Shown: positions 1 through 64,000 of the stretch, piece after piece | Layout of the letters: every line of letters starts with the position of its first letter | How positions within the stretch are numbered: the stretch's first letter is position 1 | From: Bradyrhizobium ottawaense | GTDB taxonomy: Bacteria > Pseudomonadota > Alphaproteobacteria > Rhizobiales > Xanthobacteraceae | Reading direction: 5' to 3' | DNA: 64,000 bases | Assembly: GCF_900099825.1 (NCBI RefSeq) | Contig: NZ_LT629693.1 | Location: 6,707,001-6,771,000 of the forward strand | The notes under the pieces: generated by a model | Seen by the model: only the letters and a program-made list of their open reading frames with translations | What the model was told of the DNA's origin: nothing | Database searches by the model: none | Position numbers and translations under genes: made by a program

Positions 1-1
1 G

Positions 2-1549
2 ACCGGCATTCCCTGCGAAGACTTCGGCAGCCATGGCGAAGTCAGACTGGCGACGCCGCCGCTGGAGTGGCCCGGCGAATTCCAGATCACCTCGGCGCCC
101 GTGATTATCCGCGGCGTCGCCATTGTCGGGTCTTCGATCGCGGACAACCGCCGCGTCGAGGCGCCGGCCGGTACGGTGCGGGCCTTCGATGCGCGCACCG
201 GGGTCGCGCGCTGGAATTTCGATCCGCTGGTGCACAGCGGCGTCATCGCCGGCCACGCCAATGTCTGGGCGCCGATGTCGATGGACGAGGATCGCGGCCT
301 GGTATTTCTGCCGACGTCCTCGCCGAGCCCGGACTTCTGGGGCGGCAAGCGGCCGGGCAACAACGATCACGCCAATTCGGTCGTCGCCCTTCGCGCCGAG
401 ACCGGCGAACTGGTCTGGTCGTTTCAGACCGTGCATCACGATGTCTGGGACTACGATCTGCCGGCGCAGCCGACGCTGGCGCGCATCGATACCGGTGAGG
501 GCATGCGCGACGTCGTGATCCAGCCGACCAAGCAGGGTTTTGTGTTCGTGCTCGACCGCGACACCGGCAAGCCGGTATGGCCGGTGGAGGAGCGCAGCGT
601 TCCGCAAAGCGGGGCGGAGGGCGAACAGCTGTCGCCGACGCAGCCGTTTCCGACCCATGTGCCTGCGCTGGTACCGCAGCGGATTTCGGCCGACGATGTG
701 TTCGGCCTCATTCCCTTCCGCGACCGTTCGTTGTGCCGCGAGCAGATCGCGGCGGCGCGCAATGATGGGCTCTACACGCCACCCTCGACGCAGGGGACGG
801 TGGTGTATCCGATGACCGGCGGTGGCGTGAACTGGGGCGGTGCCGCGTTCGATCCGGTCAACCAGATCCTCTATGCCAATACCAGCCGCGCCGTGCACAT
901 CGTGAAATTGATTCCGCGCGCCACAGCGCAAGGGTTTAATCCGCCGCCCGGCCATGATTTCGGACAACAAATCGGCGCGCCGTTCGCGATGACGCGCGCG
1001 GTCGCGATGTCGCCGCTCGGCCTGTTGTGCAACAAGCCGCCATGGGGCGAGATGGTCGCCGTCGATCTGAAGGCCGGGAAAGTTCTGTGGCGGTCGCGGG
1101 TCGGCACCACCGAGGACCGTGCGCCGCTCGGCATCGCCTTCGGCTGGGGCACACCGCTGGTCAACGGCGTCGCGATCACCGCGGGCGGTCTTGCCTTTAC
1201 CGGCGCGATGGATGCGTACCTGCGCGCTTTCGACGCCAGGTCGGGCGAGGAGCTCTGGCAGGGCCGGTTGCCGGTGCCAGGCGTCGCCAACCCCATGACC
1301 TATCTGTGGCAAGGCGAGCAGTATGTCGCGATCGGGGCCGGCGGGCATTCCGAGTCGGGCACGACGATCGGCGACAGCGTGGTGGCCTTTCGTCTGGCGC
1401 GGCCGGGCGAGGCGCCGTCGCTGTGGTCGCGCACCGTCGACCGGCCCGGCGGGCGGTTTATGGCCAAGGCGATTGCGTTTGCCTTCGTGGTGGTGCTGTT
1501 GGCGATCGCAGCGTGGCGCTGGCGGCGGCGCGCCAAAAGATTCGCCTAG
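2..1549 (+). CDS. PQQ-dependent (quinoprotein) dehydrogenase, C-terminal part
   Basis: The reading frame is open from the left edge to the stop at 1549, so the N-terminus lies outside the window. About 515 residues are visible. They show the beta-propeller repeats of PQQ enzymes (GTVRAFDARTG near position 160, ETGELVWSFQ near 400) followed by the family signature HHDVWDYDLPAQP. Enzymes of this family oxidise sugars or alcohols in the periplasm using pyrroloquinoline quinone and pass electrons to the respiratory chain. It most resembles the membrane glucose dehydrogenase group. Unusually, a hydrophobic helix followed by an Arg/Lys-rich tail (about 1460-1546) closes the protein, which suggests a C-terminal membrane anchor. 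The substrate cannot be read from the sequence. Confidence 0.85.
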   Translation, partial: TGIPCEDFGSHGEVRLATPPLEWPGEFQITSAPVIIRGVAIVGSSIADNRRVEAPAGTVRAFDARTGVARWNFDPLVHSGVIAGHANVWAPMSMDEDRGLVFLPTSSPSPDFWGGKRPGNNDHANSVVALRAETGELVWSFQTVHHDVWDYDLPAQPTLARIDTGEGMRDVVIQPTKQGFVFVLDRDTGKPVWPVEERSVPQSGAEGEQLSPTQPFPTHVPALVPQRISADDVFGLIPFRDRSLCREQIAAARNDGLYTPPSTQGTVVYPMTGGGVNWGGAAFDPVNQILYANTSRAVHIVKLIPRATAQGFNPPPGHDFGQQIGAPFAMTRAVAMSPLGLLCNKPPWGEMVAVDLKAGKVLWRSRVGTTEDRAPLGIAFGWGTPLVNGVAITAGGLAFTGAMDAYLRAFDARSGEELWQGRLPVPGVANPMTYLWQGEQYVAIGAGGHSESGTTIGDSVVAFRLARPGEAPSLWSRTVDRPGGRFMAKAIAFAFVVVLLAIAAWRWRRRAKRFA

Positions 1550-1788
1550 TCGAACGCGACGCCGATCCGCCGGTCGGCGCTCCAGACCGCATGGCAATGC
1601 CGCAGGAAGTGATCGGCTGCGATCACCAGCGTGAAGGCATCCGGCAGGCCGACCGGGCTCGCGATCTCGATCCGTGCACCGCTTTCGGAGATGTTGCGAA
1701 CCGTGCAATCGGTGCCGCCGCCGCCGTTGAACGCCAGCATGCCTTGTTTGAGAACCCGGTGCCGTTGGGCTGTGCGTCGCTCGATCAT
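1546..1788 (-). CDS. PilZ domain protein
   Basis: An 80-residue protein beginning MIERRTAQRHRVLKQG, the R-x3-R type entry of PilZ domains, followed by the NISESGARIE segment matching the D/N-x-S-x-x-G motif. PilZ domains bind cyclic di-GMP and convey it to motility, polysaccharide or surface functions. The protein is a single bare domain with no effector part. A longer frame starts upstream at 1845, but the ATG at 1788 places the RxxxR motif at the N-terminus as in homologues. Its stop overlaps the stop of the convergent PQQ dehydrogenase by three bases. Confidence 0.8.
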   Translation of the reverse strand: MIERRTAQRHRVLKQGMLAFNGGGGTDCTVRNISESGARIEIASPVGLPDAFTLVIAADHFLRHCHAVWSADRRIGVAFD

Positions 1789-1973
1789 GTCGCAAATCCG
1801 AAACAATGTGGATGGCTGTTCATAGCGCGGCGAAATTACCGACAATTAAATTCAAACCTCGCCGTACTTGCGCAGACATTCAGATTTCGTTTACGACAAT
1901 GGCTGGGGGAACTTGCTGGCGCGGGTTTCCGGCACGCCTGCCTTGCGAGTGTCATGCGCCAATGGAGATCATC

Positions 1974-2267
1974 ATGAAGACGACCGTTTCGATCCTGTTC
2001 GCCGCAGCGCTCATGCTCTCGTCCGCGCCGGCGAATGCCGTCAAGCTCGACCTCTCGACCATGACCTGCAAGCAATTTATCGAAGGCGGCGAGGACACCA
2101 TCAAGCTGGTGCTGACCTGGATGGACGGCTGGTACAAGGGCGATTCCGACCAAGCGATCATCGATACCGATGTGTTCGTCGACAACGCCAAGAAGTTCGG
2201 CACCTACTGCGCGAAAAATCCGACCATCAGCATCGTCAATGCGGCGGAAGAAATTCTCGGCAAGTAA
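1974..2267 (+). CDS. HdeA/HdeB-family periplasmic protein
   Basis: A 97-residue secreted protein. The ATG at 1974 follows a GGAG ribosome site (aatggagatc) and starts a clear signal peptide (MKTTVSILFAAALML, cleavage after ANA). The mature part contains TMTCKQFIEG and a second cysteine in GTYCAKNP, the paired cysteines of the HdeA fold, a small acid-stress chaperone of the periplasm. Alphaproteobacterial members are of uncertain function, so an acid-chaperone role is inference from the family. A longer frame from 1806 has no ribosome site and would bury the signal peptide. Confidence 0.75.
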   Translation: MKTTVSILFAAALMLSSAPANAVKLDLSTMTCKQFIEGGEDTIKLVLTWMDGWYKGDSDQAIIDTDVFVDNAKKFGTYCAKNPTISIVNAAEEILGK

Positions 2268-2282
2268 GATCTCCAGGCAGTA

Positions 2283-2399
2283 CGATCTTCCAGGATTGAC
2301 GCGTTTATTTGACGCGTTTTCTACCGCAGATAAGTCTACGCAAACTGCGTAAACTTGATTGCTGTGCGAACCGGTATCCACTTCGCTTGAAAACGCTAT
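2283..2399. repeat. Dispersed intergenic repeat
   Basis: This intergenic stretch carries gacgcgttt-type direct repeats and ends with the string CCACTTCGCTTGAAAACGCT (about 2378-2397). The same string recurs in the same orientation at 57953-57972 and inverted at 52185-52203. It belongs to the abundant noncoding repeats of Bradyrhizobium-type genomes. No gene is seen in it. Confidence 0.6.
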
Positions 2400-2861
2400 T
2401 CAGGCGTTCAACATCGCGAACGCGCTCGAGACCATCGCCACCGGCTTGTTGTCGGTGGCGCTCAACAGCGTGACACGGCCGAAGCTCATGGTACGCCCGA
2501 GGCGAACCACGCGCGCGTCGGCCAGCACGTCACCGGTGACCGCGCGCATGAAATGCGTGGTCTGGTCGACCGTCGTCATCGGACGATAGCCGCGGTTGGC
2601 GGCGAGGTTGGCAATCACCATCGAGGTGTCGGCGAACGCCATCAGCGCCTGGCCGCAGACCACGCCGCCGTTGCGGCACAGCCGTTCCGAGAACGGCATG
2701 CGCAGGATCGCGCCCGGTTGCCAGTCGGTTGCCGCGCCGGGCGGCGGGGTAAAGTCGAAACCCTCGATCGACAGGTTGAGATCGAGCACCCACGGCGCAA
2801 AGACCTCGCCGAGCACGCGCCTTGCTTCGCCGATGCCGAATTCCGTGGCTTGCTGTTGCAT
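2400..2861 (-). CDS. PaaI-type hotdog thioesterase
   Basis: A 153-residue protein from the ATG at 2861 (MQQQATEFGIGEARRVLGEV). The middle segment GGVVCGQALMAFADTSMVIA is the hotdog-fold helix of PaaI-like thioesterases, followed by VDQTTHFMRAVTGDVLADARV, the typical strand region. Such enzymes hydrolyse acyl-CoA or phenylacetyl-CoA esters in the cytosol. Met 83 of a longer frame was chosen because the upstream extension is low-complexity and overlaps the promoter region of the divergent lipoprotein gene. The exact acyl substrate is unknown. Confidence 0.75.
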   Translation of the reverse strand: MQQQATEFGIGEARRVLGEVFAPWVLDLNLSIEGFDFTPPPGAATDWQPGAILRMPFSERLCRNGGVVCGQALMAFADTSMVIANLAANRGYRPMTTVDQTTHFMRAVTGDVLADARVVRLGRTMSFGRVTLLSATDNKPVAMVSSAFAMLNA

Positions 2862-2991
2862 GAACCGGTGTTCCCCGCCCGATAGGATCGTTGGCGCATT
2901 GTAGGGGCCATTCGGCCGAAAGGAACACCCGGTCAGGCTTGAAAACGCCGGACTTGCGGCCCATGATCTGGCCCTTGGGGAGTAGGCCGTT

Positions 2992-3123
2992 ATGTTGCGC
3001 CGCCTGATCTTGCTCGTCAGCGTACTCGCCGCGGGCTTTGCGCTTTCAGGCTGCACCAAATGCGGTCCGATCTGGGACGACTGGACGCAATCGCCGAAAT
3101 CCTGCAAGTCCGACCGCCTTTAG
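2992..3123 (+). CDS. Small lipoprotein, 43 aa
   Basis: A very short gene preceded by a good ribosome site (ggggagtagg). The product has a lipoprotein signal peptide (MLRRLILLVSVLAAGF) ending in the lipobox LSGC, then a 23-residue tail TKCGPIWDDWTQSPKSCKSD with two more cysteines that could form a disulfide. After processing only about 24 residues remain attached to lipid, facing the periplasm. Function unknown. The lipobox, ribosome site and composition support it as real. Confidence 0.7.
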   Translation: MLRRLILLVSVLAAGFALSGCTKCGPIWDDWTQSPKSCKSDRL

Positions 3124-3209
3124 GTGCAGGCCCCGTGCTTGGCGGCGCGGTTCGGGCGGTGGTATATTCCATCGAAAAGGCGAGGCCGAACGTCCCAAAG
3201 GAGAGCGTG

Positions 3210-3494
3210 ATGAGAATGCTGAGCGCGGCTGCGATGTTGGTGCTGTTGGTGGCACCCGCTTACGCGCAAACACCCAATATCAACCTGATCCCCGAGTTGC
3301 AGTCCAAGAGCCCGGAAGAGAAGGACGCGGAAGCGGCTAGGGACAAGGCCTACAAGGACTCCCTGAGGAAGATCCCCGAAGCCAAGACTTCTTCCGATCC
3401 GTGGGGCGCGGTGCGGAGCACCGATGCGCCGAAGGCTGCGGCGCCGGCCAAGCCGAAAACCAAGACCGGAAGCAGCGCGCAGCGCAGCCAGTAG
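3210..3494 (+). CDS. Secreted hypothetical protein, 94 aa
   Basis: Starts at the ATG at 3210 behind AAAGGAGAG. An N-terminal signal peptide (MRMLSAAAMLVLLVAPAYA, cleavage after AYA-Q) is followed by a highly charged mature region rich in Lys, Glu and Ala and a Pro/Ala/Lys tail (AAAPAKPKTKTG). It lacks a recognisable domain and is probably a disordered periplasmic protein. It lies 86 bases after the lipoprotein gene on the same strand and may be co-transcribed with it. Confidence 0.7.
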   Translation: MRMLSAAAMLVLLVAPAYAQTPNINLIPELQSKSPEEKDAEAARDKAYKDSLRKIPEAKTSSDPWGAVRSTDAPKAAAPAKPKTKTGSSAQRSQ

Positions 3495-3571
3495 CCGCGG
3501 CAGCCGGCAGGATTCATTCACCTTCAGGCTGTCATCCTTTGGTCTGAAGTTACGACTTCTGGAGCTGAGAT

Positions 3572-3802
3572 TTGGGCTTTCGTCCGCGCGATCTAGCGAG
3601 TCGGATGGCTGGCCGGCGCAAGCCGGACGACGGCTACTTGCGCGAGACCTTCACATTGCCGCGCGACAAGGCGCGGACGCGGGCGCGCGACTTTCTGAAC
3701 CGCTATCCCAAGGCGGCCTATATGAGTTCGGTCGAAAGCTGGCGCGAACTCCCCGGCGGCGACATCGAATTTACGATGCGCCGGCTCGCCAGCGCCGACT
3801 AG
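3572..3802 (+). CDS. Hypothetical protein, 76 aa
   Basis: A TTG start at 3572 lies eight bases after a GGAG motif (tctggagctg); the ATG at 3605 is the alternative and would give 65 residues. The product is rich in Arg and Asp with two aromatic-containing blocks (DGYLRETFTLPRDKAR and YPKAAYMSSVESWRELPGGDIEF) that look like a small folded domain. No family recognised. It runs head-on into the next gene, whose stop is 23 bases away. Confidence 0.55.
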   Translation: MGFRPRDLASRMAGRRKPDDGYLRETFTLPRDKARTRARDFLNRYPKAAYMSSVESWRELPGGDIEFTMRRLASAD

Positions 3803-3824
3803 TTCCCGGCCGGGAACTGCGCTG

Positions 3825-4151
3825 CTATTGCGAAAGGACCAACCCCGCCAGCCGGTTCAGATTTCCCAGCTGCCGTGCCGGTTCCGCCGCACAGTCGATT
3901 TCCGCAAGCGACCGAAGCAGCCGCTGGTAAGCGCGATCGGCTGTCGCCGTCGGCAGCGGCGCCTCGTCGAACTCCTCGACATAGCTGTTGACGATGCCGT
4001 TAAGCAGCCGGCACATCGCCCGCTGTTCGGGATGATCCACGGCGAGCAGGGCAAGCTTGTGCTGGAGGATTTTGAAGGTCCGAAGACCCGGATGCTGGCC
4101 TGAAAGCCAGCAATGCAGTTCGGCGTATGGCTCAGAATGCAGTTCGTTCAC
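3825..4151 (-). CDS. Hypothetical protein, 108 aa
   Basis: A cytosolic protein of 108 residues beginning MNELHSEPYAELHCWLSGQHPG. It appears all-helical with no signal peptide or membrane segment (ILQHKLALLAVDHPEQRAMCRLLNGIVNSY). Codon use matches the surrounding chromosomal genes. I do not recognise a family. The ribosome site is AAAGGAGC just upstream of the ATG at 4151. Confidence 0.6.
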   Translation of the reverse strand: MNELHSEPYAELHCWLSGQHPGLRTFKILQHKLALLAVDHPEQRAMCRLLNGIVNSYVEEFDEAPLPTATADRAYQRLLRSLAEIDCAAEPARQLGNLNRLAGLVLSQ

Positions 4152-4670
4152 GAAAAAGCTCCTTTCCGAATTCTGGAAGAAGCTGCGAACTTGTACAGCA
4201 ACACGGCTTGCGTGAACAGTCGCGGGATTGCAGGGCGTGGTTGCGAATTGGGAATGCGCGGGGGGCGCGCGCTAAGGCTTCCATCGCGCGCTTCGAAAAG
4301 CGTTGCGCCGCTCAAGCGGAGTATGGTCGCTTGGCGGCGCAGGCCTATTCCCCGAGTGATGCAATGTCCCAGGCAGGAATATGTCTGGGCGAAACCAAAA
4401 AGGTTCAACGCCGCTCTCGGGGAATTTGGCAGGCTTCCGACCCGGTCGCTGAAACGGGGACGGGCGGCTTGCGTAGCTGTTCGGAGGCGGGGTGGTCCTC
4501 CAGATTGTTCCCCGCCATCGGCGACCTCGTCGCGTGTCCCCGTGCGGCGGGGTCGTTCGGGCCGGGTCGCCTGCCTGCGGCGGCCCTTTGGATCGCTACA
4601 TCCTCGCCATGCCGGCGAACTGCCTGCCGCTATAGGGCCCGACGTGAACGCCGGTCTGCAGGCACCGGCC
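4152..4670. other. Intergenic stretch without a supported gene
   Basis: Long frames cross this stretch on both strands, but they are proline/arginine-rich or cysteine-rich with no domain, no ribosome site and no family resemblance. I treat them as by-products of high GC. The only structured element seen is the inverted-repeat hairpin at 4305-4340. Confidence 0.4.
4305..4340. repeat. Hairpin-forming repeat, copy A
   Basis: The arms GCGCCGC and GCGGCGC enclose a second pair AGCG/CGCT around a nine-base centre. Copy B at 5461-5497 matches with two substitutions and one single-base insertion, and both copies are preceded by GAAAAGCG. Both lie in noncoding DNA. Confidence 0.6.
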
Positions 4671-4868
4671 TTATTCCGGGCGCGGCGGGTGGGGTTGGCG
4701 CGGCGGCACCAGCGTTCTGGGCGGCGCCAGGGGCCGCACCGGTTCGGGCAGCCGTGCCGGCTCCGGCGCCCGATTGAGCCGCAGCAGCCAGGCGGCCAGA
4801 TAGGCGTAACGCCGCCGCAGCGTCTGCAGCACGGTCGCCTCGGTGGCATCGGTGAATTCTGGCTCCAT
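4671..4868 (-). CDS. Hypothetical protein with proline-rich tail, 65 aa
   Basis: Begins MEPEFTDATEATVLQTLRRR, a helical N-terminal half with alternating charge (YAYLAAWLLRLNRAPE), and ends in a proline/arginine-rich disordered tail (PPRTLVPPRQPHPPRPE). The N-terminal half has normal protein character, unlike the shadow frames around it. No family recognised and no strong ribosome site upstream of the ATG at 4868, so confidence is limited. Confidence 0.4.
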   Translation of the reverse strand: MEPEFTDATEATVLQTLRRRYAYLAAWLLRLNRAPEPARLPEPVRPLAPPRTLVPPRQPHPPRPE

Positions 4869-4932
4869 GACGGCAAGATATAGCGCCGCCCCGTTGACGG
4901 AGGGTTCAGGTCGAACCGCGACAATACTTCAA

Positions 4933-5121
4933 ATGATCAACGAGCTGTTCACCATGCCGGATCCATCGGCCATGGTTCTGCTATTAAGACGGTCGCGGAG
5001 CATTGCGATCCGCGACTATACGCTCAAGGAGAAGGCCCGGATTACCGTAGGCGCCGTCGCGGCGCTGGTGATTGTCGGCTGGCTCGCAGTTATCGCGGTG
5101 GCGCTGATGTCGGCTGGATGA
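4933..5121 (+). CDS. Small single-pass membrane protein, 62 aa
   Basis: The N-terminal half is polar and basic (LLLRRSRSIAIRDYTLKEKAR); the C-terminal half is one long hydrophobic helix (ITVGAVAALVIVGWLAVIAV) ending at MSAG. This predicts a single membrane span with its basic side in the cytosol. The ATG at 4933 is preferred over 4843 because the upstream extension overlaps the divergent gene's start region; 4954 is also possible. Function unknown. Confidence 0.5.
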   Translation: MINELFTMPDPSAMVLLLRRSRSIAIRDYTLKEKARITVGAVAALVIVGWLAVIAVALMSAG

Positions 5122-5228
5122 GCCGGGCTACGTGCGGCGCGAATGACAGGGCGGCTCACTTTTTGCGGAGGCCGGCCTGGGCGTGCCGGTTCCGTGCTAT
5201 GGTCCGCGCAGGATTAAGGGCGGTGACG

Positions 5229-5375
5229 ATGATTTCGATCTTTTTCAAAATCGCGCTGTTGGCTGTTCTGGCGATACTCACCTTCGGCGTTTTTCCCGAC
5301 CGGCGATCGGGCGGGGTGATTGCCATTGGCACCTGCATCGCTGGTGCCGTTATCCTTCATTTCGTGGCGCCCTGA
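5229..5375 (+). CDS. Small membrane protein, 48 aa
   Basis: The ATG at 5229 follows GGGCGGTGACG. The product begins MISIFFKIALLAVLAILTFG, has a short basic loop (PDRRSGG) and a second hydrophobic stretch (VIAIGTCIAGAVILHFV), so two short membrane spans are likely. No domain recognised. It is the last intact ordinary small gene before the accessory strip. Confidence 0.55.
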   Translation: MISIFFKIALLAVLAILTFGVFPDRRSGGVIAIGTCIAGAVILHFVAP

Positions 5376-5401
5376 GGAATCAAGATCGAAGCGGGTCCGC
5401 A

Positions 5402-5451
5402 CCTCCGGTACTGGCCGAAATAGGCCACTCGCTGAATCAAACCAGGCCGCT
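5402..5451. repeat. IS21-like terminal-repeat relic 1
   Basis: Contains ccggtactggccgaaatagg followed by a gaatcaaaccaggcc spacer. Nearly the same text (ggtaccggccgaaataggcc) occurs at 7303-7330. Short GGCCAC/GGCCA words spaced by A-rich TTCAAA-type sequence are the hallmark of the multiple terminal repeats of IS21-family elements. No transposase is present; the family assignment is inference. Confidence 0.4.
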
Positions 5452-5460
5452 GAAAAGCGC

Positions 5461-5497
5461 GCGCCGCTCAAGCGGAATATGATCGCTTGGGCGGCGC
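5461..5497. repeat. Hairpin-forming repeat, copy B
   Basis: Second copy of the element at 4305-4340: GCGCCGC, AGCG, a nine-base centre, CGCT, GCGGCGC. The compensating arms are intact in both copies while the centre differs (GAGTATGGT versus GAATATGAT), consistent with selection or recent copying of a folded element. Confidence 0.6.
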
Positions 5498-5712
5498 GGT
5501 TAGTTACCGAGATTTCTGAAATCCCCTCGGCCAGACTGGATGAGCCATACGGTGTTTTGGAAGTCGTCCCCCAAACGGGGGACGATTTACCTGCTCCAGT
5601 CGGCCGCTTGCAGATTCAAGGCAGGCCCCTGGAACGATTGGGCTCCCACGCCATTTGACCTGCACTGATCCGGCGTTCAGCCCCCAAGGCCGCCGGGTTG
5701 GGCAAATGAGAT

Positions 5713-5750
5713 GGCCCCGGCTTCCTTCCCGAAGCTGGGGCCGTTTTTCT
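5713..5750 (+). terminator. Rho-independent terminator
   Basis: A GC-rich stem (GGCCCCGGCTTC pairing with GAAGCTGGGGCC, one mismatch) with a six-base loop is followed by GTTTTTC on the plus strand. No intact plus-strand gene ends just before it. Confidence 0.65.
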
Positions 5751-5765
5751 TCCAGGAACCTGCAA

Positions 5766-5793
5766 ACAAAAAGCCCGCCGGTTAGGGCGGGCT
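5766..5793 (-). terminator. Rho-independent terminator
   Basis: Stem AGCCCGCC/GGCGGGCT with a six-base loop; read on the minus strand it is followed by a run of five T. It lies directly downstream of the minus-strand gene remnant ending at 5801. Confidence 0.65.
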
Positions 5794-5800
5794 CCGTTTC

Positions 5801-5865
5801 TCAGTTCAGCTTTTCCGGCTTGTTGGCCGCGATCAGCTTCGGCACTTCCGTCGCCAAGCGATCCC
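5801..5865 (-). pseudogene. Remnant of a gene's 3' end
   Basis: A 21-codon minus-strand frame ends RDRLATEVPKLIAANKPEKL followed by one residue and a stop, then eight bases later by a strong terminator. The peptide has normal protein character but is cut off upstream by a stop and then by the hairpin at 5888-5912. I read it as the last piece of a lost gene; the family cannot be named. Confidence 0.3.
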
Positions 5866-5910
5866 TTCAAGCCACTCCACTAAAGAAAGAGGCCTCCAAC
5901 TGAGGCCGCC

Positions 5911-6021
5911 TTACTTCATCTGGCGGGTACGGTCCCATGCGTCCTTAATCTCGAAGACGACAATCGTCACGATTGTCGTCACCACGATAGGTCCGGCCAA
6001 TATCGTCACTAACGTAAGCAT
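5911..6021 (-). CDS. Tiny membrane protein, 36 aa
   Basis: The product MLTLVTILAGPIVVTTIVTI... is one hydrophobic span followed by a polar tail (FEIKDAWDRTRQMK). The ATG at 6021 is three bases after the stop of the small gene upstream (6025-6219), so the two are almost certainly co-translated. Its TAA stop sits in the foot of an AGGCCTCC/GAGGCC hairpin, the same architecture as two other minus-strand small genes in this strip. Function unknown. Confidence 0.55.
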   Translation of the reverse strand: MLTLVTILAGPIVVTTIVTIVVFEIKDAWDRTRQMK

Positions 6022-6024
6022 TTT

Positions 6025-6219
6025 TCAGCGGGGCAGGCCGGGTGATCGCAGCCATTCGCTCAGGTGCAATCCGGTTTCGGTCTGTCGCGCCTTGCGGATT
6101 GCGGCCTCTCGAACCGCCCCAGGTGGAAGCAGTTTAGCTTGCTCACGCAGTCGGTGCGCCTCATCTGCAAGGCGCTGTTCCAGAGGTTGAGATAGTTTGA
6201 ATTGGTGTCGCTGCTGCAC
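6025..6219 (-). CDS. Small hypothetical protein, 64 aa (paralogue 1)
   Basis: Helical, charged protein ending ETGLHLSEWLRSPGLP. It aligns along its length with the protein at 8628-8822 (ETASHMSDWLKSPELRPPE), including the start, which supports the GTG at 6219 as initiation codon. A longer frame to 6315 runs through transposon-end-like sequence and is rejected. Small proteins with this SEWLRSPG-type tail are, from memory, recurrent in Bradyrhizobium genomes, with no assigned function. First gene of a two-gene unit with the 36-residue membrane protein. Confidence 0.6.
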   Translation of the reverse strand: MQQRHQFKLSQPLEQRLADEAHRLREQAKLLPPGAVREAAIRKARQTETGLHLSEWLRSPGLPR

Positions 6220-6221
6220 CG

Positions 6222-6290
6222 CCACTTCGGTGCTGTCCTGATTAGGACACCCGGGAAGGCAGATTAGGACACTCGTGGTTCCGGTAATGG
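6222..6290. repeat. IS21-like terminal-repeat relic 2
   Basis: Carries cggtgctgtcctgattagga and a second attaggacac word about 25 bases on. The same ggtgctgtcc(c/t)(a/g)attagga text recurs at 6624-6645. It abuts the start codon of the small gene at 6219, so an insertion or excision may have replaced that gene's original promoter. Confidence 0.4.
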
Positions 6291-6332
6291 AACACCGAAC
6301 TTTTACGGACTCCACAAAATCCGTGGAAAATT

Positions 6333-6479
6333 CTATCTTGCTCTTGCCGGGGCTGGTTTCATTTCGAATAAATTTTTCAATTCTTCCGGCAGGGGGTCGC
6401 TGACGTGAGCGGCCCCTTTTGATTGAGGTGCGCTGCTGAGGCGGCCTAATTCCACACCCTGTGCGTCGTGAACCAGCAT
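6333..6479 (-). CDS. Small hypothetical protein, 48 aa
   Basis: From the ATG at 6479 the frame reads MLVHDAQGVELGRLSSAP... and ends DPLPEELKNLFEMKPAPARAR (last 21 residues). The frame remains open about 20 codons further upstream with sensible sequence (HRRDLRLNSG), so the true gene could have been longer and truncated. No ribosome site is obvious and no family is recognised. Composition is protein-like; treat as provisional. Confidence 0.35.
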   Translation of the reverse strand: MLVHDAQGVELGRLSSAPQSKGAAHVSDPLPEELKNLFEMKPAPARAR

Positions 6480-6583
6480 TCCTGAGTTGAGGCGCAGATC
6501 ACGCCGGTGAACCGGTTGCGATGATAGTAGGGCTTAGCGCTGCGGGTTTCATATCGGAACATCCGAGCCGCCACGACCGTGGC

Positions 6584-6672
6584 GCTCGGGGTCAAATACG
6601 GACCAGCACCCGCCACTCCGGTGCTGTCCCAATTAGGAAACCCGTGATTTGAAATTAGGACAGCAGGGAAGA
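6584..6672. repeat. IS21-like terminal-repeat relic 3
   Basis: Begins ggggtcaaatacggaccagc and continues with ccggtgctgtcccaattagg and gaaattaggacagc. The opening string also occurs at 7276-7295 (ggggtcaaatacggacagca), so relics 3 and 4 share a common outer end. No transposase gene lies between them. Confidence 0.45.
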
Positions 6673-6701
6673 CGCGTATTTATTTCTGTCGATGTCCAAT
6701 T

Positions 6702-7004
6702 TTGAACATCACTAATCAGAGCAACATGCTGGATTTGCCGATGGATGATGTTGGAGCGCCGCCGCTCCTGCATCGTCTCCTCCCAGACAGCCCCAGCGCG
6801 CGCTGGGGTCGTTTCTTTGACACCCGCGCTTGCGCGGCCTTCCTTACAGCGCGGAATCCGTTAAGCGCCCCGCAGTATTTCGGCACGCTTACTAATGACA
6901 TCGTTTGGAAGCGGATCGCGCCGGGTGTGCTGACCGAACTGAAGCGCGTAATCCCGAAAGATGCAAAAGGCCGAGGTCAGGCTACCTTAGCTCAGGCGCT
7001 GTAG
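6702..7004 (+). pseudogene. P63C-domain protein fragment
   Basis: Residues encoded at about 6880-6985 (APQYFGTLTNDIVWKRIAPG, then VLTELKRVIPKDAKGRG) match the core of the P63C domain, in which a T-N-D-I/L-V...L-A-P-G-V-L-E-L-K pattern is followed by a basic GR-K stretch. Intact P63C proteins are several hundred residues and usually phage- or mobile-element-associated. Here only this block is left, with an unrelated N-terminal part and an early stop. The domain assignment is from memory of the family pattern. Confidence 0.5.
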
Positions 7005-7020
7005 CGATGTGGAACCGTTC

Positions 7021-7200
7021 TTAGATTACGCGGGTCCGCCCGGCAATCACGGTCTGAATATCGTGCGCTATGGCGCGCAGATCAGCGGCCAGCTTCTTGA
7101 ACAGCTCACGCTTCCTGGGATCGGTCGCGAGCCTGCCAATCAGGTCGCAATCCTCCGCCTCAATGAGTAGCTTTTCCAGCTTCGCCCGTAGGTCTTCCAT
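7021..7200 (-). CDS. Small hypothetical protein, 59 aa
   Basis: Starts MEDLRAKLEKLLIEAEDCDL and continues with IGRLATDPRKRELFKKLAAD, an all-helical, strongly charged small protein. Proteins with the pattern EAEDCxLIGxLATDPxKRxLF are, from memory, common and multi-copy in Bradyrhizobium and have no known function. The reverse-strand frame over the same bases is serine-rich and is the shadow. Coding quality here is clearly better than in the flanking debris. Confidence 0.65.
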   Translation of the reverse strand: MEDLRAKLEKLLIEAEDCDLIGRLATDPRKRELFKKLAADLRAIAHDIQTVIAGRTRVI

Positions 7201-7272
7201 TCCTGGGACTACGCGCCTTCGAGGCCGGGAAGTCCATGAAATTAGATCACTCCCAAAATCAACTTAGGACAC

Positions 7273-7352
7273 GCGGGGTCAAATACGGACAGCACCCGCC
7301 ACCCCGGTACCGGCCGAAATAGGCCACTCGCAGATTCAAAATAGGCCAGTGC
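7273..7352. repeat. IS21-like terminal-repeat relic 4
   Basis: Combines the outer string ggggtcaaatacggac (as in relic 3) with ccggtaccggccgaaatagg (as in relic 1), then gattcaaaataggccagtgc. This mixture of relic 3 and relic 1 text in one place shows that these repeats are parts of one element type. Confidence 0.45.
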
Positions 7353-7406
7353 TGGATACGGTTTTGTAAGTTCCATCCGTCATTGTGCGATCTGGATTTG
7401 ACGGAG

Positions 7407-7637
7407 ATGACAGTGGAATCCCCGCCGAAAGTTGTTGCAGGGCTCGCGATGAAGCTCGCTGGCTTCGTTACATTGCTGATTGGGGGGATGCTGCTGCCCG
7501 GTAAGGCAGGACGGTCCTGCACCGTGGAGCGCGTGGCTGCGCACCTATGCTCTCCAAGCGAGGATCAAGCCGAGAACTACGGCTTGGTGCTGCTATTCAT
7601 TGGCGCGCATTTCGATAGAACGGGCCGTCAAGCCTAG
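7407..7637 (+). CDS. Possible small membrane protein, 76 aa
   Basis: The frame reads MTVESPPKVVAGLAMKLAGF with one hydrophobic span (VTLLIGGMLL) and a second weak one near the C-terminus (YGLVLLFIGAHF). The only GGAG lies immediately next to the ATG at 7407, too close to serve as a ribosome site. The start is therefore uncertain and the frame could be chance or a fragment. No family recognised. Confidence 0.3.
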   Translation: MTVESPPKVVAGLAMKLAGFVTLLIGGMLLPGKAGRSCTVERVAAHLCSPSEDQAENYGLVLLFIGAHFDRTGRQA

Positions 7638-7681
7638 TGCTCGGCGCGGTCCCCACGCTCGGGGCGGCCATTGAAAGGCAA

Positions 7682-8026
7682 GTGACGGAATTGGGCGTCT
7701 CCCCGAAGCAAAAGGAGCGCGCGCGCGTCAGACGTTTATGAAATCCGCCCAATATCCAATATGCAGGCTTCATCGATGCATCAACTGGGCGCTTTGTTAA
7801 GCCCGGCGCTGCTCAGGCGGATACCGCGCGGGAAGAAAAACCGCCGCGCGAAAAGCGCAGTGGGGATGGGGGCAGCCCTGACGATTTAAACCTTGATCCG
7901 CTTTTGGTCGCGCTTCTAAAGAAGATCGCGGAAGCAGCAAAGGGCTGGCCTGCGTCACAGCGAGTGCGTTGGTTTCGAACGTTCGCTATGAACGTTTTGC
8001 AATCTATGACGGGAAATGAAGATTGA
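7682..8026 (+). pseudogene. DUF5343-like protein, frameshifted C-terminal part
   Basis: Three frame pieces join into one protein-like sequence: LGVSPKQKERAR, then QTFMKSAQY, then AGFIDASTGRFVKPG through to FAMNVLQSMTGNED at 8026. The second break is an exact seven-base tandem duplication (CCAATAT at 7749-7755 and 7756-7762); removing one copy restores the frame. The first break needs a two-base correction near 7726. The QTFxRSAxxAGFI start and the DPLLVALLKKI...WPASQRVRWFRTF ending match, from memory, the DUF5343 pattern of mobile-element-associated proteins. Confidence 0.55.
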
Positions 8027-8034
8027 ACTAGAGA

Positions 8035-8064
8035 AAAAGGCCGCTAACTGAGGCGGCCTTACTT
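8035..8064. terminator. Shared bidirectional terminator hairpin
   Basis: Stem AAGGCCGC/GCGGCCTT with an eight-base loop containing AACTGA. It sits between the end of the plus-strand relic (stop 8026) and the minus-strand small gene whose TAA stop (8059-8061) is inside the stem foot. A-rich sequence flanks it on the left and TTACTTCTT on the right. Confidence 0.6.
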
Positions 8065-8199
8065 CTTGCCTGTCATGCGACCTAATAGCGCGCGCAGCCG
8101 AGCAATGAACCTGTCTGTCCACTCGTCTGGTTCGGGCCGGGGTTGAGGCGTCTGTTCAAATTGATCGCGGCACGATGGACGCTTTTTCACGGAATCCAT
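8059..8199 (-). CDS. Small basic protein, 46 aa
   Basis: The ATG at 8199 lies downstream of a GGAGG ribosome site (gccggaggaccaatgta on the minus strand). The product has a polar N-terminus (MDSVKKRPSCRDQFEQ), a proline linker (TPQPRPEP) and an amphipathic helix (DEWTDRFIARLRALLGRMTG). No family named. The ribosome site and the terminator fused to the stop codon make this one of the best supported small genes in the strip. Confidence 0.6.
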   Translation of the reverse strand: MDSVKKRPSCRDQFEQTPQPRPEPDEWTDRFIARLRALLGRMTGKK

Positions 8200-8279
8200 T
8201 ACATTGGTCCTCCGGCAAGGTGTGTTGCCTTGGGGGATTAACTCAATGGTTGTGAGTATGGTTCCGTATCAACTATTGC

Positions 8280-8345
8280 GAGTTTCAAAACAGACCACTG
8301 CAAAAATCAAACTAAGCCACTAGGGGTCGAAACAGGCCAGTACCC
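8280..8345. repeat. IS21-like terminal-repeat relic 5
   Basis: Contains gtttcaaaacagaccactgc, aatcaaactaagccactagg and gtcgaaacaggccagtaccc: three degenerate AGACCACT/AAGCCACT/AGGCCAGT words about 25 bases apart, each preceded by a TCAAA-type spacer. This is the terminal array pattern of the other relics, more diverged. Confidence 0.4.
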
Positions 8346-8351
8346 ACGACG

Positions 8352-8384
8352 AATGAAAGAGGCCGCCTCAGTTGGCGGCCTTAC
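8352..8384. terminator. Terminator hairpin of the 50-aa gene
   Basis: Perfect stem AGGCCGCC/GGCGGCCT with loop TCAGTT. On the minus strand it begins within the TAA stop of the gene at 8381-8533 and is followed by CTCTTTCATT. It is the same module as the hairpins at 8035 and 9743. Confidence 0.6.
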
Positions 8385-8533
8385 TCGGGCTTTGGGTGCA
8401 GGGCGGCTTTGTCCGCCTCTAGCTCGGCAATCAATTCCTTGGCGCGGTCAACAAACGCTTGATCAAGGATTCTCTCCTTGATCCTGCGATACCGCTCAAT
8501 CGTCTTGTCTATCTCGTCGCACTTCTCGCACAT
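8381..8533 (-). CDS. Small protein with CxxC motif, 50 aa
   Basis: Begins MCEKCDEIDKTIERYRRIKE, with a CEKC pair that could bind metal or form a redox pair, then a helix and the tail AELEADKAALHPKPE. Small MCEKC-type proteins occur, from memory, as multiple copies in Bradyrhizobium genomes with no known role. The start at 8533 is preceded by GGGGAACGGGT. The TAA stop is built into the terminator hairpin at 8352-8384. Confidence 0.65.
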   Translation of the reverse strand: MCEKCDEIDKTIERYRRIKERILDQAFVDRAKELIAELEADKAALHPKPE

Positions 8534-8627
8534 ACCCGTTCCCCGCCCTCAGGCGGAAGCCAACCGGGCCACCTGTGCGGGATATTACGAAGATAGGACG
8601 ATTTAGTTGCGTGCCCTGAGATAACTA

Positions 8628-8822
8628 CTATTCCGGCGGCCTAAGCTCCGGCGACTTCAGCCAATCGCTCATATGGCTGGCGGTCTCTAGCTGCCTGATC
8701 TTCTTTACCAGGGCGTCCCGTTCGGGGCCGTGGGGAGCTCTTGCTAGTTGCTCCTCGCAACGGGCTTTCTCGGCTGCGATGTTCTCTTCAAATGTGTGGG
8801 GAGCGGATCGGCGACGCTGCAT
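8628..8822 (-). CDS. Small hypothetical protein, 64 aa (paralogue 2)
   Basis: Begins MQRRRSAPHTFEENIAAEKA and ends RQLETASHMSDWLKSPELR plus PPE. It aligns without gaps near the C-terminus to the protein at 6025-6219 (ETGLHLSEWLRSPGLP); the two are identical in length. The frame extends to 8921, but that part is transposon-end-like. No ribosome site is strong at 8822. Function unknown; predicted two helices and a conserved WL-SP tail. Confidence 0.6.
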   Translation of the reverse strand: MQRRRSAPHTFEENIAAEKARCEEQLARAPHGPERDALVKKIRQLETASHMSDWLKSPELRPPE

Positions 8823-8955
8823 GACACACCTCGTTTTCTTACGGCTTCCTAGACCGTTGGTTTGAGGAACTGCCGATCCTAATATGCCGCCGCCCGGGGA
8901 ACAGTTCCAAAGTGAACACAACTCAAATTAGGCGGCCTCCCGGAAATTGGAATTT

Positions 8956-9126
8956 TTAGCCCTCTATCGGAACCGCTAAGCGGGCGATCAGAGCGACGAT
9001 TTCATCAAGGTTTCTGTTGTCTCGGTGCTCAATGAGTAGCGCTAGTTTCTGAACACACTCGTCATCGCTAAGGCTAAAGGCGATGGGCGGAGCATCGTTT
9101 AGAACCGGAGTTCGGTCGCGTCGCAT
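8956..9126 (-). CDS. Small hypothetical protein, 56 aa
   Basis: From the ATG at 9126 (MRRDRTPVLNDAPPIAFSLS), behind a GGGGG motif eight to twelve bases upstream. The rest is helical (DDECVQKLALLIEHRDNRNL then DEIVALIARLAVPIEG). An earlier ATG at 9165 (MVPRINHSLGAD) would lengthen it by 13 residues. No family recognised. Base composition is closer to 55% GC than the surrounding chromosome, as for the other genes of this strip. Confidence 0.5.
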   Translation of the reverse strand: MRRDRTPVLNDAPPIAFSLSDDECVQKLALLIEHRDNRNLDEIVALIARLAVPIEG

Positions 9127-9212
9127 ATTGTCAGCCCCCAAGCTGTGGTTGATTCGCGGAACCATCTTATTTGATTGGGTTCCAATGAATATGACTGCCA
9201 CCGTCCGTATTG

Positions 9213-9275
9213 CACCGGGGTCAAACTAGGCCACTGCAAAATTCAAATTAGGCCACCAATTTCAAAAGGGACCGC
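9213..9275. repeat. IS21-like terminal-repeat relic 6
   Basis: Reads accggggtcaaactaggcca, then ctgcaaaattcaaattaggc, then cacc and aatttcaaaagggaccgcta: three GGCCAC/GGACCG words separated by A-rich TTCAAA spacers. The strongest example of the array in the window together with relic 7. Confidence 0.45.
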
Positions 9276-9541
9276 TACAGAATTGCCCCCTTGGGCGGCG
9301 GGACATTGGGCCAGCGCTCTGCGATCGTCTGGCAAGCTGCCTTCATATTGGCGAACATTGTAATGGCGCTGCCGGGAGCGGGGTAAAGTGTGCCGCTGAA
9401 TGCATCCAAGGTCACACAGATGCTTTTGTCAGCTTCAGCCCCTTCCTCAGCAAGATAATCCTTCAAGAGCCCGAACGCTGCGGCGGATTGGTATCCGCCG
9501 ATGTTAGGATTGAGGGCTTTCCCCTTTGCATATCGGAGCAT
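9275..9541 (-). CDS. Hypothetical protein, 88 aa
   Basis: The ATG at 9541 follows GGGGCTTTC. The protein begins MLRYAKGKALNPNIGGYQSA and has a helical middle (AFGLLKDYLAEEGAEADKS) and a C-terminal helix (MFANMKAACQTIAERWPNVP). No family recognised. Its first 54 bases overlap head-to-head the frame of the plus-strand gene at 9488-9739, so one of the two N-termini must be wrong; this one has the better start. Its stop abuts transposon-end relic 6. Confidence 0.5.
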   Translation of the reverse strand: MLRYAKGKALNPNIGGYQSAAAFGLLKDYLAEEGAEADKSICVTLDAFSGTLYPAPGSAITMFANMKAACQTIAERWPNVPPPKGAIL

Positions 9542-9739
9542 GAAAGCCCCGCTTCTCTGCTTGTTGGTCTTATCGGTTCTTCGATAGCCATCAAAGATGA
9601 TCGTCTCGAACTAGCCGCGCTGCTTTACGATCAGGCTGGCGTGCAGAAGGTGATTGAGCGCCTAACAGCAATGAAGGTGCTTCTACCTGAGCAGTCTGCG
9701 AAAACCGGGCCGTCGGAAAATCCGCTGGTTATTAAATGA
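9488..9739 (+). CDS. Hypothetical protein, probably N-terminally truncated
   Basis: The C-terminal half has strong protein character: RLELAALLYDQAGVQKVIER followed by LTAMKVLLPE. No ATG start exists in the first 60 codons; the frame can begin only at a TTG (9488) without a ribosome site. The first 54 bases overlap the opposite gene. It may be the 3' end of a longer gene lost by rearrangement. The TGA stop is immediately followed by the AGGCCGCC hairpin terminator, as for other small genes here. Confidence 0.4.
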   Translation: MVSADVRIEGFPLCISEHESPASLLVGLIGSSIAIKDDRLELAALLYDQAGVQKVIERLTAMKVLLPEQSAKTGPSENPLVIK

Positions 9740-9742
9740 AAG

Positions 9743-9799
9743 AGGCCGCCAACTGAGGCGGCCTTACAAAAAAGCCCCGCTCGGACCGCGAGCGGGGTT
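9743..9799. terminator. Double terminator hairpin
   Basis: Two hairpins in tandem. The first is the strip's module AGGCCGCC/GGCGGCCT with loop AACTGA (9743-9764). The second is CCCCGCTC/GAGCGGGG (9775-9797). The A-run between them (9768-9773) gives the second a T-tract on the minus strand, so it terminates leftward transcription. Confidence 0.6.
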
Positions 9800-9882
9800 G
9801 ATGAAGTCGCCGCGACGAGTTTCCAAAGCGCCGCGACGTTATCCAGCTAGCAACCGCATGTGACAGTTTGATTGCGCTTTAC

Positions 9883-9957
9883 CGAAAGGGACCACTCCAA
9901 AATTCAAAAGGGACCACCCCGTAAACGACGGGATGGAAAGGGGCCAGCACCCCGCCA
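9883..9957. repeat. IS21-like terminal-repeat relic 7
   Basis: Contains gaaagggaccactccaaaat, tcaaaagggaccaccccgta and ggatggaaaggggccagcac: three GGGACCAC/GGGGCCAG words with TTCAAA-type spacers. It ends eight bases before the recA SOS box, so the old insertion site lies in the recA upstream region. Confidence 0.5.
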
Positions 9958-9964
9958 CCAAAAA

Positions 9965-9979
9965 GAACATATTGCGAAC
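9965..9979 (+). promoter_or_regulatory. LexA (SOS) box of recA
   Basis: Exact GAAC-N7-GAAC (gaacatattgcgaac), the direct-repeat LexA site of alphaproteobacteria. A third GAAC follows at 9983. It lies 103 bases before the recA start. Family knowledge: LexA bound here represses recA until DNA damage activates RecA-mediated LexA cleavage. Confidence 0.85.
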
Positions 9980-10081
9980 ATAGAACAAACGTGGTACAAG
10001 GTTCCCATCAGCCGCCGATTTCCCGAGATTTCGTCGCCCGTTTGTCCCGCTAGCGAATCCCCGCCATAAGGAGCACGACCT

Positions 10082-11173
<1,092 letters not shown>

Positions 11174-11213
11174 GGTTTTCCGAAACCTGGTTCGCGTAAC
11201 CGGAGTTTCGACA

Positions 11214-11268
11214 TAACGGGTGCTGCGGACGTTGAGTTGCCGACGTTCTCAGTGCCCGTTTTTGTTTT
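11214..11268 (+). terminator. recA terminator
   Basis: AACGGGTGCTG pairs with CAGTGCCCGTT around an internal GACGTTGAGTTGCCGACGTT arm and is followed by TTTTGTTTTG. It lies 40 bases after the recA stop. Confidence 0.7.
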
Positions 11269-11276
11269 GTCCAATC

Positions 11277-11398
11277 GTCATTGCCGGGCTCGACCAGGCT
11301 CGACCCGGCAATCCATCGCCCTGGAATGATTCTCTTAAGACGGATGCCCGGGTCATCCAACGCGAAGACGTGCTTCGCACTTCTGCCCGGCATGACGA
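11277..11398. repeat. Dispersed palindromic repeat
   Basis: Bounded by tcattgccgggctc and cccggcatgacga inverted ends with an inner cccggcaatcc/ggatgcccggg pair. Related elements occur at 35090, 35721 and 37221 in this window. It fills the gap between the convergent recA and gcvP genes. Confidence 0.6.
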
Positions 11399-11403
11399 AT
11401 TCG

Positions 11404-14280
11404 CTACTCCGCCGCCTGCGCGTAGTCCGTGATTGGCGGGCACGAGCACACCAGGTTGCGGTCGCCGTAAACATTGTCGACGCGCCCGACCGGGCACCAG
11501 TACTTGTCGGTCCGCGCGGAGCCTGCCGGAAAGCAGCCCTCGACGCGGCTATAGGCGCGCTGCCAGCTGTCGTCGGCGATGTCGTGCACGGTGTGCGGGG
11601 CATGGCGCAGCGGCGAGGCCTCGACCTTCCAGCGGCCCTTTTCGATTTCGGCGATCTCGTTGCGGATCGCGATCATGGCATCGCAAAATCGGTCCAGCTC
11701 CGCCTTCGATTCCGATTCGGTCGGCTCGATCATCAGCGTGCCCGGCACCGGAAAGCTCATGGTCGGGGCGTGGAAGCCGTAATCGATCAGCCGCTTGGCG
11801 ATATCGTCGACGGTGACGCCGCTCGAGATCTTCAGCGCGCGGGGATCGACGATGCATTCATGCGCGACCCGTCCCTTGGCGTTCTTGTAGAGCACCGGGA
11901 AATGCGGATCGAGTTTTGTCGCGATGTAGTTGGCGTTGAGGATCGCAAGCTCGGTGGCGCGCGTCAGGCCTTCGCCGCCCATCATCAAAATGTAGATGTA
12001 GGAAATCGTCAGGATCGACGCCGAGCCGAACGGCGCCGCCGATACCGGGCCGACCGGATGCGGCACGGCGCCGTTGGTCGCCGGATGCCCCGGCAGATAG
12101 GGCGCCAGATGCGCCTTGACGCCGATCGGTCCCATGCCCGGGCCGCCGCCGCCATGCGGAATGCAGAACGTCTTGTGCAAATTGAGATGGCTGACATCGG
12201 CGCCGTAATCGCCGGGCCTGGACAAGCCGACCTGCGCGTTCATGTTGGCGCCGTCGAGATAGACCTGTCCGCCATGGCCGTGCACGATGTCGCAGATCTC
12301 GCTGATGTGCTCCTCGAACACGCCGTGCGTAGACGGATAGGTGATCATGATCGCGGCGAGGTCGTTGGCGTGCTGGTCCGCCTTGGCGCGCAAATCATTG
12401 ACGTCGACGTCGCCTCTGATGTCACACGCCACCACCACCACGTCCATGCCGACCATGCTGGCGGAAGCCGGATTGGTGCCGTGCGCGGAGGAGGGGATCA
12501 GGCACACCTTGCGATGCGGTTCTCCGCGCGCGGCATGATAGCCGCGGATCGCGAGCAAGCCGGCATATTCGCCCTGCGCGCCGGAATTCGGCTGCAGCGA
12601 GATCGCGTCATAACCGGTGATGTCGCACAGCCACTGCTCCAGCCGCGCAAACAGCGCGTGATAGCCCTTGGCCTGCTCCGGTGGCGCGAACGGATGCAGG
12701 TTGGAAAACTCCGGCCAGGTCAGCGGAATCATCTCCGAGGTCGCGTTCAGCTTCATGGTGCAGGAGCCGAGCGGGATCATCGCGCGGTCGAGCGCGAGGT
12801 CGCGATCGCTGAGCTTGCGCATGTAGCGCAGCAGCTCGGTCTCGGAACGATGGGCGTGGAACACCGGGTGGGTTAGGAACGCGCTGGTTCGTTTCAGCTC
12901 GCCGGGCAGCGCGTCGCGCGCGCTTAACTCGACGTCCGCGTAAGCAAGCTTGCCGCCGAACGCGCGCCACACCGCTTCGATTACCTCAGGCGTCGTGGTC
13001 TCGTCGACGGCAATGCCCAGTACATTCTCGCCGATCCGCAGATTGATCCGCTCAGTTAGCGCCCGCGCCACGATCGCATCGCGCTTCGGGCCGGCGTCCA
13101 CCGTGATGGTGTCGAAGAAGTCTTGCGACTTCGGCGCGTGGCCGAGTTTGGCCAGTCCCGCCGCAAGCACGGAGGCACGCCGGTGCACGCTGCGGGCGAT
13201 GTGTGTCAATCCCTCGGGGCCGTGATAGACCGCGTACATCGAGGCGATCACCGCCAGCAGCACCTGCGCGGTGCAGATGTTGGAGGTGGCCTTTTCGCGG
13301 CGGATATGCTGCTCGCGGGTCTGCAGCGCCAGCCGATAGGCTGGTGCGCCGCGCGAATCCACGGAGAGACCGACGATGCGGCCGGGCAGCGACCGCTTCA
13401 GCGCGTCGCGCACCGCCATATAGGCTGCGTGCGGCCCGCCATAGCCCATCGGCACGCCAAAACGCTGCGCCGATCCGATCGCGATATCGGCGCCGAGTTC
13501 ACCGGGCGAGCTGAGCAATGTCAGCGCCAACAGGTCCGCCGCGACGATCGCCAGCGCGCCCTTCGCGCGCAACGATGCGATGGCGGGCCGCAGGTCGCGA
13601 ACCGCGCCTGACGTGCCGGGATATTGCAGCAGGGCACCAAGCACGTCGGTCTTGTCGAGATCAGTCAGGGGATCGCCGACCACGAGAGTCCAGCCCAAGG
13701 GCTCGGCACGGGTGCGCATCACCGCGAGCGTCTGGGGATGCACCTCCTTGTCGACGAAAAACGCCTTCGCCTTCACCTGCGAGTGGCGCTCGGCGAGCGC
13801 CATCGCCTCGGCCGCGGCGGTCGCTTCGTCGAGCAGCGAGGCGTTGGCGATGTCGAGCCCGGTGAGGTCGCAGATCATGGTCTGGAAGTTAAACAGCGCC
13901 TCCAGCCGGCCCTGGCTGATCTCCGGCTGATACGGCGTGTACGCGGTGTACCAAGCCGGGTTCTCCAGAATGTTGCGCTGGATCACCGCCGGCAGGATGG
14001 TGCCGGAATAGCCGGTGCCGATCAGCGAGGTGAACACCTGATTTTGCGCGGCGAGTTGGCGCATATGCGACAGCGCCTCGGTTTCGCTCAAGGCGCGCCC
14101 GAGATCGAGCGGCGCCTTCTGCCGGATCGACGACGGCAGCGTCTGGCCCATCAGCTCCGCGAGGCTCTTGGCGCCCGTCGTCTCCAGCATCGCCGCGATG
14201 TCGCGAGGCGAGGGGCCGATGTGACGGCGCACGAAATCGGTGGCGGCTTCGGTGGCGATCGTCTTGAGCGGCGCGTTCAT
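11404..14280 (-). CDS. gcvP: Glycine dehydrogenase (decarboxylating), P protein
   Basis: A 958-residue single-chain P protein, the fused form in which both halves lie in one polypeptide. It carries out the PLP-dependent decarboxylation of glycine, passing the aminomethyl group to lipoylated GcvH. The PLP lysine is in the C-terminal half at [20 protein letters not shown], a near-invariant motif; [17 protein letters not shown] is the usual N-terminus. The start at 14280 lies ten bases after the gcvH stop. Third gene of the riboswitch-controlled gcvT-H-P operon. It stops 6 bases from the repeat after recA. Confidence 0.97.
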
Positions 14281-14290
14281 GGGTTCTTCC

Positions 14291-14656
14291 TCAGGCCGTG
14301 TGCTTGGCGTAGGCGGCTTCGTCCATCAGGCCGCCGAGTTCGCTCTTGTCTGCGATCTTCAACTTGAAGAACCAGGCCTTGCCGCCGGCGTCGGAATTGA
14401 CCAGCGCGGGCTCGGCGGCGAGTGCCTCGTTGACCTCGAGCACCTCGCCCGAGATCGGCGCGTAGACGTCGGATGCCGCCTTGACGGATTCGACCACCGC
14501 GGCGGCTTCCGCCTTTTTCAGGGTGCGGCCGACCTTGGGCAGCTCGACGAACACGACGTCGCCGAGCTGCGATTGCGCATAATCAGTGACCCCGATGGTG
14601 GCGACATCGCCCTCGATGTGGAGCCATTCGTGGTCGGAGGTGAACAGCGTCGTCAT
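14291..14656 (-). CDS. gcvH: Glycine cleavage system H protein
   Basis: A 121-residue lipoyl carrier. The lipoylation motif [14 protein letters not shown] places the modified lysine at residue 59. H protein shuttles the aminomethyl group from GcvP to GcvT and returns to be reoxidised by dihydrolipoyl dehydrogenase. Size and the C-terminal [12 protein letters not shown] agree with the family. It lies 15 bases after gcvT and 10 before gcvP. Confidence 0.97.
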
Positions 14657-14671
14657 GAAAAGTCCTTTTGC

Positions 14672-15832
14672 TCAGCGTTTATAGGTGTTGGGAACGAACG
14701 GCATCGGCGCGACCTGCAGCGGCAGGCGTTGGCCGCGCACTTCGGCGAAAACCTGGGTGCCGTTGGCGGCAAGCGATGTCGGCAGATAGCCCATTGCGAC
14801 CGGCGCATTGAGGCTCGGGCCGAAGCCGCCGGATGTCACCTTGCCGATCGGCTCGCCGGCGACGGCATCCGCAAACAGCAGGGCGCCTTCGCGCACCGGC
14901 GCGCGTCCCTCGGGGCGCAATCCGACGCGGCGGCGCGCCGCGCCGTTTTCGAACTGCGCGAGAATTTTTTCCGCGCCGGGAAAACCGCCCGCACGGGCGC
15001 CGCCGTTGCGGCGGCTTTTCTGCACCGACCATTCCAGCGCGCCCTCGACTGGCGTCGTCGCGGTGTCGATGTCGTGGCCGTAGAGGCAAAGGCCGGCTTC
15101 CAGCCGCAGGCTGTCGCGCGCGCCAAGGCCGATCGGCAGCACGTCGGCGTTCTCCAACAGCGCCGTCACCAGCGCCTCGGCGCGGTCCGCCGGAACTGAA
15201 ATCTCGAACCCGTCCTCGCCGGTATAGCCGGAGCGCGAGACGAAGGCGTCGATCCCGGCGACCTTGCGGGGACCGGCATCCATGAAGCGCATCGCGGTCA
15301 CGTCTGCACAAAGTTTCGCCAGCGCCGATTCGGCCTTGGGGCCCTGCAGCGCGACCAGCGCGCGGTCGCCAAGCGAATCAATCACGCAGGCATCCGACAG
15401 ATGCGCGCGCAGATGCGCCTCGTCCTCGGCCTTGCAGGCGGCGTTGACCACCAGAAAGAGATGGTCGCCGAAATTCGCCACCATCAGATCGTCGAGAATG
15501 CCGCCATCGCCGCTGGTGAACTGCGCGTAGCGCTGCCGTCCCGGCGCCACCGCTGCGATGTCCTGCGGCACCAGCCGTTCCAGCGCCAGCGCGGCATCCG
15601 CGACCTTGCCGGACTTCGGGCGCAAAGCGAGCTGGCCCATGTGGGAGACGTCGAACAGGCCTGCGCTGGAGCGGGTATGCAGGTGTTCCCTGAGTACGCC
15701 GGCCGGGTATTGCACCGGCATTTCATAGCCGGCGAAGGGAACCAGCTTGCCGCCGCGCGCCACGTGGAGCGCGTGCAAGGGGGTACGTTGCAAGGCTGTA
15801 CTTTGTAAGGGAGATTCGTCGCGTGCAAGCAT
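14672..15832 (-). CDS. gcvT: Aminomethyltransferase (glycine cleavage T protein)
   Basis: A 386-residue T protein. It releases ammonia from the aminomethyl-lipoyl group and transfers the one-carbon unit to tetrahydrofolate. Typical motifs are GLFDVSHMGQ near the N-terminus, RSGYTGEDGFEI in the folate-binding region, and ARDSLRLEAGLCLYGHD. The first 20 residues (MLARDESPLQSTALQ) precede the normal start of homologues (RTPLHALHVARGGKLVPF), so the true start could be slightly downstream. First gene of the operon, 59 bases after the riboswitch. Confidence 0.96.
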   Translation of the reverse strand: MLARDESPLQSTALQRTPLHALHVARGGKLVPFAGYEMPVQYPAGVLREHLHTRSSAGLFDVSHMGQLALRPKSGKVADAALALERLVPQDIAAVAPGRQRYAQFTSGDGGILDDLMVANFGDHLFLVVNAACKAEDEAHLRAHLSDACVIDSLGDRALVALQGPKAESALAKLCADVTAMRFMDAGPRKVAGIDAFVSRSGYTGEDGFEISVPADRAEALVTALLENADVLPIGLGARDSLRLEAGLCLYGHDIDTATTPVEGALEWSVQKSRRNGGARAGGFPGAEKILAQFENGAARRRVGLRPEGRAPVREGALLFADAVAGEPIGKVTSGGFGPSLNAPVAMGYLPTSLAANGTQVFAEVRGQRLPLQVAPMPFVPNTYKR

Positions 15833-15890
15833 CCAGAGGCCCTCAAGGGGTCGTGGGGACCAGTCCCCAAAACCCGAAAGAAAGCCCCAT

Positions 15891-16052
15891 CTGTCGCTGT
15901 GCCTGAGAGTATTATCCCGTCGGCGGACGCGTCGGGGCCAAAACCCTTCGGCGTCTCTTTCCAGATGCTAGTCAGTCACGTGGTTCGTTTGCCTGAGAGT
16001 TTCCGGGGCGGTTGCTCCTTCGGCGCCGGCGCTTAAGCCGATCTCTCCCGAC
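15891..16052 (-). promoter_or_regulatory. Tandem glycine riboswitch
   Basis: Read on the minus strand, two similar aptamers follow each other. The first has GGGAGAG, then GCGCCGAAGGAGCAA, then AAACTCTCAGGCAAA; the second has GGAAAGAGACGCCGAAGGG and ATACTCTCAGGCACAG. The pairing GAGAG/CTCTC and the GCCGAAGG and CAGGCA words are the hallmarks of the gcvT RNA motif. It precedes gcvT and, by family knowledge, turns the operon on when glycine binds. The hairpin GGGGACTGGTCCCC at 15854-15867 lies between aptamer and start and may be part of the expression platform. Confidence 0.92.
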
Positions 16053-16262
16053 GTGACGTCTTCAATAGATAGGAGGGAAACACGGCCGGGCCAAGTCTGT
16101 CAACGCGGCGGAGCCTTAATCAACCACTCTTGTGTGCTGCGGCAAGCCTATGATCCGCCTGCACAGTTTCTGGACAGCGCGATTGGCCTTGTCTAAAAGC
16201 GTTTTGCCGGAGGAACGGGCTATTTGGGGCCTGAACCGGGCCCTTTTTCCGATTGGATGAAC

Positions 16263-18956
<2,694 letters not shown>

Positions 18957-18974
18957 ACAGGGACGTAACAGACA

Positions 18975-20204
18975 TTGGCAACCATTCCGGGCAGACGCGC
19001 GATCAGCGACCCGGATTTGCGGGATCGCCTGTACGAACTGCTCGAACACGATCATCTGCCGCATTCGGTTGGCTCGCGCTTCGTCCGGCTGATCGTCACC
19101 GTCATCGTCATCGACGTGCTGGCGATGATCCTGGCCTCGGTGCCGGAACTGGACGCACGGTTTGGCCCATTGTTCACCGTGCTCGAGGTCGGCGCAGTGG
19201 TGGCGTTTGCGCTCGAGTATCTGGCCCGGCTCTGGACCGTGGTCGGACATTCCCTGCGCGATATGACGCCGATGCGCGCGCGTGTCGACTATGCGCTGTC
19301 GGCGCTGGGTATCATCGATTTGCTGTCGTTCCTGCCGGCGGCGATTGCGTTGATCATCGGCGACCGCTGGGTGCTGGTGCTGTTCGGCATGCTGCCGTTT
19401 CTCAAGCTGATCCGCTATTCGCCGGCGCTGCGCTCGCTGCTGGCCGCACTTCATGCCGAGCGACGCACGCTGTTCGGCTGCATCGTGATCCTGACGGGGG
19501 CGGTGCTGCTGTTCGCCTCGCTGCTTTACGCGATCGAGCACAACGTGCAGCCGGAGAAATTCGGCACGATTCCGCAGGCGATGTGGTGGGCGATCGTGAC
19601 CCTTGGCACGGTCGGCTACGGCGACGTGGTGCCGGTGACGCCGCTCGGCAAAATCGTGTCGGTATTCACCATCGTGGTCGGCTTCGCGATGATCGCGCTG
19701 CCGGTGGCGATCATCTCGACGGCGTTTGCCGAGGAGGTGCGGCGGCGCGATTTCGTAGTCACCTGGGGCATGCTGGCGCGGGTGCCGCTGTTCTCGCATC
19801 TCGGCGCTTCTGAAATCGCCGACATAATGCGGCTGTTGCGCGCGCAGACCATCGAGTCCGGCGAGATCCTGGTGCGGCGCGGCGATCCGGCCTCGTCGAT
19901 GTATTTCATCACCGCGGGCGAGGTCGAGATCGAGCTGCCGAGCCAGCGGGTGCAGTTGTCGGACGGCACCTTCTTCGGGGAGATCGCGCTGTTGCACCGG
20001 ACCAGCCGCAGCGGGACGGTGACCGCGACGCGCAAGACCAAGCTGCTGGTGCTCGACGCGGACGATTTTCACGCGCTGATCGCGCGGGTCCCGGCGCTCG
20101 CCGCGCATGTCAAGGAAACCGCCGAAGCCCGCATGGCCGATACCGCGCAGGCGCCGAAGGGCGATATCGCGGCTAGTGAGATCGAACAGGCGGAGCGGGA
20201 CTAG
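18975..20204 (+). CDS. Cyclic-nucleotide-gated potassium channel (MlotiK1-like)
   Basis: A 409-residue membrane protein with six transmembrane segments and the selectivity filter TVGYGD at residues 212-217. The S4 region (FLKLIRYSPALRSLL) has only two to three basic residues, as in the weakly voltage-sensing MlotiK1 of Mesorhizobium. After S6 comes a short linker and a cyclic-nucleotide-binding domain with GTFFGEIALLHRTSRSGTVTA, which contains the phosphate-binding GE...RS motif. It therefore probably opens on cAMP binding. The start is a TTG 18 bases after alaS; read-through from alaS is likely. Confidence 0.9.
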   Translation: MATIPGRRAISDPDLRDRLYELLEHDHLPHSVGSRFVRLIVTVIVIDVLAMILASVPELDARFGPLFTVLEVGAVVAFALEYLARLWTVVGHSLRDMTPMRARVDYALSALGIIDLLSFLPAAIALIIGDRWVLVLFGMLPFLKLIRYSPALRSLLAALHAERRTLFGCIVILTGAVLLFASLLYAIEHNVQPEKFGTIPQAMWWAIVTLGTVGYGDVVPVTPLGKIVSVFTIVVGFAMIALPVAIISTAFAEEVRRRDFVVTWGMLARVPLFSHLGASEIADIMRLLRAQTIESGEILVRRGDPASSMYFITAGEVEIELPSQRVQLSDGTFFGEIALLHRTSRSGTVTATRKTKLLVLDADDFHALIARVPALAAHVKETAEARMADTAQAPKGDIAASEIEQAERD

Positions 20205-20466
20205 CTGGAGCGGACTTCTTCCGCACACTGCAACTTGGCACCTTCCTGCAAGCGGTGGACTCGACGCGAGCGCCAAGCAGCTTCGGGGCCACGAACGGAG
20301 CTTTACACGTTTCGGACATGGCTCCTATTCCGGCGCTGCATCCGAATTTGCCAATGGCCAAATCGGCGGCAGGTTCTATCATCGGGGAATGCTTCGCCAG
20401 CAAACGCATGATGGTCAGGGGTTGCCAGGGTGCTGCGTCCCGATCTGTCGAGAAGGGCAGGACTGA
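20205..20466. other. Intergenic stretch, no supported gene
   Basis: A 71-codon plus-strand frame here (MDSTRAPSSFGATNGALHVS...) overlaps the next gene's start. I recall similar peptides only as dispersed Bradyrhizobium repeat translations. No ribosome site or domain is seen, so I do not call it a gene. Confidence 0.4.
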
Positions 20467-22788
20467 ATGAGAGATAGTGTTGGTTACCCCGACTCGGGCC
20501 TCGACCTCACGGACGGCTTCAAGCCGCACACCTCGCACTGGGGCGTGTTCTCGGCGCGTCAAAGCGAGGATGGGCTGCAAGTGCGGCCATATGCCGGCGA
20601 TCCCGATCCGAACGGCATCATCGACAATTTCCCCGGCGCGTTGCGCCACCAGGTCCGCATTGCCCAACCGGCGATTCGTCGTGGCTGGCTCGAGCGTGGC
20701 CCCGGTCCCGACGATCGCCGGGGGCGCGACGAGTATGTGTCGGTGAGCTGGGAAAAAGCGCTCGACCTGCTGAGCGGTGAGTTGATGCGCATCCGCGATA
20801 CGCGCGGTCCCGGTGCGGTCTTTGGCGGCTCGTACGGCTGGTCCAGCGCGGGCCGCTTTCATCACGCCCAAAGCCAGGTTCACCGCTTCCTGAACATCGC
20901 GTTGGGCGGCTACGTGCGTTCGGTCAACAGCTATTCGTCGGGCGCTTCTTCGGTGCTGCTCCCGCAGATCCTGGCAGGCTATGAAGACATCACGAAGCAC
21001 AATGTGACGTGGGAGCAGATCGCGGCTGAGAGTCAGGTCGTGCTGGCATTCGGCGGCATGGCGCTGAAGAACTCGATGGTGGCGGGTGGCTCGATCAGCA
21101 AGCATGTCGAGCGCGGCGCGATGACTGATGCGCGCCGGCGCGGCTGCGAGTTCATCCTCGTCAGCCCGCTGCGCGACGATCTGCCGGCGGAGGCCGGCGC
21201 GGAATGGATGACGTGCGTGCCCGGTACCGACACCGCGCTGATGCTTGGCATCGTCCACACGCTGGTCACCGAGGGTCTGCATGATCAGGCCTTCCTCGAT
21301 CGCTATACGGAAGGCTGGCCGGTCTTCCTGCGCTATTTGACCGGCGAGAGCGATGGGCAACCCAAGCGCGCCGAATGGGCTGCGGCGATCTGTGGTGTCG
21401 ATGGTCTCACGATACGAAAGCTGGCGCGTCGCCTTGCCGGGCGAAGGGCGCTCATCACCGTCTCCCATTCGTTGCAGCGTGCCGAACATGGCGAGCAGCC
21501 GGTGTGGATGGGGATGGTGCTGGCGGCGGCGCTTGGCCAGATCGGCCTGCCCGGAGGCGGCTATGCCTATTCGCTCGGCGCGATCGGCTATTACGGCCGG
21601 CGCGTCAACGACGTGCCCGGCCCGACGCTAATACAGGGCCGTAACGGCGTTTCGGATTTCATTCCGGTGGCGCGCATCGCCGACATGCTGCTCCATCCCG
21701 GGACCACCTATCGTTACAACGGCGAGACGCGCCAATATCCGGATATCCGTCTCGTCTACTGGGCAGGCGGCAATCCCTTCCATCACCACCAGGATATCAA
21801 CCGGCTGCGCAAGGCCTTCGCTCAAGTCGATACGCTGGTGGTGCATGAACTGGCTTGGACTGCCACGGCCCGGCACGCCGACATCGTGCTGCCCGCGACG
21901 ATGACGCTGGAGCGCGAGGACATCGGTTATTCCACCAACGATCCGCTGATGGTCGCCATGCACCGGATCGCCGAACCGTTCGGGCTGGCGCGCGACGACT
22001 ATGACATCTTTGCCGATCTTGCCGATCGGCTCGGCGCTCACGAACCCTTCACGGAAGGCCGCACGTCGCGGCAATGGCTGGAACATCTGTATGAGCCGAC
22101 CCGCGCCTCACTCGAGGCGCGCGGCCTCGAAGCCCCGAACTTCCTGACCTTCTGGGAGCGTGGCAGCCTGATCGTACCGCAGCGGCCGGATGATGGGGGC
22201 AAGTTGCGCCGCTTCCGCGAGGATCCGATCGCCCACGCTCTGCCGACACCGAGCGGACGCATCGAGATTTTCTCGTCGAAGATCGCGGGCCATGGCGATG
22301 CCGATTGTCCCGGCCATCCCGTGTGGCTCGAAAAGACCGACGTGCCAAAGCCGGGCGTGCCGTGTTTCCTCGTCGCCAACCAGCCGGTGACGCGCTTGCA
22401 CAGCCAGCTTGATTTTGGCGGACATTCGACGGCGGCCAAACATCGCGGCCGCGAGGTTGCGCGCATAAATCCGCGCGACGCGAGCGCCCGCGGCATTGCG
22501 GACGGCGACATCATGCGCCTGTTCAACGAGCGCGGAGCCTGCCTCGCCGCGGCGCACGTCACGGACGCGATTGCTCCGGGGATTGTCCAGCTGCCGACGG
22601 GTGCCTGGTACGACCCTATGGATCCAGAAGAAGACAGATCACTCTGCGTTCACGGCAATCCGAATGTGCTCACGCGCGACATCGGCACTTCGTCCTTCGC
22701 GCAAGGATGCACCGGCCAATTGACGACTGTCCAGGTCGAACGCTTCAACGGCAATCTCCCGCCGATCCGCGCGTTCGATCCCATGTAG
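20467..22788 (+). CDS. bisC: Molybdopterin oxidoreductase, biotin/DMSO/TMAO reductase type
   Basis: A 773-residue molybdoenzyme of the DMSO reductase family. The motif GGSYGWSSAGRFHHAQSQVH contains the serine ligand to molybdenum (about S127) used by BisC, TorA and DmsA, and no N-terminal iron-sulfur cysteines are present. There is no Tat signal peptide, so it is cytosolic like BisC, which reduces biotin and methionine sulfoxides. The C-terminal domain (QPVTRLHSQLDFGGHSTAAK...GDIMRLFNERGACLA) binds the second MGD. The gene stands alone, so its electron donor is not evident. The symbol is given by family resemblance. Confidence 0.85.
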   Translation: MRDSVGYPDSGLDLTDGFKPHTSHWGVFSARQSEDGLQVRPYAGDPDPNGIIDNFPGALRHQVRIAQPAIRRGWLERGPGPDDRRGRDEYVSVSWEKALDLLSGELMRIRDTRGPGAVFGGSYGWSSAGRFHHAQSQVHRFLNIALGGYVRSVNSYSSGASSVLLPQILAGYEDITKHNVTWEQIAAESQVVLAFGGMALKNSMVAGGSISKHVERGAMTDARRRGCEFILVSPLRDDLPAEAGAEWMTCVPGTDTALMLGIVHTLVTEGLHDQAFLDRYTEGWPVFLRYLTGESDGQPKRAEWAAAICGVDGLTIRKLARRLAGRRALITVSHSLQRAEHGEQPVWMGMVLAAALGQIGLPGGGYAYSLGAIGYYGRRVNDVPGPTLIQGRNGVSDFIPVARIADMLLHPGTTYRYNGETRQYPDIRLVYWAGGNPFHHHQDINRLRKAFAQVDTLVVHELAWTATARHADIVLPATMTLEREDIGYSTNDPLMVAMHRIAEPFGLARDDYDIFADLADRLGAHEPFTEGRTSRQWLEHLYEPTRASLEARGLEAPNFLTFWERGSLIVPQRPDDGGKLRRFREDPIAHALPTPSGRIEIFSSKIAGHGDADCPGHPVWLEKTDVPKPGVPCFLVANQPVTRLHSQLDFGGHSTAAKHRGREVARINPRDASARGIADGDIMRLFNERGACLAAAHVTDAIAPGIVQLPTGAWYDPMDPEEDRSLCVHGNPNVLTRDIGTSSFAQGCTGQLTTVQVERFNGNLPPIRAFDPM

Positions 22789-22820
22789 CTCAAGCGAAGG
22801 GCTCACGCCCTGGCTGTTCG

Positions 22821-23327
22821 TCAGCCCTTGCGCAGAAACACGTAATCGGCGGAGTAGGGTGCGCTACGGGTGGCGCCGGGCTTGTCGCAGGCGCCGTCGA
22901 GCTTGCCGCCCTGCGTGTTGATCCGCTGCACCGTCGTGATGCCCGAGAGAACGCCGTTGCCGCGTTGGGAAACCACCGCGAGCCTCAGCCAGGGAATATC
23001 ATTCGGCGTCGCGCCCGGAGTGTTACCGGCGGCCTTGCCGACCACGGCGCTGCCGTCGCTGTATTCCCAGTTCGGGCCGGCATAGTGCCGGCCGACGGTC
23101 TTGCCGTCGGCCATCAAGGTGGCGATCGGTTCGCGAAAGGCCCAGGCCGGCTTGCCGTCGGCGCCGGGCTTGCAGTCATAGACCTGCGCGCCTTCGGCAT
23201 GCAGGGTTAGGATAACAGCCTCTCCCGGCGCCGCGATGGCGTCGGGAAGGGGTGTCTCGGCGGCGGCGCTCGCGAGCGAGCCTGACAGCAACAGAACCGC
23301 GAGCGCAGCGGGCTTATACAGCGACAT
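22821..23327 (-). CDS. Secreted DUF3455 protein
   Basis: A 168-residue protein with a signal peptide (MSLYKPAALAVLLLSGSLAS). The mature region fits DUF3455: GAQVYDCKPGADGKPAWAFR, then GRHYAGPNWEYSDGSAVVGK, IPWLRLAV and ending TRSAPYSADYVFLRKG. The domain is found in bacteria and fungi with no known function, likely a secreted or periplasmic beta-rich protein. It runs convergent with the molybdoenzyme gene. Confidence 0.8.
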   Translation of the reverse strand: MSLYKPAALAVLLLSGSLASAAAETPLPDAIAAPGEAVILTLHAEGAQVYDCKPGADGKPAWAFREPIATLMADGKTVGRHYAGPNWEYSDGSAVVGKAAGNTPGATPNDIPWLRLAVVSQRGNGVLSGITTVQRINTQGGKLDGACDKPGATRSAPYSADYVFLRKG

Positions 23328-23404
23328 GGTCACACTTTCCTGAGTTGGGCCCAAGAACTTTCCTGAGTTAAACCCCAAGAACCGGTAACCCCGCCACCGG
23401 TCGT

Positions 23405-24616
23405 TTAAGCCATCGCCTTGGTCAGGTTTTCCGCGACCTTGTCGAGGAAGCCGGTGGTCGACAGCCAGCGCTGGTCGGCGCCGACCAGCAAAGCCAGATC
23501 CTTGGTCATGTAGCCGGCCTCGACGGTGTCGACGCAGACCTTCTCCAGCGTCTTGGCAAACTTCGCCAGTTCCTCGTTGTTGTCGAGCTTGGCGCGATGC
23601 GACAGGCCCTGCGTCCAGGCGAAGATCGAGGCGATCGAGTTGGTCGAGGTCTCCTTGCCCTTCTGGTGCTCGCGGTAGTGGCGGGTCACGGTGCCGTGGG
23701 CGGCTTCGGCTTCGACGGTCTTGCCGTCCGGCGTCATCAGCACCGAGGTCATCAGGCCGAGCGAGCCGTAACCCTGCGCCACGGTGTCGGACTGCACGTC
23801 GCCGTCGTAGTTTTTGCAGGCCCAGACATAACCGCCGGACCATTTCAACGCAGAGGCCACCATGTCGTCGATCAGCCGGTGTTCATAGGTGAGGCGCTTG
23901 GCTTCGAAATCCTTCTTGAATTCCTTCTCGTAGATTTCCTCGAAGATGTCCTTGAAGCGGCCGTCATAGACTTTCATGATGGTGTTCTTGGTCGACAGAT
24001 AGACCGGATAGCCGCGGTTGAGGCCGTAAGTGAGCGAGGCCCGGGCGAAGTCGCGGATCGAATCGTCGAGGTTGTACATGCTCATGGCGACGCCGCTGCC
24101 GGGCGACTTGAACACTTCGCGTTCGATCACGGTGCCGTCCTCGCCGACGAACTTCATCGTCAGCGTGCCCTTGCCCGGGAACCTGATGTCGGTCGCGCGG
24201 TACTGGTCGCCATAGGCGTGGCGGCCGATGATGATCGGCTTGGTCCAGCCGGGGACGAGGCGCGGCACGTTCTTGCAGATGATCGGTTCGCGGAAGATCA
24301 CGCCGCCGAGGATGTTGCGGATGGTGCCGTTCGGCGACTTCCACATTTCCTTCAGGCCGAATTCCTTCACCCGCGCTTCGTCCGGGGTGATGGTGGCGCA
24401 TTTGACGCCGACGCCGACCTTCTTGATGGCGTTGGCGGCGTCGATCGTGACCTGGTCATTGGTCTTGTCGCGGTATTCCATCCCCAGGTCGAAATACATC
24501 AGGTTGATATCGAGGAACGGGAGGATCAATTTGTCCTTGATGTACTGCCAGATGATCCGGGTCATCTCGTCGCCATCGAGTTCGACGACGGGGTTGGTCA
24601 CCTTGATTTTTGCCAT
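23405..24616 (-). CDS. icd: NADP-dependent isocitrate dehydrogenase
   Basis: A 403-residue homodimeric, eukaryote-like isocitrate dehydrogenase, as is usual in alphaproteobacteria. [20 protein letters not shown] is the typical N-terminus; [20 protein letters not shown] binds isocitrate; [11 protein letters not shown] binds NADP. It converts isocitrate to 2-oxoglutarate, the TCA step that feeds ammonium assimilation. The gene is preceded by 144 bases without other genes. Confidence 0.97.
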
Positions 24617-24736
24617 GACGGAGGGGGCCTTTTTCTGGAAAAACGCGCATTTCGGGCGTCAGTGGAGGATTATAGTCGGGCTATAGCACCGCAAACGGGG
24701 CTGCGGAAGCCAAGCCGTTATGCACTTTCAGCCCAT

Positions 24737-24768
24737 CCTTGGGGTTAGAACGCCTTGGGGTTAGAACG
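24737..24768. repeat. Perfect 16-bp tandem duplication
   Basis: CCTTGGGGTTAGAACG occurs twice back to back. The TTA inside each copy is the minus-strand stop TAA of the hydrolase gene, so the stop and the bases before it are duplicated and the first copy read is the one used. Confidence 0.85.
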
Positions 24769-26491
24769 CCGCCTGGGTCGCGGTACCGGCCACCACGTAC
24801 CAGGTGACGAACAGCCCGCAGATCAGCGCGCCCGGCAGGCTGGAGCCGGTCCGCCGCCAGGTGAAGGTCGCGATCACGGCGCATATCGCCAGCAGCGGCA
24901 CGAACTGGATCGCCACGATGGTGGAGAGCGGGACGAAGCCCGGATCGGGCAGCGGGTTGAACAGTTTTCCCGTCAACCAGAGCGTGCCGTATTGTGCGCC
25001 TAAGAGCACGATGAAGCCCAGTGTCAGCGCGAAGATGTTGGTCAAATAGAGCGTGCCGCGGCCGGCTGCCATGGTCGAGAAATTCCGGTGCAGCACGTGC
25101 AGCGCGACCACGAAGAACGCCGTGAACGGCACGAGGTAGATCAGGAAGACCAGGAACTGTTTGGCGCTCATCAATTTCAGCGCCACGATCCAGAACCGGA
25201 AGTCGATCTTGAAGGCGAGATCGGCCAGCCACAGCGCGGCATAGCCGATCGCGACGGTCGCGACCGCGATCACGACCGACTGGCCGACAAGGCCGCTCCG
25301 GCTGGTGCGCTTGGGCGCGAACCGCATCAATGCCAGCGTGATCAGGCCATTGATGACGGCCCAGACCACGATCTGGTTGGTGATGCCCTGCGGCAGCCAG
25401 GCGGAAGGTTTGACGAAGGTGCCCGCCAACGCGAACGCCGGGTAATAGGTCAGCGCCGGAATGAAGGCCGACAGGATCAAGGCCAAGGTCCAGCGGTTGC
25501 CGCTCGCGGCCGAATGGGCCGGCATGGTGCCGTCGGTGCTCTCGGGCAGTCGCAACGCTTTCGAATACATCGAAGCTTCCAAGAGGCCGTCGAAGACGCC
25601 GATCAGGAGCGCGACGAAGCCGAGCAGCGCCAGCCCTGTGCCGATCTCCTTGCGGAACCAGATCTGGTCGTCGGCCGGGCGCGGCGTGCCGCCCTGCAGG
25701 GTTTTGGCGAACCAGTCGAGGCTGTAGCCGATCGCTTCATGGGAGATGTGCTCGGCCGGGTGGGTGATATCAGGCGTGTAGAGCACCCGCGCCGTGCCTT
25801 GCGCGATGTCGCCATAGACCTTGCCCGGTTCGACCGCGCCCTGGCTGCCGAAAAAGGCCCACAGCTTCGGGCTCTGGGTGACGTCGCGGGCCTTTTCCTC
25901 GCCCCACATCAGCGCGGAGAATTCCTCGTACCGGGCGAACACCAGCGCCACGTTTCGCGGCCAGCTCGGGGTGCCGTCGGCGGCGAACGGCTTGCCGGTG
26001 GAGGAGCCCTCCAGCACCATCGACCGGTAGTCGTTGGGCATGGCGGTGGCGGCGGCGAGCACGGTCCAGCCGCCCATCGAGTGGCCTTCGAGGCCGATAT
26101 TGTTCTTGTCGACGATATCGAGGCTGCGGAGATAAGTGAGGCCATCCGGGCCGCCGAAACCGTTGGCGAAGGCGGGCGGGTCGCTATAGCCATGGCCGGT
26201 CTGGTCGAGGGCGAGCACCACGTAGCCGCGGCGGGCAAACTCGATGGCAAAGCCATCCTGGGTTTCGCGCGAATTGATGTAGCCGTGAACCGCGAGAATG
26301 CCGGGGGCCGGCGTCTGCGCCGTGGCGTTCGGGGGGATGTAGAGCAGGGCGCTCATGGTGTTGCCCTTGGCTCCCTTGAAACGCACATCCTGGATCTTGA
26401 TGCCGCCCGAGGTCTGGGTCAGATGAGCGAGCAAGCCGCCGGCCAGGATCAGGATCACGCCCAGGATTGCCAGTGACCATCGACCGCGCAT
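24761..26491 (-). CDS. Membrane-anchored alpha/beta hydrolase with C-terminal membrane domain
   Basis: A 576-residue protein. An N-terminal membrane helix (WSLAILGVILILAGGLLAHL) is followed by an alpha/beta-hydrolase domain (residues about 50-280) with the oxyanion region LAVHGYINSRE and nucleophile elbow GLEGHSMGGW; HPAEHISHEA may hold the catalytic His. The C-terminal 280 residues carry about eight hydrophobic segments. Hydrolase plus multi-span membrane domain is an unusual layout. The start at 26491 was chosen for its GGGGGAG ribosome site; 26533 is the longer option. Substrate unknown. Confidence 0.75.
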   Translation of the reverse strand: MRGRWSLAILGVILILAGGLLAHLTQTSGGIKIQDVRFKGAKGNTMSALLYIPPNATAQTPAPGILAVHGYINSRETQDGFAIEFARRGYVVLALDQTGHGYSDPPAFANGFGGPDGLTYLRSLDIVDKNNIGLEGHSMGGWTVLAAATAMPNDYRSMVLEGSSTGKPFAADGTPSWPRNVALVFARYEEFSALMWGEEKARDVTQSPKLWAFFGSQGAVEPGKVYGDIAQGTARVLYTPDITHPAEHISHEAIGYSLDWFAKTLQGGTPRPADDQIWFRKEIGTGLALLGFVALLIGVFDGLLEASMYSKALRLPESTDGTMPAHSAASGNRWTLALILSAFIPALTYYPAFALAGTFVKPSAWLPQGITNQIVVWAVINGLITLALMRFAPKRTSRSGLVGQSVVIAVATVAIGYAALWLADLAFKIDFRFWIVALKLMSAKQFLVFLIYLVPFTAFFVVALHVLHRNFSTMAAGRGTLYLTNIFALTLGFIVLLGAQYGTLWLTGKLFNPLPDPGFVPLSTIVAIQFVPLLAICAVIATFTWRRTGSSLPGALICGLFVTWYVVAGTATQAAF

Positions 26492-26780
26492 GGACGTCTC
26501 CCCCGTGACCTCAGCCGTTGAACCGGCTTTCAAGGTTCGTTTGCAGCTTCGCTTTGGTTGTGTTTGTTAGCCTATCCGAAAGCGGTGCGTCCACAAGCGG
26601 CGCTTCGAGCGAAGCTTTATCCACGCTTTGATCGCGGGTTCGGAAACGCTACTAACCCTGCTAACTGACTTGAGAATTCCGCACGGTCTTGCGAAAGCGG
26701 CGGGATCGTCAGGTTTTGAATCGCGCGCCTCGCGCGTTGAGTCAAAATCCTTGCTCGTTGAATCAGAAAGTGAAGTGAGA

Positions 26781-27986
26781 ATGTCCGGTTCGGGCACCGA
26801 TAAAACCAAGTCTGGTTTGGACTTAGCCGGACCTGTTGTGATTCTTGTCGAGCCGCAGCTCGGCGAGAATATCGGCATGGCCGCGCGGGCGATGGGCAAC
26901 TTCGCACTCTCGCGTTTAAGAATCGTCAATCCGCGCGACGGCTGGCCGAACATCGCGGCGCAACGCGCGGCGGCCGGCGCCGACCAGATTCTGGAGCAGG
27001 CGCAATTGTTCGACACGGTCGAGCAGGCGGTCGCCGATCTGACGCTGCTGTTTGCGACCACCGCGCGTGCCCACGACCAGGCCAAGCCGGTGGTCGCGCC
27101 GGCGGAAGCCGCCGGCGAGATCGCGACGCATGCGGCCAGCGGAGGTGGGGTCGGCATCCTGTTCGGCCGCGAGCGTTACGGACTCCAGAACGAGGAGGTC
27201 GCGCTCGCCAACCGGATCATCACCTTTCCGGTCAACCCGGGTTTTGCGTCGCTCAACCTGGCGCAGGCGGTGCTGCTGATCGGCTATGAATGGTTCAAGC
27301 TCTCGACCGGCGGCGCGTTGCCGTTCGCGATGCCCGAACATTCCGAGCGCGCCTCCCAGCACCAGATGCAGGCTTTCTTCGACAACCTGATCCGGGAACT
27401 CGACAAGGTCGAATTCCTGCGCCCGCCGGAAAAGCGGGAGACCATGCTGGTCAACCTGCGCAACATTTTTACGCGGATGGACCCGACCAAGCAGGACATG
27501 CATACTTTGCATGGGGTTGTTATGGCGATTGCCGAAGGCCGCAAAGGTCCGGCCAAGGGCGGCGTGCTCGACGGCGAACAGGCGACCCGGCTGCGCGCGC
27601 TGCTGGCCGAGCACGGGCAGGGCGCGGCGGCGCCCGGCGACAACAGCACGGTTCGCGGGCTGGCCCGGCTGCTGCGGCGCAACCCGACCGACGCCGAGCG
27701 GATCCTGTGGCAGGCACTGACCCGCGACCGCCGGTTCGCCGGACAGTTCAAGCGGCAGACGCCCGTCGGCCGCCACATCCCAGATTTCGTCTCCTTCGTG
27801 CACCGGATCGCGATCGAGCTGGTCAACGCCCACGAGTCGGAGGCCATCGTTGCCGACCGTGCCGGCCGAAGGGCATGGCTGGAAGCGCGCGATTACCGGG
27901 TGGTCGAGATGGCGGTGGCCGACGTCGAGCGCGACCTCGATGGCGAACTCGCGCGGCTGGAGGCCAGCCTTCGGCAGGCGAGTTAG
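26781..27986 (+). CDS. trmJ: TrmJ/SpoU-type RNA methyltransferase fused to a DUF559 domain
   Basis: A 401-residue protein of two parts. Residues about 15-170 form the SPOUT methyltransferase (PVVILVEPQLGENIGMAARA, GILFGRERYGLQNEE, PGFASLNLAQAVLL), which methylates tRNA or rRNA 2'-O positions; a helical dimerisation tail follows to about residue 265. Residues about 290-395 resemble DUF559, a Vsr/restriction-type nuclease fold (TDAERILWQAL, GRHIPDFVS, RRAWLEARDYRVVEM). The normally acidic VEVDGGQH motif reads IELVNAHE, so nuclease activity is doubtful. The TrmJ call is by family; TrmH-like specificity cannot be excluded. The ATG at 26781 is close to GTGAGA. Confidence 0.85.
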   Translation: MSGSGTDKTKSGLDLAGPVVILVEPQLGENIGMAARAMGNFALSRLRIVNPRDGWPNIAAQRAAAGADQILEQAQLFDTVEQAVADLTLLFATTARAHDQAKPVVAPAEAAGEIATHAASGGGVGILFGRERYGLQNEEVALANRIITFPVNPGFASLNLAQAVLLIGYEWFKLSTGGALPFAMPEHSERASQHQMQAFFDNLIRELDKVEFLRPPEKRETMLVNLRNIFTRMDPTKQDMHTLHGVVMAIAEGRKGPAKGGVLDGEQATRLRALLAEHGQGAAAPGDNSTVRGLARLLRRNPTDAERILWQALTRDRRFAGQFKRQTPVGRHIPDFVSFVHRIAIELVNAHESEAIVADRAGRRAWLEARDYRVVEMAVADVERDLDGELARLEASLRQAS

Positions 27987-27988
27987 TT

Positions 27989-28030
27989 AGTAGGGTGGGC
28001 AAAGGCGCGTAGCGCCGTGCCCACCACCCA
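27989..28030. repeat. Short dispersed repeat
   Basis: The string tagggtgggcaaaggcgcgt continues into agcgccgtgcccaccaccca: GGGTGGGC pairs with GCCCACC and GGCGCG with CGCC. A common Bradyrhizobium intergenic hairpin following the methyltransferase stop; it may act as a 3' end. Confidence 0.55.
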
Positions 28031-28167
28031 TCCAAACGGTTGTCTTGCATGGTTGGCACGCTTCCGCCTTCGCTCGTTGAGCTACGGCGGACAAGTCGCT
28101 TGGCGTATCCTACGTACCGGACAAAAAAACGCGAAAACAACCCCATGCAAAGTAGAACGGGCGCAAG

Positions 28168-28833
28168 CTAGACCGCCACGAGCTGCGCCGCCGGGCCAGC
28201 GGCCCGTTTCGGCTTCCTCGCCTTGGAAGGTCCGAACAGGTTGCCGGCGGCAAGGCCTGCGGTGTCGGCAACGCCGGGATCGCGGGTCACCATGGCGGCG
28301 ACAATGGCGCCGTCGATCAACAGCGCGAGTTGATGCGCCAGCATTTGCGGCTCGCCCGCGCCCATTTCACCGGCGAGTTTCTCGATATGTGCGAGCACGA
28401 CCTTCTTGTGCTTCAGCGCGATGGCGCGGAACTGCTTGGCGTCCTTGTCATGCTCGCCGACGGCGTTGATGAAGGGGCAGCCGTAGAAACGCTCTTCGGC
28501 GAACCATTGCTTCAATGCTGGAAAGATCCGCGTCAGCTTCGCCTGCGCGTCGCCGCCGCCGGTTTCGATCGATGTGATGAACCATTCGCGCCACTGCTTG
28601 CCCTCGCTTTCCAGCACGGCATGCACCAGGTTGGTCTTCGATCCGAACAATTTGTAGAGCGTGGTCTTCGCGGTGCCGGCTTCGTTGATGATGGCATCGA
28701 TGCCGGTGGCGTTGATTCCGTATCGGCAGAACAGCCGCGTCGCCGCGTTGAGCAGGCGTCCGCGCGCGGATTCCTCGTCGCCTGCGCCATGCGCTGCCGC
28801 GACCGGTTTCTTCTTCGGAACTGATTTGCCCAT
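28168..28833 (-). CDS. TetR-family transcriptional regulator
   Basis: A 221-residue TetR/AcrR repressor. The N-terminal helix-turn-helix reads RLLNAATRLFCRYGINATGI then DAIINEAGTAKTTLYKLFGS. The ligand domain has FYGCPFINAVGEHDKDAKQF, as in the TetR group with C-terminal TetR_C_ regulators often next to OsmC or stress genes. A basic tail (KARKPKRAAGP) ends the protein. It is divergent from the osmC-led cluster, with 226 bases between, and so is a candidate regulator of that cluster; this is inference from position. Confidence 0.85.
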   Translation of the reverse strand: MGKSVPKKKPVAAAHGAGDEESARGRLLNAATRLFCRYGINATGIDAIINEAGTAKTTLYKLFGSKTNLVHAVLESEGKQWREWFITSIETGGGDAQAKLTRIFPALKQWFAEERFYGCPFINAVGEHDKDAKQFRAIALKHKKVVLAHIEKLAGEMGAGEPQMLAHQLALLIDGAIVAAMVTRDPGVADTAGLAAGNLFGPSKARKPKRAAGPAAQLVAV

Positions 28834-29002
28834 GCGCGCCAGTTAATCGAACCGCGGCGCAATCATCAAGCTGCATCTTTGCGCTCAAATTAATCGCGCT
28901 GCCGCGGCAATTGCATCGCGCTTGTGCAACGCGGCGCTGACCGATTTCGAGGCAGAGACAGCTAAGCGGCGAGAGAAGTTCGGCTTTTGGCAAAGCTCGC
29001 GT

Positions 29003-29019
29003 CTGGCACGCTTCGTGCA
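29003..29019 (+). promoter_or_regulatory. Sigma-54 (RpoN) promoter of the osmC-cynS cluster
   Basis: The sequence CTGGCACGCTTCGTGCA matches YTGGCACG-N4-TTGCW at all but one fixed position. GG at 29005-29006 and GC at 29017-29018 are separated by exactly 10 bases, as -24/-12 promoters require. Transcription would start near 29030, leaving a 30-base leader with GGGAGAG at 29051 before osmC. Such promoters need an enhancer-binding protein (NtrC, SfnR or similar); its gene is not in the window. Confidence 0.7.
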
Positions 29020-29059
29020 GGAAACAGACCGTTCGGTATCCTACCCCCTAGGGAGAGAA

Positions 29060-29605
29060 ATGATGACCGCGGTCGCACAAAAAACAGTACTCACAGGCTG
29101 CCTGGCTCCGATCGACAAGAACGGGCTGGAACAGCTGATTGCCAACGGCAAGGCCAATCCGAAGGTCATCAAGACCTTGAAGTGCAAGACGGTGGCGGAA
29201 GGCAAGTTCCGTCACGCCAACTACATCCGCAACCTCGCGCCCTATATCGTCGACGAACCGCCGGGCCTGCTCGGCGACGACACCGCGCCCAATCCGTCGG
29301 AAGCCTCGCTCGCGGCACTCGGTTCCTGCCTCGCGGTCGGCCTTCACGCCAATGCCGTTCACCGCGGCTGGATCGTCAACAAGCTCGAACTCGAGCTCGA
29401 AGGCGACCTCAACATCACAGCGGTCTGGGGCACCGGCGACGTCAGCGAGAAGCCGGTCGGCTTCACCGACGTCCGCGTCAAGGTCGACATGGAATGCGAG
29501 GGCGTTCCGAAAGCCGAGATCGATGCGCTGGTGGATCACGTCAAGAAGTGGTCGCCGGTCGCCAACACCTTTACCCGCCCGGTCAATCTCGAAGTCAGCG
29601 CTTAA
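29060..29605 (+). CDS. OsmC-family protein
   Basis: A 181-residue OsmC-like protein. The ATG pair at 29060/29063 follows GGGAGAG. The conserved reactive cysteine is in ASLAALGSCLAVGLHANA, and a second cysteine, in KTLKCKTVAEG, lies upstream. OsmC/Ohr proteins reduce organic hydroperoxides or bind sulfur species with a cysteine pair. The spacing here fits the OsmC-like rather than the Ohr branch. First gene of the sigma-54-led cluster, 36 bases before the flavoprotein gene. Confidence 0.85.
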   Translation: MMTAVAQKTVLTGCLAPIDKNGLEQLIANGKANPKVIKTLKCKTVAEGKFRHANYIRNLAPYIVDEPPGLLGDDTAPNPSEASLAALGSCLAVGLHANAVHRGWIVNKLELELEGDLNITAVWGTGDVSEKPVGFTDVRVKVDMECEGVPKAEIDALVDHVKKWSPVANTFTRPVNLEVSA

Positions 29606-29641
29606 GCAGCCACGACAGCCAAACGGGGTGCGGAGGGTTTC

Positions 29642-30766
29642 ATGGGTTCATTGGCGGTATCCAGGCTCGCGGTTGACGACGTCCTGCCATCGGCATCGAT
29701 CGCCGATCAGGTCGCCGTCATCGCGCGCAAGAACCTCGCACCCCAGGCGGTGGCGATCGACGAAGGCACAGTTTATCCCGACGAGTTGCTGCGGCGGCTT
29801 GGCGACGTCGGGGCTTGGGGCAGTCATCAGCCGGAGAATGGCGCAGCCGACCTGCGCTGCGCCATTCAGTCGATCGCAGCACTCGGCGAAGTCTGCGGCG
29901 CCACCGCCTTCATGGCGTGGTGCCAGAACACGCTGGTCTGGTACGCGTCCAACTCGGACAATCCCGCGCTCGTCGCCAAATTCGCGGAAAAATTTGCCTC
30001 GGGGCAAATTCTCGGCGGTACCGGTCTCTCCAATCCGATGAAGAGCTTCTTCGGCATCGAGAAGCTCAAACTGAAGGGACGCAAGGTCGAGGGCGGTTAT
30101 GTCGTCAAGGGCGCGCTGCCCTGGGTCTCCAATCTCGGTCCCGACCATTATTTCGGCACCATCTTCGAACGCGAGGATGAGCCGGGCAGCATCGTGATGT
30201 TCCTGGCCGATTGCTCCAATCCCGGGATCACCCTGCAGCCGTGCAAACCGTTTCTCGCCATGGACGGCACCGGCACCTATGGCGTGCAGTTCCGCGACGT
30301 CTTCGTGCCGGATGAACTGATCCTAGCCGAAACCGCACGTCCGTTCGTCAAGAAGATCCGCGCCGGCTTCATCCTGCTGCAGGCCGGCATGGGGCTCGGC
30401 CTGATCAAGGATTGCATCCAGATCATGGACGAGGTCGACGCGCCGCTCGGCCACGTCAACCGCTATCTGCCGCAACAGCCGGTGCAGTTTCGCGAGCTGC
30501 ATGCCGAGTTCGAGAAGGAGACGATGGCGCTGGCGCGCGATCCCTACAATGCCGATGACAGCTACTGGCGCCGCGTCGTGGCGCTACGGCTTCGTCTCGG
30601 CGACGCCAGCGTCGCGGCCGCGCATGCGGCGATGCTCCATTGCGGCGCGCGCGGATATCTGAAGAGCCATCGCGCCCAGCGCCGGCTGCGCGAGGCCTAT
30701 TTCGTCGCCATCATCACCCCCGCCACCAAGCAGCTTCGCAAGATGCTGGCAGGCGATGAACACTAG
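29642..30766 (+). CDS. Acyl-CoA-dehydrogenase-like flavoprotein
   Basis: A 374-residue protein of the acyl-CoA dehydrogenase superfamily. It shows the three-domain pattern: an N-terminal helical part, a middle strand domain (GGTGLSNPMKSFFGIEKLKL then KGRKVEGGYVVKGALPWVSN) and a C-terminal helical bundle (RAGFILLQAGMGLGLIKDC). The middle domain's W-V-S-N resembles the FAD-binding region. The usual catalytic glutamate is not obvious, so it may belong to the SfnB/DszC-type flavin monooxygenase group used in organosulfur metabolism rather than fatty-acid oxidation. Its place between osmC and a rhodanese supports that idea. Confidence 0.75.
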   Translation: MGSLAVSRLAVDDVLPSASIADQVAVIARKNLAPQAVAIDEGTVYPDELLRRLGDVGAWGSHQPENGAADLRCAIQSIAALGEVCGATAFMAWCQNTLVWYASNSDNPALVAKFAEKFASGQILGGTGLSNPMKSFFGIEKLKLKGRKVEGGYVVKGALPWVSNLGPDHYFGTIFEREDEPGSIVMFLADCSNPGITLQPCKPFLAMDGTGTYGVQFRDVFVPDELILAETARPFVKKIRAGFILLQAGMGLGLIKDCIQIMDEVDAPLGHVNRYLPQQPVQFRELHAEFEKETMALARDPYNADDSYWRRVVALRLRLGDASVAAAHAAMLHCGARGYLKSHRAQRRLREAYFVAIITPATKQLRKMLAGDEH

Positions 30767-30818
30767 AGGATTTCGGATCGACCACCCACTAGCAACCACA
30801 AAACAGGAGAGGCCTGCC

Positions 30819-31697
30819 ATGACGGACGTGCTGATTTCTGCCGGTGAACTCGCCGAATTCTTGAAGAAGGAACCCTGTGTCGTCATCGACACCCGCAATC
30901 CCGATGCCTACGGCGCCGGACATCTCCCCAACGCCGTCAACGTCCACGAAATCTTCACCTACCTTGCGACCTCGACGCCGGAAGGCATGGCCGAACTGAA
31001 GACGAAGTTCGCCGATGCGTTCGGCGCCGCCGGATTGTCCGGCAAGGAAACCGCCGTCATCTACGAACAGTCGATGAATTCCGGCTTCGGTCAGTCCTGC
31101 CGCGGCTATTACCTCCTCACCATGCTCGGCTATGCCAAGATCAAGGTTCTGCATGGCGGCTACGACGCCTGGGCGGCTGCCGGACTGCCGGTGACGAAAG
31201 ACGTGCCGTCGCCGGTGAAGGCGTCGTTCTCGATCGTGCCTGTGGCAGGCGACATCCTGATCGATGCCAAGACCATGCTGGCCGCTGTCGGCAAGCCCGG
31301 CATCGCGCTGCTCGACGTGCGCGATATCGACGAATGGATCGGCGAAAGCTCCTCGCCCTACGGCAAGGATTTCTGCCCGCGTAAGGGACGCATCCCCGGC
31401 GCGGTTTGGCTCGAATGGTACCGCATGATGAAGCCGACCGCCGAAGGGCCGCGCTTCAAGTCCAAAAACGAGATCCTGGCGGAATGCGCCACCGTCGGGA
31501 TCACCCCGAACACGCCAGTCTATCTCTACTGCTTCAAGGGCGCGCGTGCCTCCAACACCTTCCTCGCTTTGAAGAACGCAGGGGTGAAGGACGTCCGGAT
31601 GTATTTTGGCTCCTGGAACGAGTGGTCGCGCGATCCGTCGCTGCCGATCGAGGAGGGCTTGCCAACGGATGCCCGGATAACAGGCAGGGCGGCATAA
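30819..31697 (+). CDS. Tandem rhodanese (sulfurtransferase)
   Basis: A 292-residue two-domain rhodanese from the ATG at 30819, behind AGGAGAGG. The first domain (VVIDTRNPDAYGAGHLPNAV) lacks a catalytic cysteine. The second (IALLDVRDIDEWIGE) carries the active cysteine C238 in the loop CFKGARAS. Rhodaneses move sulfane sulfur, classically from thiosulfate to cyanide to give thiocyanate. The loop differs from the CRxGxR of thiosulfate:cyanide enzymes, so the acceptor is uncertain. It lies between the flavoprotein and the importer genes. Confidence 0.85.
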   Translation: MTDVLISAGELAEFLKKEPCVVIDTRNPDAYGAGHLPNAVNVHEIFTYLATSTPEGMAELKTKFADAFGAAGLSGKETAVIYEQSMNSGFGQSCRGYYLLTMLGYAKIKVLHGGYDAWAAAGLPVTKDVPSPVKASFSIVPVAGDILIDAKTMLAAVGKPGIALLDVRDIDEWIGESSSPYGKDFCPRKGRIPGAVWLEWYRMMKPTAEGPRFKSKNEILAECATVGITPNTPVYLYCFKGARASNTFLALKNAGVKDVRMYFGSWNEWSRDPSLPIEEGLPTDARITGRAA

Positions 31698-31806
31698 AAC
31701 GTGCATGTTGCTTACGGCCCGGCCAGCAAAGGCCGGGCCGTGAATCAATGACCGGATCGCGGCGGAATGGGACTTCCGCCGCGCCGGTGTGACAAAGGGG
31801 CGCAGC

Positions 31807-33198
31807 ATGTCTACTTTCGATGATCCCTTCGATTCCGACCGCGCGCTTTCGCGGGCCGGCTGCATCTGCGGCCAGCATCGCTCCGCGGCCGAACATGAGC
31901 ATGCGACGCTGGCGCTGCGCTGCGAACCGGTGCCGACCGAGAGTGAGGAAAAACGCTACCAGGGCGTCGTGGCCTCCGCGGTGGTTCGCGCGATGTTTCC
32001 CAGGGATGCCGCGCGCCGCGCCTTTCTGAGATCGGTCGGCGCCTCGACCGCGCTGGCCGCGATCTCGCAATTCTTTCCGATCAAGGCCGCGACCGAAGCG
32101 TTCGCCGACGCCGGGGTGCCCGAGAAAAAGGATCTCAAGGTCGGGTTCATCCCGATCACCTGTGCGACGCCGATCATCATGGCGTCGCCGCTCGGCTTCT
32201 ATGCCAAGCAGGGCCTCAACGTCGAAGTCGTGAAGACCGCCGGCTGGGCCGTGATCCGCGACAAGACCATCAACAAGGAATACGACGCCGCGCACATGCT
32301 GGCGCCGATGCCGATCGCGATCTCGCTGGGACTCGGTGCGCAGCCGATCCCGTTCGCAGTGCCGGCGATCGAGAACATCAACGGGCAGGGCATTACGCTT
32401 GCCATGAAGCACAAGGACAAGCGCGATCCCAAGGACTGGAAGGGCATGAAGTTCGCCATTCCGTTCGACTATTCCATGCACAATTACCTGCTTCGCTACT
32501 ACCTCGCCGAACACGGCCTCGATCCCGACACCGACGTGCAGCTCCGCTCGGTGCCGCCGCCGGAAATGGTCGCCAATTTGCGTGCCGACAACATCGATGG
32601 CTTTCTGGCGCCCGACAACATCTGCCAGCGCGCGATCTATGACGGCGTCGGCTTTCTGCATATCCTGTCGAAGGAAATCTGGGACGGCCATCCCTGCTGC
32701 AGCTTTGCCGCGAGCAAGGAATTCATCACGGGATCGCCGAACAGTTTTGCGGCGCTGACACGCGCCATCGTCGACGCCACCGCCTATGCCTCGAAGGCCG
32801 AGAACCGCAAGCAGATCGCGGAGGCGATTGCGCCTGCCAATTATCTCAACGCCCCGGTCACGGTGCTGGAGCAGGTCCTCACTGGCACCTACGCCGATGG
32901 TCTCGGCGGTATCAAGACCGACGCCAAGCGCGTCGATTTCGATCCGTTCCCCTGGCAGTCGTTCGCGGTCTGGATGCTGACCCAGATGAAGCGCTGGGGC
33001 CAGATCAAGGGCGATGTCGATTACAAGCAGGTCGCCGAACAGGTCTATCTCGCCACCGACACCGGCAAGGTGATGACCGAGATGGGACTGACGCCGCCGT
33101 CGTCCTCGTACAAATCCTTCGCCGTGATGGGTAAGACGTTCGACCCGACCAAGCCGGACGATTATCTGGCGAGCTTCAAGATCAGGAAGGTGACGTGA
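31807..33198 (+). CDS. Nitrate/cyanate-type ABC transporter substrate-binding protein
   Basis: A 463-residue NrtA/CmpA-family binding protein. An unusual 60-residue cytosol-like N-terminus contains CICGQH, then a twin-arginine signal (ARRAFLRSVGASTALA). The binding domain starts DLKVGFIPITCATPIIMASP and contains GFLAPDNICQRAIYDGVGFL. NrtA relatives bind nitrate, nitrite, bicarbonate or cyanate. Cyanase downstream favours cyanate here. The ATG at 31807 follows AAAGGGGCGC. First of three importer genes. Confidence 0.85.
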   Translation: MSTFDDPFDSDRALSRAGCICGQHRSAAEHEHATLALRCEPVPTESEEKRYQGVVASAVVRAMFPRDAARRAFLRSVGASTALAAISQFFPIKAATEAFADAGVPEKKDLKVGFIPITCATPIIMASPLGFYAKQGLNVEVVKTAGWAVIRDKTINKEYDAAHMLAPMPIAISLGLGAQPIPFAVPAIENINGQGITLAMKHKDKRDPKDWKGMKFAIPFDYSMHNYLLRYYLAEHGLDPDTDVQLRSVPPPEMVANLRADNIDGFLAPDNICQRAIYDGVGFLHILSKEIWDGHPCCSFAASKEFITGSPNSFAALTRAIVDATAYASKAENRKQIAEAIAPANYLNAPVTVLEQVLTGTYADGLGGIKTDAKRVDFDPFPWQSFAVWMLTQMKRWGQIKGDVDYKQVAEQVYLATDTGKVMTEMGLTPPSSSYKSFAVMGKTFDPTKPDDYLASFKIRKVT

Positions 33199-33220
33199 GC
33201 GAGGTAACTGCTTCTGCTTT

Positions 33221-33354
33221 GCCTCTCCCCGCGTGCGGGGAGAGGTCGGATGGCGCGCGGCAGCGCGCGATCCGGGTGAGGGGGACTCTCCACGAGCGCA
33301 GTCTGCGGAAGCAGCCCCTCATCCCGACCTTCTCCCCGCAAGCGGGGAGAAGGA
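33221..33354. repeat. Dispersed repeat that supplies a ribosome site
   Basis: Begins cctctccccgcgtgcgggga and ends ttctccccgcaagcggggag; each end is a small hairpin, and the two ends also pair. Elements with this text are frequent between genes in Bradyrhizobium and relatives. The right end, GAGAAGGAG, is the ribosome site of the permease gene starting at 33356. Confidence 0.75.
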
Positions 33355-33355
33355 G

Positions 33356-34195
33356 ATGACCTTCTCTCTCCGCTTTCGCGCCGCCGTGGTTTCGATCGCG
33401 CTGTTCGCAGCGTTCCTCGGCATCTGGCACCTCGCCACGCGCTCGACGTCGGCTGTTGCCACCATGACGCCGGAATACGCCAAGCTGATGGGGCTGACGG
33501 CAACGCAGGGCAAGTCGGCGATGCCGGGTCCGCTCGATGTCGGCGCCAAATTGTGGGAGCACCTCAAGCGGCCGTTTTACGACAATGGCCCGAACGACAA
33601 GGGCCTCGGTATCCAGCTCGGCTATTCGATCGCGCGTGTCGGCCTCGGCTATCTGCTGGCGGTGATCGTCGCGATCCCGCTCGGCTTCCTGATCGGCATG
33701 TCGCCCTTGATCAACAAGGCGCTCGATCCGTTCATCCAGGTGCTGAAACCGATCTCGCCGCTGGCCTGGATGCCGCTCGCGCTCTACACCATCAAGGATT
33801 CCAGCATCTCCGCGATTTTTGTCATCTTCATCTGCTCAGTGTGGCCGATGCTGCTCAACACCGCCTTTGGGGTCGCCGCGGTGCGCAAGGAATGGATCAA
33901 CGTCGCCCGCACGCTGGAGGTCGGCACCGTCAGGCGCGCCTTCACCGTGATCCTGCCGGCCGCGGCGACGACGATCCTGACCGGCATGCGCATCTCCATC
34001 GGGATCGCCTGGCTCGTGATCGTCGCGGCCGAGATGCTGGTCGGCGGCACCGGCATCGGCTACTTCGTCTGGAACGAGTGGAACAACCTCTCGATCACCA
34101 ACGTCATCATCGCCATCCTGCTGATCGGGGTCGTCGGCATGTTGCTCGACCAGGTGCTGGCGCGCTTCACGCGCCTGGTCACGTTTCCGGAATGA
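33356..34195 (+). CDS. Nitrate/cyanate-type ABC transporter permease
   Basis: A 279-residue inner-membrane permease of the NrtB/SsuC/TauC type. It begins MTFSLRFRAAVVSIALFAAF and has about six spans. The coupling loop EWINVARTLEVGTVRRAFTV (EAA motif) contacts the ATPase. The start at 33356 lies six bases after GAGAAGGAG; a longer frame from 33233 runs through the repeat and is rejected. It stops seven bases before the ATPase gene. Confidence 0.9.
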   Translation: MTFSLRFRAAVVSIALFAAFLGIWHLATRSTSAVATMTPEYAKLMGLTATQGKSAMPGPLDVGAKLWEHLKRPFYDNGPNDKGLGIQLGYSIARVGLGYLLAVIVAIPLGFLIGMSPLINKALDPFIQVLKPISPLAWMPLALYTIKDSSISAIFVIFICSVWPMLLNTAFGVAAVRKEWINVARTLEVGTVRRAFTVILPAAATTILTGMRISIGIAWLVIVAAEMLVGGTGIGYFVWNEWNNLSITNVIIAILLIGVVGMLLDQVLARFTRLVTFPE

Positions 34196-34202
34196 CCCTG
34201 AC

Positions 34203-35159
34203 ATGACCGACAAGTTCATTTCGATCGAAGGTATCGCGCGGCGCTATCCCGGCGTCGATGGGGCTACCACCACGATCTTCGAAAACCTGTGGCTGTCGAT
34301 GGGACGCGGCGAATTCGGCTGCGTGATCGGCCATTCCGGCTGCGGCAAGACCACGGTGCTGAACATTCTGGCCGGCCTCGACCAACCGAGCGAAGGCACG
34401 GTCATTGTCGACGGGCAGGCGATCGAGGGCACCAGCCTCGACCGTGCCGTCATTTTCCAGAGCCATGCGCTGTTGCCGTGGCGCACGGTGCTCGGCAACG
34501 TCGCCTATGCCGTGACCTCGAAATGGCGCAACTGGGACCGCGCCAAAGTGAAGGCCCACGCGCAGACCTTTATCGACCTCGTGGGCCTGACCGGCTCGGA
34601 GCACAAGCGCCCATCCGAACTGTCGGGCGGCATGAAGCAGCGCGTCGGCATTGCGCGTGCGCTCTCGATCACGCCAAAAATCATGCTGATGGACGAGCCG
34701 TTCTCGGCGCTCGATGCGCTGACCCGCGGGACGCTGCAGGACGAGGTGCGGCGGATTTGTCTGGAGACCGGCCAGACCGCCTTCATGATCACCCACGATG
34801 TCGATGAAGCGATCTATCTCGCCGACAAGATCTTCCTCATGACCAATGGCCCCGGTGCCGTGCTGGCCGAGATCGTCGAAAATCCGCTGCCGAAGGACCG
34901 CGGCCGCATCGATCTGCACCGCCACCCCTATTACTACGCGCTGCGAAATCATATCGTCGATTTTCTGGTCAGCCGCAGCAAGACCTTTACCGCCACCGTG
35001 ACCAACCACGACCCCCGCAACGTGCCGACGGTGCGGCCTGGTCTGCCGGATCTGGCGATTGCGTCGGTAGGAGATGATTCAAGGCAGGCGTCATGGCCGG
35101 GCATAGCAGGCGCAGACTGCGTAAACTTGTCTGCGTCCCGGCCATCCACGTCTTCCTAG
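34203..35159 (+). CDS. Nitrate/cyanate-type ABC transporter ATPase
   Basis: A 318-residue ATPase. Walker A is GHSGCGKTT, the signature is LSGGMKQR, Walker B is IMLMDEP, and the H-loop is MITHDVDEA. It energises import by the permease at 33356. The last 25 or so residues (DDSRQASWPGIAGADCVNLS...) are encoded by the intergenic repeat at 35090-35215 rather than by family sequence, so the gene has read into the repeat after losing its own stop. Homologues usually end near the VRPGLPDLAIA region. Confidence 0.92.
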   Translation: MTDKFISIEGIARRYPGVDGATTTIFENLWLSMGRGEFGCVIGHSGCGKTTVLNILAGLDQPSEGTVIVDGQAIEGTSLDRAVIFQSHALLPWRTVLGNVAYAVTSKWRNWDRAKVKAHAQTFIDLVGLTGSEHKRPSELSGGMKQRVGIARALSITPKIMLMDEPFSALDALTRGTLQDEVRRICLETGQTAFMITHDVDEAIYLADKIFLMTNGPGAVLAEIVENPLPKDRGRIDLHRHPYYYALRNHIVDFLVSRSKTFTATVTNHDPRNVPTVRPGLPDLAIASVGDDSRQASWPGIAGADCVNLSASRPSTSS

Positions 35160-35215
35160 ACTGAACAAGAAAAGACGTGGATGCCCGGGACAAGCCCGGG
35201 CATGACGGGTGCCAA
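35090..35215. repeat. Dispersed palindromic repeat invading a gene end
   Basis: Starts tcatggccgggcatagc and ends gcccgggcatgacggg, with inner pairs acgtctt/aagacgt and cagactgcgtaaa/tttgtctgcg-like arms. It is of the same type as the element after recA. Its left part is translated as the tail of the ATPase; cyanase starts 12 bases after its right end. Confidence 0.7.
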
Positions 35216-35226
35216 GGAGACGACAC

Positions 35227-35715
35227 ATGAAACGCGAAGACCTCACTGAAAAGCTGCTCGACATCAAGCGCGAGAAGGGCTGGAGCTGGAAGCACATCTG
35301 CGAAAAGATCGGCGGCTATTCCGAGGTGCTGATAACAGGCGCCATTCTCGGCCAGATGAAATTGACAAAACCGCAGGCCGCCAATGCGGGTGAATTGTTC
35401 GGGCTGTCGAAATCCGAGACCGCGATGCTGAACGAGGTGCCGATGCGCGGCACCGGCACGCCGATGCCGCCGACCGATCCCTTGATCTACCGCTTCTACG
35501 AAATGGTGATGGTCAACGGCCCGGCCTGGAAGGCGCTGATCGAGGAGGAATTCGGCGACGGCATCATGTCGGCGATCGATTTCGACATGGTGATGGAGCG
35601 CGTCGCCAATCCGAAGGGCGACCGGGTCAAGATCTCGATGTCCGGAAAATTCCTGCCGTACAAGTATTACGGCGCCAGCGGCAACGTGCCGGAATACGGG
35701 TTCAAGGAGGAGTAG
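35227..35715 (+). CDS. cynS: Cyanate hydratase (cyanase)
   Basis: A 162-residue cyanase. The catalytic triad of E. coli CynS (R96, E99, S122) is present at R89, E92 (YRFYEMV) and S115 (GIMSAIDF), all shifted by seven. The N-terminal helix-turn-helix-like domain is complete (MKREDLTEKLLDIKREKGWS). The enzyme converts cyanate and bicarbonate to carbamate and CO2, releasing ammonia. The ATG at 35227 follows CCAAGGAGACGAC. It closes the importer gene cluster. Confidence 0.97.
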   Translation: MKREDLTEKLLDIKREKGWSWKHICEKIGGYSEVLITGAILGQMKLTKPQAANAGELFGLSKSETAMLNEVPMRGTGTPMPPTDPLIYRFYEMVMVNGPAWKALIEEEFGDGIMSAIDFDMVMERVANPKGDRVKISMSGKFLPYKYYGASGNVPEYGFKEE

Positions 35716-35720
35716 CGGTC

Positions 35721-35807
35721 ACGTCATTCCGGGGCGCGTCGCAGACGCGAACCCGGAATCTCGAGATTCCGGGTTCGCGCTTCGCACGCCCCGGAATGAC
35801 GACAGGC
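35721..35807. repeat. Dispersed palindromic repeat
   Basis: An almost perfect long hairpin: cgtcattccggggcgcgtcg at one end, cgccccggaatgacgacagg at the other, and cccggaatctcgagattccggg in the middle. Sits between the convergent cynS and ATPase-inhibitor genes and could end transcription from both sides. Confidence 0.75.
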
Positions 35808-35808
35808 C

Positions 35809-36132
35809 TTACGTCCCCGCCTTCACCTGCGTGACCGCGAGTGCCATCAGCTCGTCCATCTTGACGCGGATCTGCTGCTCGCTGAGGGCGACGCCCTTGG
35901 CCGTGATATCGCCCATCACCTTGCTGAGCACGTCGCCGTCGCCGGCTTCCTCGAAATCGGCGGCAACCACTTCCTTGGCGTAGGCGGTGGCGGCATCGCC
36001 GGTAATTCCGAGCTTTTCAGCCACCCATTGCCCGAGCAGCTTGTTGCGGCGCGCCTCGGCCTTGAATTTCAGCTCCTCGTCGAGGGCGAACTTCTTCTCG
36101 AAGCCTTCCTCGCGCTTGTCGAAAGTGGTCAT
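35809..36132 (-). CDS. ATPase inhibitor zeta subunit (DUF1476)
   Basis: A 107-residue protein beginning MTTFDKREEGFEKKFALDEE, the characteristic start of the alphaproteobacterial zeta subunit, which inserts its N-terminal helix into F1 and blocks ATP hydrolysis. The remaining four-helix part (LKFKAEARRNKLLGQWVAEK, then LGITGDAATAYAKEVVAADF) is full length. The start at 36132 matches the family; the frame to 36195 is not part of it. Confidence 0.9.
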   Translation of the reverse strand: MTTFDKREEGFEKKFALDEELKFKAEARRNKLLGQWVAEKLGITGDAATAYAKEVVAADFEEAGDGDVLSKVMGDITAKGVALSEQQIRVKMDELMALAVTQVKAGT

Positions 36133-36451
36133 TTCTGTGGTTCCAATCCCGGCAAATGGTAAACGCGGTCGCATTGCGGCGGTCCGCTCGCACACCTAGA
36201 TAGAGGCGGCGAATCGGCAAAACAACGAGCCGTTAAGCCGCAGGGCAACCGGTATAAGTTGGGCCCAACCGGGCCGGATCGATTGTGCTGGATAGGCCAA
36301 TCAGGTAGGTTGCCCCCAGGTCAGGTTCTTGTTCTGTTTCCAGTGCTTGTATTCGAGTTCCCGGCCTTCACGGCAGCTCCGTCGTGGTCGTAACCCTTGT
36401 CATCCGGAGCACACCAAATTCATGGATTTCAACAAAACACGGTACATCCCA

Positions 36452-37219
36452 ATGAGCCGTCGACGCCGCATTTATGAAGGCAAGGCCAAGGTCCTGTATG
36501 AAGGCCCGGAGCCGGGAACCCTGATCCAGCACTTCAAGGACGATGCGACCGCGTTCAATGCCAAGAAACACCAGGTGATCGAGGGCAAGGGCGTCCTCAA
36601 CAACCGGATTTCGGAGTACCTGTTTCAGCACCTCAACGACATCGGGGTGCCGACCCATTTCATCCGCCGCCTCAACATGCGCGAGCAACTGATTCGCGAA
36701 GTCGAGATCGTGCCGCTGGAGGTGGTGGTGCGGAACGTGGCGGCGGGATCGCTGTCGCAGCGTCTCGGCATCGAGGAAGGCACCCAACTGCCGCGCTCGA
36801 TCATCGAGTTCTATTACAAGAACGACCAACTCAACGACCCGATGGTCTCGGAAGAGCACATCACGGCGTTCGGCTGGGCAACGCCGCAGGAAATCGACGA
36901 CATCATGGCGCTCGCCATCCGCGTCAACGACTTCCTGACCGGGCTGTTCCTCGGCATCGGCATCCGTCTGGTAGATTTCAAGATGGAATGCGGCCGCCTG
37001 TTCGAGAACGACATGATGCGGATCATCGTCGCCGACGAGATCTCGCCGGACTCATGCCGGCTGTGGGACATCAAGTCGAACGAGAAGCTCGACAAGGATC
37101 GTTTCCGCCGGGATCTCGGTGGACTGCTGGAGGCCTATACCGAGGTCGCCAAGCGTCTGGGCATTCTGATGGAGAACGAGCGTCCGGCCGGCAGCGGCCC
37201 GGTGCTCGTCAAAAGCTAG
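36452..37219 (+). CDS. purC: SAICAR synthetase
   Basis: A 255-residue enzyme of purine synthesis, joining CAIR and aspartate with [23 protein letters not shown] is the family start; [24 protein letters not shown] and [10 protein letters not shown] are conserved. The ATG at 36452 gives the standard length. An earlier ATG at 36422 with a GGAG 12 bases before it would add ten residues. First of the pur genes in the window. Confidence 0.95.
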
Positions 37220-37220
37220 G

Positions 37221-37322
37221 ACGTCATTCCGGGGCGCGGGCGTAGACCGCGAACCCGGAATCCAGAAGTTTATTGCGCGAGATTCCGGATCGACCCGCTG
37301 CGCGGCTCGTCCGGAATGACGG
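37221..37322. repeat. Dispersed palindromic repeat
   Basis: Bounded by acgtcattccggggcgcg and cgtccggaatgacggggt, with an inner pair aacccggaatcc/gagattccgga. It separates purC from purS by about 110 bases within the pur cluster. Confidence 0.7.
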
Positions 37323-37329
37323 GGTTGAT

Positions 37330-37569
37330 ATGAAAGCACGCGTTACCGTTACGTTGAAGTCCGGCATTCTCGATCCGCAGGGCAAGGCCATCGAAGGCGC
37401 GCTGAAAACGCTCGGCGTCGATGGCGTCGCCAGCGTGCGTCAGGGCAAGGTGTTCGACATCGAACTCTCCGGCTCCGACAAGGCCAAGGCGGAGGCGGCC
37501 CTGAAAGCCGCCGCCGACAAGCTGCTGGCCAACACCGTGATCGAGAACTACCGGGTCGAACTTCTCTAG
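37330..37569 (+). CDS. purS: FGAM synthase, PurS subunit
   Basis: A 79-residue Pur[21 protein letters not shown], then a helix and [15 protein letters not shown]. PurS joins PurQ and PurL in the three-part FGAM synthase and helps channel ammonia. Length and ends match the family. It begins seven bases after the dispersed repeat, without a clear ribosome site beyond GGGGTTG, and stops 10 bases before purQ. Confidence 0.95.
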
Positions 37570-37579
37570 GCTGCAATCA

Positions 37580-38281
37580 ATGAAATCTGCCGTTCTCGTC
37601 TTTCCCGGAATCAATCGCGAGCGCGACATGGCGCGCGCCTTGAAGCTGGCATCGGGCCATGAGTCCGCGATGGTCTGGCATGCCGAGACCGCGCTGCCCA
37701 AGGGTACCGACCTCGTCGTGGTGCCCGGCGGGTTTTCCTATGGCGACTATCTGCGCTGTGGCGCGATTGCCGCGCGCGCGCCTGTCATGGATGCGGTGCG
37801 GGCGTTTGCCGCCGAAGGCGGCTTCGTGCTCGGCGTCTGCAACGGTTTTCAGATCCTCTGCGAAGCAGGTCTTCTGCCCGGCGTGCTGATGCGCAACGCG
37901 CGGCTGAAATTCATCTGCAAGGACGTGCATCTGCGGGTCGAACGGTCAGACACGCCGTTCACGCGCGGCTACAACGCCGGCCAGGTCATTCGGGTGCCGG
38001 TTGCCCATGGCGAAGGCAATTACGAGGCCGACGAAGAGACGGTGAAGCGGCTCGAGGGCGAGGGGCGGGTGCTGTACCGTTACTGCTCGGCGGAGGGTGT
38101 GGTCGACGAGGCCTCCAACATCAACGGCGCCGCGGATTCGATCGCCGGCATCGTCAACGAGCGCGGCAATGTGCTCGGCATGATGCCGCACCCGGAAAAC
38201 CACGTCGAAGACATCATGGGCTGCACCGACGGCCGCGGCCTGTTTGCCGGCCTTGTGGCACACCTGGAAAAAGCCGCGTGA
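37580..38281 (+). CDS. purQ: FGAM synthase, PurQ glutaminase subunit
   Basis: A 233-residue class I glutamine amidotransferase. The nucleophile is in [17 protein letters not shown], and the His/Glu pair is in [12 protein letters not shown]. It supplies ammonia to PurL. The TGA stop overlaps the GTG start of the next gene by four bases (GTGA), so translation of that gene is probably coupled. Confidence 0.96.
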
Positions 38282-39243
38282 ACTCATTCGTGGCCAGACT
38301 GGCGGTCGCGCTCGCGGCGCTCTCGTTCGTGATTCCCGCGCAGGCGCAGGATTTTCCGAAGCATCCCATCACCATGATTGTGCCGTTCGCAGCCGGCGGC
38401 ACCTCCGACGTGATCGCGCGTGCGGTCGCCGAAGAGATGGGCAAGGCGCTGGGTCAGCCGGTCGTGATCGAGAATGTCGCGGGCGCCGGCGGCTCGACCG
38501 CACTGGCACGCGCCGCGCGCGCCGACGCGGACGGTTACACCATCGCGATCGGCAACGCCGGCACCAGTGCCGCGACCTACACGATCTATCCGAAACTGCC
38601 GTTCACGCCGGACTCGTTCGCCCCCATTGCCATGGTGGCGAAGACGTTCGGCATCGTCGCGCTGCGCAAGGACTTTCCGGCCAAGAACCTGCAGGAGTTC
38701 ATCGCCTATGCGAAGAGCAATCCCGGCAAGATCAATCTCGGCCATGCCGGCGTCGGTTCGTCGAACTTCCTGATCTGCAAGAGCTTCGTGCAGGCCGCCG
38801 GCATCGACGTCACGCTGGTCGGCTATCGCGGCGCCGCACCTGCGCTGACGGATGCGATCGGCGGACAGATCGACGGCGTCTGCGATGCCGCCGCCTCGGT
38901 GTCGCAGGCGATCGACGACAAGCTGGTGCGGGGCCTCGTGGTCGGCTCGACCGTGAGGCTGGCAACCTTGCCCGATCTGCCGACGTCGGCGGAGGCGGGC
39001 CTTCCCGAATTCGAGGCGCAGGGCTGGAACGGCCTGTTCGCGCCAAAGGGCACGCCGCCGGCGATCATCGAGAAATTGAACGCGGCGGCACGCACGGCGG
39101 TCGAAAGCGAGCCGGTGAAAAAGCGCTTCTACGATCTCTCCACCGTCGCCCCCGACGCTAGCGAGCACACGCCCGACGTGCTCGGGAAACTGGTGACGCG
39201 CGATGTCGAGAAATACCGCAAGCTGCTGGAAGAGAAGAAGTAG
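38278..39243 (+). CDS. Tripartite tricarboxylate transporter (TctC/Bug) binding protein
   Basis: A 321-residue periplasmic binding protein of the Bug/TctC family. It has a signal peptide ([17 protein letters not shown]), then [40 protein letters not shown] and [15 protein letters not shown], all typical. Starts with GTG at 38278, overlapping purQ by four bases. No TctA/TctB membrane genes are nearby, so it is an orphan of unknown ligand. Its place inside the pur cluster is not explained by its family. Confidence 0.88.
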
Positions 39244-39253
39244 GCGACAGAGC

Positions 39254-40282
39254 CTATTCGCCTGCGGCTGGGTCCGGAGTTTTGCCGCGCAACCGGTTGA
39301 GCCACTTCCCATACTGGTCTTTCGGAATCGTCATCGCGGCGACGCCGGCCATCACGAGCACGAGACCGAGCGCGAGATTCGCCGGTACGGATTCACCGAG
39401 CAGCAGCACCGAGAGGCCGACGCCGATCGGAATGCGCAAGTAGCCTTGCGCGTTGGTGGTCAGCGTGCCGAGCCTGCCGAGGCACATGTAGAACAGCATC
39501 AATCCGAACGCGCTGGAGAAGATCCCCATCGTGGCGGTGGCGATCAGGGCCTCGCGTGTCGGGTGCAAGGTCCAGGGATGCTCGACGATGAGCGCGACCG
39601 GCAATAGCAGCGTGCCACCGAACAGCAGCGATCCGGCCGCGACCACCATCGGGTCGTAATCGGACAGCCGCAATCCGAAGATGGTCGCGCACGCAAACGA
39701 GACGGTGGCGAGCAGGATCACCATTTCGGCAAACAGGTTGCTGGAGAGCCCGCCCAGCGCGTCGAGGCCGATGATCACGGCGGTGCCGGCAAGACCCAGC
39801 ATCGCGCCGGCGAGCTTGAGCAGCGTCGCCGGCTCGTGCCGGGTGATGCCCCAGGTGATCAGGAACGCGAAGATCGGCGTCGTCGAGGCCAGCACCACGG
39901 TGGGGGCCGCCGGCACAAATTGCTGCGCCCAGGTGATCATCAGGAACGGGATCGTCGAATTGATGGTCTGCTGGAACGCGAACAGCTTCCAGGCCTTGAT
40001 GTCGGTCGGGATCCGCAGGCCGCGCGCGTACAGGATCGCGAGCAGGAACAGCGCTGCGATCAGCGAGCGCGCCGAGATGAAGGTGATCGGCGGGATCGAA
40101 CCGAGTCCGATCTTGGTCAGCGGATAGGTCGAACTCCAGCAGCACGCCAGCGCCAGCAGCAACGCATAATCGCGCCAGCCGCGCGGGGCTTTTGCAACGC
40201 CGGCCGGATCCGACGGTGATGCAGGCGTTGATTCGCCTTCGATCGCGGCATTGCTCTTCGGCAACTTGATGGCTCCCGGCAC
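39254..40282 (-). CDS. EamA-family (DMT) transporter
   Basis: A 342-residue inner-membrane protein with ten predicted spans in two EamA repeats (YALLLALACCWSSTYPLTKI and LFAEMVILLATVSFACATIF). DMT exporters move amino acids, sugars or drugs; the substrate is not predictable. The hydrophilic N-terminus of about 35 residues (AAIEGESTPASPSDPAG) is longer than usual, so the start may be a later codon. Convergent with the TctC gene. Confidence 0.85.
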   Translation of the reverse strand: MPGAIKLPKSNAAIEGESTPASPSDPAGVAKAPRGWRDYALLLALACCWSSTYPLTKIGLGSIPPITFISARSLIAALFLLAILYARGLRIPTDIKAWKLFAFQQTINSTIPFLMITWAQQFVPAAPTVVLASTTPIFAFLITWGITRHEPATLLKLAGAMLGLAGTAVIIGLDALGGLSSNLFAEMVILLATVSFACATIFGLRLSDYDPMVVAAGSLLFGGTLLLPVALIVEHPWTLHPTREALIATATMGIFSSAFGLMLFYMCLGRLGTLTTNAQGYLRIPIGVGLSVLLLGESVPANLALGLVLVMAGVAAMTIPKDQYGKWLNRLRGKTPDPAAGE

Positions 40283-40324
40283 GTCCGCTTGTTTATCAGG
40301 TGGTGCGCGGAAGGTGCGAAAAAA

Positions 40325-40813
40325 CTACGGTGTTGCGGGGGACGCTGCCGTCGGCGGCTTCCGCTTCACCCGCTTGATGGTGCCGGAAAACGTGAACAGC
40401 GAACGATCGCCGGATTTCAGCGTGCCGCGCAGGAAGATCAGCGAGCCGCCGGCGCGGGTGATCTCGCCGTCGCATTCGATCAACTCGCCCTCGCGGGCGG
40501 CGTCGAGGAATTCGCAGGAAAAGCCGATGGTGACGCCGGGGCTGTCGAGGTGGGACGAGGCGATCGCGAACAGGCAATAATCGGCGAACGACATGAAGGC
40601 GCCGCCATGGACGTTGCGCATGCCGTTGAGGTGCTTCTGTTCGACCCGGAACGCGCACTGCACCTTGCCGTTTTCGTCGATCCGGTGCCAGTACGGCCCG
40701 TTATGGGTCTCAAAACTGTCACGGGTCCAGGTGCGCCAGCCCTTGAATTCGCCCTTGGTTGCGACGTGCAGATCGGGGCGGTGGCGGAATGCATTTTTGG
40801 GGAGCTCGTTCAC
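40325..40813 (-). CDS. PaaI-family hotdog thioesterase
   Basis: A 162-residue acyl-CoA thioesterase. The motif HLNGMRNVHGGAFMSFADY holds the HGG(A)-x4-AD hotdog signature, followed by VTIGFSCEFLDAAREGELIE. Unlike the thioesterase at 2400-2861, it has the classical HGG turn. The protein ends in a basic tail (RVKRKPPTAASPATP). It is divergent from purL. Confidence 0.85.
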   Translation of the reverse strand: MNELPKNAFRHRPDLHVATKGEFKGWRTWTRDSFETHNGPYWHRIDENGKVQCAFRVEQKHLNGMRNVHGGAFMSFADYCLFAIASSHLDSPGVTIGFSCEFLDAAREGELIECDGEITRAGGSLIFLRGTLKSGDRSLFTFSGTIKRVKRKPPTAASPATP

Positions 40814-40975
40814 TAAAAATAGCCCTTCAATTGCGTGTTTCAGCCCTTAAATCCGATCCGGGAGCGATGTGCAAACGCCGATCCCGCAAGGCTCCCCCCG
40901 CAAAGCTCTGGACAGGGCGGAAATGCGCCATAAAAGGCCTTTTCGCACCCCGTCGATCTACCTAATAAGAGACCC

Positions 40976-43183
40976 ATGAACCAACCCCAGATCACCCCCG
41001 AACTCGTCGCCAGCCATGGCCTGAAACCCGACGAGTATGAGCGCATCCTGAAACTGATCGGACGGGTACCGACTTTCACCGAGCTCGGGATTTTCTCGGC
41101 GATGTGGAACGAGCACTGCTCGTACAAGTCCTCCCGCATCCATCTCAAGGGGCTGCCGACCAAGGCGCCGTGGGTGATCCAGGGCCCCGGCGAGAACGCC
41201 GGGGTCATCGACATCGGCGACGGCCAGGCGGTCGTGTTCAAGATGGAGAGCCACAACCATCCGAGCTACATCGAGCCGTATCAGGGCGCGACCACCGGCG
41301 TCGGCGGCATCCTGCGCGACGTGTTCACGATGGGCGCGCGGCCGATCGCGTGCCTCAACGCGCTTTCGTTCGGCGCGCCGGAACATCCGAAGACGCGCCA
41401 TCTGGTGTCGGGCGTGGTCGCCGGTGTCGGCGGCTACGGCAATTCGTTCGGTGTGCCGACGGTCGGCGGGCAGGTGCGCTTCCACACCCGCTACGACGGC
41501 AACATCCTCGTCAACGCGATGGCGGTCGGCCTCGCAGAGACCACCAAGATTTTCTACGCGGCGGCCTCCGGCGTCAACATGCCGATCGTCTATCTCGGCT
41601 CCAAGACCGGCCGCGACGGCATTCACGGCGCCTCGATGGCGTCGGCCGAGTTCGACGACGATTCCGCAGAGAAACGTCCGACCGTTCAGGTCGGCGATCC
41701 CTTCGCGGAAAAGCTGCTGCTCGAAGCCTGCCTCGAAATCATGGAAGCCGGTTGCGTGATCGCGATCCAGGACATGGGTGCGGCGGGCCTGACCTGTTCG
41801 GCGGTCGAGATGGGCGCCAAGGGCGATCTCGGCGTCGACCTCGATCTCGACGCGGTGCCGACGCGCGAAACCGGCATGAGCGCCTACGAGATGATGCTCT
41901 CGGAAAGCCAGGAGCGCATGCTCATGGTGCTCAAGCCCGAGAAGGAAAAAGAGGCCGAGGCGATCTTCAAAAAATGGGGATTGGACTTCGCGGTGGTCGG
42001 CTACACCACGCCGAGCAAGCGCTTTGTGGTCAAGCATGGCGGCGACGTCATGGCCGACCTGCCGATCAAGGAACTCGGCGACGAGGCGCCGCTTTATGAT
42101 CGCCCGCATGTGGCGTCGGCATTGTTGCCGATGGTTCGCGCCCAGGACGTGAAGCCGCCGATCGGAATTATGCCCGCGCTGGAGAAACTGATCGGCACGC
42201 CGGAGCTTTGTTCGAGGCGCTGGGTCTGGGAGCAATACGACCACGTCATTTTGGGCAATACCGTGCAGCGCCCCGGTGGCGATGCCGCTGTCGTGCGCGT
42301 GCAGGACGGCCCGAAGGGGCTGGCGCTCACCGTCGACGTGACGCCGCGTTATTGCGAGGCCGATCCATATCAGGGCGGCATGCAGGCGGTCGCCGAAGCC
42401 TGGCGTAACATCACCGCCGTCGGCGGGCGGCCGCTTGCGATCACCGACAATCTCAATTTCGGCAACCCGGAACGGCCCGAAATCATGGGCCAGTTCGTCG
42501 GCTGCCTGAAAGGCATCTCCGAAGCCTGCCGCACGCTCGACTTCCCGGTCGTGTCCGGCAACGTCTCGCTCTACAACGAAACCAACGGCCGCGGAATCCT
42601 GCCGACGCCGTCGATCGGCGGTGTCGGCCTGCTCGACGATTTCACCAAGTCGGCGACGCTGGCCTTCAAGGCGTCGAACGAAGCGATCCTCTTGATCGGC
42701 GATACCCAGGGCTGGCTCGGACAGTCGGTTTACCTGCGCGACATCTGCGGCCGCGAAGAAGGCGCACCGCCGCCGGTCGATCTCGCAGCCGAAAAGCGCA
42801 ATGGCGACGTGGTGCGCGGCATGATCCACGCCGGCACCGCGACCGCGGTGCATGATATCTCCGACGGCGGGCTTCTGATCGCGCTGGCCGAGATGGCGAT
42901 GGCTGGTGGCATCGGTGCCCAGCTATTGGCAGCGCCGAGCTCGATCGTGCCGCACGCTTACTGGTTCGGCGAGGACCAGGGCCGCTACATCGTGACGGTG
43001 CCGGCGGCGGAAGCAGGTCTCGTACTGGCCAAGATGAAGGGCGCCGGCGTCCCCTGTGTGCGCATTGGTTCGACAGGTGGGGATGCGATTGCGGTCGCCG
43101 GCGAGGCGCCGGTCGCTGTGACCGCGCTCAAGTTAGCGTTCGAGCATTGGCTGCCGGCCTATATGAACGGCAAGGCGTCCTGA
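40976..43183 (+). CDS. purL: FGAM synthase, PurL subunit
   Basis: A 735-residue small PurL, the type that needs PurS and PurQ. Features in order: [20 protein letters not shown], the metal-binding [29 protein letters not shown] and the second ATP-like half with [20 protein letters not shown]. It converts FGAR to FGAM using ATP and ammonia from PurQ. Separated from purQ by about 2.7 kb of unrelated genes. The start at 40976 is just after CTAATAAGAGACCC. Confidence 0.97.
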
Positions 43184-43186
43184 TTT

Positions 43187-43305
43187 CGTAGCCCGGAAGA
43201 GCGAAGCGATATCCGGGATTTCCAGAGACACGGTCCCCGGATGTCGCGGAGCCCGTCATCGGGCGCGCCTTCGCGCGACCCGTTGGCTCATCCGGGCTAC
43301 AGGGG
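43187..43305. repeat. Dispersed palindromic repeat
   Basis: Begins tcgtagcccggaagagcgaa and ends ttggctcatccgggctacag: GTAGCCCGGA pairs with TCCGGGCTAC across the whole element, with an inner ccgggatttcc/ggtccccgga and gggcgcg/cgcgcga arms. It reaches the stop codon of the acyltransferase gene. Confidence 0.75.
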
Positions 43306-44487
43306 TTAAAGTATCCGCGTCGCGCCGGGAATCTTCCGCAGCGCCGCCGTCGCGGCCCAGCTCAATATCACCGTTAGCACGAACGCCGTCATTGCCTTGA
43401 CGACGGCGGGCAGGTCGTAATCGAACAGCCAGTATTGCAGCCACAGCACGATCGGATAGTGGACCAGGAACATGCCGTAGGCGTCCGCCTGCATGGGATC
43501 GAGCATGCTCCGGCCGGATTGCTTGAATCTCAGGAAGTAGGCCAGGATCAAAAACAGGATGGCCACGCTGAAGAGCGCGAAACAGAAACCGTAATCCGAT
43601 TCGTACCATTCCGGCAGCCGCACCGGATTCCCCAGTATTTCGCGCTTGATGTAGATCAGCACCCACATCGCGCAATACGGAACGAGCGCCAGCAACACCC
43701 AGTTCCAGGTACGCTGAGCGAGCTTGCCGTCTGCCGCCAACAGCCCGCGATTCATATTCAGGACGCCGATGCCGGCGCCGAAAAAGAAATAGCTCGCATA
43801 GAGCAGCACGCGGCCATGCTGGACCGAGAACGGCCCGAACTCGAACCAGCTGCCAGCGCCAAAGTGAATTCGCCCGGGAACGTAGAGCGCGGCGGTGACA
43901 GCAAACATCACGACGAAGAATTCCCCGGGCCGGTCGTGACCGTTCAGCGACAGGCGGTTGATCGGCTCGAGCAGGGTGGGTGATAGCCGAAACAGCAGGC
44001 ATGCAACGAGGTCGAAGCCGAACAGGACCCAGAGGAACCAGACCGGCCCGCTCGGCCACGGGCCGACCGTAATCGTCTTCCACCAGAACTCGGCGAAACC
44101 GATCTCCGGATTCTGCCGCAGCGAGATGGCGTAGTAGGCGATCGGAATGATCGTGAACGCGCAGATCACGAACGGCAGGCCAAGCCGAAGCAGTCGGTCC
44201 TTCAAATGGTTCGCTGGCCCCTTCCGGGTAATGCTCGGCCACACAAACAGCCCGGAGAGGAAAAAGAACATCGCCATGAAGAAACTGTCGGTAGCGAGCA
44301 CGATCATGTCGAAGCCAAAGAAAGACTTCGGATCGGTGTGGCCGAAATAGGTATAGGGGATGATCGCGTGGTGAAGCAGGACCACGAGCGTCAGGAAGGT
44401 GCGGGCGCGATCGATCGAGAAGTTGCGCGCTTTGGCTTTGGGTACGGCGTGAACGTCGGCCGGTCCAACGGATGAAACGGTTGTCAT
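43306..44487 (-). CDS. Acyltransferase-3 family membrane protein
   Basis: A 393-residue protein with about ten membrane spans. The family's catalytic histidine pair region reads FLTLVVLLHHAIIPYTYFGH, and RNFSIDRARTFLTL is the usual first span. Members O-acetylate or succinylate glucans, lipids and polysaccharides at the inner membrane (OpgC, OatA-like). The start at 44487 has GCGGGGTGCC before it; 44502 is the longer option. Substrate unknown. Confidence 0.8.
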   Translation of the reverse strand: MTTVSSVGPADVHAVPKAKARNFSIDRARTFLTLVVLLHHAIIPYTYFGHTDPKSFFGFDMIVLATDSFFMAMFFFLSGLFVWPSITRKGPANHLKDRLLRLGLPFVICAFTIIPIAYYAISLRQNPEIGFAEFWWKTITVGPWPSGPVWFLWVLFGFDLVACLLFRLSPTLLEPINRLSLNGHDRPGEFFVVMFAVTAALYVPGRIHFGAGSWFEFGPFSVQHGRVLLYASYFFFGAGIGVLNMNRGLLAADGKLAQRTWNWVLLALVPYCAMWVLIYIKREILGNPVRLPEWYESDYGFCFALFSVAILFLILAYFLRFKQSGRSMLDPMQADAYGMFLVHYPIVLWLQYWLFDYDLPAVVKAMTAFVLTVILSWAATAALRKIPGATRIL

Positions 44488-44571
44488 GGGCACCCCGCGC
44501 AAGTTGATTCAAGCCAACTCTACCCGCAGGTACCGTCCGGGCCAAGCAGCCGGGCGACTAATTGAAGCAGG

Positions 44572-44931
44572 CTACGCCACTTCCTCGATCGTCACCTTGT
44601 CCGGATAGAACGCCAGGTAGCCGGCGATCTCCGCCATGGCCGGGAACGGCGTCTCATAGGTCCAGATCGAGTTCTCGAGGCTCTTGCCGTTGGCATTGAC
44701 GCTGAAATAGCTCGCATCTCCCTTGTAGGGGCAATGCGTGGTCCGCTCGGTGCGGGCAAGCAGCGCCATATTGGCGTCCGTGCGTGGCACATACTGGACA
44801 GCTGGATAGCTCGCTTCCTTCAGGGTCAGCGCATGGGTGGTATCTGCAACCACTACGCCGCCGGCCGAGACACGGACGCGCTTCGGGTTTGCCGTAATGG
44901 TGATCGGGTGGTCGGGACCGGGGAGTTTCAT
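44572..44931 (-). CDS. DUF427 protein
   Basis: A 119-residue beta-rich protein. The DUF427 pattern is clear: VVVADTTHALTLKEASYPAV then QYVPRTDANM, then THCPYKGDASYFSV and WTYETPFPAMAEIAGYLAFY. The domain is widespread with no firm function; some members are stress-linked. Full length, stand-alone gene. Confidence 0.85.
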   Translation of the reverse strand: MKLPGPDHPITITANPKRVRVSAGGVVVADTTHALTLKEASYPAVQYVPRTDANMALLARTERTTHCPYKGDASYFSVNANGKSLENSIWTYETPFPAMAEIAGYLAFYPDKVTIEEVA

Positions 44932-45134
44932 GGCGGGCAGCCTCTTTTTCGGTCATTTCGTCGCAATACGACGTGACCGGATATCACATGTTCAAAACGT
45001 CTGGAGCGGGAATATAGTGCAGGAAAGGGTGACCTAGAAGAGCGTACGCGCTAGGTTCGGCTGTCACGGTTGCGCGAGCGGACCCTGATTCGAAGTATTT
45101 GCGTGATGCGAAACATCTGACGGAGACATGCTGG

Positions 45135-45371
45135 ATGCCGATGGACGCCCACGATATCGAATCGATGATCAAGGCAGCTATTCCCGATGCCGAGGTGACG
45201 ATCCGCGATCTCGCAGGCGACGGCGACCATTACGCCGCGACCGTGATCTCGGAATCCTTCCGCGGCAAGTCGCGGGTCCAGCAGCACCAGATCGTGTACC
45301 AGTCGCTGAAGGGACAGATGGGCGGCGTGCTGCACGCGCTGGCGCTGCAGACCGGCGTGCCGGGAGGCTAG
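45135..45371 (+). CDS. bolA: BolA-family protein
   Basis: A 78-residue BolA/YrbA-type protein: MPMDAHDIESMIKAAIPDAE, then HYAATVISESFRGKSRVQQH and QIVYQSLKGQMGG, where the conserved histidine that binds iron-sulfur clusters is near the end of the motif. BolA partners CGFS glutaredoxins in iron-sulfur trafficking. In alphaproteobacteria bolA is often next to grxD; here grxD is 4.6 kb away. The ATG at 45135 lies nine bases after GGAG. Confidence 0.93.
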   Translation: MPMDAHDIESMIKAAIPDAEVTIRDLAGDGDHYAATVISESFRGKSRVQQHQIVYQSLKGQMGGVLHALALQTGVPGG

Positions 45372-45401
45372 CCGCAGGGTCGGGCGGAGCGGGGCGCACC
45401 G

Positions 45402-46592
45402 ATGGCGGACAATCCACGCGGCGCGATGTGGCGCCCGATCATGCCGAACCAGCACAGCCGCGTCACCTATGCCGAGCTGTTCTTCGACCTCGTCTTCGTC
45501 TACGCGGTCACGCAGATCTCGCACACGCTGCTGGCCGACTTTACCCTGCTCGGCGTCGTGCATGTCACGCTGCTGTTTCTCGCGGTGTGGTGGGTGTGGG
45601 TCTTCACCTCCTGGATCACCAACTGGCTCGATCCCGAAAAGGCGCCGGTCCGGCTGTTGCTGTTTGCGCTGACGCTCGGCGGGCTGGTGCTCTCGACCTC
45701 GATCCCTTCGGCGTTCGACGGACGCGGTCTGTGGTTCGCCATCGCCTATGCCGCGATGCAGGTCGGCAAGACGGTATTTCTATGGATCGTGACGCCGTCT
45801 TCGCGGCCGCCGGCGCGCATGAATGCGGTCCGCATCACGACCTGGCTTGCGGTGTCGGCGATATTCTGGATCGCCGGCGGGTTGATGGAAGGTCAATCGC
45901 GGCTGGTGCTGTGGGCGATTGCGCTGGCGATCGAATATGTTTCGCCGGTGGTACGATTCTGGATCCCGCGATACGGCGCGTCCTCGATCGCGGACTGGGT
46001 CGTCGAGGGCGGCCACATGGCCGAGCGCTGCGCCGGCTTCATCATTATCGCGCTCGGCGAATCCATCGTCGTGACCGGTGCTACCTTTGCCGACCTGACC
46101 TGGACCACCGAAAACGTCGTGGCGTTCGCCTCGGCCTTCGTCGGCAGTCTGGCGATGTGGTGGATCTATTTCCACAAGGGCGCCGAAGCCGGCTCCGAGC
46201 AGATTTCCAGGTCGAGCGAGCCGGGCAGGCTGGCGCGGCTGGCCTATACCTACCTTCACATGCCGATCGTGGCCGGCATCATCGTGTCAGCGGTGGCCGA
46301 CGAACTGGTGCTGAAGCACCCGGCCGGTCATTCCGATCTCAAGACGGTACTCAGCGCGATCGGCGGTCCGCTGCTGTTCCTGTTCGGAACGATCCTGTTC
46401 AAGCACAGCTTTCGCGGCTTTCTCCAGCTCTCGCACGGCGTCGGCATCGTCGCATTGTGCGGGCTTGCATGGTTCGCCGGCGATCTGTCGCCGCTGATGC
46501 TGTCGATCATCACATCGGCAATCATGGTCGTGGTCGCGGTGTGGGAATCGATTTCGTTGCGATCCAGGCCGGAAGAGCCGGAACAAGCCTGA
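45402..46592 (+). CDS. Low-temperature-requirement A (LtrA) family protein
   Basis: A 396-residue membrane protein with about twelve hydrophobic segments. It opens with the LtrA signature RVTYAELFFDLVFVYAVTQI and has HMAERCAGFIIIALGESIVV in the middle. LtrA was named from Listeria cold-growth mutants; its molecular role is not established. It starts 30 bases after bolA and may be co-transcribed. Confidence 0.88.
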   Translation: MADNPRGAMWRPIMPNQHSRVTYAELFFDLVFVYAVTQISHTLLADFTLLGVVHVTLLFLAVWWVWVFTSWITNWLDPEKAPVRLLLFALTLGGLVLSTSIPSAFDGRGLWFAIAYAAMQVGKTVFLWIVTPSSRPPARMNAVRITTWLAVSAIFWIAGGLMEGQSRLVLWAIALAIEYVSPVVRFWIPRYGASSIADWVVEGGHMAERCAGFIIIALGESIVVTGATFADLTWTTENVVAFASAFVGSLAMWWIYFHKGAEAGSEQISRSSEPGRLARLAYTYLHMPIVAGIIVSAVADELVLKHPAGHSDLKTVLSAIGGPLLFLFGTILFKHSFRGFLQLSHGVGIVALCGLAWFAGDLSPLMLSIITSAIMVVVAVWESISLRSRPEEPEQA

Positions 46593-46594
46593 AG

Positions 46595-46786
46595 CTATTT
46601 TTGCTCGACGACGTTTTTGAGGACGAGCGTCGAAAGCTGGACGACGAGCGCCCGGAGTCTGGCATTTTCCTCGAGCAGCGACTCCGTCTCGCTGCTGACC
46701 TCGGCATCCCAGCCATCGTCGTCATGGACGGACGGCGAATCCACGGGTTGTCCAGCATCGCCAGACAAAAAATACGCTTTACCCAT
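46595..46786 (-). CDS. Small coiled-coil protein, 63 aa
   Basis: From the ATG at 46786, behind CCAGGGGGTACC. An acidic, disordered N-terminal half (SVHDDDGWDAEVSSETE) leads to a leucine-heptad helix (SLLEENARLRALVVQLSTLV). It resembles short dimeric coiled coils. No family is named. Its stop is two bases from the convergent ltrA stop. Confidence 0.65.
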   Translation of the reverse strand: MGKAYFLSGDAGQPVDSPSVHDDDGWDAEVSSETESLLEENARLRALVVQLSTLVLKNVVEQK

Positions 46787-47062
46787 CACTGGTACCCCCT
46801 GGCACGAACTCACCCCAGCCAAGTCGTCAGGACAGGATTGGCTGAGTCGGAGTCAAAATTTGGACGTTTCGGAGGGGAAACCGCAGCAGGGATGCAGCGA
46901 TTTGCTGACGTAATCGATCAAGGTTAGGAATCGTTAACCATTCTCTGCCACATTCCACCTGCATGGTGTTGAGGCGCGCGGCGGCGCAGACACCATGCTT
47001 TCACTTTGACCAGCGCGACCACCCTCAGTCCCCACGGTTCCCGTGGCTGGGAACACGCGCCG

Positions 47063-47380
47063 ATGAAACAAAGTGAAGCAAGAATTCTGATTATTCAGCA
47101 GTGGGATCTGTGGATTTCAACGCGGCCGCTCGATGCGGGCGGCCCCACCGGCAAAGACTCGCTGAAATTCTTCCACGAACTTCAGGACGCAAAGTCGCCG
47201 CTTCTGGATTTCCAGGCCCGCGGCCAGGATAAATGGCGAATCATTCACGCCTGGCTGCTGGATGCCGAGCGATTGTCCGACCACTGGATATCCCCGGCGC
47301 CGCGGATCGTGCCGGGCCGCAGGCCGCGACCGGCCCGTCACAAGTCCAAGGCCAGGAGCTGTGGCGGCGGGATCGAGTGA
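47063..47380 (+). CDS. Hypothetical protein, 105 aa
   Basis: From the ATG at 47063: MKQSEARILIIQQWDLWIST, followed by a mixed helical region (GKDSLKFFHELQDAKSPLLD then KWRIIHAWLLDAERLSDHWI) and a basic tail. Codon use and folding character are good. No family is recognised. No strong ribosome site. It ends 17 bases before the convergent egtD. Confidence 0.6.
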   Translation: MKQSEARILIIQQWDLWISTRPLDAGGPTGKDSLKFFHELQDAKSPLLDFQARGQDKWRIIHAWLLDAERLSDHWISPAPRIVPGRRPRPARHKSKARSCGGGIE

Positions 47381-47397
47381 CGGCTGGTCGCCGGGTG

Positions 47398-48369
47398 TCA
47401 GCCCTCGGCCACCAGCGCATGCACCGAAAACATCCGTTCGGCGTCGGTCCAGGAGTCGCGGATCGACCAGCCGGATTGGCGCGCGAGCGCGGTAAAGCGT
47501 TCGAGGCTGTATTTATAGCTCGACTCGGTGTGGATGCTTTCGCCGGGGCGGAATGAAAAATTCTGTCCCAAAATCCGCACCGACTGCGCCTTCTTGGCGA
47601 TCAGGTGCATCTCGATGCGATGACGCTCGCGATTGTAGATCGAGCGATGCATGAAACCGGAAATGTCGAAATTGCCGCCGAGTTCGCGGTTGATGCGGAC
47701 CAGCACGTTGAGATTGAAGCGTGCGGTGACGCCGGCGGCATCGTTGTAGGCATCGTAGAGCACGCGCTCGTTCTTTTCGAGGTCGACGCCGATGATCATC
47801 TGTGCGCCTTCGCCGAGAATCTGGCGCGCGCTGCGCAGGAAGGCGCTGGCTTCGTGCGGCTCGAAATTGCCGAGCGTCGATCCCGGAAAGAAGCCGACCT
47901 TCGGCGGGCCGGATATCTCGGCCGGCAGCGCGAACGGCGCGGTGAAGTCGGCAGCGACCGGATAGACCGCAAGATCGGGAAAATCCTTGCGCAAGGCATC
48001 GGCCTGGGCGTTGAGGAAATCGCCGGAGATATCGACCGGGACATAGGCGCCGAACTCACAGCGCTCCAGCAGCAGGCGAACCTTGGTGGTGGCGCCGGCG
48101 CCGAATTCCACCAGTGCGGCGCCCTTCGGGATGATCGCGGCGATCGCGTCGCCGCGGCTGCGCAAAATCCCGAGCTCGGTGCGGGTCGGATAATATTCGG
48201 GGAGCACCGTGATCTGCTCGAACAGCTCCGATCCCGCGGCGTCGTAGAAATATTTCGGCGACAGCCGTTTCGGATGCTGCGACAGGTTGCCGATCACGTC
48301 GCCGGCAAAGGCCGAGGTCGCTTCGTCGAACCGGTGCACTTGGGTCAAAGCGGCGGCATGCACATTCAT
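47398..48369 (-). CDS. egtD: L-histidine N-alpha-methyltransferase EgtD
   Basis: A 323-residue SAM-dependent methyltransferase. It makes hercynine from histidine, the first step to ergothioneine. Motifs: HPKRLSPKYFYDAAGSELFE, EFGAGATTKVRLLLERCEFG (SAM loop), KVGFFPGSTLGNFEPHEASA and the C-terminal FSFRPGESIHTESSYKYSLE. Forms an operon with egtB, 47 bases upstream. Confidence 0.95.
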   Translation of the reverse strand: MNVHAAALTQVHRFDEATSAFAGDVIGNLSQHPKRLSPKYFYDAAGSELFEQITVLPEYYPTRTELGILRSRGDAIAAIIPKGAALVEFGAGATTKVRLLLERCEFGAYVPVDISGDFLNAQADALRKDFPDLAVYPVAADFTAPFALPAEISGPPKVGFFPGSTLGNFEPHEASAFLRSARQILGEGAQMIIGVDLEKNERVLYDAYNDAAGVTARFNLNVLVRINRELGGNFDISGFMHRSIYNRERHRIEMHLIAKKAQSVRILGQNFSFRPGESIHTESSYKYSLERFTALARQSGWSIRDSWTDAERMFSVHALVAEG

Positions 48370-48416
48370 GATACTCTCCTGAACGCGCTTTCCGGCGCGC
48401 CTTGATCGGCGGAAAT

Positions 48417-49670
48417 TCAGACGTAGTCGGCGAGGCGTAACCCCGTAAATTGCCAGCGGTGGTGCGGATAAAAGAAGTTGCGGTAGGTAATGCGGCTGTG
48501 ACCGGCGGGCGTTGCGAACGAGGAGCCGCGCAGCACCAACTGGTTGACCATGAACTTGCCGTTATATTCCCCGAGCGCACCTTCGATGGCGCGGTAGCCG
48601 GGGTAGGGCGAGTAGGAACTGCGGGTCCACTGCCAGACAATGCCGAAGGCATCGTTGAGCTGGCCGGCGCGGGCAGCGACCTCCCATTCCATCTCGGTCG
48701 GCAGATGCTTGCCGGCCCAGCGCGCGAATGCGTCCGCCTCGTAATAACTGACATGGCTGACCGGGGCCTGTCGGTCGACCGGCTGCAGGCCGCCGAGCGT
48801 CATGATCCGCCATTCGCCGCCTACCTGGCGCCAGTGGCCGGGCGCCTGCCAGCCTTCGTTATTGACAGCGGCAAAGCCGTCCATCAGCCACAGTGTGGCC
48901 GTGCCGTAGCCGCCATCCTTCATGAAGGCGAGCCATTCGGCGTTGGTGACGAGGTTGCGGGCGAGCCTGACCGGGCCGACCAGCGCGCGATGCGCCGGCT
49001 TTTCGTTGTCGAAATGAAAGCTGTCGTCGGTATGGCCGACGGTGTGGATGCCCTCGTTGAGGGCGACCCATTCCTCAGCCGTTCGCTGCGACGCCGGGAA
49101 GCGCCACGCCGCATCGTAGGCCGGCGGAATCGGGTTCTGCGCAAAGGCGTGCAGGATGTCGGTCAGCATCAATTCCTGATGCTGCTGCTCGTGATTGAGG
49201 CCGACCTCGACCAGGGGAACCAGTTTGGCCAGCGTGGCCTGATCGGCGGTCTGGAAGAATTTCACGACGGCGGCGTCGACATGGCGGCGATAGGCAGTGA
49301 CTTCTTCCGCGCTCGGGCGGGTCAGATGGCCGCGCTGGTGGCGGGCGTGCCGCGGTCCGGCGCTGACGTAATAGGAATTGAACAGGAAGGCGTAGTCGGG
49401 ATGAAACGGCTGATAGCCCGGGCTGTGCTCGCCGAGCAGGAATTGCTCGAAGAACCAGGTGGTATGGGCGCGGTGCCATTTCGCCGGGCTCGCGTCCGGC
49501 ATCGACTGGATCAGCTGGTCTTCGGGGCTCAAGGGCGCCGCCCGGCGCTCGGTTTCGTCCCGGACGACGAGGTAAGCCTCGACCAGATTCTGGGCGAGGC
49601 TGCCGGAATCGGAGAAAAGTGACGGGGCTGACGTGGCCAACAAGGCCGCGGCGGATACTGATTTCGTCAC
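48417..49670 (-). CDS. egtB: Ergothioneine biosynthesis sulfoxide synthase EgtB
   Basis: A 417-residue non-haem iron enzyme joining hercynine with a thiol (gamma-glutamylcysteine or cysteine) and oxygen. The DinB-like domain gives the iron histidines: H66/H69 (WHRAHTTWFF) and H160/H164 (NHEQQHQELM). The FGE-sulfatase domain follows (HLPTEMEWEVAARAG, then VWQWTRSSYSPYPG). No egtA, egtC or egtE gene is in the window, so later steps are elsewhere or use cysteine. First gene of the egtBD pair. Confidence 0.93.
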   Translation of the reverse strand: MTKSVSAAALLATSAPSLFSDSGSLAQNLVEAYLVVRDETERRAAPLSPEDQLIQSMPDASPAKWHRAHTTWFFEQFLLGEHSPGYQPFHPDYAFLFNSYYVSAGPRHARHQRGHLTRPSAEEVTAYRRHVDAAVVKFFQTADQATLAKLVPLVEVGLNHEQQHQELMLTDILHAFAQNPIPPAYDAAWRFPASQRTAEEWVALNEGIHTVGHTDDSFHFDNEKPAHRALVGPVRLARNLVTNAEWLAFMKDGGYGTATLWLMDGFAAVNNEGWQAPGHWRQVGGEWRIMTLGGLQPVDRQAPVSHVSYYEADAFARWAGKHLPTEMEWEVAARAGQLNDAFGIVWQWTRSSYSPYPGYRAIEGALGEYNGKFMVNQLVLRGSSFATPAGHSRITYRNFFYPHHRWQFTGLRLADYV

Positions 49671-49963
49671 TGGTGTCTCCGGTCAAGAGAGAGAACGTTA
49701 GTCTGGCGAACTGGTTCCTGACGGACAGTCCGTCCTAGATAGGGGTTCCGCTCCGGGAAAAAAGCCTCCCCGGGCGATGATATTGGTGCCGTCAGATGAT
49801 GGCCGGTCCCGCCCCGGGCCGTGGACCGGGCCCCGCGCATGCCAGCTCCCCGGCATTTTACTTTGGATGCACAACGGTTTGGGCTACATATATGGCCAGT
49901 AAGCGGGTTAAATCGTCCCGTCAGACCTAGCGGCAGGGGGCGGTGCCCCAAAAGGAAATGAAG

Positions 49964-50302
49964 ATGAGCATCGAACAATTCATCGACAATGAAGTGAAGT
50001 CGAACGACGTCGTGCTGTTCATGAAGGGGACGCCGCAGTTTCCGCAGTGCGGTTTCTCGGGCCAGGTGGTGCAGATCCTCGATCACGTCGGCGTCGGCTA
50101 CAAGGGCCTGAACGTTCTGGAATCCGCCGACCTGCGCAACGGCATCAAGACCTATTCGAACTGGCCGACCATTCCGCAGCTTTACGTCAAGGGCGAGTTC
50201 GTCGGCGGCTGCGACATCATCCGCGAGATGTTCCAGGCCGGTGAATTGCAGCAGCTGTTCGCCGACAAGGGCGTCACCGTCAGCGCGGCGGCCTCGGCCT
50301 GA
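49964..50302 (+). CDS. grxD: Monothiol glutaredoxin GrxD
   Basis: A 112-residue CGFS glutaredoxin. [20 protein letters not shown] contains the active-site cysteine; [19 protein letters not shown] forms the glutathione and cluster site. It carries [2Fe-2S] clusters with BolA. The ATG at 49964 follows AAAGGAAATGAAG; an ATG at 49958 is possible. Its TGA stop overlaps the start of the macro-domain gene. Confidence 0.95.
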
Positions 50303-50853
50303 GCGACACCGCGCGCCTGATCGGCAAGGCGCGGCTGGAAGTTGTTGTTGCCGATATCACCGGTCTGCGCGTTGACGCCATCGTCAACGCCGCGAATTCG
50401 TCGCTGCTCGGCGGCGGCGGTGTCGATGGCGCGATCCATCGGGCTGCCGGTCCCGAACTGCTTGCCGAATGCCGCACCTTGCATGGCTGCGCCACCGGCG
50501 ACGCCAAGATCACCAAGGGCTACCGGCTGCCGGCCAAACATGTGATTCATGCGGTCGGGCCGGTCTGGCACGGCGGCGACGCTGGCGAGGATCAATTGCT
50601 CGCTTCCTGCTATCGCCGCGCACTCGAACTGTGCCAGGCCAGCGCACTATCCTCCGTAGCCTTCCCTGCAATCTCCACCGGCGTCTATCGCTTCCCTGCC
50701 GATCGCGCGGCCGGCATCGCGGTTGCCACCGTCGCCGAGGCGCTGGCCACAGCGCCCGTTGTGACGCGCGTGGTGTTCTGCTGCTTCTCCCGCGACAGCG
50801 GCCGCTTGCATGAAGCGGCTTTGGCCGGGGTCGGGAGCCCTTGTGCCGGCTGA
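50299..50853 (+). CDS. Macro-domain ADP-ribose hydrolase with CTG start
   Basis: A 184-residue macro domain. [20 protein letters not shown] binds ADP-ribose, [20 protein letters not shown] and [17 protein letters not shown] complete the pocket. Members deacetylate O-acetyl-ADP-ribose or remove mono-ADP-ribose. No ATG, GTG or TTG exists between the in-frame stop at 50242 and the domain, but CTG at 50299 starts CTGAGCGACACC, encoding M-S-D-T, the normal N-terminus. It overlaps the grxD stop as CTGA, so coupled initiation is likely. A start at the later internal ATG would destroy the domain. Confidence 0.85.
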
Positions 50854-50896
50854 CACCGCAGCTACACTCCCCGGCGATTTCCTGGGAGGGGGTCTA

Positions 50897-52180
50897 ATGA
50901 ATTCTCGTCACATGTTGCGTGCGCTGGCCTGCGGCGCGCTGTTGCTGGCGGTTGCGCCCGCGGTCCGCGCCGAAGGCACTTTCGATATTCCACCCGGCGC
51001 CCATTTCAATCCGGACAAGCTTGCGAAGGTCACGGAGTTTTTCAAGAACGAGGTTGCCACCGGCAAGATCTCCGGCGCAGACGTCCTGATCCAGCAGCGC
51101 GGCAAGCCGGTCTATCACGAGACGTTTGGCGTGCAGGACGTGGTGTCCAAGGCGCCGATCACGGACAAGACCATCTTCCGCTTGTCTTCGCTGACCAAGG
51201 CGATCACCTCGGTGGTCGCGATGGAGCTGATCCAGGACGGCAAGCTCAAGCTCGATGATCCCGTCTCGAAGTACATTCCCTCGTTCGCCAATACCAAGGT
51301 CGGCATCGAGAAGAAGGCCGAGGACGGCACCAAGACGCTTGAACTGGTGCCTCAAACTCGCCCGATGACGGTGCTCGACCTGATGCGCCACACCTCCGGC
51401 ATCACCTACGGCTTCTACGGCGACAGTCTGGTGCGCAAGGCCTACAAGGACGCCAATATCTATGCGGGCGACTTCGACCTCGCCGAATTCGCCGAACGGA
51501 TCGCCAAGCTGCCGCTGCACAACCAGCCCGGCGCGCTCTGGCAATACGGCCATTCCACCGACATCCTGGCGCGGATCATGGAGATCGTGTCCGGAAAATC
51601 GCTGTTCGAGATCGAGAAGGAAAAGCTGCTCGATCCGCTCGGGATGACCGACACCGGCTTCTTCGTCACCGAACCGGAGAGGCTCTCGCGGCTCGCCCAG
51701 CCATTGCCGAATGACAGTGATTTTCGTGTCGGGCGCCAATACCGGACTGAAGTGCGCCAGAAGTGGGAATCCGCCAGTGGCGGCATGGTCTCGACCATGG
51801 CGGACTTCTCGCGCTTTGCGCAGATGCTGCTCAATGGCGGCAGCTTCGAGGGCAAGACCTATCTCAACCCGAAGACATTCGAAATGATGTCTACCGACTA
51901 TGCCGGCAAGGGCTCGGACGTCGAGCGGGACTATTTCTATTTTCCCGGCGACGGTTTTGGCATGGGGTTGGGACTTGCGGTGCGAACCGATGCCGGCAAC
52001 GCAAAGCCGCCGCCGCCGGGATCGCTCGGCGAGTTGAAATGGGACGGCGCCAGCGGCTGCTACATGGTGATCGACCGCAAGCAGGAGATGATGTTCGTGT
52101 TGCTGGAGCAGACGCCGACCGAACGCCAGCGCGTCCAGCGAACCCTCAAGCAACTGGTCTATGAGGCGCTGGAGAATTAA
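50897..52180 (+). CDS. Beta-lactamase-family serine hydrolase
   Basis: A 427-residue secreted class C-like hydrolase. A signal peptide (LRALACGALLLAVAPAVRAE) follows the ATG at 50897, which has GGGAGGGGG before it. The active-site S-x-x-K is in FRLSSLTKAITSVV; HTSGITYGFYG and WQYGHSTDILARI hold the tyrosine motif; the third motif is near DGASGCYMV. These proteins are usually esterases or D-amino peptidases rather than antibiotic-degrading enzymes. Confidence 0.85.
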   Translation: MNSRHMLRALACGALLLAVAPAVRAEGTFDIPPGAHFNPDKLAKVTEFFKNEVATGKISGADVLIQQRGKPVYHETFGVQDVVSKAPITDKTIFRLSSLTKAITSVVAMELIQDGKLKLDDPVSKYIPSFANTKVGIEKKAEDGTKTLELVPQTRPMTVLDLMRHTSGITYGFYGDSLVRKAYKDANIYAGDFDLAEFAERIAKLPLHNQPGALWQYGHSTDILARIMEIVSGKSLFEIEKEKLLDPLGMTDTGFFVTEPERLSRLAQPLPNDSDFRVGRQYRTEVRQKWESASGGMVSTMADFSRFAQMLLNGGSFEGKTYLNPKTFEMMSTDYAGKGSDVERDYFYFPGDGFGMGLGLAVRTDAGNAKPPPPGSLGELKWDGASGCYMVIDRKQEMMFVLLEQTPTERQRVQRTLKQLVYEALEN

Positions 52181-52183
52181 CCA

Positions 52184-52276
52184 AAGCGTTTTCAAGCGAA
52201 GTGGAGACCGGTTCGCGTCAAGAAAACGCGTCAAAATAAAAAATCTAGAGTCCGTTCCGATCTCATCGGAATGGAC
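52184..52276. repeat. Dispersed repeat with terminator-like hairpin
   Basis: Begins aaagcgttttcaagcgaagt, inverse of text at 2378-2397 and 57953-57972, continues with cgtcaagaaaacgcgtcaaa and ends in the hairpin gagtccgttccgat/atcggaatggactt. Common in Bradyrhizobium. It lies between two convergent genes and probably serves both as a transcript end. Confidence 0.7.
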
Positions 52277-52277
52277 T

Positions 52278-53933
52278 TTAGTCAGCTTGATCTACCCGCT
52301 TCACTTTCTCGCGAAGTTCATCGACCAGCACGCGAATGTTCTCGCTGTAATCGATCGGCAGGACAACCAGGTGCACGCCGCCTGCGGCAAAGGCGCGCTC
52401 GAGCGTCGGGATGATCGCCTCCGTGCTTTCGATCCTTGCGCCCTTGGCGCCGTAACTCTCGGCGTACCGGACGAAGTCCGGATTTCCAAAGGTAAGGCCG
52501 AAATCGGGAAAACGATCGACCGCCTGCTTCCAGCGTATCATCCCGTAGGCGGAATCTTCCAGAACCAGCACCACGAGATTTAACTTGAGTCGTACCGCGG
52601 TTTCCATTTCCTGCGAGTTCATCATGAACCCGCCGTCGCCGCACACCGCGAGCACCCGGCGTTCCGGATAAAGCATCGCCGCCATCATCGCCGACGGCAA
52701 TCCGGCCCCCATGGTCGCGAGCGCATTGTCGAGCAGCAGCGTGTTCGCGACCAGCGTTCGATAGTTCCGCGCGAACCAGATCTTGTACATGCCGTTGTCC
52801 AGCGCGACGATTCCGTTTTCGGGCATAACCTGCCGCACGTCATGGACAATACGTTGCGGCGTCGGCGGCCATCGCGCTTCCGTGGCCCGGTCGGCTATTC
52901 GGTTCAGAATGCCGTCACGGAGACTTAACAACGCGCCGGCATTGGGCAGGCGGCCCTCGAGGCGGTCGGCCAACAGTTCCAGGCTCGGGCCGACATCGCC
53001 GACCACCTCGCATTGCGGATAATAGACCTGTTCCACATTGGCAGGCGTGTAGCTGACGTGAATGACCTGCGGCCCGCCTGGGCCCATGATGAAGGGCGGC
53101 TTCTCGATCGTATCGTGGCCGATGGCGATGATCAGGTCGGCGCGGTCGATCGCTTCATGGACATAATCGCGTTCGCTGAGGGCTGCTGTCCCCATATACA
53201 ATTTGGTGCCGCCGGGCGCGGTGCCTTTTCCCATCTGGGTCGTAAAGAACGGAATCTGGGTGCGTCGAACGAATCCAGCGATTCCCGTCGTGCTTCGCGG
53301 CCGGGAAGCCGCGGCGCCCAGCATGATCAACGGCCGCTTGGCCTTCAGGATCATCTCGGCCGCGCGATCGAGCGAAGCACGGTGGGCGACCGGAATTTCA
53401 ATCGGATGCTGCGCGACCATCGCAACCGGTTCGGATTCTTCGCCGGCGATGTCCTCGGGCAATTCCAGCAGGACAGGGCCGGGCCGTTCCTGCGTGGCAA
53501 TCCGGAAGGCATCGCGCACCAGGGTCGGAATCGTTGAGGTGCTGACGATCTGCAGCGAAAGCTTTGTCAACGGCTTGAACGTGCCGACCACGTCGACGAT
53601 CTGGAATTTCGCCTGACGGCTGCTCATGATGCCTTTCTGCCCGGTCAGCATCACCATCGGCATCGCGCCCAGCAGCGCGTAGGCAGCACCCGTCGCGAGA
53701 TTGAGCGCGCCGGGGCCAAGCGTCGTGATACAGACACCGGGCTTTCCCGTCAGCCGGCCGTAGGTGGCCGCCATGAAGGCCGCAGCCTGTTCATGCCGGG
53801 TCAGGATCAGCTGGATCGACGATTTCCGCAGGCTTTCGACGACGTCGAGATTCTCTTCGCCAGGAACGCCGAAGATGCGGTCCACGCCCTCGTTCTCGAG
53901 CGCGGCAACCAACAAGTCGGAGCCTTTGGGCAT
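52278..53933 (-). CDS. Acetolactate-synthase-like ThDP enzyme
   Basis: A 551-residue thiamine-diphosphate enzyme. The N-terminal domain has GVPGEENLDVVESLRKSSIQ and RHEQAAAFMAATYGRLTGKP, including the catalytic glutamate; the ThDP domain has GDGGFMMNSQEMETAVRLKL. Close to the catabolic or large-subunit acetolactate synthases; no small regulatory subunit gene is nearby. The ATG at 53933 is preceded by GCCGGAGGTTAC, which decides it over the frame start at 53957. The reaction could also be another 2-keto acid condensation. Confidence 0.85.
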   Translation of the reverse strand: MPKGSDLLVAALENEGVDRIFGVPGEENLDVVESLRKSSIQLILTRHEQAAAFMAATYGRLTGKPGVCITTLGPGALNLATGAAYALLGAMPMVMLTGQKGIMSSRQAKFQIVDVVGTFKPLTKLSLQIVSTSTIPTLVRDAFRIATQERPGPVLLELPEDIAGEESEPVAMVAQHPIEIPVAHRASLDRAAEMILKAKRPLIMLGAAASRPRSTTGIAGFVRRTQIPFFTTQMGKGTAPGGTKLYMGTAALSERDYVHEAIDRADLIIAIGHDTIEKPPFIMGPGGPQVIHVSYTPANVEQVYYPQCEVVGDVGPSLELLADRLEGRLPNAGALLSLRDGILNRIADRATEARWPPTPQRIVHDVRQVMPENGIVALDNGMYKIWFARNYRTLVANTLLLDNALATMGAGLPSAMMAAMLYPERRVLAVCGDGGFMMNSQEMETAVRLKLNLVVLVLEDSAYGMIRWKQAVDRFPDFGLTFGNPDFVRYAESYGAKGARIESTEAIIPTLERAFAAGGVHLVVLPIDYSENIRVLVDELREKVKRVDQAD

Positions 53934-54028
53934 CGTAACCTCCGGCGATTTTTTCAACGGTGAGCCATAGCTGAATAACAGGATTCCGCTGCGATCTGTA
54001 TGCCTTCAGTTGCCCTGACCGAAGGCAA

Positions 54029-55096
54029 TCACACCCCGCGCACGATCTCGCGCACCAGTCCGACGGTTTCCTCGATCATCTCGGCCGTCACGTCGAGATG
54101 GGTGCAGGCGCGAATGCGGCCATCCATGACAGCCAGCAGCACGCCGCGCTTGCGCAACGCCTCGACCATCTTGTCGCCGCTGATCCCGGCTCCGTCAGGC
54201 TTGAAGAACACCAGGTTGGTTTCGGGCTGCTGCACCTCGACGCCGTTGATCTGCGACAGTCCGCGCGCCAGCGCCCGCGCATTGGCGTGATCGTCGGCGA
54301 GGCGGTCGACGTGATGGTCGAGCGCGTAGACACAGGCTGCGGCGCAAATGCCGGCCTGCCGCATCGATCCGCCGAGCCGCTGTTTCCAGCGCCAGACATC
54401 GTCGATGAATTGGCGGGTACCTGCGATCGCGCCGCCGACCGGCGCGCCGAGACCCTTGGAAAAATCGATCCAGGCCGAATCCCAGCCCGCGGCCATGTCG
54501 CGCGCGCTGATGCCGGTCGCGACGCAGGCGTTCAACAGCCGCGCGCCGTCCATATGGGTGACGAGCCCATGTGTCCTGGCGATTTGCACGATTTCATCGA
54601 GCGCCGTCTTCTTCCAGATCGTGCCGCCGCCGATATTGGCGGTCTGTTCGACGCTGACCACGGTTTGCGGCGGCTGGTAGCGCGAGCGCGGGTGAAGGGC
54701 GGCGCGAAAGGTTTCGGGCGAAAACTGACCGTCGTCGCCGGTCAGCGGCGTGATCTGGAATCCGCCGAGCGCTGCATGCGCGCCGCCTTCGCGGGCGATG
54801 ATATGCGCGCTGACATGGGCGAGGATTTCATCGCCCGGCCGGCACCAGGCCAGGGTCGCCGCGACGTTGCACATGGTGCCCGACGGCATGAACACCGCGG
54901 CTTCCTTGCCGAGCAGGTCGGCGACGCGTTCGCACAACAGGTTGACCGTCGGGTCGTCGCCGATCTGCTCGTCGCCGACATCGGCCTTCGCCATCGCCTC
55001 GCGCATCGCTGGTGTCGGGCGCGTCTGCGTATCCGACAACAGGTTGATGCGGACAGGGGCAGCCTTGGGGTCGCGCGGGGCAGGGGTGTAGTGCAT
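54029..55096 (-). CDS. ltaE: Threonine aldolase
   Basis: A 355-residue PLP enzyme cleaving threonine or allo-threonine to glycine and acetaldehyde. INLLSDTQTRPTPAMREAMA is the typical start; FMPSGTMCNVAA binds PLP phosphate; HMDGARLLNACVATG and the Schiff-base lysine in DFSKGLGAPVGG follow. It produces glycine, which links it in theory to the riboswitch-controlled glycine-cleavage operon elsewhere in the window. It is divergent from hicA. Confidence 0.92.
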   Translation of the reverse strand: MHYTPAPRDPKAAPVRINLLSDTQTRPTPAMREAMAKADVGDEQIGDDPTVNLLCERVADLLGKEAAVFMPSGTMCNVAATLAWCRPGDEILAHVSAHIIAREGGAHAALGGFQITPLTGDDGQFSPETFRAALHPRSRYQPPQTVVSVEQTANIGGGTIWKKTALDEIVQIARTHGLVTHMDGARLLNACVATGISARDMAAGWDSAWIDFSKGLGAPVGGAIAGTRQFIDDVWRWKQRLGGSMRQAGICAAACVYALDHHVDRLADDHANARALARGLSQINGVEVQQPETNLVFFKPDGAGISGDKMVEALRKRGVLLAVMDGRIRACTHLDVTAEMIEETVGLVREIVRGV

Positions 55097-55143
55097 GGGA
55101 TTTTTCGCTTGCCTTTACAGCGGCCATTCAGCCGTGGATGTGT

Positions 55144-55183
55144 ATTTATACACTTGATACAGCAGTCTACAGTGTGTATAAAT
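55144..55183 (+). promoter_or_regulatory. hicAB promoter inside an inverted repeat
   Basis: TTGATA (55154-55159) and TATAAA (55177-55182) are separated by exactly 17 bases, a near-consensus sigma-70 promoter. The whole is framed by a 10-bp inverted repeat, ATTTATACAC (55144-55153) and GTGTATAAAT (55174-55183), a probable HicB operator. The predicted start of transcription falls on or next to the hicA ATG at 55188. Confidence 0.75.
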
Positions 55184-55187
55184 GCAC

Positions 55188-55376
55188 ATGAATTCGAAGG
55201 ACATCATCTCCGCCTTGAGAGCGGATGGTTGGATTCAGGTTGCCCAAAAGGGGAGCCATGTCCAGTTCAAGCATCCGACCAAGTTGGGTCGCGTGACCGT
55301 GCCTCATCCGAAACGGGACATTCCGATGGGCACGTTCAGGAGCATCGAAAAGCAGGCCGGACTGAAATTGAAATAG
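55188..55376 (+). CDS. hicA: HicA toxin (mRNA interferase)
   Basis: A 62-residue HicA: MNSKDIISALRADGWIQVAQ then KGSHVQFKHPTKLGRVTVPH, containing the G-S-H motif with the catalytic histidine. HicA cuts mRNAs when free of HicB. The ATG at 55188 matches homologues; one at 55182 overlaps the promoter's -10 box and is unlikely. No ribosome site is present, consistent with leaderless translation. Followed by hicB after 39 bases. Confidence 0.92.
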   Translation: MNSKDIISALRADGWIQVAQKGSHVQFKHPTKLGRVTVPHPKRDIPMGTFRSIEKQAGLKLK

Positions 55377-55415
55377 CGAACGCACCGATGCGGTTGTCCG
55401 GAAGAGGAATAGAAA

Positions 55416-55808
55416 ATGCGACAGTACATCGCCCTGATCCATAAAGAAGCCGACAGCGACTACGGCGTATCGTTTCCTGATCTTCCCGGCGTCATCAGCG
55501 CCGGAAAGACTCTCGACGAGGCGCGCGACATGGGCGCGGAAGCTTTGGCGCTGCATCTGGAAGGGCTTGCAGCAGACGGTGAAGCCGCGCCCGAGCCAAG
55601 TTCGTTGGAAGAGATCATGAAGGACGCGCAGAACCGGGATGGCGTTGCGGTGCTGATCGCGGCACCTGCCTCCGACGTAAAAAGCGTTCGCATCAATGTA
55701 ACGATGCCGGCCGATGTGCTCGATCAAATTGATCGCTACGCCGAGCGAGAAGGCTTCACGCGCTCCGGCTTTCTCGCCCAGGCGGCAAAGAAGGCGATGG
55801 CGGTTTGA
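55416..55808 (+). CDS. hicB: HicB antitoxin
   Basis: A 130-residue antitoxin. The N-terminal HicB fold (YIALIHKEADSDYGVSFPDL then PGVISAGKTLDEARDM) neutralises HicA; the C-terminal ribbon-helix-helix (VRINVTMPADVLDQIDRYAE) binds DNA. The likely target is the inverted repeat at 55144-55183. The ATG at 55416 follows AGAGGAATAG. Order toxin then antitoxin is normal for hicAB. Confidence 0.93.
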   Translation: MRQYIALIHKEADSDYGVSFPDLPGVISAGKTLDEARDMGAEALALHLEGLAADGEAAPEPSSLEEIMKDAQNRDGVAVLIAAPASDVKSVRINVTMPADVLDQIDRYAEREGFTRSGFLAQAAKKAMAV

Positions 55809-55831
55809 TCAACGCGGGATCACCTCGATAT

Positions 55832-56146
55832 TCAAACGATCTTGGTATCCTCGATAGGTTCAGCCACAAGTCTGAGGCCGAATGAAGCGATCACTTTTCT
55901 GACGGTGTCGAATTCGGGCTTCGTTGTGCCGCTCAGCGACTTGTAGAGACTTTCCCGGGAAAGACCTGTTTCTTTTGCGACCTGCGTCATGCCTTTTGCA
56001 CGAGCGATCGTGTCAAGGGTATCGCAAATGGACTTCGGGTCGTCTGTCGCCAGCGCCTCCGAAAGGTAATAGGCCATCGCTTCAGGGCTTTTGAGATAGT
56101 CCGCGGCATCGAATTTTGATGTCTTGACCTTCGTCTTGCGTTTCAT
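55832..56146 (-). CDS. Orphan addiction-module antitoxin (HigA-like)
   Basis: A 104-residue DNA-binding protein of the putative addiction module antidote family: FDAADYLKSPEAMAYYLSEA, then the helix-turn-helix GMTQVAKETGLSRESLYKSL and the conserved KPEFDTVRKVIASFGLRL. Normally a RelE/HigB-type toxin precedes it; none is found here, so it has lost its partner or acts alone. An earlier GTG at 56173 is an alternative start. The palindrome at 56185-56212 is its probable operator. Confidence 0.85.
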   Translation of the reverse strand: MKRKTKVKTSKFDAADYLKSPEAMAYYLSEALATDDPKSICDTLDTIARAKGMTQVAKETGLSRESLYKSLSGTTKPEFDTVRKVIASFGLRLVAEPIEDTKIV

Positions 56147-56184
56147 AAGTCGACGGACCGTTTTGTTTCGCACACCCTTCGATT

Positions 56185-56212
56185 GCTATCGTATCCTATA
56201 GGATACAATAGC
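56185..56212. promoter_or_regulatory. Palindromic operator of the orphan antitoxin
   Basis: GTATCCTATAGGATAC is a perfect 16-bp palindrome (56191-56206), extended by GCTAT...ATAGC to 28 bp with one mismatch pair. It lies 39 bases before the antitoxin start and is the likely autoregulatory binding site. Confidence 0.75.
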
Positions 56213-56225
56213 AAGAAAGCAAACA

Positions 56226-56254
56226 AAAAGGCCCCGGAAAACCGGGGCCTTTGA
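56226..56254 (-). terminator. rpsD terminator
   Basis: GGCCCCGG/CCGGGGCC with an AAAA/TTTT loop. On the minus strand the stem is followed by TTTTTG, 25 bases after the rpsD stop. Confidence 0.9.
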
Positions 56255-56276
56255 TGTCTCGTAACCGCTGTAATGA

Positions 56277-56894
56277 TCAGCGCGAATAGAATTCGACGAT
56301 CAGATGCGGCTCCATCTGCACGGCGAACGGCACGTCCGACAATGCGGGGATGCGGGTGAACTTCGCCGTCATCTTGGAGTGATCGGCTTCGATGAAGTCG
56401 GGCACGTCGCGCTCGCCGAGCTGGCTTGCTTCCAGCACGTGGGTGAGCTGCTTCGACGATTCCTTGACCTCGACGAGGTCGCCGGGCTTCAGCTTGTAGC
56501 TGGAGATGTTGACGCGGCGGCCGTTCACCTTGACGTGGCCGTGGTTGATGAACTGGCGCGCGGCGAACATGGTGGCGACGAACTTGGCGCGATAGACCAC
56601 GGTGTCGAGACGGCGCTCGAGCAGGCCGATCAGGTTTTCGCCGGTGTCGCCCTTCATGCGGCCGGCTTCGACGTAGATGCCGTGGAACTGACGCTCGGAA
56701 ATATTGGCGTAGTAGCCCTTGAGCTTCTGCTTGGCGCGGAGCTGCACGCCGAAGTCGGAGAGCTTGCCCTTGCGGCGCTGGCCGTGCTGGCCGGGGCCGT
56801 ATTCACGGCGGTTGACGGGGCTCTTCGGGCGGCCCCAGATGTTCTGGCCCATACGGCGATCGATCTTGTATTTCGCCTCACTGCGCTTAGTCAT
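56277..56894 (-). CDS. rpsD: Ribosomal protein S4
   Basis: A 205-residue S4. The family start ([20 protein letters not shown]) is followed by the assembly domain with [20 protein letters not shown] and the S4 RNA-binding domain ([20 protein letters not shown]). It nucleates 30S assembly by binding 16S rRNA. It is a single-gene unit here, with its own terminator. Confidence 0.98.
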
Positions 56895-57163
56895 CGCGTC
56901 CTCTGATAGGTTTGAGTTTTGAGGAAACGCGCCCTCCTGTGCACCGGGATTCCCGGGGCCGACAGGTCCGCCTCGAAAGCTCGGGGAGGACCACGGGTCG
57001 CGAAACGCAACGCGGGCCGAAAACGGCCCGCGAGCAGGCGGTTTCTAGGGATATTCGACCCCGCTGTCAAATCCTCTCCCGGCCCGCTATGACTGGTTGG
57101 CGCGGGCATCTCCAAGGCTTTTTTCCAGGGCATTTTTAGGCACAAAGGGACGGGTTTGGGAGC

Positions 57164-57940
57164 ATGCAGCCTGCAGTGGTCGTTACCGGTGCTTCCTCCG
57201 GACTTGGTGTTGAATTCGCCCGGCTGGCGGTTGCCGAAGGGGCCAAAACGGTCCTGATTGCCCGCAATATCGGTGATTTGCAGCGATTGGCGGCCGAAAT
57301 CGACCCTTCCGGGCAGTTCACGGTGGTGCTCAGGATCGACCTGGCCGCACCGGATGCCAGCGAGACCATCGCGCATGAGCTCAAGGTGCGCGATCTTTAT
57401 TGCCACACTCTCATCAACAATGCCGGTTTCGGGCTGTTTGGCGATGCCGTGGAACTCGACCGCGGGCACCAGCTCGGGATTATCGCCGTCAATATCCGCG
57501 CGGCCACCGACCTCATGCTGCGATTCCTTCCCGACATGGTCGAGCGCCAGGCCGGCCGCATCCTCAACGTGGCATCGGTGGCCGGTTTTGCGCCGGGCCC
57601 CCGGATGGCCGTGTATTTTGCCAGCAAGGCCTATCTGGTTTCGCTCTCGCAAGCGCTCATGCGCGAGGTCAGGAGTAGCGGCGTCACGGTGACCTGCCTG
57701 TGCCCCGGGCCGCTGCGCACGCCGTTCCTGACCCGTGCAGACGCGCAGCAGGTGCGGCTGTTCAAGCTGTTGCGAAAGCTTCCCGTCGACGAGGTCGCGC
57801 ACGAGGGTTGGGAGGCCATGAAGGCGGGCCGCACGCTTTGCATCCCCGGTATCGGCACCAAGGCGGCCATCGCCGTAACCCGGTTTGTGCCCCGTGGATT
57901 GCTGCTTGCCATGGTCACGCGGCTGCAGCGAGGCCGGTAG
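57164..57940 (+). CDS. Short-chain dehydrogenase/reductase
   Basis: A 258-residue classical SDR. The nucleotide motif is TGASSGLG, then NNAGFGLFGD; the catalytic Ser is in LNVASVAGF and the Y-x3-K pair in MAVYFASKAYLVSL. The basic residue after the second strand (IARN) favours NADPH. It acts on an unknown alcohol or ketone. Runs convergent with a second SDR gene. Confidence 0.9.
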   Translation: MQPAVVVTGASSGLGVEFARLAVAEGAKTVLIARNIGDLQRLAAEIDPSGQFTVVLRIDLAAPDASETIAHELKVRDLYCHTLINNAGFGLFGDAVELDRGHQLGIIAVNIRAATDLMLRFLPDMVERQAGRILNVASVAGFAPGPRMAVYFASKAYLVSLSQALMREVRSSGVTVTCLCPGPLRTPFLTRADAQQVRLFKLLRKLPVDEVAHEGWEAMKAGRTLCIPGIGTKAAIAVTRFVPRGLLLAMVTRLQRGR

Positions 57941-57945
57941 ATTTC

Positions 57946-57973
57946 CGGTACCCACTTCGCTTGAAAACGCTAC
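57946..57973. repeat. Short dispersed repeat
   Basis: The sequence ccggtacccacttcgcttga continues with aaacgct; it matches the repeat ends at 2378-2397 and (inverted) 52185-52203. It fills the gap between two convergent SDR genes. Confidence 0.6.
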
Positions 57974-57975
57974 GC

Positions 57976-58797
57976 TTAGGTCTCACCCGGCGGGATGATC
58001 GGGCCGCGCGAGCGCCAGCCCTCGCGGTTCAGGAGATCGACGAGGCCGGGGAAGAAGCGGTTGAGGCGCCACAGCACGTGCGCCAACAAAGTCACCAGCA
58101 CCAATCCCCGGTCGCGCTTGATGGCATCGACGGTGGCCTCGGCGACCCGCTCCGGCGTGGTGTAGAGCGAAGCCGGGATTTTGGGCAGCTTGGAATAGAT
58201 TCTGGACGGGCCGTCCGGTTCGACCATCGGCGTCTTCACCAGGCCCGGACAGATCACGCTGACGCCGAAATTCTTGCGGTGATAGTCGTTGCGGATCGCG
58301 AGCGTAAAGCCCACCAGGCCGTATTTGCTGGCCTGATAGGTTGCGAGCTGTCGAACCGGCACCAGCCCGAAGATGCTCGACATGTTGACGATATGGGCTT
58401 CCTCGGCGCCCGCGAGTTTGTTGATCAGGTGAGTCGTGATCTGGATCGGCGCCAGAAGATTGATCGCCATCAACCGGCGCCAGTCGCTATCCGCCACATT
58501 GCGTTGCTGCCCGTACAGGGCGATGCCGGCACAATTGACCAGGATATGCAGCGGACCGGTCGAAAACAGACCGTCCAGCATCTTGGTGATTTCCTCGGGC
58601 TGCAAGAGATCGCAAACGACGCCGGTCACCTTGACGCCGTGTTGCTTGATCTCCTGCTCGGCCTGCGCGAGCTTAATCGCATCGATATCGCTGATGACGA
58701 GGTCGACACCCTCGCGCGCCAGCGCCACGGCAATCGCCCGGCCGATGCCGGAAGCTGCGCCTGTGACGAATGCTGTACGCCCGCGTAGAATCTTCAT
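57976..58797 (-). CDS. Short-chain dehydrogenase/reductase
   Basis: A 273-residue SDR with TGAASGIG, NCAGIALYG, the serine in VNMSSIFGL and Y-x3-K in TYQASKYGLVG. Asp in ISDID after the second strand favours NAD+. The extended C-terminus (LLAHVLWRLNRFFPGLVDLL) may be a membrane-associated amphipathic helix, as in some SDRs acting on lipids. The start at 58797 matches the family; 58845 is longer. Confidence 0.9.
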   Translation of the reverse strand: MKILRGRTAFVTGAASGIGRAIAVALAREGVDLVISDIDAIKLAQAEQEIKQHGVKVTGVVCDLLQPEEITKMLDGLFSTGPLHILVNCAGIALYGQQRNVADSDWRRLMAINLLAPIQITTHLINKLAGAEEAHIVNMSSIFGLVPVRQLATYQASKYGLVGFTLAIRNDYHRKNFGVSVICPGLVKTPMVEPDGPSRIYSKLPKIPASLYTTPERVAEATVDAIKRDRGLVLVTLLAHVLWRLNRFFPGLVDLLNREGWRSRGPIIPPGET

Positions 58798-58866
58798 TGG
58801 CCTGCTGTCCGCCCGTCGATGCCGTCGCCAATATCCGGCGACCATCCATCGGGGCGTTTGGGTGAA

Positions 58867-59670
58867 CTATCGGGAAATCCTGCCAACCTGTCGCGAGGCG
58901 ATCCGCTCGTGCGATGCCGGCTCCTGTCCTTCGGGAGCCAGTGCGAGCAGTTCGTCCGCAACCTGGTTATTCAAGATTTGCTCAAGACGTGAAAGCGCGA
59001 TGCCGATATCGGCGGCATCGGTGATGCGATGGTCCCAGCGAACCATCACATCGATGAAGCCGTCATCGGTAACCCTATCATAGCTGAAAATATAGGGACC
59101 GGGACCGAGCGCCTCGACTTCTCCGCCGCCAAAAGCGGCGACCGAAGTGATGAGGAGCGTGCCGAAAAAATTGCCGCGTTGCCGGCCGATATTGAGGCCG
59201 ATCGTCCAAGCGAGGCGCCGCAATGGCAGCGGCAGCCGGGTCACGCTCAGGGTCTTGCGGAAAAACGGCGTCGATTCGATCGGCTCTGACTTGGCTTTTC
59301 GGAGCGAGGCATCGGCCTCCATCAGCGGAACGAGATCCGGCGCCTTGATGGGGAACAGCATCACGCCATCCGGCGACGCAGTTGGCGCCACCACGATATT
59401 CGCGACCGTTTGCGGCAACTCGTAAAAGCGTGCGTAAGGCCATTTCAGGAACACCGTGCGCAGGCGCGGCTCTTCGCGGGCCAACGCCGCAAAGCCCTTG
59501 GCGAAAATCACGGCCCAGGCCGGCCGTTGGCTCAGCGCGCTTCGGGCCGAGGCCAGCCGCGCGATGTTGAGCGTCCGGCGTACCGCGACGAAAGGGACGC
59601 CCCTGGAGGCGTGCATGAGATCGATGACGACGCGGCGCGGCGTTGTGATTTTTCGAACCGTTCCGCGCAT
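58867..59670 (-). CDS. CAT-fold (2-oxo acid dehydrogenase E2-like) acyltransferase protein
   Basis: A 267-residue protein. The C-terminal part SYDRVTDDGFIDVMVRWDHR then ITDAADIGIALSRLEQIL resembles the catalytic end of dihydrolipoamide and chloramphenicol acyltransferases, whose H-x3-D-G motif here reads HRITDA. The final glycine is missing, so catalysis is uncertain. There is no lipoyl domain. Such stand-alone proteins often act on lipids or cell-surface groups. It lies 69 bases before the SDR on the same strand. Confidence 0.65.
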   Translation of the reverse strand: MRGTVRKITTPRRVVIDLMHASRGVPFVAVRRTLNIARLASARSALSQRPAWAVIFAKGFAALAREEPRLRTVFLKWPYARFYELPQTVANIVVAPTASPDGVMLFPIKAPDLVPLMEADASLRKAKSEPIESTPFFRKTLSVTRLPLPLRRLAWTIGLNIGRQRGNFFGTLLITSVAAFGGGEVEALGPGPYIFSYDRVTDDGFIDVMVRWDHRITDAADIGIALSRLEQILNNQVADELLALAPEGQEPASHERIASRQVGRISR

Positions 59671-59776
59671 CGCTCCGCTCTAGTTCCCGCCATAGGCCAA
59701 TCAGAAGGCCGGCGGGCCCAGCCCGCCGACCTCTGATCTAGCACGAACCAACCGGTTTGACGCCAGATGGTTCACT

Positions 59777-60157
59777 TCAGGGGGCGGGCTTGGCCAACGG
59801 CTCGCCGGCCTTGACGATGTAAACCCCAAGCACTTTGAAGGGCTTGTCGCCGGCCTTGGCGTCGTGAACCGCGCCTTCCGGGATCTGGTAGGATTCGCCG
59901 GCCTTGATCTTCATTGGCGGCTTGCCGTCGATGGCGAGTTCGAGCTCGCCTTCGAGCACATAGCCGGTTTCCATGCCGGGATGGGTATGGCGGCCGGCGG
60001 CGCCGCCTGCGGGGACTTCGGCGATCGCGGTGACGGTGTTGTAGCCGGCGGGGAAGTCGAGCTTTTGCAGCGGCGTCCGCTTGATGCCGGGTTGCTGGGC
60101 GATGGCGACGCCGGCGATTGCTGCGATGGATAGTCCGAGCAGAATTTTCTTGATCAT
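59777..60157 (-). CDS. Secreted cupin protein
   Basis: A 126-residue cupin with a signal peptide (MIKKILLGLSIAAIAGVAIA). Metal ligands are in GRHTHPGMETGYVLEGELEL, the first cupin motif, and the second motif is PEGAVHDAKAGDKPF. It is likely a small periplasmic metal-binding protein; no substrate can be assigned. Confidence 0.85.
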   Translation of the reverse strand: MIKKILLGLSIAAIAGVAIAQQPGIKRTPLQKLDFPAGYNTVTAIAEVPAGGAAGRHTHPGMETGYVLEGELELAIDGKPPMKIKAGESYQIPEGAVHDAKAGDKPFKVLGVYIVKAGEPLAKPAP

Positions 60158-60263
60158 GTGTTTTCTCCCTGTGGAGAAACTCTAGCAGCGTCGACGCCGG
60201 GCGGAAAGCGCGCGGGCAGGGGCGCTTCGCCGGTTCTCATAATTTTTCTGGGCGCGATTTTTT

Positions 60264-61043
60264 CTACCGCTTGATGCCCTCGAAACTTGCCGCGATGCCG
60301 CGCTGGAACAGCGACGAGTCAAAGCCCAGCGCCAGCGCGACATAGCCGCGCTCGATCATCCGGTTGGCTTGTTCGGCGGTGCGGGCGACGCCGCCGATCG
60401 GCACGCCGCTTTTGAGGATACCGGCTTCGGCGCGCGCCATCAGCGCCTGTACTTCGGGATCGTCGGGCAGGCCGCGCTTGTTGATGGAGGTGGCGAGATC
60501 GCCGGGGCCGATCACCGCGAGGTCGATGCCGGGCGTGGCCATGATCTCGTCGATGTGGTTGACGGCCTCGACATGCTCGATGGTGATCATGCAGATCATG
60601 TCGTCGTCCGCGGTCGCCATATAGTCGGCCATCGACACGCCCCAGCGGAACGGCGCGTGAAACGGTCCCCACAGCCGGTCGCCCTTCGGCGGATAGCGCA
60701 CGCTGCGCACGGCCTTTTCGGCATCCGCGCGGCTGCAGATCATCGGAAAATTGATCCCGAGCGCGCCGATGTCCATCGGTGCCTTGGCGAGCCAGGGTTC
60801 GTTGGCGGCGATTCGCACCATCGGCACGCATGGCGTGCCAGCGGTAGCCGTGATCATGCCATGCGCCGAACCGAGATCGATCGGGCCGTGCTCGAGGTCG
60901 ACGATGATCCAGTCGATCCCGGACCGCGCCATGATCTGCACGGTCTGGATCGAAGGGATGGTCGCGATCGCGCCGAAGGTCGGGCGACCCTCCCGCCACA
61001 GTTGTTTGAGACGGTTGAGCGGCGCGGGCTGTGCGGAGGTCAA
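60264..61043 (-). CDS. HpcH/HpaI-type aldolase
   Basis: A 259-residue class II aldolase. It contains FGAIATIPSIQTVQIMARSG, the metal site VDLEHGPIDLGSAHGM, KGDRLWGPFHAPFRWG and DLAVIGPGDLATSINKRGLP. Members cleave 2-keto-3-deoxy acids such as 4-hydroxy-2-oxoheptanedioate into pyruvate and an aldehyde. The start appears to be TTG at 61043 (M-T-S-A-Q), with GGGAG eight bases before it; the frame continues far upstream but overlaps the divergent beta-lactamase. Confidence 0.88.
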   Translation of the reverse strand: MTSAQPAPLNRLKQLWREGRPTFGAIATIPSIQTVQIMARSGIDWIIVDLEHGPIDLGSAHGMITATAGTPCVPMVRIAANEPWLAKAPMDIGALGINFPMICSRADAEKAVRSVRYPPKGDRLWGPFHAPFRWGVSMADYMATADDDMICMITIEHVEAVNHIDEIMATPGIDLAVIGPGDLATSINKRGLPDDPEVQALMARAEAGILKSGVPIGGVARTAEQANRMIERGYVALALGFDSSLFQRGIAASFEGIKR

Positions 61044-61205
61044 GGCGGAAACTCCCTGATCGTATGGTAGGTGAACGATATGATAGGGACAAATGCGCGG
61101 CGTTTCGAGCGGGATGTTTTCGAGCGCGTGCAGTTGAAGCGCCATCATTCTGTCGCAAGAAACCAGCACCGCATGCGCGGGTCTGGCTTCAAGGATATCT
61201 CTGTG

Positions 61206-62060
61206 ATGATCGATCGACGTCATTTTCTGGTCGCGGCCTCGGGCCTGGTGCTTTCGCCTGTCCTGGCAGAGGACGCCCCGCCGGCGCTGGCGGCGTATGA
61301 ACGCGACACCGGCGGGCGGATCGGCGTCTATGCCGAAAATCTTTCCACCGGTGCGAAGATCGCCTGGCGCGCCGAACAGCGTTTCGTCATGTGCAGCACC
61401 TTCAAGGCTTCGCTGGCCGCCTTGATGCTGGCGCGGGTCGACCGCGGCGAGGATCGTCTGGAGGACATGGTCGCCTACGGTCCAAAGGACATCCTCGATT
61501 ATGCGCCGGTCGCGAAACAGAATCTGGCCCACGGGGCCATGTCGGTGTCGGACATGTGCAAGGCCGTCGTCGAACTCAGCGACAACACCTGCGCCAACCT
61601 GTTGCTGGCGCGGGCCGGCGGCCCCGCGGCGCTGACCGCGTTCTGGCGTTCGACCGGAGATACCATCTCGCGCCTCGACCACAACGAACCCGAACTCAAT
61701 CGCTCGCCGCCGGGCAATCCCCATGACACCACCACGCCATCAGCGATGGCGGGAAACCTGCGCCGCTTCCTGCTCGGCCCGGTGCTGACGCCTCCTTCGC
61801 GCGAACATCTCACCGAGTGGATGGTGGGCTGCAAGACCGGCAACAACCGGCTGCGCGGCGGCCTGCCTGGGGATTGGAAGGTCGGCGACAAGACCGGCAA
61901 CAACGGCAAGGACGCGTCCGGTGACATCGCGATCGCGTGGCCGAAATCAGGCGGCCCGGTGCTGGTCTGCGCCTACACCCAGGGCGGTTCGCCGACCGCG
62001 CCGCAATTCGAAGCCGTGTTCAAGGAGATCGGCGCGATGGTGGGCCGGCAGTTGGTCTAG
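61206..62060 (+). CDS. Class A beta-lactamase
   Basis: A 284-residue protein with a twin-arginine signal (DRRHFLVAASGLVLSP). The active-site serine is in FVMCSTFKASL (S-x-x-K), SDN is in VELSDNTCANLL, the deacylation glutamate in DHNEPELN, and KTG in VGDKTGNN. All class A motifs are present, so activity is likely. A cysteine precedes the active serine, as in carbapenemases, but its partner at 238 is absent. Export by Tat means it folds in the cytosol. Next to murI in convergent orientation. Confidence 0.9.
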   Translation: MIDRRHFLVAASGLVLSPVLAEDAPPALAAYERDTGGRIGVYAENLSTGAKIAWRAEQRFVMCSTFKASLAALMLARVDRGEDRLEDMVAYGPKDILDYAPVAKQNLAHGAMSVSDMCKAVVELSDNTCANLLLARAGGPAALTAFWRSTGDTISRLDHNEPELNRSPPGNPHDTTTPSAMAGNLRRFLLGPVLTPPSREHLTEWMVGCKTGNNRLRGGLPGDWKVGDKTGNNGKDASGDIAIAWPKSGGPVLVCAYTQGGSPTAPQFEAVFKEIGAMVGRQLV

Positions 62061-62070
62061 CGGCGGAGGC

Positions 62071-62868
62071 TCACGCAGGGACACGGCCGCCGAAGAATGG
62101 CATCAGCGCCTGGCTCAGCGTGTGCGGCCGCTTCGACGTGAAGATCATTTCGGCGCCGGCCTGATCCGTTGGGCCGTTGGCCGGGCCGAGCAGATCGGAC
62201 ACGCGGCGGGCAATGGCGGGGGCGGGATCGATCCAGTCGACCGGCCATGGCGCGAGTTGTACCAGCCGGTCCAGCAGCAGCGGATAGTGCGTGCAGGCGA
62301 GCACGACGGTGTCGGTGCGGTGGGCATCGCTGGCGTCCTTGCCGACAAAGCAGGGCGCGAGTTCGGCGGCGATATCCTCGTCGCTCACGTCGTTGCCGCT
62401 GAGCGCGGACTCGGCGAGCGAGGCGAGTTCGGCCGAGCCCACCAGCGTCACCTCGCAGCCCTGCGCGAAATCCGCGATCAGCCGCTTGGTGTATTCGCGT
62501 TTGACCGTGCCCTTGGTGCCGAGCACCGACACGCGCTTGGTCTTCGAGCTGGCGCAGGCCGGCTTGATCGCGGGTACGGTGCCGACGAACGGCACCTGAT
62601 AGGCATGGCGCAGATGCGACATGACCAGCGTGGACGCGGTGTTGCAGGCGATCACCACCAGATCGGGCGCATGGCTTGCGATCAGTTCGCCGATCAGCGG
62701 CACCACGCGCGCGATGATCTGATCCTCGCCATGATGGCCGTAGGGAAAGAACGCGTCGTCGGCGACATAGACATAATGGGCATCGGGCCGGGCGCGGACG
62801 ATCTCACGCAACACCGTGAGGCCGCCGAGGCCGGAATCGAACACGAGGATCGTTGGGGGATAGGACAC
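62071..62868 (-). CDS. murI: Glutamate racemase
   Basis: A 265-residue racemase making D-glutamate for peptidoglycan. ILVFDSGLGGLTVLREI is the N-terminal motif. The two catalytic cysteines are in VIACNTAST and VLACTHYPLL. The C-terminus (SQALMPFFGGRVPA) is complete. It runs convergent with the beta-lactamase, ten bases apart. Confidence 0.95.
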   Translation of the reverse strand: MSYPPTILVFDSGLGGLTVLREIVRARPDAHYVYVADDAFFPYGHHGEDQIIARVVPLIGELIASHAPDLVVIACNTASTLVMSHLRHAYQVPFVGTVPAIKPACASSKTKRVSVLGTKGTVKREYTKRLIADFAQGCEVTLVGSAELASLAESALSGNDVSDEDIAAELAPCFVGKDASDAHRTDTVVLACTHYPLLLDRLVQLAPWPVDWIDPAPAIARRVSDLLGPANGPTDQAGAEMIFTSKRPHTLSQALMPFFGGRVPA

Positions 62869-63078
62869 GCCGCTCTTTTAGCCGATCCACGGTTACCATT
62901 CAGTTGTTTTTGCAGGCCATGGGGCCCGCGCGATGAATGGCCCGCGGGTCGCACACGCAGTTTTGAACGATTCAAATCGCCTTGGAAGGAATGGAAAGCT
63001 ATCAGGGCAAGTCATTGCAGATACGGACAAAACCGCAAACGTTCTGCTGCACGCGAGAGGCCGGGAGACTGAACTGAA

Positions 63079-63630
63079 ATGCTGCGCAATACGTCATCGA
63101 GCTGGGGCCGCCTGTCACGCTGGTTCCACTGGGGCCTCGGCCTGGTCATTATTGGCATGCTCGCCTTTGGCTGGTGGATGAACCACATTCCGGCCCGGGC
63201 GGACCGGTTCTTCTACCGCTCCATCCATGCCGATATCGGCTATCTCGTGCTGTTTCTGATGGTGCTCCGCCTGATCTGGCGCGGCCTCAATCCGACGCCG
63301 GCATTGCCTTCGGACACGCCGCGGTGGCAGCGGTTCGCGGCAAGCATCAGCCATTGGTCGCTCTATGCCGTCACCATGGTGGTAGCCATGCTGGGCTGGG
63401 CGCATTCCGGCGCGCGCACCCCGGATTATTCCAGCTTCTTCGGACTGTTCCGCGTTCCGCAGATTACCTCGCCCGACAAGGCCGCCGCCGCGGCCTGGGA
63501 GGATCGTCACATCCTGTTTGCCTATGTGCTGCTGGCGCTGATCGTGATCCATGTCGGCGCGGCGCTCTGGCATCACTTCGTCAAGGGCGATCGCGTGACA
63601 TCGCGCATGGTCGACGGGGCGCCGGGTTGA
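63079..63630 (+). CDS. Cytochrome b561-type membrane protein
   Basis: A 183-residue four-helix cytochrome b. Haem-ligand histidines are in RLSRWFHWGLGLVI, RSIHADIGYLVLFL, SISHWSLYAVTMVV and LIVIHVGAALWHHF. Such proteins pass electrons across the inner membrane from quinol; some act as superoxide oxidases (CybB). The start at 63079 follows GAACTGAA with no strong ribosome site. Confidence 0.9.
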   Translation: MLRNTSSSWGRLSRWFHWGLGLVIIGMLAFGWWMNHIPARADRFFYRSIHADIGYLVLFLMVLRLIWRGLNPTPALPSDTPRWQRFAASISHWSLYAVTMVVAMLGWAHSGARTPDYSSFFGLFRVPQITSPDKAAAAAWEDRHILFAYVLLALIVIHVGAALWHHFVKGDRVTSRMVDGAPG

Positions 63631-63755
63631 GCCCAAGATCTGGACGAAGATTTAGAACCTCTCCAATCAAAAGCGGCTTTTTGTCTCTTCACGGCGTGGC
63701 TGTCGGCAGCGTATGCCATCTCGCCTGATCTTCAGCCATCATTGAAAGAACCGAC

Positions 63756-64000
63756 ATGTCCCTTTCGCGAACGCTTTCGAAGGCCGTCATTTTCGCCGCC
63801 GTCGCCGCGCTGCTCCCGATCGCCGCCACCGCTGCCGCGAACGCGCAGGCCGCGACCGAAATCCAGCTCAGCTACAAGGACAAGAAGTTCGAGCCGGCGG
63901 AAATCAGCGCGCCCGCCAACACGCCGATCGTCATCAAGCTGAAGAACCTGGATTCCAAGCCGATGGAATTCGAAAGCAAAGCCCTGAAGATCGAGAAGGT
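63756..64000 (+). CDS. Cupredoxin-domain periplasmic protein, 5' part
   Basis: The ATG at 63756 begins a signal peptide (LSKAVIFAAVAALLPIAATA, cleavage after NAQA). The mature part EIQLSYKDKKFEPAEISAPA then NTPIVIKLKNLDSKPMEFES is the start of a cupredoxin_1 domain. The gene runs off the right edge. In related genomes such genes, from memory, precede an FTR1-type iron permease, so a role in iron uptake is possible but cannot be shown here. Confidence 0.85.
   Translation, partial: MSLSRTLSKAVIFAAVAALLPIAATAAANAQAATEIQLSYKDKKFEPAEISAPANTPIVIKLKNLDSKPMEFESKALKIEK

Follow-up and report, generated by a model that had tools for sequence, protein, structure and literature searches.

Bacteria are credited with two known routes of thiocyanate breakdown, one relying on a copper enzyme and the other on a cobalt enzyme. 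Thiocyanate dehydrogenase of Thioalkalivibrio and Afipia is a periplasmic copper oxidoreductase that produces cyanate and elemental sulfur, and in Afipia the cyanate is predicted to be consumed by a cyanate hydratase (PMC5744179, PMC8061750). Thiocyanate hydrolase, a cobalt homologue of nitrile hydratase, also uses thiocyanate, a plant breakdown product and mining pollutant, but converts it to COS (PMC5744179). The closest described cyanate gene cluster, cynFABDS of Pseudomonas pseudoalcaligenes CECT5344, carries a binding protein, permease, ATPase and cyanase in that order behind a sigma-54 promoter, with a divergent sigma-54 activator gene (PMC6627978). The stretch of DNA from the soil bacterium Bradyrhizobium ottawaense analysed here (the window: 64,000 nt, NZ_LT629693.1, positions 6,707,001–6,771,000 of the forward strand; GCF_900099825.1, genome G000) carries a cluster that resembles cynFABDS in its second half and differs from both thiocyanate pathways in its first.

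Gene content and relation to cynFABDS

The cluster encodes, in order on the plus strand, an OsmC-like protein (29060..29605; PF02566, 2.7e-19), an ACAD-like flavoprotein (29642..30766; PF02771, 3.3e-7), a two-domain rhodanese (30819..31697; PF00581, 2.1e-35), a CynA/NrtA/CmpA-family substrate-binding protein (31807..33198; PF13379, 3.5e-80), a permease of the NtrB/CynB type (33356..34195; TIGR01183, 225.8 bits, cut-off 209.05), an ATPase of the NtrC/D or CynD type (34203..35159; TIGR01184, 285.2 bits, just below the cut-off of 291.8) and the cyanase CynS (35227..35715; 219.8 bits, cut-off 150; NF002773 and TIGR00673 both over cut-off). Sequence and gene calls confirm the earlier note, which had described seven same-strand genes behind a sigma-54 motif and ending in cynS.

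That note had also taken the seven genes for one new unit. A gene-order comparison of 26 loci of the genus, 12 of them contiguous, showed that the genes are indeed kept together, but the cluster is two joined modules, OsmC/flavoprotein/rhodanese and the known cynABDS genes (PMC6627978), not a novel seven-gene operon. At 11 of the 26 loci a sigma-54 activator gene lies on the opposite strand between the rhodanese and binding-protein genes, and the latter has a good sigma-54 site of its own; such separate promoters had been named as evidence against a common unit, and a single promoter for all seven genes is rejected for these 11 loci.

The importer and cyanase half is the cynFABDS system minus its regulator gene. 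Gene order and sigma-54 promoter are alike, as is the divergent activator gene at the 11 loci, whereas the window has no cynF-like gene (none was found between the two halves) and no good sigma-54 site ahead of the binding-protein gene, and its cyn genes stand after those for OsmC, flavoprotein and rhodanese (PMC6627978). The best site in this position, CGGCATAAAACGTGCA (31690..31705, plus strand), is a degenerate and weak -24/-12-like stretch (score 17.2 of 21.2, equalled by 3 of 20 shuffles, versus 19.5–20.2 at the 11 loci with the activator), and may be what is left of a cyn promoter. The spacer between the rhodanese and binding-protein genes holds a strong inverted repeat (31714..31741), seen in the sequence and the spacer fold. 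It has no T run and is absent from the output of the terminator scan of 28000–36300, which gave five terminator-like sites, not above chance (6.7 expected); a sigma-70-type scan of the same region gave no matches against 1.5 expected.

The genes for the NrtA-type binding protein, permease and ATPase are directly upstream of cynS. The binding protein, which presumably carries a twin-arginine-like signal, is 73, 72 and 60% identical to those of three stand-alone cyn modules (L193, L194 and L197); it is indistinguishable from their CynA and may serve the import of cyanate rather than thiocyanate. CynS is the sole PF02560 match in the genome. Its R/E/S triad, previously called intact, does align with the solved cyanase 7o74, and we take these residues to have their usual roles in cyanase.

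Promoter region upstream of the OsmC gene

The -24/-12 promoter TGGCACGCTTCGTGCA (29004..29019, plus strand) precedes the OsmC gene. Motif statistics from this genome were set aside as too weak alone: TGGCACN6TGCW has one match in the 64-kb window versus 0.21 expected, with 19 of 100 shuffles also having one, and YTGGCACN5TTGCW with one mismatch allowed has three, including TGGCACGCTTCGTGCA, versus 0.97 expected. Comparison across loci was used instead. Among 105 loci given, 104 had an OsmC gene and 103 enough upstream DNA, yielding 93 distinct regions. The motif, whose retention in conserved copies had been proposed as a check, is kept in 91 of them, the exceptions being L045 (TGGCAT instead) and L084, and the promoter is accepted as real on account of this conservation. 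In the Bradyrhizobium DOA9 rpoN study, the OsmC promoter is among the predicted RpoN boxes, and expression of both the OsmC gene and cynS is lower in rpoN mutants (PMC13207237). The sigma-54 lead read from the window is upheld by these observations, and the promoter and the gene linkage are both well supported.

An enhancer-like dyad, TGC-N11-GCA (28912..28928), occurs in 87 of 91 distinct upstream regions (shuffles: mean 10.3, maximum 18), and in 75 of these its distance to the -24 TGG downstream is exactly 92 nt. We liken it to NtrC sites. A TetR-family regulator gene (28168..28833, minus strand; PF00440, 4.6e-13) is divergent from the operon, as it is at all 26 genus loci. A palindrome over the expected start site, ACAGACCGTTCGGTAT (29024..29039), is probably the operator of this regulator; it scores 16/16 in 26 of 26 genus loci and 13–16/16 in related TetR loci, with 0 of 100 shuffles in each case. 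It was not found in the TetR-led clusters with another importer (L032, L034, L063, L180, L181, L220, L222, L228 and L229: 10–12/16, equalled by 6–92 of 100 shuffles), and in L242 it is unconvincing (12/16, equalled by 8 of 100). The earlier note is silent on the TetR gene, the palindrome, the dyad and the inverted repeat at 31714..31741.

The PAS-type activator gene of relatives has a position that fits the known place of CynF. No counterpart was found in the window genome at E ≤ 1e-100, and genomes G001, G012, G014 and G054 have the activator without a strong flavoprotein match; a neighbouring PAS-type activator was rejected as the general driver of the OsmC promoter. A sigma-54 site at the operon head is present at 31 of 37 loci with cynS near versus 3 of 30 without. 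Phylogenetic pairs for cyn and sigma-54 gave five usable cases, too few independent ones, with an average of 2.2 going the same way and none the opposite way (p 0.5). Sites reaching the sigma-54 threshold also occur in 5 of 55 regions before cynS, the counts here and before the binding-protein gene including some loci twice (e.g. L200 and L214).

OsmC, flavoprotein and rhodanese

The OsmC-like protein has one invariant cysteine, the reactive Cys90 (GxC; 12 of 12 aligned sequences), and a serine at the resolving position, again in 12 of 12; 9wo1 has Cys there and 2opl Ser. The lack of a resolving cysteine argues against the ordinary version of the peroxide-stress role that had been suggested for OsmC.

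The flavoprotein matches PF02771 over cut-off and PF02770 under cut-off. The catalytic Glu of ACADs stands in a C-terminal EGT motif or, in isovaleryl types, at a GLDxE site. In an alignment with four ordinary ACADs, judged by eye, the flavoprotein is without this residue: 10 of 10 members have Thr-Pro where L258 and L262 have EGT, and the members are gapped at the GLDxE site; the other two ordinary ACADs have AGT but GLDYE (L257) and DGT (L259). Enzymes of the DszC and SfnB types likewise have the ACAD fold without dehydrogenase function, but only a weak DszC match was seen for these ACAD-fold monooxygenases (29.9 bits) and no SfnB model was among the NCBIfam matches. The C-terminal active loop of the rhodanese, C238-FKGAR, is invariant in 7 of 7 aligned sequences.

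Beside the flavoprotein gene, OsmC and AhpD-like CMD proteins substitute for each other, and clusters of the window type have no visible flavin reductase, unlike the rubredoxin-reductase clusters. A search of the open-licence literature for the OsmC/flavoprotein/rhodanese gene set, or for its link to a substrate, found no description; within that literature, as far as searched, the module of OsmC and flavoprotein, accompanied by either rhodanese or rubredoxin reductase, is uncharacterised.

No copper thiocyanate dehydrogenase gene is among the products of the window cluster, where, in contrast to the periplasmic copper enzyme, the candidate is a flavoprotein with no evident signal peptide, accompanied by OsmC (PMC5744179, PMC8061750). 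Elsewhere in the genome, the one SBP56-family match has methanethiol oxidase as its only NCBIfam match (102.8 of 650, far below cut-off; with no thiocyanate dehydrogenase model among those compared, such a gene may exist outside the cluster), and the one PF02979 (NHase alpha) match scores 307.2 as nitrile hydratase (cut-off 249.85) and 182.7 bits, below the cut-off of 291.45, as thiocyanate hydrolase gamma subunit. Neither gene is supported by model scores as the genome's thiocyanate enzyme.

Cyanase linkage and candidate substrates

Of 38 loci of one family, f214, 25 have cynS no more than 12 kb from the flavoprotein gene (about 0.1 by chance, by our own arithmetic), as do 11 of 25 loci of another family, f26, in several gene orders. 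The linkage persists where gene order, orientation or importer differ; cynS is still kept at L033, L180 and L219 despite an ABC importer of another type. Genomes with both flavoprotein and cyanase number 28 versus 14.7 expected for f214 (Fisher 1.8e-6) and 20 versus 8.9 for f26 (Fisher 1.7e-6), both values inflated by kinship. At 11 of the 38 f214 loci cynS is more than 25 kb away or absent from the contig (8 of these in genomes without any cynS), 14 of the 25 f26 loci have none nearby (5 in genomes without any), and L176 has the first module and a sigma-54 site with no cynS in the 17 kb compared. The flavoprotein set excludes 15 duplicate loci (L063, L200–L213) as well as rows in which the flavoprotein is weak or short, and its tree holds 74 of 94 rows, 18 of 24 genus loci plus L188 and L189 being dropped and L065–L144 lying outside it. 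On this tree the cyn-adjacency label changes at least eight times, four of them forced by starred branches; for the tree and the pair test, 'cyn' was assigned to L177 and L243 (10.9 and 9.6 kb), and seven rows were left without a cyn state. Sulfur-handling partners recur as well: rhodanese, metallo-beta-lactamase proteins (the Caballeronia one has a sulfur transferase/dioxygenase as its best model, at 104.3 of 625, far below cut-off) and, beside one cluster (L216), a TauE sulfite exporter.

The earlier note had suggested that flavoprotein and rhodanese could free cyanate and sulfane sulfur from a thiocyanate- or organosulfur-like compound. For flavoprotein, OsmC and rhodanese together, acting on something like thiocyanate, this reading is favoured by the recurrence of cyanase linkage in several gene orders, short of proof. 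A flavin/thiol route from thiocyanate to cyanate and sulfane sulfur, feeding cyanase, is our tentative choice, at rather less than an even chance, and thiocyanate as the substrate, suggested by just two fates, cyanase and sulfur transfer, is about equally tentative. The reduced flavoprotein would oxygenate or oxidise SCN-, and the single reactive cysteine of OsmC would accept the sulfur in a mixed adduct resembling a sulfenyl thiocyanate. Departure of cyanate would leave a persulfide whose sulfur the rhodanese could pass on, while CynABD would import or recapture cyanate and CynS convert it to ammonia and CO2. Transcription would need sigma-54 and an enhancer-bound activator, probably answering a nitrogen-limitation signal, and also a TetR repressor, presumably with a ligand, to be off the start site. 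If confirmed, the flavoprotein reaction would add a new means of splitting thiocyanate. A widespread flavin/thiol route would explain possible thiocyanate use by rhizobia and other Proteobacteria and assign functions both to an unnamed ACAD-like family and to the OsmC subfamily with one cysteine; it would also provide an example of a sigma-54 promoter that a TetR protein at the start site apparently controls.

It is somewhat unlikely that the first module instead acts on a different organic sulfur or nitrogen compound (sulfonate, sulfone, isothiocyanate or thiocarbamate) and adjoins cynABDS as a fellow sigma-54 scavenging unit. The binding protein of the alternative importer does resemble aliphatic sulfonate-binding proteins (TIGR01728, 97.9 bits, cut-off 163.5), 25 of the 74 tree rows combine the other importer with the lack of a nearby cynS, and cynABDS occurs without the first module in Bosea, Methylobacterium and Loktanella; a mere scavenging neighbourhood, however, leaves unexplained why L033, L180 and L219 retain cynS. 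The flavoprotein-free Loktanella module adjoins nitrogen-starvation genes, which we take to be of the Nit1C kind. A cyanide role is described for Nit1C (PMC11049912), and the presence of a rhodanese would also suit a route, for detoxification or cyanide assimilation, in which rhodanese forms thiocyanate from cyanide and sulfane sulfur, flavoprotein and OsmC yield cyanate, and cyanase acts last; this is improbable, the rhodanese being missing from several cyn-linked clusters (L224, L225 and L064). That OsmC and flavoprotein form a thiol or peroxide stress system, with the cyanate genes nearby by accident, is more improbable still: the interchange of OsmC with AhpD-like proteins and the DOA9 authors' label of the OsmC gene as oxidative-stress associated (PMC13207237) speak for it, and the missing resolving cysteine and the frequency of cynS at f214 loci against it.

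Extended beyond the window, the flavin/thiol reading would make OsmC (or an AhpD-like CMD protein) plus the ACAD-like flavoprotein a third, unnamed route of thiocyanate breakdown across Proteobacteria, with a distantly related version on a cyanobacterial plasmid, a generalisation that we regard as possible but doubtful. Since the substrate would yield both nutrients, the route might run in a nitrogen mode (sigma-54, cyanase and cyanate importer) or a sulfur mode (importer of the sulfonate type, with neither a sigma-54 site nor an adjoining cyanase). The distant relative, on plasmid pANL of Synechococcus elongatus (L037, 27–28% identity), likewise adjoins an ABC importer, but has neither OsmC nor cyanase beside it and sits on a long tree branch. 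Thiocyanate is reportedly used as a sulfur source with pANL, a statement not found in the open-licence literature searched. The plasmid carries many sulfur-related genes (PMC8049743).

The sigma-54 promoter ahead of OsmC

The cluster led by OsmC (29060-29605, + strand) is real, conserved and sigma-54 controlled. Sequence, gene calls and domain matches agree with the gene content and coordinates of the earlier note, which had proposed a seven-gene cluster ending in cynS. The host genome is 8.34 Mb, and most of the best named relatives of the locus of the ACAD-like flavoprotein (29642-30766) belong to Bradyrhizobium. The -24/-12 motif at 29004-29019 is the sole match within the window (0.21 expected by chance), while a stricter promoter pattern, with one mismatch allowed, gave three matches including this site (0.97 expected). 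Since such single-window counts are weak by themselves, the motif was tested by comparison among 105 loci (the window, L038-L061 and L065-L144). OsmC was matched in 104 of them, and 103 extended far enough upstream, which reduced to 93 distinct upstream regions. Conserved copies do keep the motif: TGGCACN6TGC[AT] occurs 51-69 nt ahead of the OsmC start in 91 of the 93. A dyad (TGC-N11-GCA), which we take to resemble NtrC sites, is found in 87 of 91 distinct regions, in 75 of them exactly at -92 from TGG; shuffled regions gave a mean of 10.3 and a maximum of 18.

Beyond close relatives, the position of the sigma-54 motif tracks whichever gene heads the operon, lying ahead of OsmC in OsmC-led operons and ahead of rhodanese in rhodanese-led ones (L177, L239, L242, L243, L245, L246 and L250-L253). 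Counted at one common threshold, with some loci counted twice, sites lie upstream of OsmC in 52/88 cases, binding protein in 21/56, rhodanese in 10/51, cyanase in 5/55, PAS activator in 4/20, TetR in 2/47, flavoprotein in 1/105 and the other-type ATPase in 1/28. None were seen upstream of the permease (0/53), ATPase (0/56), other-type binding protein (0/30), rubredoxin reductase (0/42) or CMD protein (0/18).

Directly 3′ of the -12 element is a palindrome, ACAGACCGTTCGGTAT, which matches at 16/16 positions in all 26 loci of the genus, with none as good in 100 shuffles. Palindromes of 13-16/16 are present in related loci carrying TetR (L173, L176, L218, L219, L224-L227 and L233; 0/100 shuffles equal). 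They start 18-21 nt past TGG in the genus and related TetR loci, except for L173, where the palindrome is on the opposite side of the promoter, and L233, where the sigma-54 match is absent. ACAGACCGTTCGGTAT, which lies over the predicted transcription start, is probably the operator for the divergently oriented TetR gene (28168-28833, - strand), and the cluster is probably under TetR control.

Two modules in the genus

The gene order was compared in 26 loci of the genus (the window, L038-L061 and L174). The order TetR (-), OsmC (+), ACAD (+), rhodanese (+) is invariant, but the seven genes that the earlier note had joined are contiguous in only 12 of the 26, where binding protein, permease, ATPase and cyanase directly follow rhodanese. 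In 11 others, an opposite-strand gene for a PAS and sigma-54 activator lies between the modules (two of these regions stop short of CynS), and in three the remainder after rhodanese was not seen in the stretch compared (L038, which ends within the binding protein, L040 and L044). Bosea, Methylobacterium and Loktanella plasmids carry the cyn module without the OsmC module, together with an activator of this kind. This arrangement matches the cynFABDS cyanate system, which is described as having an essential CynF, a putative sigma-54 site ahead of cynA, induction by cyanate and repression by ammonium (PMC6627978). The cluster is half known (cyn) and half an uncharacterised module on the OsmC/flavoprotein side.

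The window is without a PAS activator gene, the host genome has no match to one at E ≤ 1e-100, and the binding protein (31807-33198) is preceded only by a degenerate -24/-12-like stretch, so the OsmC promoter may be what drives the cyanate genes of this strain, although a strong inverted repeat between rhodanese and the binding protein separates that promoter from the cyn genes. Palindrome-rich spacers resembling dispersed repeats precede the permease (33199-33355) and cyanase (35075-35226). In the binding protein, a stretch of about 60 residues with a CxCGxH motif precedes the twin-arginine-like signal (31807-32000); this extension is present in 8 of 10 aligned rows, including the window and the stand-alone cyn modules L193 and L194.

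In an rpoN study of Bradyrhizobium sp. DOA9, the OsmC gene, for which an RpoN box is predicted, is down in rpoN mutants, as are cynS and BRADOA9_v1_50926, labelled fatty-acid metabolism; for BRADOA9_v1_50923, a binding protein of nitrate/nitrite type, the box TGGCATGCTCCTTGC is given at -36. The accessible part of the study does not discuss OsmC, cynS and related tags as one pathway (PMC13207237). Loci such as L047 carry boxes identical to these ahead of OsmC and ahead of the binding protein, and we infer that these tags are neighbours in the same order as the window genes.

Distribution and linkage to cyanase

Strong flavoprotein matches were found in 25 of 36 genus genomes (the host included), 3 of 385 class-sampled genomes (E ≤ 1e-60) and 24 of 398 phylum-sampled genomes (E ≤ 1e-50; 16 above 350 bits). 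At E ≤ 1e-90, they occur in 25/199 and 36/299 genomes of two surveyed families, f26 and f214, the latter perhaps Burkholderiaceae. Three contexts recur. The first is TetR, OsmC, flavoprotein and rhodanese, often with the cyn module, and with an additional DsbA-like gene in L031, L218, L219 and L223; no flavin reductase was seen among the genes of window-type clusters. The second has a GAF sigma-54 activator, OsmC, flavoprotein and a rubredoxin-linked reductase, often with rhodanese or metallo-beta-lactamase, the cyn module being before, after or facing. In the third, OsmC or an AhpD-like CMD protein accompanies an ABC importer of another type. CxxCxxxH is kept in 8/8 CMD proteins, and the one scored was near the cut-off of a peroxidase-related model and above that of the AhpD core domain. 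Flavoprotein and CMD are paired in L062, a Neisseria record, in L179, which is closely related to it, and in L036, a Moraxella plasmid; L062 and L036 also carry rubredoxin reductase. Mucosal habitats are thiocyanate-rich. Genome G1144 has two flavoprotein loci (L236 and G1144:C12), of which one combines CMD with the other-type importer and the second has cynS about 5 kb off. The flavoprotein copies of L149 (G744) and L231 (G846) each contain one in-frame TGA.

The tie of the OsmC/flavoprotein module to cyanase is far above chance. Among f214 genomes, the flavoprotein occurs in 36, cyanase in 122 and the two together in 28 (14.7 expected; Fisher 1.8e-6, inflated by kinship), and the f26 values are 25, 71 and 20 (8.9 expected; Fisher 1.7e-6, likewise inflated). 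The cynS gene is within 12 kb of the flavoprotein gene in 25/38 f214 loci, against about 0.1 of 38 by our own chance arithmetic, and in 11/25 f26 loci; 8/38 and 5/25 flavoprotein loci, respectively, are in genomes without any cyanase. On a flavoprotein tree (n = 74), the cyn label changes at least eight times, four of these forced by well-supported branches. In L033, L180 and L219, cynS is alongside the other-type importer. A sigma-54 head is found in 31 of 37 cyn-linked operons versus 3 of 30 others, two of these three (L245 and L247) having cynS about 17 kb distant; an independent-pairs test of cyn against sigma-54 gave only five pairs and was not significant.

Protein residues and possible chemistry

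By-eye alignment places the flavoprotein along the ACAD family, and its closest solved structures are ACADs (top 86.3 bits; DszC 29.9). It has Thr-Pro at the position of the EGT motif found in two of four ordinary ACADs, and a gap where the isovaleryl-type L257 has GLDYE. We take EGT to bear the catalytic Glu and GLDYE to be its isovaleryl-type equivalent. The single Cys of OsmC is invariant (12/12) and the resolving position is Ser (12/12), as in structure 2opl; 9wo1 has Cys. The rhodanese C238-FKGAR is unchanged in 7/7.

If cyanase takes one product, and rhodanese, metallo-beta-lactamase or, in one case, TauE deals with the sulfur, thiocyanate would be the simplest substrate fitting both fates, and the route could pass through a sulfenyl-thiocyanate-like adduct on OsmC. 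Such a new thiocyanate route would be the boldest reading of the cluster. Counting against it are the window-type clusters with no flavin reductase in view and the loci in genomes that lack cyanase. That the importer carries thiocyanate itself is a reading against which the CynA-like character of the binding protein counts.

Elsewhere in the window, a single open frame (26628-27986, + strand) joins an RNA methyltransferase of the TrmJ/SpoU type to a DUF559 domain at its C-terminal end.
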